Assembly (NCBI RefSeq): GCF_000801955.1
Contig: NZ_JSZO01000007.1
Coordinates: forward strand, 186,001 to 250,000
DNA from: Ralstonia sp. A12
GTDB taxonomy: Bacteria; Pseudomonadota; Gammaproteobacteria; Burkholderiales; Burkholderiaceae
Reading direction: 5' to 3'
Length of the DNA stretch: 64,000 bases
Shown in pieces: positions 1-64,000 of the stretch (the stretch's first letter is position 1; every line of letters starts with the position of its first letter). The translations under genes and the position numbers were made by a program. Below the pieces are notes generated by a model that was not told the origin of the DNA, made no database searches, and saw only the letters and a program-made list of their open reading frames with translations.

Positions 1-698
1 TTGCCGGTCTGCACGAGCGTCAGCACCTCAGCCAGTTCATCGAGCGTGCCGAAACCGCCAGGCATGACGATAAAGGCGTCCGAGTTCTTCACGAAGGTGA
101 CCTTGCGCGTGAAGAAATGGCGGAAGCGCATCGAGATGTCCTGATACGGATTGCCCTGTTGCTCGTGCGGCAGTTCGATGTTCAGACCCACGCTGGCCGA
201 CTTGCCCGCGTGCGCACCCTTGTTGGCCGCTTCCATGATGCCGGGGCCGCCGCCGGAGATGACGGCGAAGCCCGCATCTGAGAACAGCCGGGCGATTTCG
301 ATGGTGCGATCGTAGTACGGCGAATCCTCGCGCAGGCGCGCGCTGCCGTAGATCGAGACGGCCGGACGGATCTCCGAGAGGTACTCCGTCGCCTCGATGA
401 ACTCTGCCATAATCGTGAACATCTGCCAGGAGGCGCGCGCTTTCTTTGCGGTAGCGCGTTCCTCGTCGGCGAGTGCCCGCAGGCTGGGGATCATCTTGCG
501 GTCGGTGCGGCCGTGCGCAGTGTCGGACTTGGTGGAGGCAATCTCCACCGTGCGGTCCTCGCCCACCGTCACGTTGACGTCCATATCAGCCGCGGCGCTG
601 TTTGCCGATACGCCAGCAGCCTGCTTCGCCACGCCGCCTTCAGCGGAAGCGCCATTGTTGGAAACGCCTTCGGGCGTTCCAGTCACATTAGAGTCCAT
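1..698 (-). CDS. LOG-family (TIGR00730-type) Rossmann-fold protein, 3' end outside window
   Basis: Likely a nucleoside-5'-monophosphate phosphoribohydrolase of the LOG ('lysine decarboxylase-like') family; known members release free cytokinin-type bases or recycle nucleotides. The translation shows the family signatures SGGGPGIMEAANKGA and PGGFGTLDEL, the latter truncated just after by the window edge. A core of about 190 residues is preceded by a roughly 65-residue Ala/Ser-rich extension. The start at 698 is the longest option; ATG codons at 584 and 494 are alternatives, and none has a clear Shine-Dalgarno sequence. The 698 start shares the palindrome CCATGG with the polA start on the other strand, so the two genes would have no intergenic region. 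The family is clear from the motifs; the substrate and the true start are not. Confidence 0.85.
   Translation of the reverse strand, partial: MDSNVTGTPEGVSNNGASAEGGVAKQAAGVSANSAAADMDVNVTVGEDRTVEIASTKSDTAHGRTDRKMIPSLRALADEERATAKKARASWQMFTIMAEFIEATEYLSEIRPAVSIYGSARLREDSPYYDRTIEIARLFSDAGFAVISGGGPGIMEAANKGAHAGKSASVGLNIELPHEQQGNPYQDISMRFRHFFTRKVTFVKNSDAFIVMPGGFGTLDELAEVLTLVQTG
663..678 (+). other. UUCG-tetraloop hairpin just upstream of polA
   Basis: AACGCC-TTCG-GGCGTT forms a 6-bp stem closed by a C(UUCG)G tetraloop, an exceptionally stable RNA fold. It lies about 20 nt before the polA start and inside the N-terminal extension of the divergent LOG-family ORF. If it is transcribed with polA it would sit in the 5' leader. 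No U-run follows, so it is not a standard terminator. Confidence 0.4.
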
Positions 699-3519
699 GG
701 GAATGTCGGAAAGTCAAGAAACGCTGTTGCTCGTCGATGGCTCGAGTTATCTGTACCGTGCTTATCACGCACTGCCCGACTTGCGTAATGGAGAAGGGTT
801 TCCTACGGGGGCCATCTACGGCATCGTCAACATGCTGCGCAAACTGCGCAGCGACTACCCGGCCAAGTATAGCGCTTGCATTTTCGACGCTAAAGGCAAG
901 ACGTTCCGCGACGACCTGTATCCCGCCTATAAAGAGCATCGCGCGCCCATGCCGGACGACTTGCGAGCGCAGATCGAACCGATCCACGAAGCCGTGCGCG
1001 CACTGGGCTGGCCCATCCTGGTGGTCGACGGCGTAGAGGCCGATGATGTGATCGGCACCCTGGCCGAACGGGCGACACGGGAAGGTGTTCGAACCATCGT
1101 CTCGACCGGCGACAAGGATCTTGCGCAACTCGTGAACGACCACGTCACGCTGGTCAACACGATGACCAACGAGACGCTCGACCCGGCCGGTGTGCAGGCC
1201 AAGTTTGGCGTGCCGCCCGAGCGCATCGTTGACTATCTCTCGCTGATCGGCGACACGGTGGACAACGTGCCGGGCGTGCCCAAGGTGGGCCCGAAGACCG
1301 CCGTGAAATGGCTGACTGAATTTGGCACGCTCGATAACGTCATGGCGCGCGCGGGGGAGATCAAGGGCGTGGTGGGCGACAACCTGCGCAACACGCTCGA
1401 ATGGCTGCCCAAGGGCCGCGAGTTGCTGACCGTGAAGCTCGACTGCGATCTGTCCAAGGACGTGCCGAACTTCGACGCGCTGATTGACGGCGGCGAGGAT
1501 AAGAGCGAGTTGGCCGATTTCTTTGGCCGCTACGGCTTCAAGACCTGGCTGCGCGAGGCAACCGGCGAAGCACTGCCCGACACGCGCAGCGTGGGTGCCG
1601 CGCGCAAGGCGGCCACGCCGGTCAAGAACTACGCTGGCGAAGCCGTTGCACAACAACAGGCCCAGGCCAGCCTGTTCGACGTGGAAGCACCGCCCGAGGC
1701 GGTCAAGTACGAGACCGTCACCACGGAGGCGCAACTCGAATCGTGGATGCAACGGCTGGATGAAGCCGACCTTGTCTGCATCGATACCGAGACGACGTCG
1801 ATTGATCCGATGCTCGCGCAACTGGTCGGCATTTCGCTGTCGGTTACGCCGGGGCAGGCGTGCTACATCCCGGTCGCGCACCGTGGGCCGGATGTGGCTG
1901 GGCTGGATGCCGCCGCGCAACTCTCGCGCGACGCTGTGCTCGCCCGAATGAAGATCTGGCTGGAAGACGATGCGTCGAAGAAGGTCGGTCAGCACTTGAA
2001 ATACGACGCGCACGTGTTTGCCAACCACGGCATTGCGCTGCGCGGTATTCAACACGACACGATGCTGCAATCCTACGTGCTCGAATCGCACCGCAACCAC
2101 GGCATGGATGCGCTGGCCGAACGTGTGCTGCGCCTGAAGACCATCACCTACGAAGAGGTGTGCGGCAAGGGCGCCTCGCAGATCGGCTTTGATGAAGTGC
2201 CGCTCGATCGCGCTACCGAATACGCAGCTGAAGATGCTGACATCACGTTGCGCCTGCACCGTGCGCTGTATCCGAAAGTGGCCGAGGACGACAAGCTGGA
2301 CTATGTCTACGAGCAGATCGAAATGCCCACCTCCATCGTGCTGCAGAAGATGGAGCGCAACGGCGTGCTGGTCGACGGCGAGCGGCTGGCCAGGCAGAGC
2401 AACGAAATTGGCCTGCGCCTGGTCGACCTCGAAGCCGAGGCCCACAAGCTGGCAGGTCAGCCGTTCAACCTGAATTCACCCAAGCAGATCGGCGAAATCT
2501 TCTTCAACCAGTTGAAGCTGCCGATCATCAAGAAGACCGCCAGTGGCGCGCCGTCGACCGACGAAGAGGTGCTGCAGAAGCTGGCGGAGGACTACCCGCT
2601 GCCGAAGCTGCTGCTCGACTACCGGGGCCTGGCCAAGCTCAAGTCCACGTACACCGACAAGCTGCCGAAGATGGTGAACCCGAACACTGGCCGGGTGCAC
2701 ACCACCTATGGTCAGGCGACGGCGGTGACGGGGCGCCTGGCTTCGACCGATCCGAACCTGCAGAACATTCCGGTGCGTACGGAAGAAGGGCGGCGCATCC
2801 GCGAAGCCTTCATCGCGCCGGAAGGCAGCGTGATCGTCTCGGCTGACTACTCACAAATCGAGCTGCGCATCATGGCGCATCTGTCGCAGGACGACGGCCT
2901 GATGCGTGCGTTCCAGGAAGGCCAGGACGTGCACCGTGCCACAGCAGCCGAGGTGTTCAACGTGACGCCGCTGGAGGTTACCGCCGACCAGCGCCGTGTT
3001 GCCAAGGTCATCAACTTTGGTCTGATCTACGGCATGAGCGCGTTCGGGCTGGCGAGCAACCTGGGCATTGGCCGCGACGCCGCCAAGCTCTATATCGACC
3101 GCTACTTCGCGCGCTATCCAGGCGCCGCGCGCTACATGGATGAAACGCGCCAGACCGCACGCGAGCGCGGCTACGTGGAAACCGTCTTCGGCCGCCGCCT
3201 GTGGCTGCCCGATATCAACGGCGGCAACGGCCCGCGCCGTCAGGCGGCCGAGCGCGCTGCCATCAACGCACCCATGCAAGGCACTGCAGCAGACCTCATC
3301 AAGCTGTCGATGCTGGCCGTGCAAGGCTGGCTGGAAGCCGAAGCCATGCGCTCGCGCCTGGTCATGCAGGTGCACGATGAGCTGGTGTTGGAGGTGCCGC
3401 AGGACGAGTTGGCCGTGGTGCGCGAGCGCCTGCCTGAACTCATGTGCGGCGTAGCGTCGCTGCGTGTGCCGCTGGTGGCCGAAGTGGGTGTCGGCGCCAA
3501 CTGGGAAGAAGCCCACTGA
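697..3519 (+). CDS. polA: DNA polymerase I
   Basis: Repair and Okazaki-fragment-processing polymerase, about 940 residues, full length for the family. The N-terminal 5'-3' exonuclease domain begins LLLVDGSSYLYRAYHA. The 3'-5' proofreading domain is intact, with the D-x-E motif DTETTS near residue 363. The polymerase domain has motif A (SADYSQIELR, about 715) and motif C (VHDELVLEVP, about 892). An open frame runs 300 nt further upstream, but the family N-terminus is met at the ATG at 697 or the ATG two codons later at 703. Neither has a strong ribosome binding site. Its 5' end abuts the divergent LOG-family gene, so its promoter must lie inside that gene. Two terminator-like hairpins follow. 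Confidence 0.98.
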   Translation: MGMSESQETLLLVDGSSYLYRAYHALPDLRNGEGFPTGAIYGIVNMLRKLRSDYPAKYSACIFDAKGKTFRDDLYPAYKEHRAPMPDDLRAQIEPIHEAVRALGWPILVVDGVEADDVIGTLAERATREGVRTIVSTGDKDLAQLVNDHVTLVNTMTNETLDPAGVQAKFGVPPERIVDYLSLIGDTVDNVPGVPKVGPKTAVKWLTEFGTLDNVMARAGEIKGVVGDNLRNTLEWLPKGRELLTVKLDCDLSKDVPNFDALIDGGEDKSELADFFGRYGFKTWLREATGEALPDTRSVGAARKAATPVKNYAGEAVAQQQAQASLFDVEAPPEAVKYETVTTEAQLESWMQRLDEADLVCIDTETTSIDPMLAQLVGISLSVTPGQACYIPVAHRGPDVAGLDAAAQLSRDAVLARMKIWLEDDASKKVGQHLKYDAHVFANHGIALRGIQHDTMLQSYVLESHRNHGMDALAERVLRLKTITYEEVCGKGASQIGFDEVPLDRATEYAAEDADITLRLHRALYPKVAEDDKLDYVYEQIEMPTSIVLQKMERNGVLVDGERLARQSNEIGLRLVDLEAEAHKLAGQPFNLNSPKQIGEIFFNQLKLPIIKKTASGAPSTDEEVLQKLAEDYPLPKLLLDYRGLAKLKSTYTDKLPKMVNPNTGRVHTTYGQATAVTGRLASTDPNLQNIPVRTEEGRRIREAFIAPEGSVIVSADYSQIELRIMAHLSQDDGLMRAFQEGQDVHRATAAEVFNVTPLEVTADQRRVAKVINFGLIYGMSAFGLASNLGIGRDAAKLYIDRYFARYPGAARYMDETRQTARERGYVETVFGRRLWLPDINGGNGPRRQAAERAAINAPMQGTAADLIKLSMLAVQGWLEAEAMRSRLVMQVHDELVLEVPQDELAVVRERLPELMCGVASLRVPLVAEVGVGANWEEAH

Positions 3520-3536
3520 TGCACTGACTGCCTAAC

Positions 3537-3564
3537 CGCGCCACAAGGTGTGGGGCGGCTTTCC
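3537..3564 (+). terminator. Probable terminator after polA
   Basis: Near-perfect 10-bp hairpin (CCGCGCCACA / TGTGGGGCGG, one mismatch), starting 17 nt after the polA stop and followed by a pyrimidine-rich CTTTCCTT tract. Confidence 0.5.
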
Positions 3565-3622
3565 TTGCCAAGGCAGGCTGCGGATGGCCGTAGCATGCGC
3601 ATTCAATGATCTGTCATATCTG

Positions 3623-3647
3623 CCCGCCTGGGGTTGCGGCGGGTTTT
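3623..3647 (+). terminator. Second terminator-like hairpin between polA and ndh
   Basis: CCCGCC / GGCGGG stem with a 9-nt loop followed by TTTT. It lies about 70 nt before the ndh start, so it could also sit in an ndh leader. Confidence 0.5.
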
Positions 3648-3714
3648 GCAATGCAGCAGACTGCATCTGAACGATGATGTGATCGCAAAGATTCAAAGGC
3701 TTCAGGAGAACGAT

Positions 3715-5040
3715 ATGGCAGGGCAGGCGGATGGCGCGGGCGGACCGCGCATCGTAGTGGTCGGCGGCGGTGCTGGCGGATTGGAACTGGCAACGCGCCT
3801 GGGCGACAAGCTCGGCAAGCGGGGCGCTGCGCAGGTCGTGCTGGTGGATCGCAACCCGACCCATATCTGGAAGCCGCTGCTGCACGAAGTCGCCGCCGGC
3901 AGCATGGACCCGAATACCCACCAGCTCGAATACGCGGCACAGGCGCGCTGGCACGGCTTCGAGTTCCAGCAGGGCGAACTGAAGGGGCTCGATCGCGCTG
4001 CTAAGACCATCACCGTTTCCGGTTTTGTCGATGCCGACGGCACCGAGGTGCTGCCTGAGCGCGACATTCCGTACGACACCTTGGTGCTGTCCATCGGTAG
4101 CGTGACGCATTTCTTCGGGGTGCCAGGCACGGCCGAACACGCTATCGCGCTGGACACCGCATGGCAGGCTGAGCGCTTCCGCCGCAAGCTCATTTCCGCA
4201 TGCATGCGTGCGCAGAACCGCGTGGGCGATGCCCGCCCGCAGGTGGACATCGCCATCGTCGGTGCGGGTGCCACGGGTGTGGAACTGTCGGCCGAACTGC
4301 GCAACACGGCGCACGTGCTGGCCGCGTATGGCCTGCACAAGATGGATCCGCGCCACGACATCCGTATCCACCTGATCGAGGGTGGCCCGCGCATTCTGCC
4401 GGTGCTCAAGGAGCGCATTTCGGCCGCGACCACTGAGTTGCTGCACAAGCTCGACGTCGACGTCATCACAAGCGAGCGCGTGACCGAGGTGACGGCCAAT
4501 GCGGTCAACACTGCGAGCGGCAAGTCCATCCCGGCCGATCTGACCGTATGGGCGGCAGGCATCCGCGCGCCGTCGGTGCTGGGGGACCTTGGGTTGCCTG
4601 TCAACAAGCTGGGGCAGGTGGTCGTGTCGCGCACGCTGCAGGTGGAAGGCGACGATTCGATCTATGCCTTTGGCGACTGCGCAAGCTGCCCGTGGCCCGA
4701 GGCGTCGACCAGTGTTCCGCCGCGCGCGCAGGCTGCCCACCAGCAGGCCACCTACTTGTTCAACGCGCTGCGCAGCCGTCTGGACGGCAGGCCGGTCGGG
4801 CCGTTCGCGTTCAAGGATCTGGGTTCGCTGGTGTCGCTCGGTCACTTCAGCGCGGTCGGCAGCCTGATGGGCGGGCTGATCGGTGGCTCGATGTTCATCG
4901 AAGGCCTCATGGCGCGGCTCATGTACACGTCGCTGTATCGCATGCACGTGCTGGCGCTGCATGGCTGGGTACGCATGGCGCTCGACACGGTCACGCACTG
5001 GCTGCGCAGCAAGACGAATCCGCGCGTCAAGCTGCACTGA
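3715..5040 (+). CDS. ndh: Type II NADH:quinone oxidoreductase-like FAD protein
   Basis: Non-proton-pumping NADH dehydrogenase (441 residues), passing electrons from NADH to quinone at the inner face of the cytoplasmic membrane. The FAD-binding GGGAGG motif is at residues 17-22 (IVVVGGGAGGLELATRL), the second, NADH-binding dinucleotide fold is near residue 180 (IVGAGATGVELSAEL), and the late FAD motif IYAFGDCA is present. The C-terminus is hydrophobic and amphipathic (SLMGGLIGGSMFIEGLMARL), as expected for membrane attachment. The start at 3715 is preceded by AGGAGA at 3703-3708; a longer open frame has no better site. It stands alone between polA and a hydrolase gene. The family is clear; quinone preference is not visible. 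Confidence 0.9.
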   Translation: MAGQADGAGGPRIVVVGGGAGGLELATRLGDKLGKRGAAQVVLVDRNPTHIWKPLLHEVAAGSMDPNTHQLEYAAQARWHGFEFQQGELKGLDRAAKTITVSGFVDADGTEVLPERDIPYDTLVLSIGSVTHFFGVPGTAEHAIALDTAWQAERFRRKLISACMRAQNRVGDARPQVDIAIVGAGATGVELSAELRNTAHVLAAYGLHKMDPRHDIRIHLIEGGPRILPVLKERISAATTELLHKLDVDVITSERVTEVTANAVNTASGKSIPADLTVWAAGIRAPSVLGDLGLPVNKLGQVVVSRTLQVEGDDSIYAFGDCASCPWPEASTSVPPRAQAAHQQATYLFNALRSRLDGRPVGPFAFKDLGSLVSLGHFSAVGSLMGGLIGGSMFIEGLMARLMYTSLYRMHVLALHGWVRMALDTVTHWLRSKTNPRVKLH

Positions 5041-5145
5041 TCTCCACACCGTGTTGCACGGCGCTGTGCTCGGCACCGATGCCCCTGCTTCGGTAGACTA
5101 GCTGCTTCGTTCACCATCACCGCCTTCGGGCGCTAGGAGAGTGCG

Positions 5146-6024
5146 ATGCAGCTGGATGCGGAAGTGGAGTGTCTGGTGCCGGGCCGCAGCTTTGACCGCC
5201 GCGGCTTCATGAAGACGGCGCTGGGTTCGGCATTTGCGGCAGCAGTGCTGCCCGTGTCGGCACAGACCATCAAGACGGACTTCAATGGTCTGACGGCGGG
5301 CGAGGTGATCGTGTCCGTCGGCGATTTCAAGATGCCCGCCTACCGTGCTCAACCCGAAGGCAAGACCAAGCTGCCGGTGGTGATTGTCGTCAGCGAGATC
5401 TTCGGCGTGCATGAGTACATCGCCGATGTCTGCCGGCGCTTTGCCAAGCTCGGCTACCTGGCCATCGCACCCGAGTTGTTCGTACGCCAGGGCGACCCGC
5501 GTGCCTACGGCACGGTTCAGGAAACCGTTGCCAACGTGGTTTCCAAGGTGCCGGATGCCCAGGTGGCAGGAGATTTGGATGCCACGATCGCTTGGGCCAA
5601 GGAGAACGGTGGCGATCCGGCGCGTATCGGTATCACCGGTTTCTGCTGGGGCGGGCGCCAGGTCTGGCTGGCCGCCGAGCGCAACCCGGACATCAAGGCG
5701 GCTGTCGTCTGGTACGGACCACTGAAAGGCAGCCCGACACCGCTGCAGCCGAGCGCCCCGATCGACCAGGTGAATGACCTGAAAGCACCAGTACTGGGCC
5801 TATACGGCGCGAAGGACACCGTCATCACGGAGGATGCCCGGGACGCTTTGAAGGAGGCGTTGGCGAAGTCCAGGAATCCGAAGGCACGCGCGTCGCGCAT
5901 CATCGTCTACCCGAATTCCGGCCACGCGTTCCATGCCGACTACCGGCCCAGCTATGTGAAGGCCGATGCCGAAGACGGCTGGAAGAAGTGCCTCGCTTGG
6001 TTCAAAGACCACGGCGTCGAGTAA
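5146..6024 (+). CDS. Tat-exported dienelactone hydrolase family protein
   Basis: Alpha/beta hydrolase of the dienelactone hydrolase (carboxymethylenebutenolidase) family, 292 residues. The catalytic triad is recognisable: nucleophile Cys at about 167 in GFCWGGRQVW, Asp in YGAKDTVI, His in SGHAFHADY. A twin-arginine signal (DRRGFMKTALG followed by an alanine-rich stretch) near residues 15-35 predicts export in folded form, which is common for this subgroup in Burkholderiales. A good ribosome binding site (AGGAGA) precedes the ATG. No catechol-cleavage genes are adjacent, so the substrate cannot be inferred from context. A terminator follows within 25 nt of the stop. Confidence 0.9.
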   Translation: MQLDAEVECLVPGRSFDRRGFMKTALGSAFAAAVLPVSAQTIKTDFNGLTAGEVIVSVGDFKMPAYRAQPEGKTKLPVVIVVSEIFGVHEYIADVCRRFAKLGYLAIAPELFVRQGDPRAYGTVQETVANVVSKVPDAQVAGDLDATIAWAKENGGDPARIGITGFCWGGRQVWLAAERNPDIKAAVVWYGPLKGSPTPLQPSAPIDQVNDLKAPVLGLYGAKDTVITEDARDALKEALAKSRNPKARASRIIVYPNSGHAFHADYRPSYVKADAEDGWKKCLAWFKDHGVE

Positions 6025-6046
6025 GCGCTTCGCGCATCGCACTACA

Positions 6047-6072
6047 AAGGCCCCACGCGGGCCTTTTGTTTT
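6047..6072 (+). terminator. Rho-independent terminator after the hydrolase gene
   Basis: AAGGCCC / GGGCCTT hairpin followed by TTTTGTTTTT, about 20 nt after the stop codon. Confidence 0.85.
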
Positions 6073-6105
6073 TGGGCTGCGCTGGCAAAGGTTCACAAAG
6101 GGGCA

Positions 6106-6111
6106 TACAAT
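6106..6111 (+). promoter_or_regulatory. -10 element (TACAAT) for the ZIP transporter gene
   Basis: TACAAT followed by GCGC; CTGGCA at 6082-6087 is a weak -35 at 18-bp spacing. The predicted transcript start near 6118 leaves a leader of about 60 nt before the ATG at 6180. Confidence 0.45.
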
Positions 6112-6179
6112 GCGCTTCTTCTTGCAACTCTGTTGCGTTTATCGGCGTTAGCAGCATCACCTGTGGCGCCACGCTCGGC

Positions 6180-6986
6180 ATGACCCTCGATACCACCCTG
6201 TTAGGCATTCTTCTGGCGACCGCGCTGTCCGGCATCGGCAGCATGGCGGGCGCTGCCGTGCTGTCGCTCACTGTGCTGTCGCGCGTGGTCGATCGCATGG
6301 TCAGTTTCTCGGTCGGGGTGCTGCTGGCGACGTCGTTGTTGCACTCGCTGCCCGAGGCCTTTGAGGCGCATCACGGCATCGAGCCGAACACGCATGCGCT
6401 GTTCGCCACGCTGCTGGCCGGTCTACTGGGTTTCTTCCTGCTCGAGAAGGTCTCGCTGTTGCGCCACTCGCACCACCACGAGGGCGACGGGCACGGCCAT
6501 CATCACGGACACGATCGTCAGGAAGCCGGCCGTAGCGGCATGATGATCCTGGTGGGCGACGGCCTGCACAATTTCTCCGATGGCATCGTCATTGCCGCCG
6601 CGTTTCTGGCGGATACGAAAGTCGGTATCGTCACCGCACTGGCGATCGCCGCGCACGAGATCCCGCAGGAGATCGGCGACTTCATGGTGCTGCTCAACGC
6701 CGGTTTCTCGAAGACGCGCGCGTTCGTCTACAACCTGATCTGCAGCGTCTGTGCGCTGGTGGGGGCGGTGCTCGGCTACTACCTGCTGGATCGCCTGACG
6801 TCATGGATTCCATATGTGCTGGTGGTGGCCTCCAGCAGCTTCATCTATATCGCCGTGTGTGATCTGATGCCGCAGATGAAGCGTCGGCCACGCAAGCAGG
6901 AATCCGCGATCCAGGTTGCGCTGATTGCGGCGGGTGTCGCGATGATCTTCCTGCTGACCAATGGCCTGCATGGTCACGCACACTGA
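6180..6986 (+). CDS. ZIP-family divalent metal transporter
   Basis: Inner-membrane metal uptake protein (268 residues) of the ZIP family, probably for zinc, possibly with iron or manganese. About eight hydrophobic segments are visible. A histidine-rich cytoplasmic loop lies near residues 95-112 (HSHHHEGDGHGHHHGHD), the usual metal-sensing region between TM3 and TM4. The transport-site signatures HNFSDGIVIAAAF and AHEIPQEIGDF follow in TM4 and TM5. The open frame extends upstream to 5988, but the first plausible Met for a membrane protein is the ATG at 6180 (MTLDTTLLGILLA); no strong ribosome binding site was found there. It is monocistronic, flanked by terminators on both sides. Confidence 0.92.
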   Translation: MTLDTTLLGILLATALSGIGSMAGAAVLSLTVLSRVVDRMVSFSVGVLLATSLLHSLPEAFEAHHGIEPNTHALFATLLAGLLGFFLLEKVSLLRHSHHHEGDGHGHHHGHDRQEAGRSGMMILVGDGLHNFSDGIVIAAAFLADTKVGIVTALAIAAHEIPQEIGDFMVLLNAGFSKTRAFVYNLICSVCALVGAVLGYYLLDRLTSWIPYVLVVASSSFIYIAVCDLMPQMKRRPRKQESAIQVALIAAGVAMIFLLTNGLHGHAH

Positions 6987-7010
6987 GGCAGTGTTCTCGC
7001 CCAACAAAAG

Positions 7011-7034
7011 AGCCCGGTTTATGCCGGGCTTTTT
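7011..7034 (+). terminator. Rho-independent terminator after the ZIP gene
   Basis: AGCCCGG / CCGGGCT stem, loop TTTATG, then five T. It separates the ZIP gene from the convergent sseA. Confidence 0.85.
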
Positions 7035-7054
7035 GCTGCGCGGGAGATGCGTGG

Positions 7055-7942
7055 TTACGGATTCGGCCCCGTCGCCACCGGGCGTGCCGGGTCGCTGCAC
7101 CATTCGCTCCACGAGCCGGCGTAGAGGGCGGCGCCGGTCAGGCCAGCAACCTCCATGGCGAGTGCGTTGTGGCAGGCGGTCACGCCCGAGCCGCATTGCA
7201 GCATCGCATCGGCGGGTTTGGCGTCAGCCAGCACAGCGGCAAAGTCAGCGCGCAATTGCTCGGCCGGCTTGAAGGTGCCGTCGGCCCGCAGGTTGTCGCG
7301 GAAGAAGCGGTTGCGTGCACCAGGGATGTGGCCGCCGACTGGGTCCAGCGTTTCGTTCTCGCCGCGGTAGCGGTCGGGGGCGCGGGCGTCGATGATGGGT
7401 TTGTCGGCATGCCCGAGGTACTTCTGCACGATGTCGGCATTTACCAGCGACGCGAGCGATGGCTTGCGCGTCAGGTTGCCGGGCGTGGCGCTGAGCTGCG
7501 GCTCGTCGGGCACGATCTTGTTGACCGGGTAGTGTGCGGCCTCCCACGCTTGCAGGCCGCCGTCCAGCACCGCCACATCTGCATGGCCCACCCAGCGCAG
7601 CAGCCACCACAGCCGCGCAGCGTACATGCTGCCCTGGCGGTCGTAGGCGACGACTTGCGTATCGTCGTTCACGCCCAGCGCGCGCAGGCGTGCGACCAGC
7701 GCATCGGCGTCGGGCAGCGGGTGGCGGCCGTTGGTGCCGGTCTTGGGGCCGGACAGCTCGTTGTCCAGGTGCAGGTAGAACGCACCCGGAATATGGCTGG
7801 CGCGGTACGCGTCGCGCCCGGCCGCCGGATTGGCGAGGTCAAAGCTGCAATCGACGATGACCAGGTGGTCCGGCGCGCTTTGCTGCAGCGCGGCCAGTTG
7901 CGGGGCGGTCATCAGGGTGGCGTAGCGAGCGCGTTCGCTCAT
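7055..7942 (-). CDS. sseA: 3-mercaptopyruvate sulfurtransferase (two rhodanese domains)
   Basis: Transfers sulfane sulfur from 3-mercaptopyruvate to thiols or cyanide; 295 residues with tandem rhodanese domains. The N-terminal domain is structural; the C-terminal domain carries the active-site loop CGSGVT with Cys at about residue 250, the form typical of mercaptopyruvate rather than thiosulfate sulfurtransferases. The conserved segments HIPGA and DARAPDRYRGE are present. The start MSERARYATLM was chosen; the open frame runs on for about 55 codons without family similarity. The DMT exporter gene lies 29 bp upstream on the same strand and may be cotranscribed. Confidence 0.92.
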   Translation of the reverse strand: MSERARYATLMTAPQLAALQQSAPDHLVIVDCSFDLANPAAGRDAYRASHIPGAFYLHLDNELSGPKTGTNGRHPLPDADALVARLRALGVNDDTQVVAYDRQGSMYAARLWWLLRWVGHADVAVLDGGLQAWEAAHYPVNKIVPDEPQLSATPGNLTRKPSLASLVNADIVQKYLGHADKPIIDARAPDRYRGENETLDPVGGHIPGARNRFFRDNLRADGTFKPAEQLRADFAAVLADAKPADAMLQCGSGVTACHNALAMEVAGLTGAALYAGSWSEWCSDPARPVATGPNP

Positions 7943-7971
7943 ATCAGCAATCTCCAGGGATCGGCTAGCAA

Positions 7972-8961
7972 TCAAACTTCCGGGTGAATCTCGGCTTCCG
8001 GTCCGGACACGGCAGTCTGCGGGGTCGGATGCTCGGCGCCCGACTGGCGGGCACGCATGACGGTGGTGACGATACCGCTGCCGATGATCAGGGCCATGCC
8101 CAGCCACGACAGCGCGTTCAGGTGATCACTCCACAGCAACATGCCCCAACCGCTCGCAAAGACGATGCCGGTGTATTGCAGGTTAGCAGTCAGCAGCGTG
8201 TTGCCGCGCTTGTAGGCGCGCGTCATGGCGGTCTGGCCCAGCGTGGCCAACAGGCCCACCGCCAACAGCAGCCCAGCGGTATGCCACGTATGCGCCTGCA
8301 TGCCGCCGATCAGCATCCACACGCCACCGGCGATTGCACTGATCAGCGAGAAATAGAACACGATGCGCGCCTCGTTCTCGCCCAGGTCGCCAAGCTGGCG
8401 GACCTCCACATAAGCGAGGGCGGTGAACACGCCCGACACCAGCCCCACCATGCCGCCAGCAAGCTGTGACGACCCCACGCCCACGCTCGGCTGCAGCAGG
8501 CAGATCACGCCGACGAACGACATCAGGATCGCCACCACCATCTTGCGGTCCGCGCCGCCAGTCTTGCCGGCCATCGCTGCGCCTGCACCGATGATCAGCG
8601 CAATCCACACCGGCGACATGTAGTTCAGCGTCATGGCCGTTGCCAGGGGCAGCAGGCTGATGGAGGTGAACCACAGCAGCAGCGAGGTCACCCCAAACAC
8701 GCTGCGCTTGATATGCGACGTGAGATACGGCGTGCGAATGCCCGCGCCCGTCTTGGCCAGGATGGCACCCATCACGATCATGCCGATCACGCTGCGGTAG
8801 AAGACGATCTCGCCCGTGCTGTAGTGCGCCGAGGCGAGCTTCACGCACACGCCCATCGCCGAGAAGGCGAATGCGGCAAGAATCATCCACAACGATTGGC
8901 GGGACGAGTTGTCGGCCGTCTGGGCGGTCGTTTGAACAGCGATGGTGGTATCGGCGGACAT
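7972..8961 (-). CDS. DMT-superfamily (EamA) transporter
   Basis: Inner-membrane carrier with about ten hydrophobic segments in two EamA repeats, 329 residues. Family features include the repeat starts FAFSAMGVCVKLAS and VYRSVIGM-like segments and LATLGQTAMTRAYKRG in the second repeat. Substrate is not predictable; relatives export amino acids or other metabolites. It lies just upstream of sseA on the same strand (29-bp gap), so a link to sulfur-amino-acid export is possible but only a guess. Its own upstream side carries the terminator of the Rieske gene. Confidence 0.88.
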   Translation of the reverse strand: MSADTTIAVQTTAQTADNSSRQSLWMILAAFAFSAMGVCVKLASAHYSTGEIVFYRSVIGMIVMGAILAKTGAGIRTPYLTSHIKRSVFGVTSLLLWFTSISLLPLATAMTLNYMSPVWIALIIGAGAAMAGKTGGADRKMVVAILMSFVGVICLLQPSVGVGSSQLAGGMVGLVSGVFTALAYVEVRQLGDLGENEARIVFYFSLISAIAGGVWMLIGGMQAHTWHTAGLLLAVGLLATLGQTAMTRAYKRGNTLLTANLQYTGIVFASGWGMLLWSDHLNALSWLGMALIIGSGIVTTVMRARQSGAEHPTPQTAVSGPEAEIHPEV

Positions 8962-8975
8962 GGCGAGGGCGGGGC

Positions 8976-9011
8976 AAAAAAAACGGTGCAGGCCACGGGG
9001 GCTGCACCGTT
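8976..9011 (-). terminator. Strong terminator after the Rieske oxygenase gene
   Basis: A perfect 10-bp stem (AACGGTGCAG / CTGCACCGTT) with a 10-nt loop, followed on the minus strand by eight T (the A-run at 8976-8983). It lies about 45 nt after the stop of the minus-strand Rieske gene and just before the DMT gene start. Confidence 0.9.
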
Positions 9012-9057
9012 CGTATTGTGACGCGGAAGGCGGCGGATGCCTACGGTCGACAGTCCG

Positions 9058-10155
9058 TTAGTAGCTCATCACGCGCCGATACCACTCGTGGAAGTGCTGC
9101 ATGCCGTCTTCCATGGGCGACTGGTAGGGGCCGACTTCGCTGACGCCGCGCTTCATCAGCGCCAGGCGTCCGGCGTCCATGCGCTCTGCAATCTCGTCGT
9201 CCTCGATGCAGGTTTCCATGTAGGCGGCGCGCTCGGCCTCGACGAACTCGCGCTCGAACAGGACGATCTCTTCCGGGTAGTAAAACTCCACAACGTTGCG
9301 CGTCTTGGTCGGGCCCAGCGGATGCAGCGTCGAGACCACCAGCACGTTCGGGTACCACTCGACCATCACGTTCGGGTAGTACGTGAGCCACACCGCGCCG
9401 TACTTGGGCATCTCGCCGTTGTTGAAGCGCAGGACGGCATCGTGCCACTTCTGGTACGCCGGCGTGCCCGGTTTGCGCAAATTGGCGTGGATGCCGACCG
9501 TCTGCACGCTGTGCCACTCGCCGAATTCCCATTCCAGGTCGTCACACGAGACGAACTGGCCGAGGCCTGGGTGGAAGGGCACGACGTGGTAGTCCTCGAG
9601 GTATACCTCGATGAAGGTCTTCCAGTTGTAGTTGCAGTCGTGCACCTCGACGTGGTCGAGCATGTAGCCGGAGAAGTCGAGATCGCGCGCCACGCCCAGG
9701 CGGGCGAGGTCTTCGCGCACGTCGCGCTTGCCCTCGAACAGCAGGCCGTTCCAGTTCTGCAGCGGCGAGCGCGACAAGTGCGCGCACGGCTGCTTCTCGA
9801 AGTGCGGCGCGCCCAGCAGGTCACCCTTGAGGTCGTACGTCCAGCGATGCAGCGGGCAGACGATGTTCTGGGCATTGCCGCGCCCATTGAGCATGATTGC
9901 CTGCCGATGCCGGCACACGTTGGAGAGCAGTTCGACGCCGTTCGGATTGCGCACCAGCACGCGGCCTTCGGCCTCGGCGGCAAGCGTGTGATAGTCGCCA
10001 ACCTCGGGGACCATCAGTTCATGGCCGACGTAACCGGGGCCATGCTTGAACAGACGTTCGATTTCTGTTTGATACAGCGCCTCGTCAAAGTAAGCAGAGA
10101 CGGGCAGCTGGGTTTCAGACGGCACTAGCTTGAGTGCAGCGCTGAGATTGGACAT
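9058..10155 (-). CDS. Rieske-type aromatic ring-hydroxylating oxygenase, alpha-subunit-like
   Basis: Two-domain non-heme iron oxygenase subunit, 365 residues from the chosen start. The Rieske [2Fe-2S] site is complete: C81-x-H83 and C100-x2-H103 (CRHR and CPLHRW). The mononuclear iron site shows H190 and H195 in EDYHVVPFHPGL. Enzymes of this group hydroxylate or demethylate aromatic or amine substrates with electrons from a partner reductase; no reductase, ferredoxin or beta subunit gene is adjacent, so the partner must be elsewhere. The ATG at 10155 follows GGGAGTGGGG; 14 extra codons upstream are in frame but unlikely. Two tandem AT-rich palindromes lie 46-69 bp upstream. Substrate unknown. 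Confidence 0.88.
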   Translation of the reverse strand: MSNLSAALKLVPSETQLPVSAYFDEALYQTEIERLFKHGPGYVGHELMVPEVGDYHTLAAEAEGRVLVRNPNGVELLSNVCRHRQAIMLNGRGNAQNIVCPLHRWTYDLKGDLLGAPHFEKQPCAHLSRSPLQNWNGLLFEGKRDVREDLARLGVARDLDFSGYMLDHVEVHDCNYNWKTFIEVYLEDYHVVPFHPGLGQFVSCDDLEWEFGEWHSVQTVGIHANLRKPGTPAYQKWHDAVLRFNNGEMPKYGAVWLTYYPNVMVEWYPNVLVVSTLHPLGPTKTRNVVEFYYPEEIVLFEREFVEAERAAYMETCIEDDEIAERMDAGRLALMKRGVSEVGPYQSPMEDGMQHFHEWYRRVMSY

Positions 10156-10200
10156 TATCCCCACTCCCAATAACGGTGAAAGTAGTGAACAACCCAACCA

Positions 10201-10224
10201 TCGAAAAATTCGACGAAAAATTCG
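10201..10224. promoter_or_regulatory. Tandem CGAAAAATTCG elements upstream of the Rieske gene
   Basis: Two adjacent copies of CGAAAAATTCGA, each a near-palindrome (CGAA-AAA-TTCG), repeated with a 12-bp period. They lie 46-69 bp before the Rieske gene start, in a GC-rich genome where such AT-rich symmetry is rare. Possible operator. Confidence 0.4.
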
Positions 10225-10257
10225 ATTTGGGACAGGACGCCATCGGCAGGTGGCCTA

Positions 10258-10336
10258 GGGTCTGTTGAGATAGGAAACGAGCGCCTGCTGGCCCCCGCTT
10301 GGGCCTGCGACCATACGTTTTTGGGCCAACAGACCC
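10258..10336. repeat. Inverted repeat GGGTCTGTTG ... CAACAGACCC
   Basis: Perfect 10-bp arms at 10258-10267 and 10327-10336 enclose 59 bp that itself contains a GGCCC/GGGCC hairpin. No coding content. It could be the ends of a decayed miniature element or a structured leader. Confidence 0.5.
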
Positions 10337-10542
10337 AAACCATCGTACGGAACGGCATGCGCCGGCCCGGCCTTTGGAGGAAAGGGGGCGATTGTACCCC
10401 AGGGGATTTGATAAGTCCCTGATTTTCGGCATCTTTCGGCCGCCAGTCAGAGGGTTGTCAGCCGGATGAACCCGCTGCACATGACCGCAAACCGCTGCCC
10501 GGCGCCTTGCGTGATGTGCGCAGAACGCACGCGGAATTGCCG

Positions 10543-10548
10543 TAAAAT
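10543..10548 (+). promoter_or_regulatory. -10 element (TAAAAT) for xseB-ispA-dxs
   Basis: TAAAAT within the 14-mer ATTGCCGTAAAATG (10536-10549), 33 bp before the xseB start; the same 14-mer occurs upstream of msbA (52478-52491). No convincing -35. Confidence 0.4.
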
Positions 10549-10580
10549 GTCAGATTGTCCTTTTCTGATTCGCAACCGGC

Positions 10581-10868
10581 ATGCCCCGTGCCCCTGGCGT
10601 TGCTTCAAGCGACGCGTCCGCCTCCCCATCCGCCACGCCGGCTTCTTATGAAGCGGCCATGGCCGAACTCGAAACCCTCGTTGCCAGCATGGAATCGGGG
10701 GAACTGCCGCTGGAGGCCTCACTTGCGGCGTATCGCCGCGGGGCCGAGCTGGTCAAGTATTGCCAGCAGGTGCTGGAACGCGTCGAGCAGCAGGTTCGCG
10801 TGCTTGACGGCGAGGCCCTGAAACCGTTGTCCGACGACAGCAACACGAACGAGCAGGGCGACGCATGA
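10581..10868 (+). CDS. xseB: Exodeoxyribonuclease VII small subunit
   Basis: Small subunit (95 residues) of exonuclease VII, which degrades single-stranded DNA from both ends with XseA. The family core is visible from about residue 23: [20 protein letters not shown] followed by [20 protein letters not shown]. An Ala/Ser/Pro-rich N-terminal tail of about 20 residues precedes it. Its last codons overlap the ispA start by 4 bp (ATGA), so the two are translationally coupled; xseB-ispA-dxs is a widely conserved operon. Confidence 0.93.
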
Positions 10869-11764
10869 GCGATTTCGCCCAATGGATGACGTCCGTGGTC
10901 GCACGGACGGAAACCGCGCTGGAGCGCGCCCTGCCGGTCGAAACCGTGGTGCCGCAACGCCTGCACGCCGCCATGCGCTACGCCACGCTGGGCGCCGGCA
11001 AGCGCGTGCGCCCGCTGCTGGCCCATGCCGCCGGTGCACTGGGCGAGGCATCGCCCGAAGCACTCGATGGCGTGAGCTGCGCGGTGGAGATGATCCACGC
11101 CTATTCGCTGGTGCACGACGACATGCCTTGCATGGACGACGACGACTTGCGCCGTGGCCGCCCCACCGTGCATCGCGCCTATGATGAAGCGACGGCGCTG
11201 CTGGTGGGTGATGCGCTGCAGACACAGGCTTTTATCGTCCTGGCTGAATTGGGCTCGGTGAGCCCGGCGACCCGCGCGGTGCTGGTAGGTGAGTTGGCGC
11301 GTGCATCCGGTTCGCTGGGTATGGCGGGTGGCCAGGCGATCGATCTGCAGAGTGTCGGCATTGCGCTGTCGCAAGACGAACTGGAAGCGATGCACCGCAT
11401 GAAGACTGGTGCGCTGCTGCGCGCGAGCCTGCGTATGGGCGCGCTGTGTGCTGAGGTGAATGCCGAGGCTCTGGAGCAGGTGGATGCCTATGCGAGTGCC
11501 GTTGGCCTGGCGTTCCAGGTGGTTGACGACATCCTCGACGTGACGGCCGATACCGCCACGCTGGGCAAGACCGCCGGCAAGGACGAGGCCAACGACAAGC
11601 CGACCTACGTGTCCATCCTCGGGTTGGACAAGGCCCGGGCGCTCGCCGACGAGCTGCACGCCGCAGCGGGTGCGGCGGTTGCACAGCTTGCCCTAGCATT
11701 GGGCGAAGCACGCACTGTCCGGTTGGTCGAGATGGCCGACCTGATCGTGCGGCGTGGCCACTGA
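10865..11764 (+). CDS. ispA: Farnesyl diphosphate synthase (polyprenyl synthetase)
   Basis: Condenses isopentenyl diphosphate with DMAPP/GPP to give farnesyl diphosphate; cytoplasmic, 299 residues. The first Asp-rich motif is [10 protein letters not shown] (from residue 85), the second is [11 protein letters not shown] (near 217). The CHH-like region before the first motif ([14 protein letters not shown]) is typical of the bacterial short-chain type. It overlaps xseB by 4 bp and is followed 56 bp later by dxs, which feeds the same isoprenoid pathway. Confidence 0.95.
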
Positions 11765-11820
11765 ACAACATTGCGTTGGGAATAGAGCCCAACGCCAAAA
11801 CGCCTGAGCGGCGGTCCCAC

Positions 11821-13731
11821 ATGACGTACGAACTTCTCAACACCATCGACGATCCGGCCGACCTGCGCCGACTGGACCGCCGCCAGCTCGGCCCCCTGGC
11901 CAGCGAGCTGCGCGCCTTCGTGCTCGATTCCGTCTCGCAGACGGGCGGCCACCTGTCGTCGAACCTGGGCACGGTCGAGCTGACCATCGCGCTGCACTAT
12001 GTCTTCAACACGCCCGAAGACCGCATCGTGTGGGATGTCGGCCACCAGAGCTATCCGCACAAGATCCTCACCGGCCGCCGCGAGCAGATGGGGTCGCTGC
12101 GCCAGTTGGATGGCATTTCCGGCTTCCCGCGTCGCAGCGAGAGCCCATATGACACGTTTGGCACGGCGCACTCGTCCACGTCGATTTCCGCGGCGCTGGG
12201 CATGGCCCTGGGCGCCAAGACCAACGGTGAAGACCGCGTCGCCATTGCCGTGATCGGCGATGGTGCCATGACCGCAGGCATGGCTTTCGAAGCCATGAAC
12301 AACGCGGGCATCTACAAGAATCTGCCGTTGTTGGTGGTGCTCAACGACAACGACATGTCGATCTCGCCGCCGGTGGGGGCGCTGAATCGTTACTTTGCGC
12401 GCTTGATGAGCGGGCAGTTCTACGCCGCTACCAAGAAGGGCGTGGAGAAGCTGCTGTCGGTGGCGCCGCCGGTGCTCGAGTTCGCCAAGCGTTTCGAAGA
12501 GCACGCCAAGGGCATGCTGGTGCCGGCCACGATGTTTGAGGAGTTCGGCTTCAACTACATCGGCCCGATTGACGGACACGATCTCGAATCGCTGGTGCCG
12601 ACGCTGCAGAACATCCGCCGGCGTGCGCTGGAAGGCGGTGGCCCGCAGTTCCTGCACGTGGTCACCAAGAAGGGCCAGGGCTACAAGCTGGCCGAGGCCG
12701 ACCCGATCCTCTATCACGGCCCCGGCAAGTTCAATCCGCAAGAGGGCATCAAGCCCGCTGCGCGCCCGGCGAAGGTGACGTACACGCAGGTGTTTGGCAA
12801 CTGGCTGTGCGACATGGCTGCGGCCGACAAGCGTCTGGTCGGTATCACGCCCGCCATGCGTGAAGGCTCGGGCATGGTGGAGTTCGAGCAGCGTTTCCCG
12901 GATCGTTACTACGACGTGGGCATTGCCGAGCAGCACGCTGTCACGTTTGCCGCCGGCCTGGCGTGTGAGGGTCTGAAGCCCGTCGTCGCCATCTACTCGA
13001 CGTTCCTGCAGCGCGGCTATGACCAGTTGATCCACGATGTGGCGCTGCAGAATCTGCCGGTGGTGTTTGCGCTAGATCGTGCTGGCTTAGTCGGAGCGGA
13101 CGGTGCGACGCACGCCGGTGCATACGATATTGCGTACCTGCGCTGCATCCCGAACATGATGGTGATGACGCCCGCGGACGAGAACGAATGCCGCCAGCTT
13201 CTGAGCACAGCCTTCGCGCAGGATTGCCCGACGGCGGTGCGCTATCCGCGTGGTGCCGGCACGGGTGTGGTGGTGCAGCCGACGCTGGAGCCGTTGCCCT
13301 TGGGCAAGGCCGAAGTGCGTCGCACGTCAACGGCCCCGGTGGGCCAGCGTGTAGCGATCCTGGCATTCGGCTCGATGGTTGCTCCGGCTGCGGCCGCTGC
13401 GGAGCGTCTGGACGCTACGGTCGTCAACATGCGCTTCGTTAAGCCGCTGGATGTGGCGTGTGTGCTGGAGATGGCGCGTACGCACGACTACGTGGTCACG
13501 GTGGAAGAGGGCTGCGTGATGGGCGGTGCTGGTAGTGCCTGCGTGGAAGCGTTGGTCGCGGCCGGTGTCGCAACGCCTGTGCTGCAACTGGGCTTGCCCG
13601 ACCGCTTTGTCGATCACGGAGACCACGCTGCGCTGCTGACGCAATGCGGGCTCGATGCCAACGGCATCCTCGCGTCCATTCGCGAGCGCTTCGACGTACA
13701 GCCGCGCGCCGCCGCGCCGCGTGTGGCCTAA
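11821..13731 (+). CDS. dxs: 1-deoxy-D-xylulose-5-phosphate synthase
   Basis: Thiamine-diphosphate enzyme making DXP from pyruvate and glyceraldehyde 3-phosphate, the entry step of the MEP isoprenoid pathway and a precursor for thiamine and pyridoxal. 636 residues, full length. Family signatures: [14 protein letters not shown], the cofactor motif [16 protein letters not shown], and the transketolase pyrimidine-domain segment [17 protein letters not shown]. The start is [12 protein letters not shown] at 11821; 15 in-frame upstream codons lack family similarity. Last gene of the xseB-ispA-dxs operon; a hairpin with a short T-run follows. Confidence 0.97.
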
Positions 13732-13761
13732 AGCACTTTTAGTAATAGGCAGAATCAATCA

Positions 13762-13783
13762 CCCGCATTGCATCTGCGGGTTT
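13762..13783 (+). terminator. Probable terminator after dxs
   Basis: CCCGCA / TGCGGG stem with a 7-nt loop, followed by TTTGAGTAGTT, 30 nt after the dxs stop. Confidence 0.55.
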
Positions 13784-13804
13784 GAGTAGTTGACTGCAGA
13801 GGTA

Positions 13805-13845
13805 GGAAATTTCCCTTACACTCCGCCAGTCCAATTTGTAAATTG
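13805..13845. promoter_or_regulatory. Palindromes upstream of folE2
   Basis: Two AT-rich symmetric elements: GGAAATTTCC at 13805-13814 and CAATTTGTAAATTG at 13832-13845, 130-170 bp before the folE2 start. They are candidate operators; FolE2 genes are often zinc-regulated, but neither element matches a Zur consensus well enough to assign. Confidence 0.35.
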
Positions 13846-13974
13846 TGTGCGCAGTCGCGGGATGGGTTGATTCGATCACTTGAGGGGTGGTCTCGGTCAG
13901 TCAGGTTCCGCGGTTTCACACTCGTTGCGTACCGGCCGACTGCGATGGCCGGGCGACCGTAAAGGAAACCGATC

Positions 13975-14778
13975 ATGAACGATATGAACCCGGCTTTTGC
14001 GATGCCGGATGTGCAGGCCAGCCACGACACCCGTCAGATCCCGATCCAACGCGTGGGCGTGCGTGGTGTGCGTTACCCGATGTCGCTGCAGACCCCGTCG
14101 GGCGTGCAGAACACCGTCGGCACCTACAACCTCGATGTGCACCTGCCTGCCGACCAAAAGGGCACGCACATGTCGCGCTTCGTCGCGCTGCTTGAAGAAG
14201 AGCGTGAGCCGCTGAATCTGGCGCAATTCCAGCTGCTGCTGGAAAAGATGCTGGAGAAGCTCGAAGCCGACGCCGGCCGCATCGAAGTCCACTTCCCGTA
14301 TTTCGTCAGCAAGACAGCCCCGGTGTCGGGTGTGCAGTCGCTGATGGACTACGAAGTGACGATGATCGGCGAAGTGCGCGACGGCCACACCAAGGTCCGC
14401 GTCAAGGCGCTGGTGCCCGTGACGAGCCTGTGCCCGTGCTCGAAGAAGATCTCGCAGTACGGCGCGCACAACCAGCGCTCGCACATCACGATCGACGCTG
14501 AGCTGGCTGCTGACACGCCGGTCGAGTCGCTGATTCGCATGGCCGAAGAAGAAGCTTCGTGCGAACTGTGGGGCCTGCTCAAGCGTCCGGACGAGAAGTT
14601 CGTGACCGAGCGTGCATACGAAAACCCGAAGTTCGTGGAAGACCTGGTGCGCGACATCGCCATGCGCCTGAACCAGGACGACCGCATCGTCGCCTACACG
14701 CTGGAAGCCGAGAACTTCGAGTCGATCCACAACCACAGCGCGTATGCGCTGATCGAGCGCGACAAGCGCCTCGACTGA
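13975..14778 (+). CDS. folE2: GTP cyclohydrolase IB (FolE2)
   Basis: Converts GTP to 7,8-dihydroneopterin triphosphate, the first step of tetrahydrofolate and queuosine synthesis. FolE2 is the alternative, zinc-independent enzyme. 267 residues. The family signatures [21 protein letters not shown] (Cys near 153 and 155, part of the active site), [10 protein letters not shown] and [11 protein letters not shown] are present. GGAAACCG precedes the ATG. It is alone on its strand, with dxs and a terminator before and a large folded repeat plus a bidirectional terminator after. No folE1 is in the window, so whether it is the only enzyme is unknown. Confidence 0.95.
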
Positions 14779-14783
14779 GGAAA

Positions 14784-14892
14784 CGCCGCAAACCTACTGC
14801 GCGCGCCGATCTTGCTGCTGCGATGCTCACCGTACCCATGTACGGTTGCGCTTCTCGGACCAACCTCGACGCGCTCGCTACGGTTTGCGTCG
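14784..14892. repeat. Large imperfect inverted repeat between folE2 and tsaD
   Basis: About 109 bp folding on itself: the outer arms CGCCGCAAACCTACTGCGCG and CGCGCTCGCTACGGTTTGCG pair with few mismatches, and the centre has ACCGTAC / GTACGGT around a 4-nt loop. No coding potential. It looks like a mobile-type or REP-like intergenic repeat rather than a gene; confirmation needs genome-wide copies. Confidence 0.55.
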
Positions 14893-14899
14893 TTCCCTC

Positions 14900-14929
14900 A
14901 AAAAAACCGCTCAATTGAGCGGTTTTTTT
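14900..14929. terminator. Bidirectional terminator between folE2 and tsaD
   Basis: A perfect 16-bp palindrome (CCGCTCAATTGAGCGG, 14907-14922) flanked by seven A on the left and seven T on the right, so it works for both convergent genes. The tsaD stop codon lies inside the T-run. Confidence 0.93.
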
Positions 14930-15971
14930 ATGCCTGTCGGATACGAATGTCTTCGAGATCCCAGCGTGGTGTGACGCCGTAACCGTAGCCGTCCTGCACC
15001 TGCATCGGGTCGGCTTGCAGTCGCATGGCGCCGGCAAAGGCGATCATCGCGCCGTTGTCGGTGCAGAACTGCAGATCGGGGTAGTAGACGCGCAGGCCGC
15101 GCTTCTTGCCCTCGGCGTTCAGGCCTTCGCGCAACTGGCGGTTGGCGCCTACGCCGCCGGCCACGACGATGCGCTTCAAACCATGCTCGCGTGCGGCGCG
15201 CAGCGTCTTCTTGACGAGCACCTCGACGATGGCATCGACGAAGGCGCGGGCCAGGTCGGCGCGCGGCTGGTAGCAGGCCTCGCTGTCAGTCAGGTTGAGC
15301 TTACGCACCTGCGTGAGCACGGCAGTTTTGAGGCCCGCGAACGAGAAATCGAAATTGCCCGAATGCAGCATCGGACGAGGCAGGTCGAACACGCCCGGGT
15401 TGCCGAATTCAGCCAGACGCGAGACAGCCGGGCCACCGGGGTAGCCGAGGCCGAGCAGCTTGGCGGTCTTGTCAAAGGCTTCGCCGGCGGCGTCGTCCAG
15501 CGTCTCGCCGAGCAGCGTGTACTGACCAACCGCATCGACGCGCATCAACTGCGTATGCCCGCCCGATACCAGCAACGCCAGGAACGGAAACGCCGGACGC
15601 TCCGCTTCCAGCAGCGGAGAGAGCAAATGCCCCTCCAGGTGATGCACGCCTACCAGCGGCTTGCCCAGCGCAAACGCCAGCGCATTGGCTACCGAGGCAC
15701 CGACCAGCAGCGCGCCGGCCAGCCCCGGGCCTTTCGTATAAGCGATGGCGTCGATGTCCGCACGCGTGGCGCCAGCCTTGCCGAGAACCTCTTCCAGCAG
15801 CGGAATCACGCGGCGGATGTGATCGCGCGAGGCTAGCTCGGGCACCACGCCGCCGTACTCGCGGTGCATGGCGATCTGCGAATAGAGCGCGTGCGCGCGC
15901 AGGCCAGCCGCCGTGTCGTACAGGGCGACACCGGTTTCGTCACAGGAAGATTCGATGCCGAGGACCAGCAT
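14928..15971 (-). CDS. tsaD: tRNA N6-threonylcarbamoyladenosine transferase
   Basis: TsaD transfers the threonylcarbamoyl group to A37 of ANN-decoding tRNAs, acting with TsaB, TsaC and TsaE. 347 residues. The start [19 protein letters not shown] is the family N-terminus (ATPase fold). Metal-binding histidines are in [13 protein letters not shown] (HxxxH). The segments [10 protein letters not shown] and SGGHTQL are present. The open frame extends 15 codons upstream, but family alignment favours 15971; no Shine-Dalgarno sequence is visible on that strand. Divergent from the HI0933-type flavoprotein gene. Confidence 0.96.
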
Positions 15972-16020
15972 GGCGTGTGAGGGAAGAAATCCGTAGGAAG
16001 GCGCCGAAGATAGCACAAGC

Positions 16021-16026
16021 TAAAAT
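16021..16026 (+). promoter_or_regulatory. -10 element (TAAAAT) for the flavoprotein gene
   Basis: TAAAAT followed by GCGC, 36 bp before the start at 16062, in the tsaD-flavoprotein divergent region. No clear -35. Confidence 0.4.
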
Positions 16027-16061
16027 GCGCGGTTTTCAAGCATAGAGGCGGCGCAACGATC

Positions 16062-17285
16062 ATGATGCGGTGCGATGTAGCGGTGATCGGCGCGGGCGCG
16101 GCCGGGATGATGTGCGCGGCGGTGGCGGGGCAGCGCGGCGCGCGCGTGGTACTGATCGACCACGCGACGAAGCTGGCCGAGAAGATCCGTATCTCCGGCG
16201 GCGGGCGCTGTAACTTCACCAACGTCAATGCGGCGCCGGGCAACTACCTGTCGAACAACCCGCATTTCTGCCGCTCGGCGTTGGCGCGGTACACGGCGCA
16301 GGATTTCATCAGCCTCGTCTCCAGCTACCGCATTCCGTATCACGAGAAGCACAAGGGCCAGCTCTTCTGCGACGACAGTGCGGAAGACATCATCCGCATG
16401 CTCGAAGCCGAGTGCGAGAAGGGCAACGTGATCTGGCGCGCCGGCTGCTCGATCGCCGAGGTCAGCAAGGACGACGAGGCCTACCGGCTGTCGACCAGCG
16501 CGGGCGAGATCGTTGCGAGCAAGCTGGTGATTGCCACGGGCGGTCTGTCCATCCCCAAGATCGGCGCGACGGATTTCGGGTATCGCATTGCGCGGCAGTT
16601 CGGGCTGAAGATTGTCGAGACGCATCCGGCACTGGTGCCGCTCACGTTCAACGCCGAGCATTGGGCGCCGTTCTCGGCGCTATCGGGTGTGTCGATGGAA
16701 GTGGATGTGGCGGTTGCGCAGCCAGCGGGCAAAGGCGGGCGGAAAGGTGGCGCCACGACCTTCCGCGAGGATTTGCTGCTCACGCACCGCGGGCTGTCTG
16801 GTCCGGGTGTGCTGCAGATTTCCAGTTTCTGGAATTCGGGCCAGCCGCTCACCATCGACCTGCTGCCGGACACCGACGCCGCGCAGTGGCTGTGCGACGA
16901 GAAGTCCGGCTCACGCAAGCAGCTCGGGACGGTGCTGGCGCAGCGCCTGCCGGAACGCGTCGCGCAGGCCTGGTGCGCTACACACGGCGCCAACCCGCAC
17001 GCGCCGATTGCCGAGATGCAGGACAAGCTGCTGCGCACGCTGGGCGGCGCGCTCAATCGCTGGGAACTGACGCCCTCCGGCAGCGAAGGCTATCGCAAGG
17101 CCGAAGTCACACGCGGCGGGGTCGACACGCGCGCACTGTCGTCGGCCACCATGGAGGCGCAATCTGCACCCGGCCTGTACTTCATCGGCGAGGTGGTCGA
17201 CGTGACGGGCTGGCTCGGCGGCTACAACTTCCAATGGGCATGGGCTTCGGCTGTTGCGGCAGGGGAGGCCGCAACAGCCCGCTGA
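16062..17285 (+). CDS. HI0933-type FAD-dependent oxidoreductase
   Basis: Flavoprotein of the HI0933/YhiN family, 407 residues, function not established. The N-terminal FAD fold is VAVIGAGAAGMM (from residue 7), and the family hallmark GGGRCNFTN is at residues 46-54. The C-terminal ITGWLGGYNFQWAW-like segment (here VTGWLGGYNFQWAW) completes the FAD site. In related genomes this neighbourhood often has rpsU between tsaD and yqeY; here this flavoprotein occupies the place and no rpsU frame is present. Confidence 0.9.
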   Translation: MMRCDVAVIGAGAAGMMCAAVAGQRGARVVLIDHATKLAEKIRISGGGRCNFTNVNAAPGNYLSNNPHFCRSALARYTAQDFISLVSSYRIPYHEKHKGQLFCDDSAEDIIRMLEAECEKGNVIWRAGCSIAEVSKDDEAYRLSTSAGEIVASKLVIATGGLSIPKIGATDFGYRIARQFGLKIVETHPALVPLTFNAEHWAPFSALSGVSMEVDVAVAQPAGKGGRKGGATTFREDLLLTHRGLSGPGVLQISSFWNSGQPLTIDLLPDTDAAQWLCDEKSGSRKQLGTVLAQRLPERVAQAWCATHGANPHAPIAEMQDKLLRTLGGALNRWELTPSGSEGYRKAEVTRGGVDTRALSSATMEAQSAPGLYFIGEVVDVTGWLGGYNFQWAWASAVAAGEAATAR

Positions 17286-17324
17286 CCCCCTACCGATCGG
17301 GCCAAGACCGTCTCGGTTCTGTGC

Positions 17325-17330
17325 TACGAT
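17325..17330 (+). promoter_or_regulatory. Extended -10 element before yqeY-dnaG
   Basis: TGC-TACGAT, an extended -10 without a clear -35. It lies upstream of the hairpin at 17356-17387, so a transcript from here would meet that hairpin before yqeY. Confidence 0.35.
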
Positions 17331-17355
17331 CAATGATCCACTTTTCCAAGTTTGC

Positions 17356-17387
17356 AACCCGCTGGGCCAGCCGCCCGAGCGGGTTTT
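17356..17387 (+). terminator. Terminator/attenuator-like hairpin in front of yqeY
   Basis: AACCCGCT-GGGC pairs with GCCC-G-AGCGGGTT (one bulge, 5-nt loop) and is followed by TTTTGCTGTTT. It ends 20 nt before the yqeY start. It may terminate the flavoprotein transcript or attenuate yqeY-dnaG-rpoD; E. coli has an attenuator upstream of dnaG in its equivalent operon. Confidence 0.6.
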
Positions 17388-17407
17388 GCTGTTTATCGGA
17401 GTTCGGA

Positions 17408-17857
17408 ATGTCATTGAAGGCACAGATCACGGAAGACATGAAGGCAGCCATGCGCGCCAAGGAAATGGATCGTCTCGGCACGATCCGCCTGCTGCAGGCC
17501 GCCATCAAACAGCGTGAGGTCGATGAGCGCATCGAGCTGGATGACGCTGCCGTGCTGGCCGTGGTCGACAAGATGATCAAGCAGCGCAAGGATTCCATCA
17601 CCGCGTTCCAGCAGGCCAACCGTGAGGATCTGGCCGCCAAGGAAGCTGCTGAAATCACCGTGCTGCAGGTCTACATGCCGGCGCAACTGTCGGACGCCGA
17701 GGTCGACGCCGCTGTGCGTGACGCCGTGGCCAAGGCCGGTGCCGCCGGCCCGCAGGACATGGGCAAGGTGATGGGCATCCTCAAGCCGGCCCTGGCTGGC
17801 CGCGCCGACATGACGCAAGTTTCGGCCCGCGTGAAGGCTGCCCTGTCCGGCGCCTGA
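17408..17857 (+). CDS. GatB/YqeY domain protein
   Basis: Small soluble protein (149 residues) of the YqeY family, related to the tail domain of amidotransferase GatB; suspected tRNA-related role, not proven. It begins MSLKAQITEDMKAAMRAKE, with family segments LGTIRLLQAAIKQREVDER, ITVLQVYMPAQL and GKVMGILKPALAGRADM. The true start is 17408; a much longer open frame upstream overlaps the flavoprotein gene and is not coding. 40 bp upstream of dnaG, in the usual yqeY-dnaG-rpoD order. Confidence 0.93.
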   Translation: MSLKAQITEDMKAAMRAKEMDRLGTIRLLQAAIKQREVDERIELDDAAVLAVVDKMIKQRKDSITAFQQANREDLAAKEAAEITVLQVYMPAQLSDAEVDAAVRDAVAKAGAAGPQDMGKVMGILKPALAGRADMTQVSARVKAALSGA

Positions 17858-17897
17858 GCCTCCTCAACCTCCTGCTTTACCAGAGGGCGCACCCCGC

Positions 17898-19697
17898 GTG
17901 ATCCCGCAGCCGTTCATTGACGACCTGCTCAACCGCGTCGATATCGTCGACGTGGTGGGCCGTTACGTGCAATTGAAGAAGGGCGGCGCCAACTTCATGG
18001 GGCTGTGCCCGTTCCATAACGAGAAGTCGCCATCGTTCTCGGTGTCGCCCACCAAGCAGTTCTATCACTGCTTCGGCTGTGGCGCGCACGGCTCGGCCAT
18101 CGGCTTCCTGATGGAGTTTTCCGGGCTGTCGTACGTCGAGGCCATCAAGGACCTCGCGCAGTCCGTCGGCATGGTGGTGCCCGAGGAACGCGGTGGACTG
18201 CCACCTGCCGCCCGCGCTGAACAGCAAGCCAAGACGGTCGCGCTAGGCGACGTGATGGCCCGCGCCTGCGACCACTACCGCAAGCAACTGCGCAGCGCCA
18301 CCAACGCCATTCAGTACCTCAAGGGCCGCGGCCTGACCGGCGAGATCGCCGCGCACTTCGGCCTCGGCTATGCGCCGGACGACTGGCAATCGCTCGAAGG
18401 CGTGTTCGGCCCGTACCGCGAAGACGCTACCGCCGCGCCGCTCATCGAGGCCGGCCTCGTCATCGAAAGCGAGAAGACCGCCGCCGACGGCACGCACCGC
18501 CGTTACGACCGCTTCCGCGATCGCATCATGTTCCCCATCCGCAATACCAAGGGCGTCGTGATCGGCTTTGGTGGCCGGGTGCTGGGGCAGGGCGAGCCGA
18601 AGTACCTCAACTCGCCCGAGACGCCGCTGTTCAGCAAGGGCACCGAGCTGTACGGTCTGTTCGAGGCGCGCAACGCCATCCGCGAGTTCGACTACGTGCT
18701 GGTCGTGGAAGGCTACATGGACGTCGTTGCGCTGGCGCAGCTCGGGTTTGCCAATGCGGTGGCGACGCTCGGCACGGCCTGCACGCCGATCCACGTGCAG
18801 AAGCTGTTGCGGCAGGTCGATACCGTCATCTTCTCGTTTGACGGGGATTCCGCCGGGCGCCGCGCCGCGCGCCGCGCGCTCGAAGCCTGCCTGCCGCACG
18901 CTACCGATAACAAGACGATCAAATTCCTGTTCCTGCCGACCGAGCACGATCCGGATAGCTTCGTGCGCGAAGAGGGAACCGAAGCCTTCGCCCGCGAAGT
19001 GCACAACGCGATGCCGCTGTCGCGCTTCCTGCTGCAGGCCGTGACCGAAGACCTCGACCTGCGCCAGCCCGAAGGCCGCGCCCGTGCCCAGTACGAGGCC
19101 AAGCCGCTGTTGACGGCCATGCCGTCCGGCGGCCTGCGTCTGCAGATCGTGCGCGGCCTGGCCGACATGACCGGCACCACACCCGCCGACATCGAAGCCC
19201 TATGCGGCCTGCGCAGTGACCCTGCCCAGGCTGGCCGCATGACGCAGAAGCGCCCGCGTGTGGCGCGTACCGCACCAACCGCGCTGGAGCAAAAACTGCT
19301 GCGCCTATTGATGCGCTATCCCGCCCTGGCCGCTCGCCTTGATGCGGATGCGCGCGCCCAGTTGACAGCGCCGGAATTGCCCCAAGGTGAGGTACTGGCA
19401 GGGCTGCTGGCCGAGTGCGATGCGGCGAGCCCTGAAATGCACTTTGGCGCCTTCGTCGAGCGCCTCGGCCAGACGGCATATGCCGACGCCTTCGCCGGAC
19501 TACGCGTGACCGTGCTCGAAGACGACATCGAGCTAGAGCCGGCCACCATGGAATTCGATAGCGCTGTGCAAAAGATGCTTCTTGCGTCGCACAAGCGCGA
19601 GCTTGAAATGTTGCTACGCAAGGTGGAAAGCGGCCACGCCGACGATGACGATAGAGAGCGCATGCGTTGGCTGTTGAGCGAGACTAGCCGCCGGTAG
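17898..19697 (+). CDS. dnaG: DNA primase
   Basis: Makes RNA primers at the replication fork with DnaB helicase. 599 residues, full length, with a GTG start. The N-terminal CHC2 zinc finger has C37, H40, C58 and C61 (CPFHNEK and CFGCG). The TOPRIM catalytic core shows EGYMDV (E at about 271) and FDGDSAGRRAA (about 314-324). The C-terminal 150 residues are the less conserved DnaB-binding domain. It follows yqeY and precedes rpoD with a 170-bp gap holding an rpoD promoter. Confidence 0.97.
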   Translation: MIPQPFIDDLLNRVDIVDVVGRYVQLKKGGANFMGLCPFHNEKSPSFSVSPTKQFYHCFGCGAHGSAIGFLMEFSGLSYVEAIKDLAQSVGMVVPEERGGLPPAARAEQQAKTVALGDVMARACDHYRKQLRSATNAIQYLKGRGLTGEIAAHFGLGYAPDDWQSLEGVFGPYREDATAAPLIEAGLVIESEKTAADGTHRRYDRFRDRIMFPIRNTKGVVIGFGGRVLGQGEPKYLNSPETPLFSKGTELYGLFEARNAIREFDYVLVVEGYMDVVALAQLGFANAVATLGTACTPIHVQKLLRQVDTVIFSFDGDSAGRRAARRALEACLPHATDNKTIKFLFLPTEHDPDSFVREEGTEAFAREVHNAMPLSRFLLQAVTEDLDLRQPEGRARAQYEAKPLLTAMPSGGLRLQIVRGLADMTGTTPADIEALCGLRSDPAQAGRMTQKRPRVARTAPTALEQKLLRLLMRYPALAARLDADARAQLTAPELPQGEVLAGLLAECDAASPEMHFGAFVERLGQTAYADAFAGLRVTVLEDDIELEPATMEFDSAVQKMLLASHKRELEMLLRKVESGHADDDDRERMRWLLSETSRR

Positions 19698-19790
19698 CTC
19701 GTGTAGAGCACACGTCCCAGTACAAACCCAACTGGGGCGGGCAATTGCGGGTAGCCCCTTGATTTTTCAGGCGAAAACCCGATTTTCGTT

Positions 19791-19819
19791 TAGACCGGCT
19801 GGGTCTGGCGTGCTAGAAT
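19791..19819 (+). promoter_or_regulatory. Promoter for rpoD
   Basis: TAGACC, 17-bp spacer, TAGAAT with an extended TGC just before it. It lies 49 bp before the rpoD start, so rpoD can be expressed independently of dnaG. Confidence 0.6.
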
Positions 19820-19867
19820 AGCCGGTTTGGATTGCAATACCTTTTTCCCATTTTTGGGGGAGTGAGC

Positions 19868-22510
19868 GTGCCCATGGTGAAGGTGAAGACCTCCGCGAAG
19901 GCCGGTTCCAAGGCCAGTCCTGCTTCTGTTTCTGCCACGCGATCCTCATCGGCGCGCGGCGCTGGAGGAGGAAAAACCACAGCGGGAACGGCGAAAGTCG
20001 CGAATGGTCGGACCCATATAGGGCAGGCGGGATCGACAGGAGTTAAGGCCACTGCGCCGGCAAAGACGGGGAAAACCCAGCCGCGCCAGACCGCCGATAT
20101 CACCGTCGCCGCCAAGACTGTCAAACCGACAGCGCGCACGAAGGGCGCGATCCAATCTTCAACCTCAGGCAAGGTCTCGACGTCGATGAGCACGAGCGCC
20201 AGACCTGGCGGCACAGCCGCTTCCGTCGCACTCAAGGGCAAGACAACCACCGTGGCGAAATCGAAAGCAACCGAAGTCGAGAGCAAGCAGACCCCTGCCA
20301 GCGCAGGCGCAACCAAGACGGGTACCGCTCGTACCAGCACCGCAGCCAAGCCAGCCAAGGCAACCGCGGAAGACACCAAGCGCACCGCCCAGGCAGAGGC
20401 CACCCCCACAACTCCTCCTGCGCCCCAAGCCGTGGCAGCAGCCGAGCCCAAAAAGCGCGGCCGCAAGCCCAAGGCAGAAACGCAGGCAGACGATGACAGC
20501 AGCACGGACGTGACTGAAGAATTTGACACCCCCGCCGCTCCGGCACCGAAAACCGACAAGCTGAAGGCCCGTGACCGCAAGGCCAAGGAAAAAGCCCTGC
20601 TCAAGGAGTTCGCTGCCTCGCAGCAAGGCGGTTCGGAAGAAGAGCTGGAAGCCCGCCGCCAGAAGCTCAAGGCGCTGATCAAGCTGGGCAAATCGCGCGG
20701 CTACCTGACCTACGCCGAAATCAACGACCACCTTCCCGACGACATGGTCGACGTGGAGTCGCTGGAAACGTTGGTCGCCACGCTCAACGACATCGGCGTT
20801 GCCGTGTACGAGCAGGCTCCGGACGCTGAAACGCTGCTCCTGAACGACAACGCGCCTTCCGTGACCACGGAAGAAGAGGCGGAAGAAGAAGCCGAAGCCG
20901 CGCTGTCGACGGTTGACTCCGAATTCGGCCGCACGACCGACCCGGTGCGTATGTACATGCGCGAGATGGGTACGGTCGAGCTGCTGACGCGCGAAGGCGA
21001 AATCGTGATCGCCAAGCGCATCGAAGCCGGCCTGAAGGACATGGTCATGGCCATCTCGGCCTGCCCGGTCACCATCTCTGAAATTCTCGCCATGGGCGAG
21101 CGCGTCGCCAACGACGAAGCCAAGATCGACGAGTACATCGACGGTCTGATCGACCCGAACGCTGAAGCCGATGCAGCTGCCGCTGCCGAGGAAGAAGAGG
21201 AGTTCGAGGAAGAAGAGGCCGAAGAAGAAGGCGACGAAGAGGAAGACGAGGACGATGAAGGCGCTGGCGCTGCTGCAGCTTCGGCCCGTCAACTCGAAGA
21301 GCTCAAGCAGGCTGCGCTGGTCAAGTTTGGCGTGATCGCCGACCAGTTCGACAAGATGCGTCGTGCGTTCGAGAAGGAAGGCTACAAGTCCAAGTCTTAC
21401 GTGAAGGCGCAGGAAGCCATCCAGGCTGAACTGATGTGCATCCGCTTCACGGCACGCAACGTCGAGCGCCTGTGCGACACGCTGCGCGGTCAGGTGGACG
21501 AAGTGCGCAAGCTCGAGCGTGCCATCCTGAACATCGTGGTCGACAAGTGCGGCATGCCGCGTGGCGACTTCGTTTCGCGCTTCCCGGGCAACGAGACCAA
21601 TCTCAAGTGGATCGAGACCGTGGTCGCCGATGGCAAGCCGTACAGCATCATCGTTGAGCGTAACGTGCCGGCCGTGCACGAACTGCAGCAGAAGCTGATC
21701 GACCTGCAGGCACGCGTGGTGCTGCCGCTGACCGAGCTGAAGGACGTCAACCGCAAGATGTCGGAAGGCGAGCGTCGTGCGCGCGAAGCCAAGCGCGAGA
21801 TGACCGAGGCCAACCTGCGTCTGGTGATCTCGATCGCCAAGAAGTACACGAACCGCGGTCTGCAGTTCCTCGACCTGATCCAGGAAGGCAACATCGGCCT
21901 GATGAAGGCGGTGGACAAGTTCGAATACCGTCGCGGCTACAAGTTCTCGACGTACGCCACGTGGTGGATTCGTCAGGCCATCACGCGTTCGATCGCCGAT
22001 CAGGCGCGCACCATCCGGATTCCGGTGCACATGATCGAAACGATCAACAAGATGAACCGCATCTCGCGTCAGATCCTGCAGGAAACCGGCAACGAGCCGG
22101 ATCCGGCAACGCTGGCCGAGAAGATGGAGATGCCGGAAGACAAGATCCGCAAGATCATGAAGATCGCCAAGGAACCGATCTCCATGGAAACGCCGATCGG
22201 TGACGACGACGACTCCCATCTGGGCGACTTCATCGAGGATACGAACACGCTGGCCCCGGCCGAAGCTGCACTGCATGGCTCCATGCGCGGTGTTGTGAAG
22301 GACGTGCTCGACTCGCTGACGCCGCGCGAAGCCAAGGTGCTGCGCATGCGCTTCGGTATCGAGATGAGCACCGACCACACGCTGGAAGAAGTGGGCAAGC
22401 AGTTTGACGTGACGCGTGAGCGTATCCGCCAGATCGAAGCCAAGGCGCTGCGCAAGCTGCGTCACCCGAGCCGCTCGGACAAGCTGAAGAGCTTCCTGGA
22501 AGGTAGCTGA
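19868..22510 (+). CDS. rpoD: RNA polymerase sigma-70 factor (primary)
   Basis: Housekeeping sigma factor, about 880 residues, clearly longer than E. coli RpoD (613). The first ~230 residues are a low-complexity Ala/Thr/Lys/Ser-rich extension. Region 1.1 follows ([20 protein letters not shown]). A strongly acidic run lies in the non-conserved region near 435-465. Region 2 ([18 protein letters not shown]) and region 4 ([20 protein letters not shown]) are intact. GTG at 19868 is chosen because GGGGGA ends 6 nt before it; the ATG at 19874 is an alternative. Own promoter upstream; two hairpins follow. Confidence 0.96.
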
Positions 22511-22520
22511 TTGATGCCCG

Positions 22521-22543
22521 AAGGTGGGTTTCAACCCACTTTC
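22521..22543 (+). terminator. Hairpin after rpoD
   Basis: AAGGTGGGTT / AACCCACTTT with a 2-nt loop (one G-U pair), 10 nt after the rpoD stop. No T-run; it could terminate weakly or protect the 3' end. Confidence 0.45.
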
Positions 22544-22563
22544 GAGTAAAATCGCACACATGG

Positions 22564-22592
22564 CCCGGCCTAACCCGCCGGGTCAATTTTTT
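22564..22592 (+). terminator. Rho-independent terminator between rpoD and the tRNA
   Basis: CCCGGC / GCCGGG stem followed by TCAATTTTTT, 54 nt after the rpoD stop. Confidence 0.7.
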
Positions 22593-22621
22593 GTCGGTTG
22601 CCTGTTCAGGCGCCGCTCTTT

Positions 22622-22700
<79 letters not shown>

Positions 22701-22883
22701 TTCTTTCTCCCGATTTGCGCAAATCTTTCTGTCGAACAGCTTTCAATTACTTTGCGCAAAGCTGTATCGGGACTGATTTTTGCTGGCGCATATATCCCGA
22801 GAAATATATCCGTTTCGACATAATTCGATATATCTCGCACTGCACGACATTGCCCCACGAACGAGGGGGGGAGTTTAAAACAC

Positions 22884-22916
22884 TTCAAACGAAACGAATT
22901 CATTCCCTCGTTTGAA
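22884..22916. repeat. Inverted repeat TTCAAACGA ... TCGTTTGAA
   Basis: Perfect 9-bp arms with a 15-bp spacer in the AT-richer region downstream of the tRNA. Possible operator or hairpin. Confidence 0.5.
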
Positions 22917-22981
22917 ATGCGGCCAAATGGCGCCGCGCCTGCTTGCGCGAGGCATTGCAGGCAATGTTTTGAATGAAATCT

Positions 22982-23038
22982 CTATTTACTTCATACTCTG
23001 TGCAGACCATAGTGGCACGCATAACGACAAGTAAATAG
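22982..23038. repeat. Inverted repeat CTATTTACTT ... AAGTAAATAG
   Basis: Perfect 10-bp arms (22982-22991 and 23029-23038) separated by 37 bp, just upstream of the candidate small ORF at 23067. Confidence 0.5.
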
Positions 23039-23066
23039 CCAGTAGCGTACCCTTCGGAGACACAGG

Positions 23067-23171
23067 ATGTTACGCATTCAAAACGGGCCTTTCCAGCATT
23101 CCGCTTCTGCGCGTGCCCACGCGCGTCACCGCCATCGCCATCATCGCAGCGAGCCGGGTTTCCCGCGTTAG
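23067..23171 (+). CDS. Candidate small His/Arg-rich ORF (34 residues)
   Basis: Begins MLRIQNGPFQHSASARAH and continues with a His/Arg alternation (RHRHRHHR) before ending at TAG. GGAGA lies 6 nt before the ATG, a good spacing. There is no known family. It could be a small metal- or nucleic-acid-binding peptide, a leader peptide for the lipoprotein operon downstream, or chance: alternating His/Arg can arise from repeated CGCCAT-like codons. Recorded because of the start signal and unusual composition. Confidence 0.3.
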   Translation: MLRIQNGPFQHSASARAHARHRHRHHRSEPGFPR

Positions 23172-23394
23172 CTGCAACACCCCGACTGGTTTTGACATCG
23201 GCACCCAACCGATTAGCGCGTTACGCGAGTTAACGCACGCGACAAAACACGTCCGTCGTTTCTATTGATTTGCAGGATTGACTTGCCGCCATGGCAGGTC
23301 GTGCGCTGTCGGCCGTCGTACGCCGACAGGCGGGGGTATTGGCCGGCATTTTCCGGCAAAAACACAACAAGTTTCAGAACGTGAGGAGACAACC

Positions 23395-24993
23395 ATGGGT
23401 AGTCGACGTCATCTTTTTGTTGTCATGGCAACCAGTTGCATAGTCGCGATGCCGTTCATCGGCGGATGCGGCGGTGCAGACGATCCGGGCTCGTCAAACG
23501 TTGCGCAGTGCTCGGGTAGCTCTTGTCCGCCGAGCGGGCTAAACACGACGCCAACCACGCCGACGAGCCTGTGCCCGGCCGCGCTGGACTACACGACTAC
23601 CTACACCGGTGGCTCGGGTAGCGGCGAATACATCAAGGTCAAGTTTGATACGAGCAAGAACACGTATCAGATGCAGTTCGTCGAATCGTCGGTGCCGACC
23701 TCGGCAGGGCAGGTGAACAACACGCGCAAGGGGCTGACCATCAACGGCAACTTCGTGCACCCGACCAACCTGCCGACGCCCGAGCAGAACCGCTGCGCCT
23801 TCGTGCTGCAGTCGGGCAAGACGGCGGACAACAGCTACGCGATCACCGTCAACCCGCAAGACCCGCCGACGCTGTTCGTTGGACAGGGCATTGTGGGCGG
23901 CGGCATTCCGGGCGCGACGATCCAGTTCAATGGCATCACTGTGGCTCCGGGTTTCCCTCCCATTGGCGCGGTGCCTTCGCGCACGTTCGATTTCTATCCG
24001 TTCCTGGGCTTCTCGCAAACGGTGACGGACTTCACGCAGGTGGCTGGACACTACAACGAAGTCGGCGTACACGTGACGCCCACGGGCTCGGCCAACCAGA
24101 CCACGGGACCGCAAGGCTGGGAACCCGATGCCGTCAACTGGACGCAGACGTTGAATGCAAACGGCACGTGCACGGCTGAGGGCATCGACTACTCGTGCCG
24201 TACGACCGGCACGCCGTGGACGCTGCGTCAGAACACCGATGGTTCGCAGGACAACGTGTTTGTCAGCAATCCAGTGGCTGCCAATGCGCCGTATGCGTAC
24301 GTCGGCCAGGTCACGCCGCTGATCATCCTGGCGCCGAGCCAGGCCAAGGGGATCCTGATTGCCGGCAAGCTCAACGGGCAAGTGGTGCCGGTGGTGATCC
24401 GCGTCGGCTATTCGCACAGCGATCCGGCCAACTTGCTGGCGTCCGTGGGCGATGACCAGATCGGCATCTCGATCCTGACACCCGTGACGACGATTCCCAC
24501 CAATGCGCTGGCTGGCGGCTATATCGGTGCGACCAGCGCGTCGGCGTGCGGGCTGGTGACCTCCAACGGTGCGACTACCAACATCGGTGGCTACAACGGC
24601 ATCAACAGCAACATTCCCCACCCGGAGCTTTCCGGCAGCTATACCGGCGGCATCTACCACGCGTGGGCGGGCAATTGCAGTGACGGCACCGCTGTCTCCA
24701 CGCTGGCCGCCAACTACACGTCAACGTTGTTCCAGAACGGCACCGCAGCCTTCATCAACCCGTTCAACTCGCGTGTGACGGCGCAGTTCTCGCTCGACTA
24801 CACGCAAGCCTCGCCGGGCAAGTTGCTCGTTACCGCGCAGAACGACTTCAACGCGCAGGGTGCCAGCGGCAACGTCGCGCTGTTCAAGGCGGGCGACAAG
24901 GGTGTCGCGGTCAAGGTGGGCAATGTGTACGCAATGCTCATGAACAACAACAAGTACAACCCGTTCTTCACGGTCGGCGCGTTCGTCCAGTGA
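23395..24993 (+). CDS. Putative lipoprotein A, paralogue of the next gene
   Basis: Unknown function; 532 residues, exported. A signal peptide ends in a lipobox (FIGGC, Cys 25), predicting lipid attachment. The mature part starts with a short Ser/Thr/Pro-rich linker. Blocks shared with the downstream paralogue are LCPAALDYTTTYTGGSGSGE near 60-80, GQGIVGGGIPGATIQFNGI, and the C-terminal NPFFTVGAFVQ. The alternating hydrophobic, Gly/Asn-rich sequence suggests a beta-rich fold. It resembles Burkholderiales-restricted lipoproteins of unknown function (possibly the DUF2957 type; not certain). Strong AGGAGA ribosome binding site before 23395. First gene of a same-strand envelope cluster. Confidence 0.8.
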   Translation: MGSRRHLFVVMATSCIVAMPFIGGCGGADDPGSSNVAQCSGSSCPPSGLNTTPTTPTSLCPAALDYTTTYTGGSGSGEYIKVKFDTSKNTYQMQFVESSVPTSAGQVNNTRKGLTINGNFVHPTNLPTPEQNRCAFVLQSGKTADNSYAITVNPQDPPTLFVGQGIVGGGIPGATIQFNGITVAPGFPPIGAVPSRTFDFYPFLGFSQTVTDFTQVAGHYNEVGVHVTPTGSANQTTGPQGWEPDAVNWTQTLNANGTCTAEGIDYSCRTTGTPWTLRQNTDGSQDNVFVSNPVAANAPYAYVGQVTPLIILAPSQAKGILIAGKLNGQVVPVVIRVGYSHSDPANLLASVGDDQIGISILTPVTTIPTNALAGGYIGATSASACGLVTSNGATTNIGGYNGINSNIPHPELSGSYTGGIYHAWAGNCSDGTAVSTLAANYTSTLFQNGTAAFINPFNSRVTAQFSLDYTQASPGKLLVTAQNDFNAQGASGNVALFKAGDKGVAVKVGNVYAMLMNNNKYNPFFTVGAFVQ

Positions 24994-25078
24994 GGCACGC
25001 AGCAACGAAACCACATGCGGCGGTGCGCACGAGGCGTGCGCGCCGCCGCAGCTGAACAACAACATGGAGGAGACGCAA

Positions 25079-26338
25079 ATGCAATGGCGTAAATGGCTGG
25101 TCGTGTTGGCGTGCGCACCGATGGTGACCGCGTGTGGTGGTGGTGGAGATGATCCGCCGGCCCCGGTGATCCAGCGCCTGTGTCCGCAGGCGATCGACTA
25201 CAACACCGTCTTCACGGGCGGCTCAGGTTCGGGCGAACTGGTGAAGGTACAGCTCGACACCACCAAGATGACGTATCAGATCACGTATCTGGCCTCGCCG
25301 ATTCCGGTGACGACGGGTACGGTGGGCCCCACGCGTGATACCGCACCGAACAACGTGCAGAGCGGCACCCTCTCGCAGGAAACGGCGCTGCCGACTGAGA
25401 AGCTCAACCAGTGCGCGTTCCGCCTGAACAACGCGAGCCTCGATGCAAGCCGGCCGGCGCGTTTCTTCCTGGGGCAAGGTGTGTTGGGTGGCACGATTCC
25501 TGGGGCGACGATCCAGTTCGACGGCATCGTCGGCGTGGGCAAGATTCCGCAGACCACGTTCCCGTACTACCCGTTCATCAGCTTCTCGAGCACCGAGACG
25601 GACCTGACCAAGATCGCGGGCAACTACAACCAGCTGGGCTACCACCAGGTGCCGTCGCAGAGCTTCTCGCAACAGGCAGTCGATGCGCGTTTCACCATCA
25701 ACGCGGACGGCACCTATACCGAGTGCGACAACCTGGGCGTGAAGAACGGCGGGGCCTGTCTGACCTCCAGCGCGACGGTCAACCAGAAGCTCACGCTACG
25801 CGCCGACTCGTCTGCCTTCACCACGCTGAATTACCAGCCGCAGGTGCCGGCCACGTTGTCGTCGCTCGACCCGAGCAAGGCGGGCAAGGGCGTGCTGATC
25901 GTGGGCAAGCTGTACAACCAGCTCGTGCCGATCTTCATTCGCGTGGGTGCGGCCAACTCGAATCTGACTGCCGGCCCGCCGGTGGCTGATGACGAGTCTG
26001 GTATCTCGTTCCTGGCGCCGGTGGTCAACGTCGCACTGGATTCGCAGAACGGCGAATACACCGGCGTGGACAGCACGTTCAACTACCGCGCCACCGCGCT
26101 GATGGGTGCTCAGGCCACGATGCTCGACCCGTTCAACGCGTCGCAGGTGGCGCTGACACGTCCGCTGAATCTGGACTTCACGCAAACGGTGCCCGGCGTG
26201 ATCCGCACCACGCAGACGAGCGCTCCGGCCGGCTCGGCTCCGACCGGCAAGCTGATCTTCACCGGCAAGACCTTCGGCTTCCTGGACATGAGCGATACGA
26301 AGAACCCGTACTTCACCGTGGGCGCCTTCGTGCAGTGA
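25079..26338 (+). CDS. Putative lipoprotein B, paralogue of the preceding gene
   Basis: Exported, 419 residues, function unknown. Lipobox VTAC at Cys 19, then a short GGGGDD linker. It repeats the upstream paralogue's blocks: LCPQAIDYNTVFTGGSGSGE, GQGVLGGTIPGATIQFDGI, PYYPFISFSSTETDLTKIAGNYNQ and the identical-style end NPYFTVGAFVQ. It is about 110 residues shorter than paralogue A. The ATG at 25079 is preceded by GGAGGAG; an in-frame ATG at 25064 lies on top of that site and is not the start. The 85-bp gap to paralogue A suggests an operon. The pair looks like a tandem duplication that has diverged. Confidence 0.8.
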   Translation: MQWRKWLVVLACAPMVTACGGGGDDPPAPVIQRLCPQAIDYNTVFTGGSGSGELVKVQLDTTKMTYQITYLASPIPVTTGTVGPTRDTAPNNVQSGTLSQETALPTEKLNQCAFRLNNASLDASRPARFFLGQGVLGGTIPGATIQFDGIVGVGKIPQTTFPYYPFISFSSTETDLTKIAGNYNQLGYHQVPSQSFSQQAVDARFTINADGTYTECDNLGVKNGGACLTSSATVNQKLTLRADSSAFTTLNYQPQVPATLSSLDPSKAGKGVLIVGKLYNQLVPIFIRVGAANSNLTAGPPVADDESGISFLAPVVNVALDSQNGEYTGVDSTFNYRATALMGAQATMLDPFNASQVALTRPLNLDFTQTVPGVIRTTQTSAPAGSAPTGKLIFTGKTFGFLDMSDTKNPYFTVGAFVQ

Positions 26339-26424
26339 CGTTTCCGGAATAACACGCCACGGGGCGCGGCTCGTATCACGCAGATGCGCGCCGCTCCCTG
26401 CTCAGAACAACAGGAGGAAGCATC

Positions 26425-27249
26425 ATGAAACAACTGACTGTCGCATTGGTGGTGGCCTGCGCATCCGCGGGTGCCATGGCGCAGCAGGCCGGTGACAACG
26501 TGGCAACGGTGGGCTGGTTCCACATCATGCCGCAGGACTCGAGCAACAACCTGACCACCAGCGTGATCAACGCGCCGATCAATGATCCGCTGCGCTTGCC
26601 CGGTAGCTTTACGTCGCCCAACAGCGGGCTGCGCGTGAGCAACGCCAACACGCTGGGTATCACGCTGACGCACTTCTTTACCGACAACATTGCGCTGACC
26701 ACCATCGCTGGCGTGCCGCCCGAATTCAAGCTGACGGGGCATGGCGTGATTCGTGCGCCCGGGCCGGCAGGCGCGCTCGGTCACGTCGATCTGGACGACC
26801 CGTCCAACCAGCCCGCTGTGCGCAAGGCACGTCAATGGAGCCCGGGGGTCATCCTGCAGTACTACTTCGGGCACGCGCAATCGAAGTTCCGCCCGTTCGT
26901 GGGCGCGGGTGTGGTCTACAGCTTCTTCACCAACATCGAGCTGAACCCGAACTTCGCGGCGGCGGTGAATCGGGAGCTGGGCAGCGTGCTGGCGGCAGGG
27001 GCCGGCAAGCCGGGGCCGACGTATGTGGAAGGCAAGTCGTCGGCGTCGTGGTCGGCGATCTTCAACCTGGGTGCGAGCTACGCCATCAACGATCGCTGGT
27101 CATTGACGGCCACGGTGTCGTACCTGCCGCTCAAGACAGAGGCGGCCACCGTCATCAAGGCGGCGGATGGCTCCACGCTGGCCACCACAAAAACCACGCT
27201 CAAGGCCAATCCGATCATCACGTTCGTTGGGGTGTCGTACAAGTTTTAG
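26425..27249 (+). CDS. OmpW-family outer membrane protein
   Basis: Eight-stranded outer-membrane barrel, 274 residues. A cleavable signal peptide ends AMA-QQ near residue 19. Family features: GWFHIMPQDSSNN at the start of the mature protein, THFFTDNIALTTIAG, the central LQYYFG and RPFVGAGVVYSFF strands, YAINDRWSLTATVSYLPLK, and a terminal aromatic (SYKF). OmpW and AlkL-type barrels form a lateral channel for small hydrophobic compounds. CAGGAGGA precedes the ATG. It follows the two lipoproteins within 90 bp and is likely cotranscribed, suggesting a shared role at the outer membrane. Confidence 0.92.
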   Translation: MKQLTVALVVACASAGAMAQQAGDNVATVGWFHIMPQDSSNNLTTSVINAPINDPLRLPGSFTSPNSGLRVSNANTLGITLTHFFTDNIALTTIAGVPPEFKLTGHGVIRAPGPAGALGHVDLDDPSNQPAVRKARQWSPGVILQYYFGHAQSKFRPFVGAGVVYSFFTNIELNPNFAAAVNRELGSVLAAGAGKPGPTYVEGKSSASWSAIFNLGASYAINDRWSLTATVSYLPLKTEAATVIKAADGSTLATTKTTLKANPIITFVGVSYKF

Positions 27250-27361
27250 CCGGGCGTCGGCTGTCTGCGCCTGGCTAATTGGCGCGGCGTGAACCGAGCG
27301 GGAACCGGTTTGCGCCGCATTCTTAAGACGGTTTCAACCGTCAGTTCTAGTGAGGCAATAA

Positions 27362-27856
27362 ATGAGCACACGTAAAGTCGTATCTCTTGCAGTTGCACTC
27401 GCACTTGCCACCGTAGCAGCCACACCCGCATTTGCCGTGACCGTAACGCGCGCTGACAACCAGCCGATGAACCCGAGCGGCGAGCCGTTCTCGGTCACCG
27501 GCGTGACCAACCTCTCAAAAGGATCGACCAACGCGCAGTGCCAAGCCACGTTCAACGGCACCATCACGTCCGCTGGCATCGTCAACATCACGTCGACGAC
27601 CTTCTCGGGCGGTACGCTATGCGGTTTCATCAGCGGCGTGACTCCGTGGACGGGGCAGGCCGATAGCACGACACAGCTGACGATCAACAATGCCGCCGTC
27701 AACGTGTTCCTGCTGGGAAGCTGCGGCCCGAGCGCGGTGAGGACGCTCTGGGACAACGACGCGTCTTCGTTGACGTTCTCCAACGCATCGATGGCACCGG
27801 ACTGTACGGTGGGCGGTACCGTCTACTCGTCGCCTAAGTTCAAGGTGGCGCCGTAA
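27362..27856 (+). CDS. Small secreted protein, PraA/PraB-like, copy 1
   Basis: Exported protein of 164 residues with a signal peptide (cleavage after AFA, residue 25). The mature part is Ser/Thr/Gly-rich with four Cys (in NAQCQ, TLCGF, GSCGPS, PDCTV), all conserved in the neighbouring copy, so two disulfides are likely. It resembles PraA/PraB-type secreted proteins of Pseudomonas, which help cells use alkanes and build surface layers; this is a recollection of sequence character rather than a search result. Followed by a strong terminator, then copy 2. There is no clear ribosome binding site (TGAGGCAATAA upstream is weak). Confidence 0.75.
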   Translation: MSTRKVVSLAVALALATVAATPAFAVTVTRADNQPMNPSGEPFSVTGVTNLSKGSTNAQCQATFNGTITSAGIVNITSTTFSGGTLCGFISGVTPWTGQADSTTQLTINNAAVNVFLLGSCGPSAVRTLWDNDASSLTFSNASMAPDCTVGGTVYSSPKFKVAP

Positions 27857-27910
27857 GCACGGTACCTGGTTGACCTGCGGATGCGCAGCCGCGGTTGATC
27901 AGCATGAGAC

Positions 27911-27938
27911 AAAGGCCCGGCATGTCGGGCCTTTTCCT
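27911..27938 (+). terminator. Terminator between the two secreted-protein genes
   Basis: AAAGGCCCG / CGGGCCTTTT hairpin with a short loop, followed by CCTTTT. Confidence 0.85.
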
Positions 27939-27965
27939 TTTCATTCTTCTCGATTTCTCAAGACC

Positions 27966-28472
27966 ATGAACAACATGCGAATGGTTGTAGCGACAGCGCT
28001 CGCGTTGAGTCTGTCGATGGTGGGTGCGGCGCCGGCTGCAGCGGTGACGGTGACCCGTGCGGATGGTATGCCCATGCTTCCGACGGGTGAGCCCTTCAGT
28101 GCATTGGGATCTGTTTCCTTCTACAAAGGCTCGGTTTCGATGCAGTGCTTTGCCACGATCGTTGGTACGGTGAGGTCAACCGGATTCGTTGAGATTACCG
28201 CGGCGAGGTATGACGGGGCGGGTCCGTGCTCCCTACTGAATGGCACGGCGAGCAACATGCAACCTTGGACGGGGCAGTTCGATAGTCCGGTTCAGGTGAG
28301 CATCAACAACATGGCTGTCTCGGTCATGCTGTTGGGCTCGTGTGGTCCAAACAAGGTGATCTGGTCATGGAACAACTCTTCGTCATCGATGACCTCCATG
28401 AGTGCGGTGCTATTCCCGGACTGCACCACCTGGGGGACGCTGCAGCTGTCGCCGAGGTTTGTCGTTCAGTAG
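27966..28472 (+). CDS. Small secreted protein, PraA/PraB-like, copy 2
   Basis: 168 residues, paralogue of the preceding gene: the same signal-peptide end (AAAVTVTRAD), the same GEPF block, all four Cys positions (MQCFA, GPCSLL, GSCGPN, PDCTTW) and the same C-terminal SPRFVVQ pattern. The start at 27966 lacks a visible Shine-Dalgarno sequence, and a strong terminator separates it from copy 1, so it may be poorly or separately expressed. The ATG at 27975 is an alternative. Function unknown; a tandem duplication is clear. Confidence 0.72.
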   Translation: MNNMRMVVATALALSLSMVGAAPAAAVTVTRADGMPMLPTGEPFSALGSVSFYKGSVSMQCFATIVGTVRSTGFVEITAARYDGAGPCSLLNGTASNMQPWTGQFDSPVQVSINNMAVSVMLLGSCGPNKVIWSWNNSSSSMTSMSAVLFPDCTTWGTLQLSPRFVVQ

Positions 28473-28557
28473 CATGCCGCGTTTCGAGATGGAGCAATAC
28501 CCCTGTCGCCAATAGCGACAACGCATGTGCGCTAGAGGTGGCATGATCCGGCTTCCG

Positions 28558-28581
28558 CCGCTGCAACGGGGCAGCGGTTTT
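28558..28581 (+). terminator. Hairpin with T-run upstream of the exported MBL gene
   Basis: CCGCTGC / GCAGCGG stem followed by TTTT. It lies 19 bp before the MBL start, so it ends the secreted-protein transcript or sits in the MBL leader. Confidence 0.55.
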
Positions 28582-28599
28582 CCCCCAAGGAGCCAAGAC

Positions 28600-29628
28600 A
28601 TGCGTTTGCTCGCCGCGCCTGCTGTTCAACGGATTACGTGTGCCATCACGCTGGCCGTGTCCATCGGATTCGCCCACGCCCAGACCTCGGCGCCTGCTGC
28701 AACGTCAGCAGTACCTGCAACCACTGTCACGCAACAACGCGCTCAAGTGCCCGGCTACTACCGCATGGCCCTGGGCGATGACGTTGTCACCGCACTCTAT
28801 GACGGCTACGTCGATCTGCCGGCCAAGACGTTGGTGGGCATGAGCGCGCAATCGGTGCAGAGCCTGCTGGCGCGGATGTTCGTGTCGAACACGCCGGGTA
28901 TGCAGACGGCGGTGAATGGCTACCTGATCGATACGGGCAGCCAGCGCATCCTGGTCGATACGGGTTCAGGCACGTGCTTCGGCCCGACCATGGGCGGACT
29001 GGTCGGCAACGTGCGCGCATCGGGCTACCAGCCCGAGCAGATCGACGCCGTGCTGCTGACCCACCTCCACCCGGATCACGCATGCGGCCTGCTGACACCG
29101 CAAGGGCAACCGGCCTTCCCGAATGCGCAGGTGTATGTGGCCGCGCCGGAAGCCGACTTCTGGCTGAGTGAGGCGATCGCCGCCGCCAAGCCGAAAGACA
29201 TGCAGCCGTTCTTCAAGATGGCGCGGGATTCTGTGGCGCCGTATGTGACGGCTGGCAAGCTCAAACAGTTCAAACCGGGTGATGAGGTGGTGCCGGGCGT
29301 GCGCTCGGTGGCCGCCCACGGCCATACGCCGGGACACAGTGGTTACCTGTTTGCCTCCAAGGGGAAAAGCCTGCTCGTGTGGGGCGACATCGTGCACAGC
29401 CACGCCGTGCAGTTCCAGCACCCGGAAGTCGCCTTCGAATACGACGTCGACCAGAAGCAGGCCGTTGCCTCGCGCCGCAAGCTGTTTGCTGAAGCAGCGC
29501 AGGACAAGCTCTGGGTGGCCGGCGCGCATTTGCCGTTCCCGGGCCTGGGCCATGTGCGCAAAGATGGGAAGTCCTTTGCGTGGGTGCCCATTGAGTACGG
29601 CCCGTTGCGCACCGACCGCGCGGACTGA
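28600..29628 (+). CDS. Exported metallo-beta-lactamase-fold hydrolase
   Basis: Zinc hydrolase of the MBL superfamily, 342 residues, with an N-terminal signal peptide (to about AHAQ, residue 27), so probably periplasmic. The metal motif is THLHPDHACGL, with further ligands in AHGHTPGHSGY and WGDIVHSHAV. Lactonase-like (AHL-lactonase or organophosphate-hydrolase) relatives share this layout; substrate is not predictable. AAGGAG precedes the ATG at 28600; the open frame upstream is not coding. It ends 4 bp before the convergent binding-protein gene. Confidence 0.88.
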   Translation: MRLLAAPAVQRITCAITLAVSIGFAHAQTSAPAATSAVPATTVTQQRAQVPGYYRMALGDDVVTALYDGYVDLPAKTLVGMSAQSVQSLLARMFVSNTPGMQTAVNGYLIDTGSQRILVDTGSGTCFGPTMGGLVGNVRASGYQPEQIDAVLLTHLHPDHACGLLTPQGQPAFPNAQVYVAAPEADFWLSEAIAAAKPKDMQPFFKMARDSVAPYVTAGKLKQFKPGDEVVPGVRSVAAHGHTPGHSGYLFASKGKSLLVWGDIVHSHAVQFQHPEVAFEYDVDQKQAVASRRKLFAEAAQDKLWVAGAHLPFPGLGHVRKDGKSFAWVPIEYGPLRTDRAD

Positions 29629-29632
29629 TCCG

Positions 29633-30910
29633 TCAAATGCCTGCCGGCCGCCTCATCTTGCAGGTGGTCGGCAGATCCAGGTCTTTGGCGGCCGTGGTGC
29701 TCTCGGTCTTGTGGCCCCACTGGGTGCCGTCGTAGCCGACCTTGACGGTCTTGCCGTCCACCGGCGCAATCGTCGACACCACCTGCGGCAGCAATAACTG
29801 GTGGTCGCTCTTGCGCATCGTCACCTCGCCCAGAAAGCTCTGCTTCTGCATACCCTCCAGCGCCAGCGCAATCTTGAGCGGGTCGGTGGAGTTGGCCTTG
29901 CGGATGGCGTCGGTCACGAGCTCGACGGAGAGCACGGTGCGCGGCGCGAAGTGCTCGCCGGCCGGCGTCTGGCGCACGCGTGCATCCATCTGCATCAGTT
30001 GTGCGTTGCCGTTGCCGGGCGTCCATTCCGATACCCACGTTACCTTGCCGATCTTGGCCTGCGATACTGCCAGCACCGTGCCTGGCGCGCCCGCGCCGCT
30101 GTGGTTCAAGTACCGCACGTCGTAGCCCATGTCGCCATCGGCTTTGATGAGCAGATTCAGGTCTTGCCCCCAGTTGCCGGTGAGCAGCGTGTCTGCGCCA
30201 GTCGCCTTGGCTTTCGATGCGTAGGGCGCGAAGTCCTTCACCTTGCCGATCGGGTGCAGGGTCTCTCCCGTGAACTGCACGTCGGGTCGTGCGGCAGAGA
30301 TCATCTGTTTGCCCAGTGATGCCCACAGCCGGCCGTGCGCGTAGTCCTGGTTGAGCGAGTAGACCTTGCGGATATCGGGCTGTGTCTTCACGAAGTTGGC
30401 CAGCGCGCGCATCTTCATGGCCGTGTTGGCTTCGGTGGCGAAATGCCAGAAGCTGCAGTGCGCGCCGGTCAGGTCGGGGTCGATCGACGCGTAGTTGATG
30501 ATGAGTACGCGCTTGTCCGGGTTGCGCTCGTTGTGCTTGGTCGCCGCGTCCACCATGGCTGCCACCACGGATGAGCCCGACCCGCCGGTGAAGACGATCT
30601 TCGCACCGGCATCGATGGCGCTTTGCAGTGCCGACAGACTGTCCTGCGCAGACAGCTTGTTGTCGTACGTCGTCAGTTCGTAACGCGCGCCGTTCAGCAC
30701 GCCTTGCGGCTGTGCGTTGGCGTCGTCAATGCCGAGCTTCAGGTTGGCCAGGAACTGCTCGCCCACATTTGATAGCGGTCCGCTCAACTGATCAATGAAT
30801 GCGACCTTGATCGGTGCCGGGTCTGCAGCGTGGGCCGGTGGTGCACAAAGCCACATGGTCGCGCAGGCCAATGCAGACAGCGAGCTGGCAAAGCGGGTCG
30901 ATGCGGGCAT
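29633..30910 (-). CDS. LivK-type periplasmic substrate-binding protein
   Basis: Binding protein of the branched-chain amino acid ABC family, 425 residues. A signal peptide ends AHAADP near residue 28; the mature protein starts IKVAFIDQLSGPLSNVGEQF, typical of the family. It has no permease or ATPase genes nearby, yet follows the carboxylase gene by 41 bp on the same strand, so it is probably the last gene of the acyl-CoA operon. Its ligand may be the carboxylic acid that the synthetase activates, serving a transporter encoded elsewhere; this is inference. GGAGGAG precedes the start. Confidence 0.9.
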   Translation of the reverse strand: MPASTRFASSLSALACATMWLCAPPAHAADPAPIKVAFIDQLSGPLSNVGEQFLANLKLGIDDANAQPQGVLNGARYELTTYDNKLSAQDSLSALQSAIDAGAKIVFTGGSGSSVVAAMVDAATKHNERNPDKRVLIINYASIDPDLTGAHCSFWHFATEANTAMKMRALANFVKTQPDIRKVYSLNQDYAHGRLWASLGKQMISAARPDVQFTGETLHPIGKVKDFAPYASKAKATGADTLLTGNWGQDLNLLIKADGDMGYDVRYLNHSGAGAPGTVLAVSQAKIGKVTWVSEWTPGNGNAQLMQMDARVRQTPAGEHFAPRTVLSVELVTDAIRKANSTDPLKIALALEGMQKQSFLGEVTMRKSDHQLLLPQVVSTIAPVDGKTVKVGYDGTQWGHKTESTTAAKDLDLPTTCKMRRPAGI

Positions 30911-30951
30911 GTCTCCTCCTTGTGTGGGTTTTCGTGTTCTCGTTCTCTCGC

Positions 30952-33900
30952 CTACCAGGTATCGATGAAGCGGCGCGTGGCCGGATCGCGCGCGTGTCGC
31001 GGCGTGGCCGGCGGCGCCGATTGCAGCCCGCGCAGCAGCCAGCGGCGCGTGTCTGCCGGGTCGATCACGGCGTCGATCTCCAGATAGCTGGCGATGTTGA
31101 GTGCGCGGCCCTCCTCGTAGGCGGCATCAACCATCTTGCGGAACATGGCCTCGCGTTCTGCGGGGTCTGCCACGGCTTCCAGTTCCTTGCGGTAACCGAG
31201 GCGGATGGCGCCTTCGATGCCCATGCCGCCGAATTCGCCGCTCGGCCACGATGCCGTGAAGAACGGTGCATGAAAACCGCCCGCTGCCATCGCCATCGCA
31301 CCCAGACCATAGCCCTTGCGTAGCACGACGGTAAAGAACGGTACGCGCAGGTTGCCCGCCGTCACGAACATGCGGCTGACGTGGCGCACGGTGGCCGTCT
31401 TCTCCGCTTCGGGGCCGACCATGAAGCCCGGTGTGTCGCACAGCGAGACGATGGGCAGGTCAAACGCGTTGCACAACTGCATGAAGCGCGACGCCTTGTC
31501 GGCTGCGGCCGAATCGATGGCGCCCCCCAGATGGCGCGGGTTGTTGGCGATGCAGCCGAAAGCGCGGCCCTCAATGCGGATCAGCGCAGTGATGATGCCG
31601 ACGCCGAACGCCTGACGCAGCTCCAGTACCGAGCCGGTGTCGGCCAGCGCTTCGATCACGGCGCGCATGTCATAGCTGCGCATGCGGTTTTCGGGAATGA
31701 CGTGGCGCAGGTGGCGTACGTCGCCGGCTTCCCATTGGGTGAGCGGCCCCTGGAAATAGCTCAGGTAGCGGCGCGCGGCGTCCACGGCTTCCGCTTCGTC
31801 CTCGACCAACACGTCGATCACGCCGTTGGGCGCCTGCATGCTGACGGGGCCCACCTCTTCGGGCGCGTACACGCCCAGGCCGCCGCCTTCGATCATGGCC
31901 GGGCCGCCCATGCCGATGGTCGCGTCACGCGTGGCGATGATCACGTCCGCACAACCGAGCAGCGCGGCGTTGCCTGCAAAACAGCGGCCCGACACGATGC
32001 CGACGGTTGGCACCAGCCCCGACAGGCGTGCGAAGTGGATGAAGGTCGGGCAGTCAAGGCCGCTGACGCCCCGTTTTTCGGTGTCGCCCGGTCGGCCGCC
32101 ACCGCCCTCGGCAAACAGTACGACAGGCAGTTTCCATTGCTGCGCCAGCTCCAGCGCACGGTCGGTCTTCTTGTGGTTGAAAGTGCCTTGTGTGCCGGCC
32201 AGCACGGTGTAGTCGTAGGCGAGCACCATGCAGCGCGCGTCCTGATCTGGGAAGTGCGCGCCGTTGACGGTGCCGATGCCGGTGATGATGCCGTCTGCCG
32301 GCGTCGAACGGATCAGGTCGTCGAGCGCGCGCCGCTGGCGTTGCGCGGCAATGGCTAGCGCGCCGTACTCGATGAACGAATCAGCGTCGCACAGGTGGTC
32401 GATGTTTTCACGCGCAGTGCGCTGGCCGGTCTTGCGGCGTCGTGCGACGGCATCGGGACGGTTGGTGTCGAGGCCGAAGGCGTGGCGGTCGATCACGGCC
32501 TGCAGGTCGGGGCGGATGTGGTCGAGGTCGATTTCGGCGTCGGCGGCATCGGCTTGATGTTCTGCATTGCGCAGGCGCAGGGCCACCAGCGGCTGGCCTT
32601 CGCGTACGGTGGCGCCGGGCTGTGCGCACGCCTGCAGCACTTGCCCGGATGTCGGCGCGAGCACCACGTGCTCCATCTTCATCGCCTCGATCACGGCCAG
32701 CACCTGCCCGCGCGCGACTGTTTCGCCGGGTTGGGCGTTGATCTGGATGAGCGCGCCGTCCATGGGGGCGGTCAGCAGTTCGGCATCGTCGGGCAACGCG
32801 TCGATGAGCGCCCCGATCGGTGAAGCTTCGCCACTCGCGGCCGAATCTGTCGACGCGTGGAGCGTGCGGTGCGCGCCGTCGCTGGCGCTCACCAGCTCGG
32901 CCAAGCGCTGGTCGAGAAACTGCGTGTGCACGGCGTTGGCTTGCACCTCGGCATCGGTTAGCAAGTCCTGCAGCAGGCGCTTGTTGGTCGCCAGTCCTTC
33001 GATACGGAACTCGCACAGCGCGCGGTACGTCTGCGCCAGCGCTTGCGCATAGGTGCCGCGCGGCGCGTGCACGATCAGCTTGGCCAGCAGCGAATCGAAG
33101 CGTGGGTTGGGGCGGTAGCCCGCGTAGCCGCAGGTGTCGACACGTACGCCGGGGCCGTTGGGCGGCTCGAACGCGGTGAGCGTGCCGGTGGAGGGATGCG
33201 GTTGTCCGGATGCATCGAGCGTTTCCGCATTGATGCGCACTTGGATTGCATGACCGCGCGGCGTGATCGGCTCGGCAAGCCCCAGCTCTGCCAGTGATGC
33301 CCTCCGCGCCAGCGCCAACTGCGTCACCACCAGATCGACGCCGGTCACCATCTCGGTGACGGTGTGCTCGACCTGCACGCGCGGGTTGGCTTCCATGAAG
33401 TAGAACGTGGCGTGCGGTGTGCCGGCGCTCTCCACCAGAAATTCGAATGTGCCGATGCCGCAGTAGCCTGATGCTTTGGCAAGTGCGACGGCGGCGTCGG
33501 CAATGCGTGCGCGCAGGGTGCCGTCCAGCGCGGGGCTGGGGGCGATCTCGATCAGCTTCTGGTGACGGCGTTGCAGGCTGCATTCGCGCTCGCCGAGGTG
33601 CGCGACGTTGCCCTGCGCGTCGGCGATGATCTGGATTTCGATATGGCGCGGCGCGGGCACCAGCGCTTCGACGTAGACATCGCCGCTGCCGAATGCCGCG
33701 GTCGCTTCCGACACGCAACGCGCGTAAGCCTCAGGAATCGCCAGTGCGTCGTGCACCGCGCGCATGCCGCGTCCGCCGCCGCCGGCCACCGCCTTGATCA
33801 TCATGCCGTGCGAGGGCGGCAGCGCAGCGAAGAAGGCCTGCGCATCTTCCAGAGACGTCGCACCGCGCGTGCCGTTGACGATCTGGATGCCGGCTTCATG

Positions 33901-34269
33901 GGCAAGCGCACGAGCACGGGCCTTGTCGCCGAAGAGGTCGAGCACGTGCGGTGCCGGCCCGATGAACTGCACGCCAGCCTGTGCGCACGCGCGCGCGAAC
34001 GCGGCGTTCTCGCTCAGGAAGCCGTAGCCAGGGTGGATGGCATCGGCGCCCACGGCGCGCGCGGCGGCAAGGATGGCGTCACCGTCGAGATAGGCGCGTG
34101 GGCCGGTGCCAGGCAACGGCACGGCTTCATCGGCGCGCAGCGGGTGCAGCGCATCGCGGTCATCTTCGGAATAGATGGCGACGGAAGGCAAGCCCACCGA
34201 GGCGGCCGCGCGGGCAATGCGAATGGCGATCTCGCCGCGATTGGCGATCAGCAGTTTGCGAAACGTCAT
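30952..34269 (-). CDS. Single-chain biotin-dependent acyl-CoA carboxylase (BC-BCCP-CT)
   Basis: A 1105-residue fusion of all catalytic parts of an acyl-CoA carboxylase. Biotin carboxylase occupies residues 1 to about 450 (ATP-grasp KAVAGGGGRGMRAV, catalytic EANPRVQVEHTVTE). The biotinyl domain has AMKME with the biotin Lys near 531. The carboxyltransferase occupies about 610-1105 (DYTVLAGTQGTFNHKKTDRA, EGGGGRPGDTE, GGPAMIEGGGLG). This order matches single-chain long-chain acyl-CoA carboxylases described from Mycobacterium and some proteobacteria, rather than the two- or four-subunit enzymes. The acyl-CoA synthetase gene is 14 bp upstream, suggesting it makes the substrate. Which acyl-CoA is carboxylated is unknown. 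Confidence 0.92.
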   Translation of the reverse strand: MTFRKLLIANRGEIAIRIARAAASVGLPSVAIYSEDDRDALHPLRADEAVPLPGTGPRAYLDGDAILAAARAVGADAIHPGYGFLSENAAFARACAQAGVQFIGPAPHVLDLFGDKARARALAHEAGIQIVNGTRGATSLEDAQAFFAALPPSHGMMIKAVAGGGGRGMRAVHDALAIPEAYARCVSEATAAFGSGDVYVEALVPAPRHIEIQIIADAQGNVAHLGERECSLQRRHQKLIEIAPSPALDGTLRARIADAAVALAKASGYCGIGTFEFLVESAGTPHATFYFMEANPRVQVEHTVTEMVTGVDLVVTQLALARRASLAELGLAEPITPRGHAIQVRINAETLDASGQPHPSTGTLTAFEPPNGPGVRVDTCGYAGYRPNPRFDSLLAKLIVHAPRGTYAQALAQTYRALCEFRIEGLATNKRLLQDLLTDAEVQANAVHTQFLDQRLAELVSASDGAHRTLHASTDSAASGEASPIGALIDALPDDAELLTAPMDGALIQINAQPGETVARGQVLAVIEAMKMEHVVLAPTSGQVLQACAQPGATVREGQPLVALRLRNAEHQADAADAEIDLDHIRPDLQAVIDRHAFGLDTNRPDAVARRRKTGQRTARENIDHLCDADSFIEYGALAIAAQRQRRALDDLIRSTPADGIITGIGTVNGAHFPDQDARCMVLAYDYTVLAGTQGTFNHKKTDRALELAQQWKLPVVLFAEGGGGRPGDTEKRGVSGLDCPTFIHFARLSGLVPTVGIVSGRCFAGNAALLGCADVIIATRDATIGMGGPAMIEGGGLGVYAPEEVGPVSMQAPNGVIDVLVEDEAEAVDAARRYLSYFQGPLTQWEAGDVRHLRHVIPENRMRSYDMRAVIEALADTGSVLELRQAFGVGIITALIRIEGRAFGCIANNPRHLGGAIDSAAADKASRFMQLCNAFDLPIVSLCDTPGFMVGPEAEKTATVRHVSRMFVTAGNLRVPFFTVVLRKGYGLGAMAMAAGGFHAPFFTASWPSGEFGGMGIEGAIRLGYRKELEAVADPAEREAMFRKMVDAAYEEGRALNIASYLEIDAVIDPADTRRWLLRGLQSAPPATPRHARDPATRRFIDTW

Positions 34270-34283
34270 GGAGCAAGTGTGGG

Positions 34284-35987
34284 TTAGAGCTGTTCTGCGA
34301 GCGGTGCGAGATCCTGCTTGCGCACCTTGCCGGTGGCGGTGAGCGGCAGCGCATCAACGATGCGCACGATGGGCACCTTGTAGACGGCCATGTTTTCGCG
34401 GCACCAGCTGGTGAGCATGGCGTCGTCCAGTGTGCCGACGGCCTCGGGGCGCAGCATCACGAAGGCCACGGGAAGTTGGCCGCGTTGTTCATCGGCACGC
34501 CCCACCACGGCAGAACCAAGGATAGCGGGGTGTTTGCCGAGCATGGCTTCGATTTCGGCCGGGAATACGCTCATGCCGTTGACCTTGAGCATCTCCTTGC
34601 GGCGGCCGAGGTAGTGGATATAACCGTGCTCGTCGATGCAGCCGATGTCGCCAGTGTGGAACCAGCCGTTGCGCAGCGTTTGCGCGGTGGTCTCGGGCTT
34701 GTTCCAGTAGCCCTTGAGCAGGGTGGGCGTGCGCACGCACAGCTCGCCTTCGGCGCCGATGGGCAGCAGCGCGTGCGTGTCGAAATCGCAGATCTTGAAA
34801 TCAGTGCCCGGCACCGGCAGGCCCACGAAGATCGGCTGCGAACGCAGGTCGAAATCGTCCGTCTGCATGCCGACCGTGAAGCTGTTGCAGGTTTGCGTTT
34901 CCGTCATGCCCCAGGCGCTCTCGGCCATCATCGAGCCCGTCAGTTCGCGCCATGCGCGGCGGTATTCGGGGTTCAGCTTCTTCACGAACGACGATACGCC
35001 CGTGTGCCGCAGCGAGCGCAGGTTGTATTCGTGCACACGCGGGTGCGCCATCACCTCGGCCGCGCTGTCGACCAGCATCGAGCCGTTGGTCACGCGGTAG
35101 TGCTGCACGCCAGCCATGAATGCCTCGGCATCCCAGCGCGCGAGCAGCACCAGCGGCACGCCCAGGAAGGCGGGGAAGATCAACCCGGTGTTCTCGCCCG
35201 CAATCCAGAACTGCGGGTAGAAGCTGAGCATGACGGTGTCTGCATCCGCCCGCAGCGATACGGCCGAGAACGCGGCAGCCATGTCCACCATGTCGCCCTG
35301 GGTGTGAATGCAGCCTTTGGGCAGGCCAGTCGTGCCACCGGTGTAGTTGAGTGCGGCAATGGCGTCGAGCGAAGCGGGCGGCAGGCTGATCGGCGAGGTC
35401 TTTGCCAATGCCGGCAGCAGATCGATCGCATCGTCGCAAGCCAGCGGCGGCTCTGTGAGCATCGCCGGGAGCGGCAACGTCGGCTGTGCGGGGAGCACGT
35501 CTGCGTAACGCGTGACGAAGACGGATTTCAGTGACGTTTCGGCCTGCACCTCGCGCACCAGCGGCATCAGTCGGTCCAGCGTGACGATGGCGCGCGGCGT
35601 CGCATCGGTGAGCGCATGCATCAACTCGGCGCGCTGCGACAGCGGGCTGATCGGCACATACACGGCACCCAGCTTGAGAATGCCGAAGAACACCGCATTG
35701 AATTGCGGACAGTTCGACAGAAACACCGCAATCCGGTCGCCTGCGCCGATCCCCTGCTGCGCGAGCAGGGCGGCAAAGCGGTCGGACAGGTCATCCAACT
35801 GCGCAAACGTCGTGTCGTGCCCGTAGAAATGGACGGCTGGCTTGTCTGGCGTGGTGCGCGCCCAGTGGCGCAGGTATTCGGTGAGGGGCGCGCGCCCGAT
35901 CGGGTAGTGAGGCTCGCGGGGGGTATCGACCGGCCATGCGCGCGCCCAAAGCGCGCGAACGCGGCCGAGATACTCGGACTCGTCCAT
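34284..35987 (-). CDS. AMP-binding acyl-CoA synthetase
   Basis: Adenylate-forming ligase activating a carboxylic acid to its CoA thioester, 567 residues. Motifs: P-loop-like YTGGTTGLPKG, the A5-type WGMTETQT, the hinge region GWFHTGDIG and the C-terminal catalytic Lys in TATGKVRKQDL. The start MDESEYLGRVRALW follows CGGAGAC; 14 upstream in-frame codons are discarded. First gene of a three-gene operon (ligase, carboxylase, binding protein), divergent from a TetR regulator across a 200-bp region with a 15-bp direct repeat. Acid substrate unknown. Confidence 0.92.
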   Translation of the reverse strand: MDESEYLGRVRALWARAWPVDTPREPHYPIGRAPLTEYLRHWARTTPDKPAVHFYGHDTTFAQLDDLSDRFAALLAQQGIGAGDRIAVFLSNCPQFNAVFFGILKLGAVYVPISPLSQRAELMHALTDATPRAIVTLDRLMPLVREVQAETSLKSVFVTRYADVLPAQPTLPLPAMLTEPPLACDDAIDLLPALAKTSPISLPPASLDAIAALNYTGGTTGLPKGCIHTQGDMVDMAAAFSAVSLRADADTVMLSFYPQFWIAGENTGLIFPAFLGVPLVLLARWDAEAFMAGVQHYRVTNGSMLVDSAAEVMAHPRVHEYNLRSLRHTGVSSFVKKLNPEYRRAWRELTGSMMAESAWGMTETQTCNSFTVGMQTDDFDLRSQPIFVGLPVPGTDFKICDFDTHALLPIGAEGELCVRTPTLLKGYWNKPETTAQTLRNGWFHTGDIGCIDEHGYIHYLGRRKEMLKVNGMSVFPAEIEAMLGKHPAILGSAVVGRADEQRGQLPVAFVMLRPEAVGTLDDAMLTSWCRENMAVYKVPIVRIVDALPLTATGKVRKQDLAPLAEQL

Positions 35988-36046
35988 CGCCAAAGCTTGT
36001 CTCCGTTGGGTTGTGCAGTGCGTGCGCAAAGTGGCGCCGCGCTATC

Positions 36047-36081
36047 TATACTTAGGGGTAATTTTTTATACCAACGGGTAA
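36047..36081. promoter_or_regulatory. Candidate TetR operator: TATACnnnnGGGTAA direct repeat
   Basis: Two copies of TATAC-N4-GGGTAA at 36047-36061 and 36067-36081, offset by exactly 20 bp (two helical turns). They lie 60-95 bp upstream of the acyl-CoA synthetase start and 108-142 bp upstream of the tetR start. The inner part also forms GGTA/TACC symmetry. Confidence 0.5.
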
Positions 36082-36188
36082 GAATATAGAAAGCGCCACT
36101 TGATGCGTCAAGCATTCCAACGGCGTGATGCCGCCCAGATGTGTAGACGCCACGGCGAATCCAAAGGCGGCATGCGAGAATGCGCACC

Positions 36189-36890
36189 ATGTCCATCGTC
36201 CGCAAATCTGCCGTTTCTGACGTGCAACTGCCTGCTGAAACCGAGGCTCCCGAAGCCCCTGCGCCCGTCACGCGTCCGCATATCGCCGAGCGGCAAGAGG
36301 CTCGCCGCCGGCAGATTCTCGATACTGCCGCACAGCTCTTCTTCACCAAAGGCTATGCAGGCATGACGATGAGTGATTTGTGCAGCGCATTGGGCGTGAC
36401 CAAGCCGGCGGTGTACTACTACTTCACCGACAAGTACGAGATTTTCGACATTCTGTGCCGCGAGGCCGCGCAGATCTGCCTGTCGGCCATCCGCGAGACT
36501 GCCGATCCAGCGTTGCCTGTGCGGGAGCGCCTGCAGGCCTGCCTGCTGGAAATGGCGCGCCGCTGCATCGATTGCCACTACGCCGCCGCCCTAACGTACC
36601 GTGACCGCCAATACCTGCGCCCCGAAACGGTGGAATGGCTGCACGGCATGTCGCGTGGCTACTACCGCGATCTCTACGCGCTGCTGGACGAAGGCAAGCG
36701 CGCCGGCGTCTTCGACTTCGGCGATGCACGCGTCGCGGCGCACGCGATGGGCGGCGTGATGGGCTTCATGTACACGTGGCACGATCCGTCGCGTATCGAT
36801 GCCGGTGTGCTGGCGCACGAACTGTCGAGCGCCATGATGAAGATCATCCTGCCGGCAGCCCCCAGCCCGGCGGCTACACCCGCGTCTTGA
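36189..36890 (+). CDS. TetR-family transcriptional regulator
   Basis: One-component repressor, 233 residues. The N-terminal helix-turn-helix is complete: RRRQILDTAAQLFFTKGYAG, then MTMSDLCSALGVTKPAVYYY. The C-terminal ligand domain resembles TetR_C_33-type (KstR2/AcrR-like) regulators that sense acyl-CoA. Divergent from the acyl-CoA synthetase/carboxylase operon, so it probably represses that operon and responds to its acyl-CoA product. The ATG at 36189 is chosen; 36180 is also possible. Its last 17 bp overlap the end of the convergent flavodiiron-like gene. Confidence 0.9.
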   Translation: MSIVRKSAVSDVQLPAETEAPEAPAPVTRPHIAERQEARRRQILDTAAQLFFTKGYAGMTMSDLCSALGVTKPAVYYYFTDKYEIFDILCREAAQICLSAIRETADPALPVRERLQACLLEMARRCIDCHYAAALTYRDRQYLRPETVEWLHGMSRGYYRDLYALLDEGKRAGVFDFGDARVAAHAMGGVMGFMYTWHDPSRIDAGVLAHELSSAMMKIILPAAPSPAATPAS

Positions 36891-37689
36891 GCGTCGCGGC
36901 CGCCGGTGTCTTGGGCATGGCGGGCAGGCGGAAGATCTCCGGTGTCATCAGGTCGATGCCGCAGTCGAGCGTTTCCACCCAATCAATGAAGCGGTTGACC
37001 ATGGCCTTCCCGCGGAAAGCCTGGCCGTGCTGCGGCACGATCCACTCGATATCCAACCCGCGAACCATCTGCGCCCACAGGCGGCACACCCGGTTGCCGC
37101 TCATGTAGCGGCGGTGGAAGGGCGCCATCAGCGGCAGGTGCGCATCGAAGTCCTCCACCGGTTTGGCGGCTACGTTGGCGTGCACCATCGATGCCCCCAG
37201 GTCCCCCGAAAACAGAATGCGCGATTCCGGATCGTAGAACTGGAAGTTGCCCTCCGAGTGCAAAAAGTGCGCCGGCACCGCCAGCAGGTGCGATTGCCCT
37301 AGCGGAATCGCCATGCCCGTATCCGGAATCGGCACGATGCGGCCCTCGGTCTTGCCCACATTGCAGAAGTGCGGCAAGAAGCGCTCCCACACGCGCGAGA
37401 TCAGGATGTCGCAGCTCGAACTCGTGAGCCATCGCCCGGCCGAGGCGACGATGTCCGGGTCCGCATGCGAGGCCAGCACGTAGTCGAGTTGTTTGGGCGG
37501 AAAGTACTTGTTCATCGCCAGGTAGAGCGCGTTGTACGTCATCTGGCCGCCCGGATCGATCAGCGCGCCGTGGCCGTGATCGACGATGAGGAACTGGTTG
37601 GTTTGCACCGGCAGGTCGTCGTGATCGTCCACCAGATCGGAGAACATCAGGCAGACATGCTCGGGCGTTTCATAAAGCGTGGTCACCAT
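36874..37689 (-). CDS. Flavodiiron-like (ODP-type) metallo-beta-lactamase-fold protein
   Basis: MBL-fold protein of 271 residues related to the diiron domain of flavodiiron oxygen/NO reductases, without the flavodoxin domain. Ligand regions are visible: HADPDIVAS (the FDP pattern is HxExDH; here Glu is replaced by Asp and the last His by Ile), HFLHSEGN, FSGDLGAS and PQHGQAF. Such ODP proteins bind oxygen or peroxide and can act as sensors or reductases. An FNR-like box lies about 66 bp upstream, matching oxygen-linked regulation. No ribosome binding site is evident before 37689. The changed first motif could alter activity. Confidence 0.8.
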   Translation of the reverse strand: MVTTLYETPEHVCLMFSDLVDDHDDLPVQTNQFLIVDHGHGALIDPGGQMTYNALYLAMNKYFPPKQLDYVLASHADPDIVASAGRWLTSSSCDILISRVWERFLPHFCNVGKTEGRIVPIPDTGMAIPLGQSHLLAVPAHFLHSEGNFQFYDPESRILFSGDLGASMVHANVAAKPVEDFDAHLPLMAPFHRRYMSGNRVCRLWAQMVRGLDIEWIVPQHGQAFRGKAMVNRFIDWVETLDCGIDLMTPEIFRLPAMPKTPAAATLKTRV

Positions 37690-37748
37690 GGAGGGGGAGG
37701 GGCGCAGGTTGGGATGCCCGATGGTCGCGCAGCGTAGGCCGGGGCCTA

Positions 37749-37762
37749 TTGATCCGTGTCAA
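37749..37762. promoter_or_regulatory. FNR/ANR-like box
   Basis: TTGAT-CCGT-GTCAA matches the FNR consensus TTGAT-N4-ATCAA at 9 of 10 positions. It is 60-73 bp upstream of the flavodiiron-like gene start. Confidence 0.55.
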
Positions 37763-37936
37763 GGCAGGTGTGGTGCCGGCGCTGGCTCTGGCATGCCGTT
37801 CATCCGTCCTGTGACGTCCCTCACGTGATAAACTTTTGATTTTTAACGCTTTGCGCGAGCCGCTTGCGGTCCTTTTTTGGGTTTCCCGCCTGAGTCTGTC
37901 GCGCCGCCATGCCAACCGGCATGCCGCATCTCCCCT

Positions 37937-39424
37937 ATGAACACTGCGACAACGTCTGAAGCACCGGCCAACGATTCGGTGACATTCGACAGCTTCGGCC
38001 TGCACCCCGACATCCTGCGTGCACTGACCGAAAGCGGCTATACCAAGCCCACGCCCATCCAGGCCGCCGCCATTCCGGTGGTGACCGCTGGCCGCGACGT
38101 CATGGGCGCCGCGCAAACGGGCACCGGCAAGACCGCCGGCTTCTCGCTGCCGATCATCCAGAACCTGCTGCCTGACGCGAACACCAGTGCGTCGCCGGCA
38201 CGCCACCCGGTGCGAGCGCTGATCCTCACGCCCACGCGGGAGCTGGCTGACCAGGTGTACGACAACGTCGCCAAGTACGCGAAATACACGGCGCTGCGCA
38301 GCGCGGTCGTGTTCGGCGGCGTTGATATGAACCCGCAGACCGAGCAACTGCGTCGTGGCGTGGAAATCCTCGTGGCTACGCCGGGTCGTCTGCTCGACCA
38401 TGTGCAGCAGCGCAGCGTGAACCTCTCGCAGGTGCGCATGCTGGTGCTGGACGAAGCTGACCGCATGCTCGACATGGGCTTCCTGCCCGATCTGCAGCGC
38501 ATCATCAACCTGCTGCCGGCGCATCGCCAGACGCTGTTGTTCTCGGCCACGTTCTCGCCTGAGATCAAGAAGCTGGCCTCCAGCTACTTGCGCCATCCGC
38601 AGACGATTGAAGTGGCACGCAGCAACGCCACGGCTGAGAACGTCCGCCAGGTCATCTACACGGTGCCGGACAACCACAAGCAAGCCGCGCTCGTGCACCT
38701 GCTGCGCCAGCGTGCTGACCAAGGTCTGCCGCGCCAGTGCATCGTGTTCTCGAACAGCAAGATCGGCTGCTCGCGGCTGTCGCGCGCGCTGGAACGCGAA
38801 GGCATCAACGCCAACGCCATTCACGGCGACAAGACGCAGACCGAACGCATGCAGACGCTCGAAGCCTTCAAGCAAGGCACCGTCGATGTGCTGGTCGCCA
38901 CGGACGTGGCCGCACGCGGCCTCGACATCTCGCAGATGCCGTGCGTGATCAACTTCGACCTGCCGTTCAACGCAGAAGACTACGTGCACCGCATTGGCCG
39001 CACGGGCCGCGCTGGAGCTTCCGGTGATGCGCTGTCGCTGTTCGCCCCGGGCGACGAGCGTTTCCTGGCTGATATCGAAAAGCTGATCAAGCGCAGCCTG
39101 CCGCGCGAGCAACTGACCGACTTCGACCCGACCGGCGAGCAGGCCCGCGACCGTGAGCGTCGTGAGCGCGATGAAAAGCGTGCCCGCAGCGAAGTGCGCC
39201 GCGCCCGCGAGCGCGATGAGCGCAACGGTGCCCGCGTGCTGGATCACACGATCGTGCGCCCGGCGTTCCGCCCGTCGGACGACCCGTTCTTCAATCGTCC
39301 GTACGAATCGGCGGTGCCTGCGGAGTCGGCAGAAGCTGCCAAACCGGCGCAACCGGCCGGTCACCCGCGCAGCGCCAAGCGCCCAATCGCAGCACTCCTC
39401 GGTGGCGTGCCGCGCAAGCGCTAA
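37937..39424 (+). CDS. rhlE: DEAD-box ATP-dependent RNA helicase, RhlE type
   Basis: RNA helicase for ribosome biogenesis and mRNA turnover, 495 residues. All core motifs are present: AQTGTGKT (I), PTRELADQ (Ia), TPGRLLDH (Ib), VLDEADRMLDMGF (II), SATFS (III), TDVAARGLDI (V), HRIGRTGRAG (VI). A charged Arg/Glu-rich region (residues ~395-435) and a basic C-terminal tail ending ALLGGVPRKR follow, typical of RhlE. The ATG at 37937 gives the usual N-terminus; the extended frame is discarded. A weak hairpin with a T-run lies in the leader region (37857-37880). Confidence 0.95.
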   Translation: MNTATTSEAPANDSVTFDSFGLHPDILRALTESGYTKPTPIQAAAIPVVTAGRDVMGAAQTGTGKTAGFSLPIIQNLLPDANTSASPARHPVRALILTPTRELADQVYDNVAKYAKYTALRSAVVFGGVDMNPQTEQLRRGVEILVATPGRLLDHVQQRSVNLSQVRMLVLDEADRMLDMGFLPDLQRIINLLPAHRQTLLFSATFSPEIKKLASSYLRHPQTIEVARSNATAENVRQVIYTVPDNHKQAALVHLLRQRADQGLPRQCIVFSNSKIGCSRLSRALEREGINANAIHGDKTQTERMQTLEAFKQGTVDVLVATDVAARGLDISQMPCVINFDLPFNAEDYVHRIGRTGRAGASGDALSLFAPGDERFLADIEKLIKRSLPREQLTDFDPTGEQARDRERRERDEKRARSEVRRARERDERNGARVLDHTIVRPAFRPSDDPFFNRPYESAVPAESAEAAKPAQPAGHPRSAKRPIAALLGGVPRKR

Positions 39425-39475
39425 GCCAGTCTGTTGAAAACGGCTGCCGTGTTCACAACACTCGTGCCGCCGGGG

Positions 39476-40420
39476 TCACGCAGTTGCCAATCGTGCAAGG
39501 CGATTGGCCCAGGCCGGGACGGCGTCTCGGTAAAACCCCTCGATATCTCCCGCCCGAATCTCCAGCCCCAGATGCCGCGCCGCTTCCGTCAGCGCGGCCA
39601 GCGGCTGGTTGCGGTTGATCGCGCGCGCGCCGGTCTGCTTGCTGAGCTTTTCGCCATCAGCGTTGACCACCACCGGCACGTGCATATAGCGCACGGGCGG
39701 TAATCCAAGCAGTTGTTGCAGATAGGCCTGGCGGGGCGTCGAGTCGAGCAGGTCGGCCCCACGCACCACATCGGTAATACCTTGTGCCGCATCGTCCGCG
39801 ACGACCGCAATCTGATACGCCCACATGCCGTCAGCACGCTTGAGTACGAAGTCGCCCACGGCTTCGGCCAGGTTCTGGCACTGCGTGCCTTGCCAGCGGT
39901 CGTTGAAGCAGATCGTGGCAGCATCGGCCTCTGGCACACGCACACGCCAGGCACGCGGCTGGCGCCCATTCAAGCCATTGCGGCAGGTGCCCGGGTAGAT
40001 CAGCGTCTGATGCCGTAGGCGCCCGTTCGCATCGATGGTGGTGACGGAATCGGCAATTTCGCGGCGCGTGCAGCCGCACGGGTAGAGCCGGTCGACGGCC
40101 TGCAGTTGTGCCAGCGCGGTTTCAAAGCGGTGCAGGTGTGCGCTCTGCCATTGCGGCGCCTCATCAGGCGCCAGGCCAAGCGTTTCGAGTGCAGCGAGGA
40201 TGTCGCGATCGGCGCCAGGCACGTTGCGCTGGAAGTCGATGTCTTCAATGCGCACCAGCCATGTGCCGCCGTGCACGCGCGCGTCAAGCCAGCTTGCCAG
40301 CGCCGTGACCAGCGAGCCGATGTGCAGCGGCCCCGTAGGCGAGGGCGCGAAGCGGCCACGGTACGTGCCGCGCGCCGGCGCAGCGGAAGTGTCGGGAAAA
40401 TCGAGATTGGCTTGGGACAA
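39476..40420 (-). CDS. gluQ: Glutamyl-queuosine tRNA(Asp) synthetase
   Basis: Truncated glutamyl-tRNA synthetase that attaches glutamate to queuosine-34 of tRNA-Asp. 314 residues; it lacks the anticodon-binding half of GluRS. The HIGH-like motif is GRFAPSPTGPLHIGSL, the KMSKS-like motif is EKLSKQTGA, and the zinc-binding Cys cluster is YPCGCTRREI with a later GTCRNG. Convergent with rhlE, with only about 50 bp between stops. Confidence 0.94.
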   Translation of the reverse strand: MSQANLDFPDTSAAPARGTYRGRFAPSPTGPLHIGSLVTALASWLDARVHGGTWLVRIEDIDFQRNVPGADRDILAALETLGLAPDEAPQWQSAHLHRFETALAQLQAVDRLYPCGCTRREIADSVTTIDANGRLRHQTLIYPGTCRNGLNGRQPRAWRVRVPEADAATICFNDRWQGTQCQNLAEAVGDFVLKRADGMWAYQIAVVADDAAQGITDVVRGADLLDSTPRQAYLQQLLGLPPVRYMHVPVVVNADGEKLSKQTGARAINRNQPLAALTEAARHLGLEIRAGDIEGFYRDAVPAWANRLARLATA

Positions 40421-40487
40421 CGCAAAGCTCCGGGCGCGGATGTCGCTATTTTGCGCGATTTTGCCTCGTTACCTCGGCTTGTTGCCG

Positions 40488-41390
40488 CTACTGCATCAGC
40501 AGCGCCTGGGCCAGGCGTGGGTCTTCCAGCTTCTCGACCCACCACTGCAGCGCCTTGCCGCGCATGTTGTTGCGCCACGCCACCTGGAATGTGCCGAGGC
40601 GGCGGTCTTCGGTGGTTTCCTTGGCGATCAGCACGCCGGAATCCAGATACGGTTGCGCCAGCGGCACTGGCAGCCAACCGCAGCCCAGTCCGCGGATCTG
40701 CGCCTGGATCTTGTCGTCCATGGTCGGCACCACCAGCGTGTCCTGGCCAGCCATGACGCCAATGGTGCGTGCAGGCAGATTGCGTGACGTATCGCCCACG
40801 GCAACGATGCGATGGCGCGCGATGGCGGTAGCCGGTATCGGCTCCTGCATTTGCGCGAGCGGGTGGTGCGTCGCCACCGCAAAGGCAAATGGAATGGTGC
40901 CGAGCGTGCGTGTTTGCACACCCTGCACCGGCGCGGTGTGCGCGGGGCCGAGTATCAGATCAGCGCGGCCGGAGAGCAGCGCATCCCACGTGCCGCCCAG
41001 AACCTCGCGGCTGAAGCGCAGGCGGGTGGCGGTGTTCTCGGCGTAGAAGTCCTGGATCACGGGCAGTAGTGCGCGGAAGTAGACCAGGTTGTCCAGCACG
41101 ATGGTCAGCGTGGCTTCCCAGCCGGTGGCCAGGCGTTTGACGCGGCGGGCCAGGTCGTCGGCGGCCTGCAGCAGGTGGCGGCCTTCGTCGAGCAGCGCGC
41201 GGCCGGCGGGCGTCAGTTCTGCGCGGTGGCGGCGGCGGTCGAACAACAGCACATCCAAGTCGTCTTCCAGCTTGCGCACCACATAGGTCAGCGCAGACGG
41301 CACCTTGCCCAACTCGTGGGCGGCGGCGGCAAAGCTGCCCTTGCGTTCAATCGCGTCCAACACTTCCAGGGATTCCAGTGACAACGCCAT
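40488..41390 (-). CDS. LysR-family regulator divergent from pirin
   Basis: LysR-type regulator, 300 residues, with the N-terminal HTH (SLEVLDAIERKGSFAAAAHE, then KVPSALTYVVRKLEDDL) and a substrate-binding C-terminal domain. Divergent from the pirin gene across 107 bp; the two starts are joined by a 10-bp inverted repeat. It likely controls the pirin/flavoprotein pair. Confidence 0.92.
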   Translation of the reverse strand: MALSLESLEVLDAIERKGSFAAAAHELGKVPSALTYVVRKLEDDLDVLLFDRRRHRAELTPAGRALLDEGRHLLQAADDLARRVKRLATGWEATLTIVLDNLVYFRALLPVIQDFYAENTATRLRFSREVLGGTWDALLSGRADLILGPAHTAPVQGVQTRTLGTIPFAFAVATHHPLAQMQEPIPATAIARHRIVAVGDTSRNLPARTIGVMAGQDTLVVPTMDDKIQAQIRGLGCGWLPVPLAQPYLDSGVLIAKETTEDRRLGTFQVAWRNNMRGKALQWWVEKLEDPRLAQALLMQ

Positions 41391-41399
41391 ATTCAGATT

Positions 41400-41498
41400 T
41401 TTTGATGAAATGAGTCAAAGCCGTATGGCTCGTACTATAGCCAATCTGCGTACCATTCACACATCAACGCAGTGATTTGGATAGGAGATTCATCAAAA
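41400..41498. repeat. Inverted repeat TTTTGATGAA ... TTCATCAAAA at the LysR/pirin starts
   Basis: Perfect 10-bp arms at 41400-41409 and 41489-41498, one abutting the LysR start and the other the pirin start. Candidate paired binding sites for loop formation by the LysR protein. Confidence 0.5.
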
Positions 41499-42196
41499 TG
41501 ATTGAAATCCGCCCCTCTCAAGACCGCGGTTACGCAGACCACGGCTGGCTGAAGTCGTATCACAGCTTCTCGTTTGCCGATTACATGGACCCGGAGCACG
41601 TGCATTTCGGGCCGTTGCGCGTCATCAATGAAGACCGCGTCGCCGCCGGCATGGGCTTTGGTACCCATGGCCACCGCGACATGGAAATCATCAGCTACGT
41701 GCTCGACGGCGAGCTGGCGCACAAGGACAGCATGGGCAACGGCAGCGTACTGCGCCCCGGCGACGTGCAACGCATGACGGCTGGGACTGGCGTGCGCCAC
41801 TCCGAGTTCAACCATGCGCAGGACCAGACCACGCACTTTTTGCAGATCTGGGTGTTGCCCGAGCAGCAGAACCTCACGCCCGGCTACGAAGAGCGTCACT
41901 TCGATGCAGCGGCCAAGCGCGGCAAGCTCGCCCTGATCGCCAGTGCAGATGGCCGTAACGACTCGGTGAAGGTGCATCAGGACATGGCGCTGTATGCCGG
42001 CAGGTTCGACGGCGCCGAGGCCGCTACGCTGCCCATCGCCGATGGCCGTCGCGCCTACGTGCATGTCGTGCGCGGCAAGGTCGCCGTCAACGGCAAGCCC
42101 CTGTCGGGCGGCGATGCAGCCAAGCTGACGCAAGAGGGCGCGGTGACGCTTTCCGGCGGTGAAGACAGCGAAGTGCTGGTGTTCGATCTTCCGTAA
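41498..42196 (+). CDS. Pirin family protein (quercetinase-like cupin)
   Basis: Bicupin pirin, 232 residues. The N-terminal cupin metal site is in FGTHGHRDMEIISYVLDGEL and GTGVRHSEFNHA (His, His, His and Glu ligands). Bacterial pirins act as quercetin dioxygenases or stress-related regulators; role here unknown. ATAGGAGA precedes the ATG at 41498, so 7 earlier in-frame codons are discarded. Followed 79 bp later by a flavodoxin-fold NAD(P)H oxidoreductase gene, probably in the same transcript. Confidence 0.93.
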   Translation: MIEIRPSQDRGYADHGWLKSYHSFSFADYMDPEHVHFGPLRVINEDRVAAGMGFGTHGHRDMEIISYVLDGELAHKDSMGNGSVLRPGDVQRMTAGTGVRHSEFNHAQDQTTHFLQIWVLPEQQNLTPGYEERHFDAAAKRGKLALIASADGRNDSVKVHQDMALYAGRFDGAEAATLPIADGRRAYVHVVRGKVAVNGKPLSGGDAAKLTQEGAVTLSGGEDSEVLVFDLP

Positions 42197-42275
42197 TGTT
42201 TGCGGCGCACGCTTTGTGCGCCGTTTCTCTTTTTCGTTGTTTCCCTGCTGTTACCCCAACCTCGAGAGGACTCCC

Positions 42276-42848
42276 ATGGCACGAGTTGCAGTCGTTTATC
42301 ACAGCGGTTATGGCCACACCAAGAAACAAGCCGAGGCAGTCTTTGCCGGCGTGCAGGCGGCTGGTGCCGAGGCACACCTGGTCTCGGTGGCCGACGTCAA
42401 TGACGATACCTGGGCACTGCTGGCCGGCGTTGACGCCATCGTCTTCGGCGCGCCGACCTACATGGGTGGCGTTTCGGGCGACTTCAAAAAATTTGCAGAT
42501 GCCTCGTCCAAGGCGTGGTTCACCGGTGCATGGAAGGACAAGGTGGCCGCGGGCTTTACCAACTCCGCCTCTATCAACGGTGACAAGTACGCGTCGATCC
42601 AGTACCTGTGGACGCTATCGCAGCAGCACGGGATGATCTGGGTGGGCACGGGCATGATGCCGGCCAACAGCAAGGCCGCCACCCGCAACGACATCAACTA
42701 CATGGGCGGCTTTGGCGGCGCGCTGTCGCAAGCCCCGTCGGACGCCAGCCCGGAAGAAGGTCCGCTGCCTGGCGACCTGGAAACCGCCAAGCTGTTCGGC
42801 GAGCGGGTTGTCGCGGTGACCAAGCAGTTCGTGCGCGGCCGCCAGTAA
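42276..42848 (+). CDS. WrbA-like flavodoxin-fold NAD(P)H oxidoreductase
   Basis: FMN-binding quinone reductase-type protein, 190 residues. It starts VAVVYHSGYGHTKKQAEAV, the phosphate-binding loop of the flavodoxin fold, with a second FMN loop FGAPTYMGGVSGDFK. Likely two-electron reduction of quinones. GAGAGGA precedes the ATG at 42276. Second gene after pirin; a bidirectional terminator follows. Confidence 0.9.
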   Translation: MARVAVVYHSGYGHTKKQAEAVFAGVQAAGAEAHLVSVADVNDDTWALLAGVDAIVFGAPTYMGGVSGDFKKFADASSKAWFTGAWKDKVAAGFTNSASINGDKYASIQYLWTLSQQHGMIWVGTGMMPANSKAATRNDINYMGGFGGALSQAPSDASPEEGPLPGDLETAKLFGERVVAVTKQFVRGRQ

Positions 42849-42870
42849 GCAGGCCGATCGCCCAAAGAAA

Positions 42871-42895
42871 AACGCCGGCATGCCCGGCGTTTTTT
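42871..42895. terminator. Bidirectional terminator after the WrbA-like gene
   Basis: AACGCCGG / CCGGCGT stem with TTTTTT after it and AAAGAAAAA before it, so it serves both convergent transcripts. Confidence 0.9.
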
Positions 42896-42912
42896 GTTGA
42901 CTGTGGCGTGGC

Positions 42913-43038
42913 TCAGAACTGCGTGCCGGTTCCGCAGAACATGCCGCGGTTCGAGCCGCCCGCGCAGCTCGTCGAACAGCCGCCCAATGCCGCAAGGCAC
43001 AGCGTCATGGCGAGGAGGGCAGCGGCGAGGCGTTTCAT
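42913..43038 (-). CDS. Tiny lipoprotein (41 residues)
   Basis: Begins [20 protein letters not shown], then C, a clean signal peptide with lipobox LGGC at Cys 21, and a mature part of only about 20 residues, rich in Cys, Ser and Gly ([18 protein letters not shown]). Its ATG overlaps the trhO stop by 4 bp (ATGA), so it is translationally coupled. Function unknown. Confidence 0.7.
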
Positions 43039-43883
43039 GCAGCGGCCTGGGTTTGGTGCTCGGCGCAATGCGGGCAGCGCTGGCCGGGGATGTAGTTGGG
43101 CGATTGTTGTTCTTCGGGCGTCACCACGGCGCGGCAGGCAAAGCACTGCTTCGGACCGGCCGGCAGCAACTTCGGGTTGAGTGCTGTGCGGTGGTCGAAG
43201 ACAAAGCAGTCGCCATCGTAGTGGTCGCCGCCGACTTCCTCGAAGTACTTCAGGATGCCGCCTTCGAGCTGATACACGCGCTCAACGCCGACTTCCTGCA
43301 TGTGGATCGCCGCCTTCTCGCAGCGGATGCCGCCGGTGCAGAACGACACCACCGTCTTGCCGGCAAAGTCATCCTTGTGCGCAGCAATCGCGGGCGGGAA
43401 TTCCGTGAACTTCTTGAGGTTGTATTCGACGACGTTCTTGAAGGTGCCGACCGCCACTTCATAGTCATTGCGCGTGTCGAGCATTACCACGGGGCGGCCT
43501 TCGTCGTCGTGGCCCTGGTCGAGCCAGCGCTTGAGATCCGGCGGCGCGACCGACGGCGCGCGGCCGTCTTCCGGGCGGATCAGCGGGTAGCGCATGGTGA
43601 TGATTTCTTTCTTCATGCGCACCAGCAGGCGGCGGAACGGCTGGTGATCGGACAGGCTTTCCTTCGGGGCCAGATCGGCAAAGCGCGGATCAGCGCGCAG
43701 CCAGCCGATGATGCCGTCAATGGCCTCGCGCGAGCCAGCCAGGAAGATGTTGATGCCCTCAGGCGCCAGCAGCACGGTGCCCTTGAGTTCGCGTGCCTGG
43801 CATTCGGCCAGCAGCGCCGGACGCAGGGTTTCGCGGTCATCAAGGGTGATGAATTTGTAAGCGGAAATATTGACGATCTGCAT
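43035..43883 (-). CDS. trhO: tRNA uridine(34) hydroxylase (rhodanese family)
   Basis: TrhO (YceA family) makes 5-hydroxyuridine at U34 of tRNA, 282 residues. The N-terminal ferredoxin-like domain is [18 protein letters not shown]; the rhodanese domain has the catalytic Cys in [15 protein letters not shown]-terminal cysteine-rich zinc motif (CFACRAV and CPHCAEHQ) ends the protein. The start is 43883; the frame runs on unbroken for 3.3 kb antisense to dnaE, but that extension is not coding. The tiny lipoprotein gene follows in overlap. Confidence 0.94.
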
Positions 43884-43938
43884 GTGCTGCCGCGCCGTTT
43901 TTGAGGCGCCTGGATAACCCGTTGATTCGTAAGCCGAA

Positions 43939-43944
43939 ATTATA
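43939..43944 (-). promoter_or_regulatory. -10 element (TATAAT) for trhO
   Basis: A perfect TATAAT on the minus strand, 55-60 bp upstream of the trhO start. No clear -35. Confidence 0.5.
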
Positions 43945-44000
43945 GCGGCCCAAGCATCGGTGCGGGGTTGCTGAGGGTCAATCTGACGCGCGGCAAATGC

Positions 44001-44027
44001 TTTACGGAAGGTGGCACCCGTTACAAT
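44001..44027 (+). promoter_or_regulatory. Promoter for dnaE, predicted to give a leaderless mRNA
   Basis: TTTACG, 15-bp spacer, TACAAT at 44022-44027. The A of the dnaE ATG is 7 bp after the -10, where transcription would start. Confidence 0.4.
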
Positions 44028-44033
44028 ACGCGG

Positions 44034-47000
44034 ATGAATTCGCCGCGCTTCGTCCACCTCCGTCTCCATTCCGAATACTCCGTCGTCGATGGCAATGTCC
44101 GTCTGGACGATGCCGTCAAGGCAGCCGCCAAAGATGGCATGGGCGCCCTGGCGCTGACCGACCTTGCCAACGCCTTCGGCCTGGTGCGCTTCTATAAGGA
44201 AGCGCGCGGCAAGGGCGTCAAGCCCATCGTCGGCGCCGACGTGTGGATCACCAATCACGATGAGCGCGACAAACCGGCACGTCTGTTGTTGCTGGTGCGT
44301 AACAAGCAGGGTTACCTGAACCTGTGCCAGTTGCTGGCGCGAGCGTGGCTGACCAACCAGCATCGCGGCCGCGCGGAAATCGCCCCTGAATGGTTCGACG
44401 AGCCCGGCGTAGAGGATGCGCCGCTTGCTACGGGGCTGCTGGCGCTGTCTGGCGGCATGGCGGGCGATGTCGGCATGGCGCTGGCCAACGGTAACGAAGC
44501 GCTGGCGCGCAAGCTGGCGACGAACTGGTCGCGCGTGTTTGAGGGCGCGTTCTACATCGAACTGCAGCGCGCCGGTCACGCCGGCACCGAGGCCTACATC
44601 CAGCAGGCTGTGAATCTGGCCGCGGCGATGCACCTGCCGGTGGTTGCCACGCATCCGGTGCAGTTCATGACACCGGACGATTTCACGGCGCACGAGGCGC
44701 GCACGTGCATTTCGGAAGGCGAGCTGCTCGCCAACCCGCGTCGCACCAAACGCTTCACGACGGATCAATACTTCAAGACACAGGACGAGATGTGCGCGCT
44801 GTTTGCCGACATCCCGTCTGCGCTGGCCAACGCGGTGCAGATCGCGCAGCGCTGCAACCTCACGCTGGAACTGGGCAAGCCCAAGCTGCCGCTGTTCCCG
44901 ACGCCCGACGGCATGTCGCTGGACGACTATCTTGTCCAGCTCGCCAAGGAGGGTCTCGAGAAACGCATGGAAGTGCTGTTCCCCGACGAGGCCGTGCGCG
45001 AATCCAAGCGCGCCGAGTACTACGCCCGCCTGGAATTCGAGACCGGCACCATCATCAAGATGGGCTTCCCGGGCTACTTCCTGATCGTGGCGGACTTCAT
45101 CAACTGGGCCAAGAACAACGGCGTGCCGGTGGGGCCGGGCCGGGGGTCGGGTGCGGGCTCGCTGGTGGCGTATGCGCTGGGCATTACCGATCTGGACCCG
45201 CTCAAGTACAACCTGCTGTTCGAGCGTTTCCTGAATCCGGAACGGGTGTCGATGCCCGACTTCGACATCGACTTCTGCCAGCACGGCCGCGACCGCGTCA
45301 TCCAGTACGTGAAAGAGAAGTACGGCAAGGACGCCGTCTCGCAGATCGCCACCTTCGGCACCATGGCCGCCAAGGCTGCGGTGCGCGACGTGGGCCGCGT
45401 GCTCGACCTCGGCTACAACTTTGTCGACGGCGTGGCCAAGCTGATCCCGTTCAAGCCGGGCAAGCTCGTCACGCTGGAAGAAGCCAAGAAGGAAGAGCCG
45501 CTGCTGGCCGAGCGCGAGGCGAACGAAGAAGAGGTCAAGCAGCTGCTGGAGCTTGCGCAGCGCGTGGAAGGCATGACGCGTAACGTCGGCATGCACGCGG
45601 GCGGTGTGCTGATCGCCCCGGGCAAGTTGACCGACTTCTGCCCGCTCTACACGCAAGGCGGGGAAGATGCTGGTGTCGTCAGCCAGTACGACAAGGACGA
45701 CGTGGAAGCCGTCGGCCTGGTCAAGTTCGACTTCTTGGGCCTGACCACGCTCACCATTCTCGACTGGGCCGAGCGCTACATCCGCATGCTCGATCCGTCC
45801 AAGGCGGACTGGAACTGCAGCCATATTCCGCTGACCGACAAACCGGCGTTCGACATCCTGAAGGCGGCCAACACCGTCGCTGTGTTCCAGCTGGAAAGCC
45901 GCGGCATGCAAGGCATGCTGAAGGACGCCAAGCCTGACCGCTTTGAAGACATCATCGCCCTGGTGGCGCTGTATCGCCCAGGTCCGATGGACCTGATCCC
46001 CAGCTTCTGCGCCCGTAAGCACGGCCGCGAGAAGGTGGAGTACCCCGACCCGCGCGTCGAGCCGGTGCTCAAGGAGACCTACGGCATCATGGTCTACCAG
46101 GAGCAGGTGATGCAGATGGCGCAGATCGTGGGCGGCTACTCGCTCGGCGGTGCGGACTTGCTGCGCCGTGCGATGGGTAAGAAGAAGGCCGAAGAGATGG
46201 CCGAGCACCGCGAGCTGTTCCGCGGCGGTGCGGCCAAGGACGGGCTCTCCACCGAAAAGGCCGACGAGATCTTCGACCTGATGGAGAAGTTCGCGGGCTA
46301 CGGCTTCAACAAGTCGCACGCGGCCGCGTATGCACTGCTGGCGTACTACACCGCGTGGCTGAAGGCGCATCACCCGGCCGAATTCATGGCGGCCAACATG
46401 TCGCTCGCCATGGACGACACCGACAAGGTGAAGATTCTCTACGACGATGCAGTCGGCAAGAACGGCCTGAAGGTTCTGCCGCCGGACATCAACGCCAGCC
46501 TGTACCGCTTCACGCCGACGGATGCCAAGACCATCCGCTATGGTCTGGGCGGTGTAAAGGGCAGCGGGCAGGGGGCCATTGAAGACATCCTGCGCGCGCG
46601 GGAGGAGGGGCCGTTCAAGGACCTGTTCAACTTCTGCGAGCGCGTTGACCGCCGGCAGGTCAATCGCCGCACGATCGAAGCGCTGGTGCGAGCCGGCGCC
46701 TTCGACAGCCTGAACGCGAACCGCGCACAGTTGCTGGCCTCGATCGGGCTGGCGATGGAAGCGGCAGAACAGAAGGCGGCCGCTGCCAATCAGGTCTCGC
46801 TCTTCGACCTGATGAGCGGTGACGACGCCGAGCAGCATGGCCCGGAACTCGTCGATGAACCGGCCTGGACCACCAAGCGCAAGCTGCAGGAAGAAAAGCA
46901 GGCGCTGGGCTTCTACCTGTCGGGCCATCTCTTCGACGAGTGTCGCGACGAGGTGCGCCGTTTCGCGCGCACGACGCTCGCCGACCTCGCCCAGGAAGTG

Positions 47001-47561
47001 ACCAACAAGGGCAACGGTGGTGGTGGGGGCGGCTATGGCAACCGCGACGCGCGCAACAAGACCGTGGCCGGCGTGATCGTCGGCCAGCGTACGCAGATGA
47101 CCCAGCGCGGCAAGATGCTGATCATCATGCTCGACGACGGCTCTGCCAGCGAAGCCACCGAAGTGACGGTCTTCAACGAAGTCTTCGAAGCCAATCGCGC
47201 GCTGTTCAAGGAAGACGAAGTGCTGATCGTGCAAGGCAGTGCCCGCCACGACATGTTCACGGGCGGCGTGCGCGTGACGGCCGAATCGGTCATGGACATG
47301 ACACAGGCGCGCGCCAAGTTTGCCCGTGCCATCCGGCTGTCAATGAACGGTAATTCGACGTCCGCCAAGTTGCGCGACTTGCTGACGCCGCTCGTGGCAA
47401 CCGATGGCAACGGCCTGTCGGTGCGCATCAGCTATCTCGGCGAGCAGGCTCGCTGCGAGGCTGTGTTGGGCGATGCCTGGCGTATCGTGCCAAGCGAGGA
47501 GGCGATCGCAGCGTTGCGTCAGGCGCTGGATGCCGAGAACGTACTCACGATGTACGACTGA
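44034..47561 (+). CDS. dnaE: DNA polymerase III alpha subunit
   Basis: Replicative polymerase, 1175 residues, full length. The N-terminal PHP domain starts [15 protein letters not shown]. The catalytic core includes [20 protein letters not shown] and the Asp pair [10 protein letters not shown] helix-hairpin-helix and a C-terminal OB-fold domain ([18 protein letters not shown]) follow. A Gly-rich loop ([11 protein letters not shown]) breaks the region just before the OB fold. No Shine-Dalgarno sequence is visible before the ATG. Divergent from trhO. Confidence 0.97.
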
Positions 47562-47583
47562 TTCGAAGAGGGTGCCAGGGGGC

Positions 47584-47602
47584 GCCCTCGCCGGGCGAGG
47601 GC
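47584..47602. repeat. Perfect GC hairpin between dnaE and a glycosyltransferase gene
   Basis: GCCCTCGC-CGG-GCGAGGGC, within GGCGCC-flanked sequence. No T-run; possibly a REP-like element or an mRNA-processing hairpin. Confidence 0.45.
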
Positions 47603-47645
47603 CCGGCGCCACAGCAGACTTCACACGATTACACCCTAAGCACCC

Positions 47646-48713
47646 ATGAATGTCGGAATCTCGTGCAACGCGCTGGGTTACAGCGGCGGTAGCGAGCGCT
47701 ATGCGATGGATCTGGTCCGCGGCCTGCATGAGCGCGCCATCCGTCCTGTGTTCTTTGCCAAAACGGTCGACAAGGCGCTCCCTGAGTACGCCCAGGTCAA
47801 GGCCATCGCACTGCCTACGCGCAAGCTGACGGGCAAGCTCAACGACCATGCCTTCGGCTGGTTGGTGCGTCATCTGGTCAAGCGCGAGCACGTCGACCTG
47901 ATGATTGGATGTAATCGCACCGGGGCGTCGGATATCGCCATCTGCGGTGGTACGCATATCGGTTATCTCAAGAGCTTTCCCAAGGCGCCAGCCTTCTGGG
48001 ATCGCCAGCAGATTGCGCTGGAGCGTCGCGACTACGTGCGCTCGCACGTGATCGTCGCGCACTCGAAGCTGATGGCGCAGGAGGTGCTCGACTACTACGA
48101 CATCCCTGAAGCCAAGGTGAAGACGGTCTATCCCCCTGTGGACGAAGCCAAGTTCTCGCTGGTGGATGAAGTCGAGCGCCAGCGCCTGCGCGACGAACTG
48201 GGCTTTTCCAAGGACCGTGTCACGTTTGTGTTCCCCTCGTCGAGTCACAAACGCAAGGGGTATCCGCTGCTGGAGGCATTCTTCTCCAAGACGGATTTGC
48301 CGGTACAGCTAGTGGTGATTGGGCGGCCAGTGTCGTCATCCTCGCCGAACATCCGTTACCTTGGTTATCGCAAAGACGTCGAGAACGTCTACCGTGCGGC
48401 GGACTACACGATCCTCGCCTCGCACTATGAGCCGTTCGGGTTGATCGGGGTGGAGTCCGTGTTGTGCGGCACGCCGGCTGTGCTGGCGAGCAACATCGCC
48501 TGTACCGAGGTCATTTCCGACGAGGGTGCGCCGACTTTCAATGTGAGCGATCCGGCTACGCTTGCCCGCACCATCGAGGCGGCAGTGGCACGCGCGCAAG
48601 CCGGGCAGGCGCGCCTGGCGAACCCGCGCGAACATCTGCGCTATGACCCGGGCATCGGTGCCCATATCGATGCCTTGCTGGCCCTCGCACCTAGCGCCGG
48701 GGTACCCCGATGA
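47646..48713 (+). CDS. Glycosyltransferase family 4 (GT-B)
   Basis: GT-B glycosyltransferase, 355 residues, probably adding a sugar to lipopolysaccharide core or O-antigen. Features: N-terminal ISCNALGYSGGSERYAMDLVR and the C-terminal nucleotide-sugar motif SHYEPFGLIGVESVLCGTPAV with the E-x7-E pattern. First of four same-strand envelope genes; its stop overlaps the next gene by 4 bp (ATGA). Confidence 0.9.
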   Translation: MNVGISCNALGYSGGSERYAMDLVRGLHERAIRPVFFAKTVDKALPEYAQVKAIALPTRKLTGKLNDHAFGWLVRHLVKREHVDLMIGCNRTGASDIAICGGTHIGYLKSFPKAPAFWDRQQIALERRDYVRSHVIVAHSKLMAQEVLDYYDIPEAKVKTVYPPVDEAKFSLVDEVERQRLRDELGFSKDRVTFVFPSSSHKRKGYPLLEAFFSKTDLPVQLVVIGRPVSSSSPNIRYLGYRKDVENVYRAADYTILASHYEPFGLIGVESVLCGTPAVLASNIACTEVISDEGAPTFNVSDPATLARTIEAAVARAQAGQARLANPREHLRYDPGIGAHIDALLALAPSAGVPR

Positions 48714-49990
48714 ACACGATGGTGCAACGCGGCCGGGCCGTCGTGTCTTGCGTCCCGGTGGTTTTGGCTGTGCTGGGGATATTCGTTCTGCCGGCGCTGA
48801 TGCTGTCGATGCATAACGCGGCTTTCCTGGCGTTCCTGCTGCTGTTGGTGTCCGCACTTTGGTCGATGCTGGCGGGGTATTCGGAGTTGAAGGATCGGCT
48901 GCTTGCGATGTGGCGCGAGCACTGTTGGTTGATCCTCGCCATGGCGGCAATGCCGACGGCGATGCTGGTGAGTGCGTTGCTGAATCAAGCAGCCTCAGTG
49001 CACATACCTTTTGCCTACGGACGGCTATGGTTGTTCGGGTTTGTGTTGTTTGCACTGCTGCAGTTGCCATCGCGGCAATTGCAGCAGGTACAGTGGGGCA
49101 GTATTGTAGGCGCCCTCGGCTCCATGGTTTGGGCTTATCTGGATCTACGTATTGGTCGTTCCGATCATGTCGCGGCGTTCGCCAATCCTATCCCGTTTGG
49201 GAATCTATCTCTGCTACTTGGGTTGTTTTCGCTGATCTCGATCGGTTGGTCGTGGAGCGGTGGCAAAGCGCTGATCGCATTGCGTGTACTCGCTGGTATT
49301 GGTGGTGTGTACGCGTCGTATCTGTCACAGGCTCGCGGTGGCTGGGTTGCCATTCCGGTGCTGTTCTGCATTGCGGTGGCGACTTTACGGGATGTATCGC
49401 GATGGAAGCGTATGGGCGTGTTGGTTGGTCTTCTTATTCTGCTGACGGCGATCGCGGCGTCGTCTGGCATGGTTCGTGACCGTCTTGAGCAAGCGATGCA
49501 GGATGTTGACGCGTATCGGGCGGGGCAGGTCGATACTTCAATGGGTATCCGCTTCCAGTTATGGAAGGCCTCTGCATCGATGTTGGCGCAGCATCCGATT
49601 GCAGGGGTTGGCCCCGGCCAGTTCAAGTCGAATCTTGAGGCGCGATATCGCAAAGGTGAGATCACTGAGAGGGCTGCATCCGTGGAGCATGCCCACAACG
49701 AGTTTCTATACAATGGCGCCACGCTTGGCGTGCTGGGCATTGGCGCATTGCTGGCGCTGTATCTGGTGCCTGCCGCGTACTTCCTGCGCGCCGCGCTGTG
49801 CGATGACCGCGTCCTACGGACCACCGGGGCCATGGGCCTCACGTTGTGCGTCGGCTTCATCCTGTTTGGGCTGACCGAGGTGATGCTTATCATCGCGCAG
49901 ACCGTGGTGTTCTACAGCGTGATGGTGGCCGTGTTCACCGCGCATATCCACCGGCGCCGCCAAGAGCTTGGCGCCAATCCTGTTCTCTGA
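48710..49990 (+). CDS. O-antigen ligase-like membrane protein
   Basis: Polytopic inner-membrane protein with about ten to twelve TM segments, 426 residues, of the Wzy_C/WaaL type. The periplasmic loop contains GQFKSNLEARYRKGE and the conserved EHAHNEFLYNG (His-Asn region), typical of O-antigen ligases; QARGGWVA matches the family Arg motif. It would join O-antigen to lipid A-core. Overlaps the preceding GT4 gene by 4 bp. Confidence 0.88.
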   Translation: MNTMVQRGRAVVSCVPVVLAVLGIFVLPALMLSMHNAAFLAFLLLLVSALWSMLAGYSELKDRLLAMWREHCWLILAMAAMPTAMLVSALLNQAASVHIPFAYGRLWLFGFVLFALLQLPSRQLQQVQWGSIVGALGSMVWAYLDLRIGRSDHVAAFANPIPFGNLSLLLGLFSLISIGWSWSGGKALIALRVLAGIGGVYASYLSQARGGWVAIPVLFCIAVATLRDVSRWKRMGVLVGLLILLTAIAASSGMVRDRLEQAMQDVDAYRAGQVDTSMGIRFQLWKASASMLAQHPIAGVGPGQFKSNLEARYRKGEITERAASVEHAHNEFLYNGATLGVLGIGALLALYLVPAAYFLRAALCDDRVLRTTGAMGLTLCVGFILFGLTEVMLIIAQTVVFYSVMVAVFTAHIHRRRQELGANPVL

Positions 49991-50002
49991 GATCGTCTTC
50001 GC

Positions 50003-50776
50003 ATGTCTGCATCCAATCGAGCCACGCTCGCCGTCATCATCGTCGCCAAGAATGAAGCCGCCGACATCGGCGATTGCATCCGCTCGGTGCGCGACTGGGC
50101 CGACGACGTCATCGTCTTCGATTCCGGCAGCACCGATGGCACGCAAGACATCTGCCGCGAGTTGGGCGCCCGTGTGTTCGAAACGGACTGGCCGGGCTAC
50201 GGCGAGCAGTCCAACCGCGCACTGCGCGAGGCGCGCACCGACTGGGTCCTGTCGCTGGACGCCGACGAGCGCATCAGCCCCGAGCTGCGGGCCGAGATGA
50301 TCGCCGTGCTCGAGTCCGGCAGCACGCATACGGTGTACTCCATGCCGCGCAGTTCGAGTTTCTGTGGTCGCTTCATGAAGCATTCGGGCTGGTGGCCGGA
50401 TCGCATTCGCCGTTTCTTCAAGCGCGAGCAGGTGACCTTCTTCGATGCGCCGGTGCACTCGCACCTGGTGTTCCAAGGCACCGTCGGCGATTTTCGTGCG
50501 CCGATCATCCACTATTCGATTCCTGATCTGAAGGCCGCGCTCGACAAGGCCAACGACTACTCGACCGCCGGTGCAGCCGCAGCCTATGCCAAGGGCAAGC
50601 GCGCATCGCTGGGGAGTGCGATCGGTCACGGGCTGTGGGCGTTTATTCGGACCTACATCATCCAGCGCGGTTTCCTGGATGGCGCGGAAGGCTTCATGCT
50701 GGCTGTGTCCAACGCAGAGGGCACGTACTACCGCTACATCAAGCTGATGATGCTGCACCGTCATGGCAAGCGCTGA
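50003..50776 (+). CDS. Glycosyltransferase family 2 (WaaE/KdtX-like)
   Basis: GT-A glycosyltransferase of the LPS-core type, 257 residues. The N-terminus has VIIVAKNEAADIGDCIRS; the metal-binding DxD-type motif is in VLSLDADERI. Relatives transfer glucose or heptose to the inner core. It overlaps the next gene by 14 bp. Confidence 0.88.
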   Translation: MSASNRATLAVIIVAKNEAADIGDCIRSVRDWADDVIVFDSGSTDGTQDICRELGARVFETDWPGYGEQSNRALREARTDWVLSLDADERISPELRAEMIAVLESGSTHTVYSMPRSSSFCGRFMKHSGWWPDRIRRFFKREQVTFFDAPVHSHLVFQGTVGDFRAPIIHYSIPDLKAALDKANDYSTAGAAAAYAKGKRASLGSAIGHGLWAFIRTYIIQRGFLDGAEGFMLAVSNAEGTYYRYIKLMMLHRHGKR

Positions 50777-51605
50777 TTGCCCGCGTCGCGTCGCTCTGAT
50801 CGTCACGACATACAACCGACCGGACGCGCTTGCCCGCGTGCTGGCTGGTTGCGGCGCGCAGACCGACACAGCGTTTGATGTGATCGTCGCCGACGATGGC
50901 TCGCGCGACGAGACGCGTCTGGCGGTGGAGGCCGCTGCCAAGACGGCAACGTACCCGCTGCGCCATGTCTGGCACCCCGATGACGGCTTCCGCGCGGCTG
51001 AGATCCGCAATCGTGGTGTGCTGGCCACAGAGGCCGATTACCTTGTCTTTCTCGATGGCGACTGCGTGCCGCGCCCTGACTTTGTCGCCCGGCATCGTGC
51101 GCTGGCCGAGTCGGGGCGGTTGCTGTCCGGCAGCCGCATCCTGCTGAGTGAAGCGATGACGCGCGAGGTTGTCGCGCAGCAGACTGACATTCACCTGAAG
51201 GATCGCGGCTATTGGTTCAGCGCGTGGCGCGCCGGCCGCATCAACAAGTTCCTGCCGCTGCTGGTGCCGGGTCTGCCGGTGCCGCGCACGTTCAAGGACA
51301 CCAGCCTGCGCGGCATCAAGAGCTGCAACCTGGGTGTGTGGCGCAGCGATTTTGAGCGCGTGAACGGTTTCGACCAGAGCTTCGTCGGCTGGGGTCATGA
51401 AGATGCCGATTTGGCTGTGCGCCTGTACAACGCCGGTGTGCGCCGCAAGCGCGGTTTCTGTGCCACCGAGGTCTTCCACCTGTGGCACCGCGAACAATCT
51501 CGCGAGCAGGAAAGCCCTAACTATCGTCGCATGATGGCGCGCCGCAATACGGATGTCATTCGCGCTGAGGCGGGGCTGGCAGAACTGCGCGGGCAAGGCG
51601 CCTGA
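50763..51605 (+). CDS. Glycosyltransferase family 2, galactosyltransferase-like
   Basis: 280 residues, GT-A fold: LIVTTYNRPDALARVL, VIVADDGS, and LDGDCVPRPDF (DxD), with the C-terminal galactosyltransferase-type GWGHEDADLAVRLYNAG. Last of the plus-strand sugar-transfer genes; overlaps its upstream partner by 14 bp. It converges on the GT25 gene with a 16-bp gap. Confidence 0.88.
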   Translation: MASADCPRRVALIVTTYNRPDALARVLAGCGAQTDTAFDVIVADDGSRDETRLAVEAAAKTATYPLRHVWHPDDGFRAAEIRNRGVLATEADYLVFLDGDCVPRPDFVARHRALAESGRLLSGSRILLSEAMTREVVAQQTDIHLKDRGYWFSAWRAGRINKFLPLLVPGLPVPRTFKDTSLRGIKSCNLGVWRSDFERVNGFDQSFVGWGHEDADLAVRLYNAGVRRKRGFCATEVFHLWHREQSREQESPNYRRMMARRNTDVIRAEAGLAELRGQGA

Positions 51606-51621
51606 GCCGGCGCCTTCGCGC

Positions 51622-52404
51622 TCACCAGGTCTTCTTCTGCTTGGCGATGCCGCGGAAGGGACGCACGAAGATCTGATACAGGAACTTGTGCACGAAGAAC
51701 AGGTGCAGGCGATGGCGGAGCCACCGCTGGTTATCGCCTTCGCGGCCCTTGATGACGCGATCGGCTTCCAGGTTGGAGCCGCTGTCGAAATCCTGCACGC
51801 TGATCACATAGGGCACGACCGCACGCATCTGCACGATGCCCTCGCGCTCGAACTTGGACCAGTAGTCTGCCGCCAGCCACACGGGGTAGAGCTGCTCGAC
51901 CATGCGTTTGGCCGCTGCGCGTGTGACGAAATAGCCGTGCGCCAACCACTGGTTGTTCGCCAGCTTCACCATATCGTGGCCAGCGTTGAGCGGTTTCGCG
52001 CTGCGCTTGTGGTAACGGTCGATGTGCGTGAGCAGTGTCACCACGGGTTCGTCGGGTGAGACCTGTTGCATCAGCGCATCGAGCACGGCGGGCACATCGA
52101 CCCCAAGCTTCGCGTCATCCTCCAGGATGAGTGCGTAGGGCAGGTCCTGCTCCAGCATCGCGCGGTAGACGCCCAGGTGGCTCAGTGCGCAGCCAACCTC
52201 GCCGACGGTCAGCGAGCGGCTTTCGGCAACGGCGCGGGCTTGGTCGTAGTGGCGCGCCAGTTCATCGGCGGGGAGTGCTTTGCCGTACACGCCGGGAAAG
52301 CGCGTGTGCGGCAGGCCAAGTGCGTCGAGCTGGTCTTCGAGCGCTTGGCGTCGGCTGACGTCGTGCTCGAGGTTGATGAAGAACGTGGGAACGCGCGAAC
52401 TCAT
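51622..52404 (-). CDS. Glycosyltransferase family 25 (LPS/LOS type)
   Basis: 260 residues, GT25 fold: FFINLEHDVSRRQALEDQL, EVGCALSHLGVYRAMLEQ and the catalytic-region ALILEDDAKLG. GT25 enzymes add galactose or glucose to lipooligosaccharide. Encoded opposite to its neighbours, with msbA divergent from it. Confidence 0.9.
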   Translation of the reverse strand: MSSRVPTFFINLEHDVSRRQALEDQLDALGLPHTRFPGVYGKALPADELARHYDQARAVAESRSLTVGEVGCALSHLGVYRAMLEQDLPYALILEDDAKLGVDVPAVLDALMQQVSPDEPVVTLLTHIDRYHKRSAKPLNAGHDMVKLANNQWLAHGYFVTRAAAKRMVEQLYPVWLAADYWSKFEREGIVQMRAVVPYVISVQDFDSGSNLEADRVIKGREGDNQRWLRHRLHLFFVHKFLYQIFVRPFRGIAKQKKTW

Positions 52405-52484
52405 GCGGAAGAATCAGGTGACGCAGCAATGCGCCTTGGCTGTGGATTGTGCTGCCAGGATGGGCCGGAACAGGCGCATTGCCG

Positions 52485-52490
52485 TAAAAT
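52485..52490 (+). promoter_or_regulatory. -10 element (TAAAAT) for msbA
   Basis: Lies in the same 14-mer (ATTGCCGTAAAATG, 52478-52491) found before xseB. About 100 bp before the msbA start. Confidence 0.35.
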
Positions 52491-52592
52491 GCCGGGTCGC
52501 CCGTCTGTCGGATGGCAGGCGCGCCATGCACATGTTGTCGGCAGTGCACGTTGCGATGCGGCGCAATCTGCCCACCCTTATTTGAAAACGCC

Positions 52593-54362
52593 GTGAGTAT
52601 ACAAGCAAAGTCTGACCATCAAGACCCCTCCAAGCCGCTGCTCAAGCGCTTGTGGACGTACCTGCGTCCTGAGCTCACTGCGTTCATCCTGTCCATGGTT
52701 GCCATGGGCGTGGTGGCGGCCACGGAAGGGATCATCCCCAAGGTCGTGAAGGATCTGCTGGACCAGGGCTTTGGCGGTGAATACGCCGGCAAGCTGTGGC
52801 AGGTGCCGGCCATGCTGGTGGGCATTGCCGTAGTACGCGGCGTGGCGCAGTTTGCGTCCACCTATTTGCTGAGCCTGGTGTCGAACAAGGTGCTGCTGAA
52901 CCTGCGCGTGAAGATGTTCGAGCGTCTGTTGCAGGCGCCGGCGTCGTACTACCAGCAGAACACGGCGGCGTCGATCATCAACGCCGTGATCTTCGAGGTT
53001 AACCAGGTGCTGCAGGTGCTGACCGGCGTGTTCATCACGATGGTGCGTGACTCGATGACGGTGCTCGCGCTGCTGGTCTTCCTCTTCTACACCAACTGGC
53101 GCCTGACGCTGGTGGTGGCGGTGATCCTGCCGATCATCGGCCTGCTGATGTCGCGCATCAACCGCCGCCTGCGCTCGCTCAACCGCGAGAGCCAGAACCT
53201 GACCAACCAGGCCGCCTACGTGGTGGAAGAGGCTGTCGGTGGGTACAAGGTCGTCAAGCTGCATGGCGGCGAGGCCTATGAAACGTTGCGCTTCAACGCC
53301 ATGACCAACCGCCTGCGCAGCTATGCCATGCGCGTGGCCGTGGCCGGCGGCCTGAATCAACCGGTGACGCAGTTTTTGGCGGCGCTGGCGCTGTCCATCA
53401 TCCTGGCGATCGCCATGATGCAGGCGCAGGCCAACCAGACGACGGTCGGCGGCTTTACCGGTTTCGTGATGGCGATGCTGCTGCTGATCTCGCCGCTCAA
53501 GCACCTGACGGACGTGAACCAACCCCTGCAGCGTGGCCTGACTGCCGCAGAGTTCATCTTCGGCCTGATTGATACGCCCATCGAACCGCAGGAAGGCGGC
53601 AAGCGCATTGACCGTGCCCGCGGCGATATCCGTTTCGATCGTGTGACCTTCCGCTACGGCGCGGATGGCAAAGCGGCGCTCGACAATGTCGACCTGCATG
53701 TGAAGCCGGGTGAAGTGGTTGCGCTTGTCGGCCCTTCGGGTAGCGGCAAGACCACGCTGGTGAACCTGATGCCGCGCTTCTTTGATCCGACCTCGGGCAC
53801 CATCTCGCTCGATGGCGACGCGCTGTCCGACCTGTCGCTGCAGGACCTGCGCCGTCAGATCGCCTTCGTGAGCCAGGACGTGGTGCTGTTCAACGACACC
53901 ATTGCCGCCAACGTGGCGTATGGCGCGCGTGACGCATCCGAGATCGACATGGCGCGTGTACGTCGCGCACTGGAAGCCGCTTACCTGACGGACATGGTGG
54001 ACAACCTGCCGGAAGGAATCGACACCAACATCGGCGACAACGGCTCGAAGCTGTCCGGCGGCCAGCGCCAGCGCATGGCGATTGCGCGTGCCATCTACAA
54101 GGACGCACCGATCCTGATCCTGGATGAGGCGACCTCTGCGCTCGACTCGGAATCCGAACGCCAGGTGCAGGCTGCGCTCGAACGGTTGATGGAAGGCCGC
54201 ACGACGCTGGTGATCGCGCACCGCCTGTCGACCATCGAAAACGCGGATCGCATCATCGTGCTGGAGCACGGCAAGATTGCCGAAGCCGGCACGCACCGCG
54301 AACTCATCGACCGCGATGGGTTGTATGCTGGACTGCATCGCATCCAGTTCGCCACGCAGTAA
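52593..54362 (+). CDS. msbA: Lipid A export ABC transporter, MsbA type
   Basis: Half-transporter ABC exporter flipping lipid A-core across the inner membrane; 589 residues. Six TM segments occupy about residues 20-300; the ATPase has Walker [10 protein letters not shown], signature LSGGQRQR, Walker [13 protein letters not shown] and H-loop IAHRLST. GTG at 52593 ([15 protein letters not shown]) is chosen because the earlier frame reads through non-coding sequence. Neighbouring LPS glycosyltransferases and the O-antigen-ligase-like gene fit this role. Confidence 0.93.
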
Positions 54363-54407
54363 ATCCCCTGGGCGGCGTGCTCAAGATGCTCAATCCAAGG
54401 AGACATC

Positions 54408-55004
54408 GTGACGACCACCACGCCGCCCATCAGCCGGTTCCCCGTTCCTGAGCTGGCTGACATTCCGGAAGATATTCGCGCGCGCATCCTTGAGGTGCAG
54501 GAGAAGACCGGCTTCGTGCCGAACGTCTTCCTTGCGCTGTCGCATCGGCCCGATGAGTGCCGCGCCTTCTTTGCCTACCATGATGCGCTGATGCTGCGCG
54601 AAGGCAGCAGCCTGACCAAGGGCGAGCGCGAGATGATCGTGGTCGCCACATCCGGCGCCAACCAGTGCCTGTATTGCGTGGTCGCACACGGCGCCATCCT
54701 GCGCATCTACGAGAAGAATCCGCTCGTGGCCGACCAGGTTGCCGTCAACCACCGCAAGGCCGACATCACCCCGCGCCAGCGCGCCATGCTCGATTTTGCG
54801 ATGAAGGTTTGCAACGCCTCGCACACCGTCAATGAAGCCGACTACGACGCGTTGCGCGTGCATGGCTTCGATGACGAGGACATCTGGGACATCGCTGGCA
54901 TCACGGCCTTTTTCGGTTTGTCGAACCGCATGGCGAACGTGATTTCGATGCGGCCGAACGATGAGTTCTTCCTGATGGGCCGCCTGCCGCGCGAGAAGAA
55001 GTAG
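54408..55004 (+). CDS. AhpD-like peroxidase-related protein
   Basis: Carboxymuconolactone-decarboxylase/AhpD-fold protein, 198 residues, with the redox CxxC motif in NQCLYCVVAHG near residue 85, of the uncharacterised peroxidase-related (TIGR01926-like) group. GTG start with AAGGAGA before it. 45 bp after msbA, same strand; convergent with the LysR gene (13-bp gap). Confidence 0.9.
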   Translation: MTTTTPPISRFPVPELADIPEDIRARILEVQEKTGFVPNVFLALSHRPDECRAFFAYHDALMLREGSSLTKGEREMIVVATSGANQCLYCVVAHGAILRIYEKNPLVADQVAVNHRKADITPRQRAMLDFAMKVCNASHTVNEADYDALRVHGFDDEDIWDIAGITAFFGLSNRMANVISMRPNDEFFLMGRLPREKK

Positions 55005-55017
55005 GACGCCGGTCGGT

Positions 55018-55917
55018 CTAGGCTGTCAGCTCGCGCAACGCTTCGAGCAGCTTGACGGCAGGGCTCGGCAGGATGCCGTGGCGACGTCGGAACGCTGTGA
55101 GCGTGCGGCGCGCCACCAGCCCGGGAATCGGCAGCGGTTCGATCACGCCGGCGCGGCGTTCGGCGTCGATCATCGGCTCGGCCATCCAGCTCAGGAAGCC
55201 GGAGCGCGCCACCAGGCTCTTGAGCGCCGTGACCGAGCGCGTTTCCACCACGATGTTGGGCAGCCCCAGGCCGGCCGCCTCGAACACCTGCTGCATGTGC
55301 TCGTAGGGGCCCGTGCCGCGCGGCGGGATGGCCCACGGCGCAGACATCGTATCGGCCAGTGTCAGGGCAGGGCGCTTGCGCAATGGGTGTTCCGGCGACG
55401 CGACCACAAAGCTCGCGTCTTCCCAGCGGCAGTCAGCAATCGCGATGATCTCGTCCGTATCCGGCATCGCCATGGAAAGCGCGAGATCGATCTCATGCTT
55501 GACCAGTCCCTCGGCCAGCCGGTCCCACACGCCTTCCAGAATCTCCACACGCAGGTTCGGCCAACGCGCCACCACCGTGCCGACGGCCAGCGGCAGGACG
55601 TAGCTGGCGATGCTGCCCACGGCACCTACGCGGATGGTGCCCTTGGCGAGCCCACGCATCGCGTCAATCTCTTCTCGTGCGTAGTCGGCCTCGCGCTGCA
55701 GCAGTGTGGCGTGCGGCAGCAGCGCCTGTCCGATGACGGTGAGCTGCATGCCCTTGGAGTGCCGCTCGAACAGCGGCGCGCCGACCTCGTCCTCCAGCCG
55801 CTTGATGATGCGGCTCAGCGCCGGCTGGGTGACGTGTAGGACCTCTGCTGCGCGCCCGAGGCTGCCGGCCGAGACGATGGTGGTGAAAGCGCGCAATTGG
55901 CGCAGATCGAAAGGCAT
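55018..55917 (-). CDS. LysR-family regulator divergent from the benzoylformate decarboxylase gene
   Basis: 299 residues, LysR type: LRQLRAFTTIVSAGSLGRAAE, then TQPALSRIIKRLEDEVG, and a periplasmic-binding-protein-like effector domain. Divergent from mdlC by 101 bp, so the probable activator of the mdlC cluster, sensing an aromatic or 2-oxo-acid inducer. Confidence 0.92.
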   Translation of the reverse strand: MPFDLRQLRAFTTIVSAGSLGRAAEVLHVTQPALSRIIKRLEDEVGAPLFERHSKGMQLTVIGQALLPHATLLQREADYAREEIDAMRGLAKGTIRVGAVGSIASYVLPLAVGTVVARWPNLRVEILEGVWDRLAEGLVKHEIDLALSMAMPDTDEIIAIADCRWEDASFVVASPEHPLRKRPALTLADTMSAPWAIPPRGTGPYEHMQQVFEAAGLGLPNIVVETRSVTALKSLVARSGFLSWMAEPMIDAERRAGVIEPLPIPGLVARRTLTAFRRRHGILPSPAVKLLEALRELTA

Positions 55918-56018
55918 GCCAAAAGGTAATGACTTTCGCCTGAAAATTCAATATCGCGCAAGGTTAGCGACTCCCATACTGGGCGGCCAATGCAAGAGGA
56001 AACACGAGGAGACGCTGC

Positions 56019-57617
56019 ATGACCCGCACTTCGCTCGCGCTTGTCACCGTGCGCGACGCCACGATCGAGTTGCTTCGCCGGCTCGGCATGACCCACGTGT
56101 TCGGCAATCCGGGCTCGACCGAGCTGCCGATGTTCCGCGACTTTCCGGAGGACTTTCGCTACATCCTTGGCCTGCAGGAGGCCGTGGTGGTGGGCATGGC
56201 TGACGGCTATGCGCAGGCGACCGGCAACGCCGCTCTGGTGAACCTGCATTCGGCGGCCGGTGTCGGCAACGCGATGGGCAACATCTTCACGGCGTTCAAG
56301 AACCGCACGCCGCTGGTGATTACGGCCGGGCAGCAGGCGCGGTCCATCCTGCCGTTCGATCCGTTTCTCGCCTCCAATCAGGCGACCGAGCTGCCCAAGC
56401 CGTACGTCAAATGGAGCATCGAGCCAGCGCGTGCGCAGGATGTGCCGCTGGCGCTTGCCCGCGCGTATCACATCGCCATGCAGGAGCCGCGCGGGCCAGT
56501 GCTGGTGTCCATCCCCGTCGATGACTGGGATCAGCTGACCGAGCCTGTCGCCGTGCATGAAGTGTCGTACGAGGTGCGACCCGATCCGGCGACGCTCGCG
56601 CGCATTGGCGATGCGCTGGATGCGGCGCAGCGGCCGGCATTTGTGGTGGGGGCGGCGGTGGACCGCGCAGGTGCCTGGGATGCCGTTGTGCAGTTGGCCG
56701 AAGCGCATAACGCCCGCGTGTTCACAGCGCCAATGGCAGGGCGTGGCGCCTTTCCGGAAGACCATCGACTGTTCGCCGGTTTCCTGCCGGCGATGCGCGA
56801 GAAGATCGTCTCGCTGTTGCAGGGGCACGATGTCGTGTTCGCGCTAGGCGCACCGGCGTTCACGTATCACGTGGAAGGGTATGGGCCGCACGTGCCCGTG
56901 GGCGCCAACCTCGTGCAACTGGTCGACGATCCGGCCACGGCATCTTGGACGCCCGAGGGCATCTCGGCTGTCGGCAACATCCGCCTTGGTGTGCGGGACT
57001 TGCTGGCCAGGCCAGCACCGCCCGCTCGACCACTGCCAGCACCCCGCGTCAAATCGCCGCGAGCGGAGCCGACATCTCCCATGTCCACCGCCTTCGTCTT
57101 GCAGACGCTCGATGCCGTACGCGGCCCTGCGGATATCGTCGTTGAAGAAGCTCCCAGCGCACGCTCCGTCATGCAGGCCTATCTGCCGATGCGTTGCGCA
57201 GGGGCTTTCTACACCATGGATAGCGGGGGATTGGGCTATGGCATGCCCGCTGCGGTGGGTGTGGCGCTGGCCAGGCCCATTGGGGGAGAAGGGCGCGTGA
57301 TCGGCCTGATCGGCGATGGATCAAGCATGTATTCCATCCAGGCGCTGTGGAGCGCATCGCTGCTCAAATTGCCCATGACGTTCGTGATCCTGAACAACCG
57401 TCGCTATGCTGCCCTGCAGGAATTCGCGCCGGTGTTCGGCTTCGCGCCCAATGACCCGGTACAGGGCACCGACTTGCACGGCATCGACTTCGTCGGGCTG
57501 GCCCGCGCCATGGGCTGCACCGGCGAGCGTGTGACTGACCCGCACGCGCTGGAGGCCACGCTGCGCACCGCGCTGCAATCCACCGGACCAACCTTGATTG
57601 AAGTGGAGATTGCCTGA
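56019..57617 (+). CDS. mdlC: Benzoylformate decarboxylase-like ThDP enzyme
   Basis: Thiamine-diphosphate 2-oxo-acid decarboxylase, 532 residues, best matched to benzoylformate (phenylglyoxylate) decarboxylase. The characteristic active-site residues appear in order: Ser in GNPGSTELPM (Ser26 equivalent), Glu in GLQEAVVVGMADGYA, His in LHSAAG (His70 equivalent), and a second His in FTYHVEGYG (His281 equivalent). The ThDP motif GDGSSMYS ... NN is present. GAGGAGA precedes the ATG. Its stop overlaps the aldehyde dehydrogenase start. No mandelate dehydrogenase or racemase is nearby, so the natural substrate may not be benzoylformate itself. Confidence 0.88.
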   Translation: MTRTSLALVTVRDATIELLRRLGMTHVFGNPGSTELPMFRDFPEDFRYILGLQEAVVVGMADGYAQATGNAALVNLHSAAGVGNAMGNIFTAFKNRTPLVITAGQQARSILPFDPFLASNQATELPKPYVKWSIEPARAQDVPLALARAYHIAMQEPRGPVLVSIPVDDWDQLTEPVAVHEVSYEVRPDPATLARIGDALDAAQRPAFVVGAAVDRAGAWDAVVQLAEAHNARVFTAPMAGRGAFPEDHRLFAGFLPAMREKIVSLLQGHDVVFALGAPAFTYHVEGYGPHVPVGANLVQLVDDPATASWTPEGISAVGNIRLGVRDLLARPAPPARPLPAPRVKSPRAEPTSPMSTAFVLQTLDAVRGPADIVVEEAPSARSVMQAYLPMRCAGAFYTMDSGGLGYGMPAAVGVALARPIGGEGRVIGLIGDGSSMYSIQALWSASLLKLPMTFVILNNRRYAALQEFAPVFGFAPNDPVQGTDLHGIDFVGLARAMGCTGERVTDPHALEATLRTALQSTGPTLIEVEIA

Positions 57618-59101
57618 TGACGAACACGAATGTCGCCCCGCTGGAAGGGACGCAAACCATCTCGATGCTGATCAACGGCGAGCGCGCGCAAGCCAGCAAC
57701 GGCGCGGTCTTCGAGCGTCGCAACCCGCTCGATGGTTCCATCGCAACACGCGCGCCTGCAGCGACGGTGGACGATGCGCGCCGTGCGGTCGATGCCGCCG
57801 CCGCGGCTTTCCCCAGCTGGGCTGCCATGGGGCCGACTGAGCGCCGCACGTTGCTCATGCGCGCTGCCCAGGCGCTCGAAGCCAAGGGTGCCGCGTTTGC
57901 CGCTGCAATGGCTGCGGAGACGGGCGCCTCCGCGTTGTGGGCAGGCTTCAACGTGCACCTGGCCGCCAGCGGCCTGCAAGAGGCTGCCGCCATGGTCACG
58001 CAGATTGCCGGCGAGATCATTCCGTCCGATGTGCCTGGCAGCCTTGCGATGGGTGTGCGTCAGCCTGCGGGCGTGGTGCTTGGCATTGCGCCGTGGAATG
58101 CGCCGGTCATCCTGGCTGTGCGTGCGATCGCGCTGCCGCTGGCGTGCGGCAATACCGTCGTGCTCAAGGGCTCGGAGATCTCGCCCGCCACGCACGGGCT
58201 CATCATCGAAGCGTTGCAGGAAGCGGGGCTGCCCAAGGGCGTCGTCAACTTCGTGACGAACGCGCCGGCCGATGCCGGTGCCATCGTGGAGGCAATGATT
58301 GCGCACCCGGCGGTGCGGCGCGTCAACTTCACTGGCTCGACGCGTGTGGGGCGCATCATCGCGCAGACGTGCGCAACGTATCTGAAACCCGCTGTGCTGG
58401 AGCTGGGCGGCAAGGCGCCGCTGCTGGTGCTGGCCGATGCGGACATTGATGCTGCGGTTGACGGCGCGGCGTTCGGTGCGTTCGCCAACTCGGGCCAGAT
58501 CTGCATGTCCACCGAGCGCATCATCGTCGACGAAGCCATTGCCGATGCGTTCGTTGCCAAGCTGGCTGCCAAGGCCGCGTCGTTGCCGCTGGGTGATCCG
58601 CGCAAGGGGCCGGCGGTACTTGGTTCAGTGGTCGACATGAGCACGGTCGAACGCTGCAACCACCTGATCGACGATGCACTCGCCAAGGGTGCGAAGCTGC
58701 TGTGCGGCGGCAAGGCCACCAGCACGTTGATGCCTGCCACGCTGCTCGACCACGTCACCCCCGACATGCTGATCTACGCAGAAGAATCATTCGGCCCGGT
58801 CAAGGGCATCGTGCGCGTGAGCGGCGACGATGCCGCCATCGCGTGTGCCAACGACAACGCCTACGGTCTGTCGTCCGCCGTGTTCAGTCGCGATGTGGCG
58901 CGCGCCATGAATGTGGCGCGTCGCATCGAATCCGGCATTTGCCACATCAACGGCCCGACCGTGCACGACGAAGCGCAGATGCCGTTTGGCGGCGTCAAGG
59001 CAAGCGGCTTCGGGCGTTTTGGTGGCCGCGCGGGCGTGGCCGAGTTCACCGAGTTGCGGTGGATGACGGTGCAGACCACGCCGCGCCACTACCCGTTCTG
59101 A
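57617..59101 (+). CDS. NAD(P)-dependent aldehyde dehydrogenase (benzaldehyde/vanillin type)
   Basis: Aldehyde dehydrogenase, 494 residues. Catalytic Cys in NSGQICMSTE, general-base Glu in LELGGKAPL, NAD motif FTGSTRVGR, PWNAPVILAVR near the active site. It would oxidise the aldehyde made by the adjacent decarboxylase to the acid. Its ATG overlaps the mdlC stop (TGATG), so the two are translated as a unit. Resembles salicylaldehyde/vanillin/benzaldehyde dehydrogenases. Confidence 0.9.
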   Translation: MTNTNVAPLEGTQTISMLINGERAQASNGAVFERRNPLDGSIATRAPAATVDDARRAVDAAAAAFPSWAAMGPTERRTLLMRAAQALEAKGAAFAAAMAAETGASALWAGFNVHLAASGLQEAAAMVTQIAGEIIPSDVPGSLAMGVRQPAGVVLGIAPWNAPVILAVRAIALPLACGNTVVLKGSEISPATHGLIIEALQEAGLPKGVVNFVTNAPADAGAIVEAMIAHPAVRRVNFTGSTRVGRIIAQTCATYLKPAVLELGGKAPLLVLADADIDAAVDGAAFGAFANSGQICMSTERIIVDEAIADAFVAKLAAKAASLPLGDPRKGPAVLGSVVDMSTVERCNHLIDDALAKGAKLLCGGKATSTLMPATLLDHVTPDMLIYAEESFGPVKGIVRVSGDDAAIACANDNAYGLSSAVFSRDVARAMNVARRIESGICHINGPTVHDEAQMPFGGVKASGFGRFGGRAGVAEFTELRWMTVQTTPRHYPF

Positions 59102-59107
59102 CAGGCT

Positions 59108-60043
59108 ATGAAGATCGCGATTCTTGGCGCGGGCGCCATGGGCTCGTTGTTCGGCGGGCTGCTGGCGGAAACGGGCGAGCAGGTCACGCTGCTCGATATC
59201 AATGACGCGCAACTTGGTGCGATTGCCGCTCACGGCTTGCGGCTGGAAACCGACACGGGTGACCGCTACGTGCGCAACTTGCAGGTGCTGCGCCCGAGCC
59301 AGGCAACGCAGGTGCCGGATCTGCTGATCGTCTTCACGAAGTCGATGCACACGCGCGCCGCGCTGGCGAGTGTGCGCCAGCTCATCGGGCCGTCAACGTA
59401 CGTGCTGACGCTGCAGAACGGTCTCGGAAACGTGGAGGCATTGGCCTCGGTGGTGCCGCAGGAGCGCATCCTCGTCGGCGTGACGACGTGGCCTGCGGAT
59501 CTGGCCGGGCCAGGGCACGTGCGTTCACACGGCGCGGGTGTGATCCGCATGATGACCGTCGACGGTGCCGATCGGCCGATGCTGGAACGTGCCGTGCATG
59601 CGTTGTCCGACGCGGGCTTGCAGTGCCGGGCCGACGCCAACGTGTGGGGCGCTGTCTGGGAGAAGGTTGCGTTCAATGCGGCACTCAATCCGCTGTGCAC
59701 GGTGCTCAACCGTCCGGTCGATGCGCTGGGTGCGGTGGAGGATGGACCGACACTCGCCCTGACCATTGTTGAAGAGGTGCTGGCGGTAGCGCGCGCAAGC
59801 GGCGTCAGCGTCGATGCCGTCAAGGTGAGCGACAACGTGCGCCACGCCATCGTCGCGCATCGCGGGCATAAGCCGTCGATGCTGCAGGACGTGCTTGCAG
59901 GACGCCCGACGGAGATTGAGTCGATTAACGGCGCCGTGGTCGTCGCGGCGCGCCGGTATGGCGTGCATGTGCCTCACACTGAAACGCTGATGCAGTTGGT
60001 GCGCTTGGCGCAGGCGCAATTCACGCATCCGCAAACACCCTAG
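59108..60043 (+). CDS. Ketopantoate reductase (PanE/ApbA) family protein
   Basis: NADPH-binding 2-oxo-acid reductase family, 311 residues: ILGAGAMGSLFGGLLAETG, LTLQNGLGNVE, and the catalytic Lys in WEKVAFNAALNPLCT. In this position, 7 bp after an aldehyde dehydrogenase, it is more likely an aromatic or 2-hydroxy-acid dehydrogenase feeding the decarboxylase (possibly making or consuming the 2-oxo acid) than a pantothenate enzyme. True substrate unknown. Confidence 0.85.
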   Translation: MKIAILGAGAMGSLFGGLLAETGEQVTLLDINDAQLGAIAAHGLRLETDTGDRYVRNLQVLRPSQATQVPDLLIVFTKSMHTRAALASVRQLIGPSTYVLTLQNGLGNVEALASVVPQERILVGVTTWPADLAGPGHVRSHGAGVIRMMTVDGADRPMLERAVHALSDAGLQCRADANVWGAVWEKVAFNAALNPLCTVLNRPVDALGAVEDGPTLALTIVEEVLAVARASGVSVDAVKVSDNVRHAIVAHRGHKPSMLQDVLAGRPTEIESINGAVVVAARRYGVHVPHTETLMQLVRLAQAQFTHPQTP

Positions 60044-60072
60044 TTGAACAGGAGGAGGGCTCGCCTATATTG

Positions 60073-60084
60073 TTAACGTGTTAA
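60073..60084. promoter_or_regulatory. Palindrome TTAAC-GT-GTTAA before the MFS gene
   Basis: 12-bp perfect palindrome extended by TTAATTAATT, in an AT-rich patch about 140 bp before the transporter start. Possible operator (GntR- or MarR-like symmetry) and internal promoter. Confidence 0.45.
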
Positions 60085-60124
60085 TTAATTGGCGCGCAGA
60101 CGCCAGCCCAATGGAGACAACCAC

Positions 60125-60229
60125 ATGCTGTGCTGCTTCAGACTGGCGGGCGCGTCTAGCGCGCTTGCACAGGCGTACGCGACGGATTTGCCCTGCGACC
60201 GCTCAACCTCCGAAGGGAGGCCGACATGA
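60125..60229 (+). CDS. Candidate small ORF coupled to the MFS gene (34 residues)
   Basis: Begins MLCCFRLAGASSALAQAYAT and ends at TGA overlapping the transporter ATG by 4 bp (ATGA). GGAGAC precedes the ATG at good spacing. The start reads like the end of a signal peptide. It may be a leader peptide, or a remnant of a deleted exported protein such as a periplasmic receptor. No family recognised. Confidence 0.35.
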   Translation: MLCCFRLAGASSALAQAYATDLPCDRSTSEGRPT

Positions 60230-61617
60230 GCCAGGATCGCGCGCCCATCGATATCGGCAGTGTCCTGGACGATGGGCCATTTTCGTTTGCCCAGAAGGCT
60301 GCCGTACTGCTCGCCGCGTTTGCCATCGTCATGGATGGTTTTGATGGGCAGTTGATCGGTTTCGCCATCCCCGTGCTCATCAAGGAATGGGGCATCACGC
60401 GCAACGCATTCGCGCCGGCGGTGGCGGCCGGGTTGATCGGCATGGGCATTGGCAGCGCTCTGGCCGGCCTGTTTGCCGATCGCTTTGGGCGACGTTGGGC
60501 CCTGATCGGCAGCGTGTTCGTGTTTGGCGTGGCGACCTGCATGATCGGCTTCGCCCCCAATGTGGCGACGATCGCCGCGCTGCGCTTTATCGCAGGCCTG
60601 GGCATCGGCGGTGCATTGCCAAGCTCGACAACAATGACGGCTGAGTTCACACCGGCCCGGCGCCGGACGCTGGCCGTGACCGCCACCATCGTGTGCGTGC
60701 CTCTGGGCGGCATGCTGGCCGGGATGTTTGCCGGCCATGTGCTGCCGATCTACGGATGGCGTGGGTTGTTCTGGATTGGTGGCGCGTTGCCGCTGGTGCT
60801 CGGCTTCGTGCTGGTCGCTGCGCTGCCGGAGTCGCCTCGATTCCTGGCGCGCCGCCAGTCGCACTGGCCGCAATTGGCCGAGCTGCTGACGCGCATGGAG
60901 CGTGCCACGCCGGCTGATGCCGCCTTTACCGATCTGGCAGGCCAGAAAGTCATCCAACACGCGGGCTTCCGCTCACTCTTTGCCCCAGGGCAGGCACGTG
61001 ACACGGTGGCGTTGTGGTCGGCATTCTTCATGTGCCTGCTGGCGGTTTACGCGGCGTTCAGCTGGCTGCCGACCATGCTGGCTTCAGAGGGGCTGAGTGT
61101 GGCCGTGGCGGGTCAGGGTTTGACGGCCTACAACCTGGGCGGCGTGATTGGCGCGCTGGTGTGCGCCGTGGCGATAGCACGTTGGGGTTCGCGCTGGCCG
61201 ATGGCACTGTGCTGCATCGGCGCCGCGCTGAGCGCGTTCGCGATGCAGGGCGTGGATGCCCGGCAGAGCACGCAGTTGCTGATCGTCGGCTTGGGCCTGC
61301 ATGGCCTGTTTGTCAATGCAGTGCAGTCGACGATGTATGCGCTGTGCGCGTTCGTCTATCCGACGGCAGTGCGCGCGACCGGTACCGCCTCAGCCGTGGC
61401 GTTCGGGCGTCTGGGTGCGATCCTGAGCGCATTTGCGGGCGCCATGGTCATCACCGCGGGTGGTTCTAGCGCATATCTGGCGATGCTGGGGATCGCCATG
61501 CTGGTGGTGCTGGGTGCGTTGCTGATGATGCGGGAGCAGATTCCGCGATTGACCGCGCGCGCTGCGCCTATGGTGGCCGCTGCGCCGGTGCCGCACGGCA
61601 GTCCGGCCAAGCCGTAG
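60226..61617 (+). CDS. MFS aromatic-acid:H+ symporter (AAHS-like)
   Basis: Inner-membrane uptake protein with 12 TM segments, 463 residues. The AAHS-type motifs FAIVMDGFDGQLIGFAIP (TM1, aromatic-acid-family DGxD) and GLFADRFGRRWALI (loop 2-3) are present, plus LPESPRFL. Probably imports the aromatic or 2-oxo acid degraded by the preceding genes. AAGGGAGG precedes the ATG. Confidence 0.9.
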   Translation: MSQDRAPIDIGSVLDDGPFSFAQKAAVLLAAFAIVMDGFDGQLIGFAIPVLIKEWGITRNAFAPAVAAGLIGMGIGSALAGLFADRFGRRWALIGSVFVFGVATCMIGFAPNVATIAALRFIAGLGIGGALPSSTTMTAEFTPARRRTLAVTATIVCVPLGGMLAGMFAGHVLPIYGWRGLFWIGGALPLVLGFVLVAALPESPRFLARRQSHWPQLAELLTRMERATPADAAFTDLAGQKVIQHAGFRSLFAPGQARDTVALWSAFFMCLLAVYAAFSWLPTMLASEGLSVAVAGQGLTAYNLGGVIGALVCAVAIARWGSRWPMALCCIGAALSAFAMQGVDARQSTQLLIVGLGLHGLFVNAVQSTMYALCAFVYPTAVRATGTASAVAFGRLGAILSAFAGAMVITAGGSSAYLAMLGIAMLVVLGALLMMREQIPRLTARAAPMVAAAPVPHGSPAKP

Positions 61618-61641
61618 CCGCCGTGCCAGCCTGGGGCAGTG

Positions 61642-63111
61642 CTACATCAGGATGATGTCGTACTGCTCCTGGCTGGCCGCAGACGATTCCACCTGCAGCG
61701 AAATCGGCTTGCCGATGAAGTCACCCAGCATCGCCAGATGCTGGCTTTCCTCTTCCAGGAACAGATCAATCACCGACTGCGAAGCCAGGATGCGGAACTC
61801 GCGCGGATTGAATTGCCGTGACTCGCGCATGATCTCGCGCAGGATGTCGTAGCACACCGTGCGCGGCGTCTTCACCTGGCCCTTGCCCTGGCACACGGGG
61901 CACTGCTCGCACAGCACGTGCGCGAGCGATTCCCGCGTACGTTTGCGCGTCATCTCTACCAGTCCGAGCTGCGAGAAGCTGTTGACCGTGATGCGTGTGC
62001 GGTCGCGCGACAGTGCTTTGCGCAACTCGGCCAGCACCGCATCGCGATGCTCGGCAGACTCCATGTCGATGAAGTCGATGATGATGATGCCGCCCAGGTT
62101 GCGCAGCCGCAGTTGCCGCGCGATGGTGTGCGCGGCTTCCAGGTTGGTCTTGAAGATCGTGTCGTCAAAGTTGCGCGCGCCCACGTAGCCGCCGGTGTTG
62201 ACGTCGATGGTCGTCATCGCCTCGGTCTGGTCGATCATCAGGTAGCCGCCGGATTTCAGATCCACCCGGCGCGACAGCGCGCGCTCGACTTCCGCTTCGA
62301 TGTTGTACAGGTCGAAGATCGGACGCTCGCCGGTGTAGTGCGTCAGGCGTTCGACTACGGCCGGCGTGTATTCCTGCGCAAATTCGACGAGCTTCTGATA
62401 GTTCTCGCGCGAATCGACCTGAATGCTGCGCGTCTCGTCTGTCACGAAATCGCGCAGCACGCGCTGGGCGAGGTTCAGGTCCTGATACAGGATCGACGGG
62501 GCAGGCAGGGTGGTGGCGTTGTGGCGGATGGTCGCCCAGATCTTGCGCAGGTACGCAACGTCATTGGCGAGCTCTTCGTCGGTCGATTCTTCGGCGATGG
62601 TGCGCACAATAAAGCCGCCGCGCTCGTCAGCGGGCACCATGGCGGTCACGCGCGCGCGCAGCGCTTCGCGCTCGGCCTCGTTACCGATCTTCTGCGAGAT
62701 GCCGATGTGCGGGTCTTGCGGCAGATACACCAGCGTCCGGCCGGCAATGCTGACCTGTGTAGAGAGGCGCGCGCCCTTGGTGCCGATCGGGTCCTTGATG
62801 ACCTGCACCATCAGCGCCTGGCCTTCGAACAGCGTTTTCTCGATCGCGACTTGCGGCGTGGGCGGGGCGTCCTTGGCATCGCGCGGGTGCCAGATGTCGG
62901 CCACGTGCAGAAACGCCGCACGCTCCAGCCCGATATCGATGAAGGCCGACTGCATGCCCGGCAGCACGCGCACCACCTTACCCAGGTAGATGTTGCCGAC
63001 CAGCCCGCGCGTGAGCGTGCGCTCGATGTGGAGTTCCTGAACGGCGGCTTGCTGGACGATGGCCACGCGCGTTTCTTGCGGCGTGATATTGACGAGGATG
63101 TCTTCGGACAT
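61642..63111 (-). CDS. rng: Ribonuclease G
   Basis: Endoribonuclease processing 16S rRNA 5' ends and some mRNAs; 489 residues, the usual length. S1-like RNA-binding domain near residues 35-125 (GNIYLGKVVRVLPGMQSAFIDIG), catalytic DNase I-like core with TIDVNTGGYVGARN and IIDFIDM, and the Zn-link motif CEQCPVCQGKG. Start MSEDILVNITPQETR at 63111. Third gene of rlmH-maf-rng. Confidence 0.96.
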   Translation of the reverse strand: MSEDILVNITPQETRVAIVQQAAVQELHIERTLTRGLVGNIYLGKVVRVLPGMQSAFIDIGLERAAFLHVADIWHPRDAKDAPPTPQVAIEKTLFEGQALMVQVIKDPIGTKGARLSTQVSIAGRTLVYLPQDPHIGISQKIGNEAEREALRARVTAMVPADERGGFIVRTIAEESTDEELANDVAYLRKIWATIRHNATTLPAPSILYQDLNLAQRVLRDFVTDETRSIQVDSRENYQKLVEFAQEYTPAVVERLTHYTGERPIFDLYNIEAEVERALSRRVDLKSGGYLMIDQTEAMTTIDVNTGGYVGARNFDDTIFKTNLEAAHTIARQLRLRNLGGIIIIDFIDMESAEHRDAVLAELRKALSRDRTRITVNSFSQLGLVEMTRKRTRESLAHVLCEQCPVCQGKGQVKTPRTVCYDILREIMRESRQFNPREFRILASQSVIDLFLEEESQHLAMLGDFIGKPISLQVESSAASQEQYDIILM

Positions 63112-63249
63112 GGGGATACCTGGAGAGCGGGTTTCAGCACCCGCCTCTGGGCTGAACAGGTTGCCCGAAGCGTGTCTTGAAACCGGCCCTCGCACGCTGT
63201 CCGGTGCGTGCGTCAGCGGCCGGTCAGGGGGCGCGGGTTACAGCGGAAT

Positions 63250-63873
63250 CTACAGCGTGATGCCAGCCTGTGCGAGCAGTGCTGCCGTCTCGAACAAGGG
63301 GAGACCCATGATACCCGAATAGCTTCCCGAAATATGGGCGACAAAGGCGGCTGCGCGCCCCTGGATGCCGTACGCGCCGGCCTTGCCAAACGGCTCGCCG
63401 CTGGCGATGTAGCGGGCAATGTCGTTGTCTGTCAGCACGGCAAAGCGCACGTCGGAAATGGACAGCGCGTGCATCGGCGTGCCGCTGGCGGTAACGACGG
63501 TGACGGCGGTCAGCACGCGGTGTTCGCGGCCGGACATGCCGCGCAGCATGCGGTGGGCATCTGCGGCGTCGGTGGGCTTGCCGAGGATCTCGCCGCCCAG
63601 GCACACCGTGGTGTCGGACGTGAGGATCGGCAGGGCGGGGAGATGGCGCGCAATGCGGCGGCGCACAGCTGCCTGCGCCTTCAATGCGCAGACGCGCTGG
63701 ACGTAGTCGTCGGGCGTTTCGCCGGGGAGCACGGCTTCGAGTGCTTCGGCATCTTCATCGCCATCGGCCAGCAGCAGCTCGAAGCGCGCGCCGATCTGGC
63801 GCAGCAACTCCTGCCGACGCGGGCTTTGCGAAGCGAGATAGAGGTGTGGCGCGCCCAGTGCGTCCATGGTCAT
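63250..63873 (-). CDS. Maf-type nucleoside triphosphate pyrophosphatase
   Basis: Maf family, 207 residues: [18 protein letters not shown] at the N-terminus, [15 protein letters not shown], and the C-terminal [23 protein letters not shown]. Housekeeping dNTP/NTP pyrophosphatase (dTTP/UTP type). Its ATG overlaps the rlmH stop by 4 bp (ATGA), fixing the start at 63873. Confidence 0.94.
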
Positions 63874-64000
63874 ACGCGATGGTATGGGTGGTTCTGCGTG
63901 ATGCTCCACGCGCGGTAGAGCTGTTCGGCCAGCAGCACGCGCACCATGCCGTGCGGCAGCGTCAGGCTCGACAGGCGGATCAGCGTGCGGGCTTTCGCCT
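63870..64000 (-). CDS. rlmH: RlmH 23S rRNA pseudouridine-1915 N3-methyltransferase, C-terminal end
   Basis: Only the last 42 residues are in the window. [20 protein letters not shown] followed by RAWSI and the terminal HPYHRV is the highly conserved SPOUT-type C-terminus of RlmH. It lies directly upstream of maf, in the usual rlmH-maf-rng order. Confidence 0.93.

Follow-up and report, generated by a model that had tools for sequence, protein, structure and literature searches.

A conserved DUF2957 lipoprotein and OmpW gene set with an accessory Pra-like protein in Ralstonia, Cupriavidus and Burkholderia relatives

The window, a stretch of 64,000 nucleotides from Ralstonia sp. A12, carries between positions 23395 and 28472, on the + strand, open reading frames for five exported proteins in a row, A, B, an OmpW-family protein, P1 and P2 (532, 419, 274, 164 and 168 aa, respectively), present and placed as the original prediction had claimed. 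The features of the locus are as follows.

23067..23171, +, predicted conserved leader ORF of 34 codons (MLRIQNGPFQHSASARAHARHRHRHHRSEPGFPR), 328 bp upstream of A
23395..24993, +, A, DUF2957 lipoprotein of 532 aa (PF11170, 358.7 bits, cut-off 25)
24994..25078, +, A-B spacer with a strong hairpin (-38 kcal/mol, z -3.3)
25079..26338, +, B, DUF2957 lipoprotein of 419 aa (PF11170, 505.9 bits, cut-off 25)
26425..27249, +, outer-membrane barrel of the OmpW/AlkL/OprG family, 274 aa (PF03922, 78.8 bits, cut-off 24)
27362..27856, +, P1, small secreted Pra-like protein with four Cys, 164 aa (NCBIfam PraB E 2.4e-20, below cut-off)
27911..27934, +, terminator-like site in the P1-P2 gap (10-pair stem and T-rich tail, a consensus match only)
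27966..28472, +, P2, second Pra-like protein and local duplicate of P1, 168 aa (52% identity)
28600..29628, +, exported MBL-fold hydrolase, organophosphorus/methyl parathion hydrolase-like (4le6, E 8.6e-131)

Both A and B possess lipoprotein-type signal sequences, both belong to DUF2957, with profile positions 1-344 of 344 covered in each, and both end in FTVGAFVQ, the C-terminal motif noted at the outset. The lipobox cysteine (Cys 19 of B) is invariant in an alignment of 57 rows, and the predicted structure of B is nearly all-beta (pLDDT 89.2, pTM 0.87). In a tree of DUF2957 proteins the A clade and the B clade each receive 100/100 support, and since the two are old clades, a recent tandem duplication was rejected as the origin of this pair. 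Thus, of the two tandem duplications proposed originally, the one that stands is P1/P2.

The assignment of the third protein to the OmpW/AlkL type is borne out by its PF03922 score and by its matches to solved structures (OmpW, E 6.3e-14; AlkL, E 2e-8; OprG, E 8.5e-8). While a member of the same family, it is longer than the solved chains (274 versus 190-219 aa), and it also differs in its gene context: the barrel gene is found directly 3' of B in all 43 loci tested, a set that was drawn entirely from high-scoring matches and includes the present locus. The complete A-B-OmpW set is found in 11 of the 11 named Cupriavidus loci, and also in Trinickia; two strains of Cupriavidus necator (L043 and L046) carry it.

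P1 and P2, the paired four-Cys secreted proteins originally described, share four cysteines that are invariant in 14 aligned rows, themselves included. Their likeness to PraA and PraB holds as distant homology and fails as membership: against the alkane oxidation activator profiles (NF041561/NF041562), P1 and P2 reach 72.8 and 56.4 bits for PraB (equivalog cut-off 120), and 70.5 and 49.8 bits for PraA (cut-off 150). The predicted structure of P1 is eight-stranded and barrel-like (pLDDT 86.4), with strand polarity clear in three of the eight strands, so that polarity does not settle whether this is a soluble barrel.

Two of the genes counted in the original cluster do not appear to belong to the conserved unit. 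One is P2, a whole second copy of P being found, within the genus, in this genome only; the other matches of this kind in the genus are a C-terminal fragment (G004) and pieces of a single broken copy (G014). With the terminator-like site preceding it, P2 probably lies outside the operon. The scan for such sites gave eight in all, counting every quality, where 5.9 would arise by chance, and the fold of the P1-P2 spacer has a z of -1.95. Clustered P duplicates do recur more widely, two to three whole copies lying close together in 14 of 81 P-carrying genomes, this one included, as counted by eye. The other is the MBL-fold gene, most likely starting at 28600, which is present downstream as described and adjoins the unit in all eight named Ralstonia-type loci that reach so far, but was not seen there in the other 12 named loci or in 20 further ones. 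Its nearest solved relative is an organophosphorus hydrolase (4le6), and assignment to the AidB AHL lactonases (NF047979) was rejected at 212.1 bits versus an equivalog cut-off of 360.

Upstream of A, the leader ORF is part of a conserved block (22960-23180) that carries inverted repeats, and its frame is open to the stop despite indels in the eight relatives listed. Of 16 genomes of the genus, the block occurs in the same 14 that possess DUF2957. The hairpin between A and B may serve in mRNA processing or stability.

The distribution of P follows that of DUF2957 in one direction. P is found in 81 of 398 Burkholderiaceae genomes, all 81 encoding DUF2957, and 75 of these have P and a DUF2957 gene no more than 5 kb apart, a count made from the best DUF2957 matches listed and supplemented by further look-ups, as the former alone undercount. 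Conversely, P is lacking in 101 of the 182 genomes that encode DUF2957. As P is confined to four of 25 genera, these co-occurrences are not made of independent events. Within Ralstonia, DUF2957 is kept where P is absent (G002) or broken (G014), and two of the 16 genomes possess neither. The position of P also varies, as it may follow OmpW, lie between A and B, or stand beside an A-type gene with B elsewhere; in three genomes of the last kind (G337, G342 and G386), it adjoins a long A-type DUF2957 gene, B being on another replicon or contig. The core itself is not uniform. Four of the 20 further loci hold solo A-type genes (L106, L108, L116, L117), while B-OmpW occurs with no adjoining A in L105, L109, L119 and L120, and also in L118, whose contig starts shortly upstream of B; A and rpoD matches below 60 bits were left out of the counts in this survey. 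Overall, the original grouping of the lipoproteins with OmpW and the Pra-like protein is supported, and its expectation that lipoprotein homologues would not be scattered without such neighbors holds for B-OmpW and for P near DUF2957, though not for the solo A-type genes or the genomes devoid of P. The conserved unit is smaller than the cluster first proposed, an A-B-OmpW core with P as an accessory.

The label "undescribed" was too strong, as Pfam already lists the family under the name DUF2957, and three genes of Burkholderia cenocepacia J2315, BCAL0198 (OmpW), BCAL0199 and BCAL0200 (DUF2957 lipoproteins), are listed jointly in a table of antigen candidates (PMC10303873). Going by their descriptions, these make up the same combination under consecutive locus numbers, with the difference that the table presents them as separate candidates. 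No paper that we found discusses genes of this kind as a single system.

The reading that we tentatively prefer is of A-B-OmpW(-P) as an outer-membrane module for hydrophobic or amphipathic molecules. The DUF2957 lipoproteins would be positioned at the outer membrane beside OmpW, where A and B, as two non-interchangeable subunits, would use their beta-barrel lobes to bind a small molecule of this kind. OmpW would pass it sideways into the outer membrane, while P, an optional extracellular helper, would take up or disperse similar molecules in the surroundings of the cell. Outer-leaflet exposure of the two lipoproteins is putative. We counted for this reading the constancy of B-OmpW, the complete A-B-OmpW set in Cupriavidus and Trinickia, the clade support for A and B, the linkage of P with DUF2957 in three arrangements, the AlkL relatives of the barrel, and the efflux neighbor in Cupriavidus, where an oppositely oriented operon adjoins the unit, with a gene for a protein of about 1050 aa in 10 and an outer-membrane-factor gene in nine of the 11 named loci, by clustering (in L042, the outer-membrane factor and an HlyD-type protein were identified). 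Counted against it were the sub-threshold Pra scores, the lack of an alkane gene among seven neighboring proteins, the DUF2957 genomes without P, including G002 and, with its broken copy, G014, the putative status of outer-leaflet exposure together with the failure to find Slam (see below), the ambiguous strand polarity of P1, and the other roles described for OmpW proteins, cation channels or carnitine transporters going by the titles of the papers.

The hydrophobic-compound function, which we infer, gains by analogy from Pseudomonas, for which a cluster alkB-praA-praB-ompP1, an alkane-solubilizing effect of praA/praB overexpression and slower growth of a praA mutant on hexadecane are described (PMC4542665). 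In both cases, Pra-type genes adjoin a gene for an outer-membrane channel. The present locus differs in the Pra-like scores being below the cut-offs and in its surroundings, as no alkane gene, alkane hydroxylase or OmpP1 channel was recognized by profile among seven neighboring proteins (A, B, OmpW, P1, P2, the MBL-fold protein and a periplasmic binding protein). OmpW here takes the place of OmpP1, which we take to be FadL-type, and the DUF2957 lipoproteins are added.

The main rival, somewhat unlikely in our estimation, is a surface adhesin or antigen module, in which A and B would bind proteins or glycans of the host, the biofilm matrix or neighboring cells, with OmpW as a co-displayed adhesin. 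The antigen candidacy of BCAL0198-0200 in the table cited above (PMC10303873) is in line with this, and so is the fold of B. The B model resembles Slam-type surface lipoproteins, at middling Z and low TM, and 36 of the 50 rows in its fold list, counted by eye and including many repeat entries, are TbpB, LbpB, fHbp, HpuA, PmSLP and hemophilin (Foldseek: TbpB, E 4e-4; PmSLP, probability 0.98). These are Slam-dependent surface lipoproteins, as the entry title states for PmSLP. B shares with TbpB, LbpB, fHbp, PmSLP and hemophilin a lipid anchor, beta-rich lobes and a C-terminal final strand, but the lipoprotein here has no sequence match in PDB (best E 0.3). Membership in the Slam-dependent lipoproteins was rejected, the Slam exporter (PF04575) being found in none of the 16 Ralstonia genomes; the same search matched 27 of 274 genomes of the class, 21 of them above the cut-off.

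The lack of a Slam hit in Ralstonia would also suit periplasm-facing lipoproteins that maintain the envelope, accepting or delivering lipids or aiding OmpW assembly, with no environmental substrate, a reading that we consider unlikely. A gene of one cluster precedes A in all 11 named Cupriavidus loci (DUF1571 in the one member scanned), and LolA/LolB and DUF1329 folds occur among the P1 Foldseek matches (weak, TM <0.3), both consistent with such a role. However, the P linked to the unit carries a signal for export but lacks a lipobox, DUF2957 and P are both missing from two Ralstonia genomes, and, to our knowledge, barrels of the OmpW family do without dedicated lipoproteins in other settings. 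More doubtful still is a bolder proposal, in which DUF2957 proteins would be fHbp/TbpB-type surface lipoproteins operating free of Slam, the A/B pair docked on the OmpW channel and the Pra-like barrel a diffusible partner, together an unrecognized receptor-channel-carrier system of Burkholderiaceae. The least probable reading, B-OmpW as one unit with A, P and the rest as passengers kept together by descent, accommodates the solo A genes, B-OmpW without adjoining A, the units without P and the confinement of P to four genera, but the three arrangements of P beside DUF2957, including A-type genes with B elsewhere, are not readily given by plain descent.

In conclusion, the module is conserved in Ralstonia, Cupriavidus and Burkholderia relatives but functionally unstudied. 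OmpW-family proteins are widespread, their roles and partners being unsettled, and the pairing with B presents a concrete candidate lipoprotein partner for one OmpW lineage, while through the Pra link a type of protein known chiefly from the growth of Pseudomonas on alkanes gains a second genetic setting. If the module is an adhesin or antigen set, the candidates OmpW, BCAL0199 and BCAL0200 would be joined in one functional unit; if it handles hydrophobic compounds, it would matter for how Ralstonia and Cupriavidus tolerate solvents and for biodegradation by them.

The genes studied here are a real, conserved outer-membrane gene set, already catalogued in part. Five exported open reading frames (ORFs) in a row were claimed in the original prediction and are correct as observed; its outline was too wide, the conserved unit being smaller, with the DUF2957 lipoprotein B and the OmpW barrel as its fixed core. 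The window is part of a Ralstonia-type genome, and upstream of the five ORFs are an rpoD-type sigma factor gene (read from its ORF) and a tRNA-Met.

Features of the gene set and its flanks
22960-23180, + strand, conserved block with inverted repeats, upstream of A
23067-23171, + strand, leader ORF inside this block, 34 codons, His/Arg-rich
23395-24993, same strand as B, OmpW, P1 and P2, A, exported ORF, DUF2957
25079-26338, same strand as A, B, exported ORF, DUF2957
26425-27249, same strand as A, OmpW, exported ORF, OmpW-family barrel
27362-27856, same strand as A, P1, exported ORF, distant PraA/PraB kin, below curated cut-offs
27911-27934, between P1 and P2, terminator-like site, 10-pair stem and T-rich tail
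27966-28472, same strand as A, P2, exported ORF, distant PraA/PraB kin, below curated cut-offs
28600-29628, 3' of P2, exported MBL-fold gene
beyond the MBL-fold gene, opposite strand, periplasmic binding protein gene

Among the matches, the closest named relative of B is from Ralstonia sp. ASV6 (96%). The MBL-fold enzyme is near organophosphorus/methyl parathion hydrolases (4le6, E 8.6e-131), and also near AHL lactonase models, with a score below cut-off.

DUF2957 is encoded in 14 of the 16 genomes of the Ralstonia genus and in 182 of 398 Burkholderiaceae genomes (181 above cut-off), representing 8 of 25 genera. Because a class-wide sample gave only 2 of 274 genomes, the window's own and one with a weak match below cut-off, the family looks essentially confined to Burkholderiaceae. 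All 43 of the best-scoring loci from B-type matches (L005-L017 and L056-L085, own locus included) have an OmpW match downstream of the B match, in the same orientation and no more than 1 kb away (29-253 bp). In a set of 22 loci, A-B-OmpW is complete in 11/11 from Cupriavidus, in the single one from Trinickia and in 7 of 10 of Ralstonia type, the three incomplete ones (L040, L054, L055) being truncated by contig ends. Of 20 further regions picked for diversity, at least one of which repeats a locus of the previous set (L115, whose contig is as long as that of L047, yields identical matches), 11 encode A-B-OmpW, five B-OmpW without A (in one, L118, the contig starts just 5' of B) and four a lone A. 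On the counts from these three sets, B-OmpW is a fixed core that A usually accompanies, and A is able to stand alone. The surroundings of the four solo A genes (L106, L108, L116, L117) differ among them, and no B, OmpW or P matches were found in the regions retrieved around them. The Cupriavidus loci (L042-L048, L050-L053) share further neighbors: a gene of one cluster upstream of A in 11/11 (DUF1571 in the scanned member, L042) and, beyond OmpW, an oppositely oriented efflux-type operon, with, by clustering, a gene of approximately 1050 aa in 10/11 and an outer-membrane-factor gene in 9/11.

In a midpoint-rooted tree of 57 DUF2957 proteins, labeled beforehand by position and similarity, one branch (support 100/100) separates 36/36 B from 21/21 A. 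As Ralstonia, Cupriavidus, Trinickia and several other genera carry both, the two forms most likely predate the split of these genera and have been retained side by side since, and this suggests that their roles are distinct. In B, Cys 19 (lipid), Cys 35 and Cys 112 are invariant in 57/57 aligned rows, and Cys 35 and Cys 112 may form a disulphide.

A profile built from 14 sequences of the small secreted P proteins recognized P in 81 of the 398 Burkholderiaceae genomes, all 81 among the 182 DUF2957 carriers, leaving 101 carriers without P (Fisher 1e-33, a value that overstates the link, because P is limited to four genera and related genomes do not count as independent). P is located no more than 5 kb from a DUF2957 match in 75 of the 81 genomes, 58 directly and 17 of the remaining 23 on renewed search; of the six others, four (G164, G182, G339, G354) have a remote P-like gene as their sole one (E 9e-17 to 9e-16), and two (G138, G307) have P on a DUF2957-free contig. 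P is dispensable, being absent in G002 and broken in G014, both of which retain DUF2957. The gene order varies. One order, A-B-OmpW-P, is found in Ralstonia and, within genus g12, in its second cluster (L104, L121). Another, A-P-B, is found in Trinickia (L049) and in 8/8 P-bearing genomes of genus g25 (G039, G057, G071, G088, G097, G113, G127, G134), followed by OmpW in both loci examined (L049, L110). In a third (G337, G342, G386), P accompanies a gene judged A-type from match length, and B is on another replicon or contig, with OmpW beside the separate B in G337 and G342 (L120, L119). The P-linked A proteins included in the tree (window, L104, L121, L049, L110) and the four solo A form one subclade (100/100). 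The strongest pointer here to a joint role of P and DUF2957 is that their linkage recurs under different gene orders. Clustered P copies, two- or three-fold, are present in the window's own genome and in G046, G110, G144, G180, G192, G251, G277, G297, G317, G322, G332, G347 and G352, and their recurrence suggests that the gene for this small exported protein has been amplified more than once.

The gaps measure 85 bp (A-B), 86 bp (B-OmpW) and 112 bp (OmpW-P1), and the first two hold hairpins stronger than those of shuffled sequence, at z -3.29 for A-B and -3.34 for B-OmpW; for the P1-P2 spacer, the fold gives z -1.95. Since the terminator scan gave 8 sites overall versus 5.9 expected, what speaks for the site between P1 and P2 is its stem and where it lies, rather than the number of sites. 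From sequence, we read A-B-OmpW-P1 as a predicted operon and P2 as a copy probably expressed separately. The block upstream of A, in which inverted repeats GTTTTGAATG...CATTCAAAAC flank CTATTTACTT...AAGTAAATAG, has a single long match in 14/14 DUF2957-positive and 0/2 negative Ralstonia genus genomes, and a few short additional matches, all to one part of it. The leader frame is open until its stop despite indels in the eight relatives shown, and the block is possibly an operator with a regulatory leader peptide. In an excerpt of one report, the 'toxic small RNA' (RF02278) adjoins the OmpW gene of B. cenocepacia J2315, in the BCAL0197-BCAL0198 interval (PMC4603805); an Rfam search of window positions 18000-34000 found no RF02278.

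As to function, the only paper of one open-licence library in which DUF2957 is named gives the OmpW protein BCAL0198 and the DUF2957 lipoproteins BCAL0199 and BCAL0200 of B. cenocepacia as candidate antigens (PMC10303873), and excerpts of another report describe OmpW, its gene unnamed there, as commoner in the later isolates of one patient (PMC6127331). We consider a role as adhesin or antigen rather doubtful, and one in envelope upkeep unlikely. Mere neighborhood, with no joint function, is the least probable reading. Excerpts of a Pseudomonas study report up-regulation of an alkB-praA-praB-ompP1 cluster, with PraA/PraB alkane-solubilizing on overexpression (PMC4542665). A whole-word search of that open-licence library found no paper that mentions praB and OmpW together, and among the eight entries listed by a search there that mixed two terms, none contains PF11170. 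Nor was a treatment of the A-B-OmpW(-P) set as one system found in that library. The reading we favor, if tentatively, is that of a putative module that may capture hydrophobic or amphipathic molecules and pass them on.
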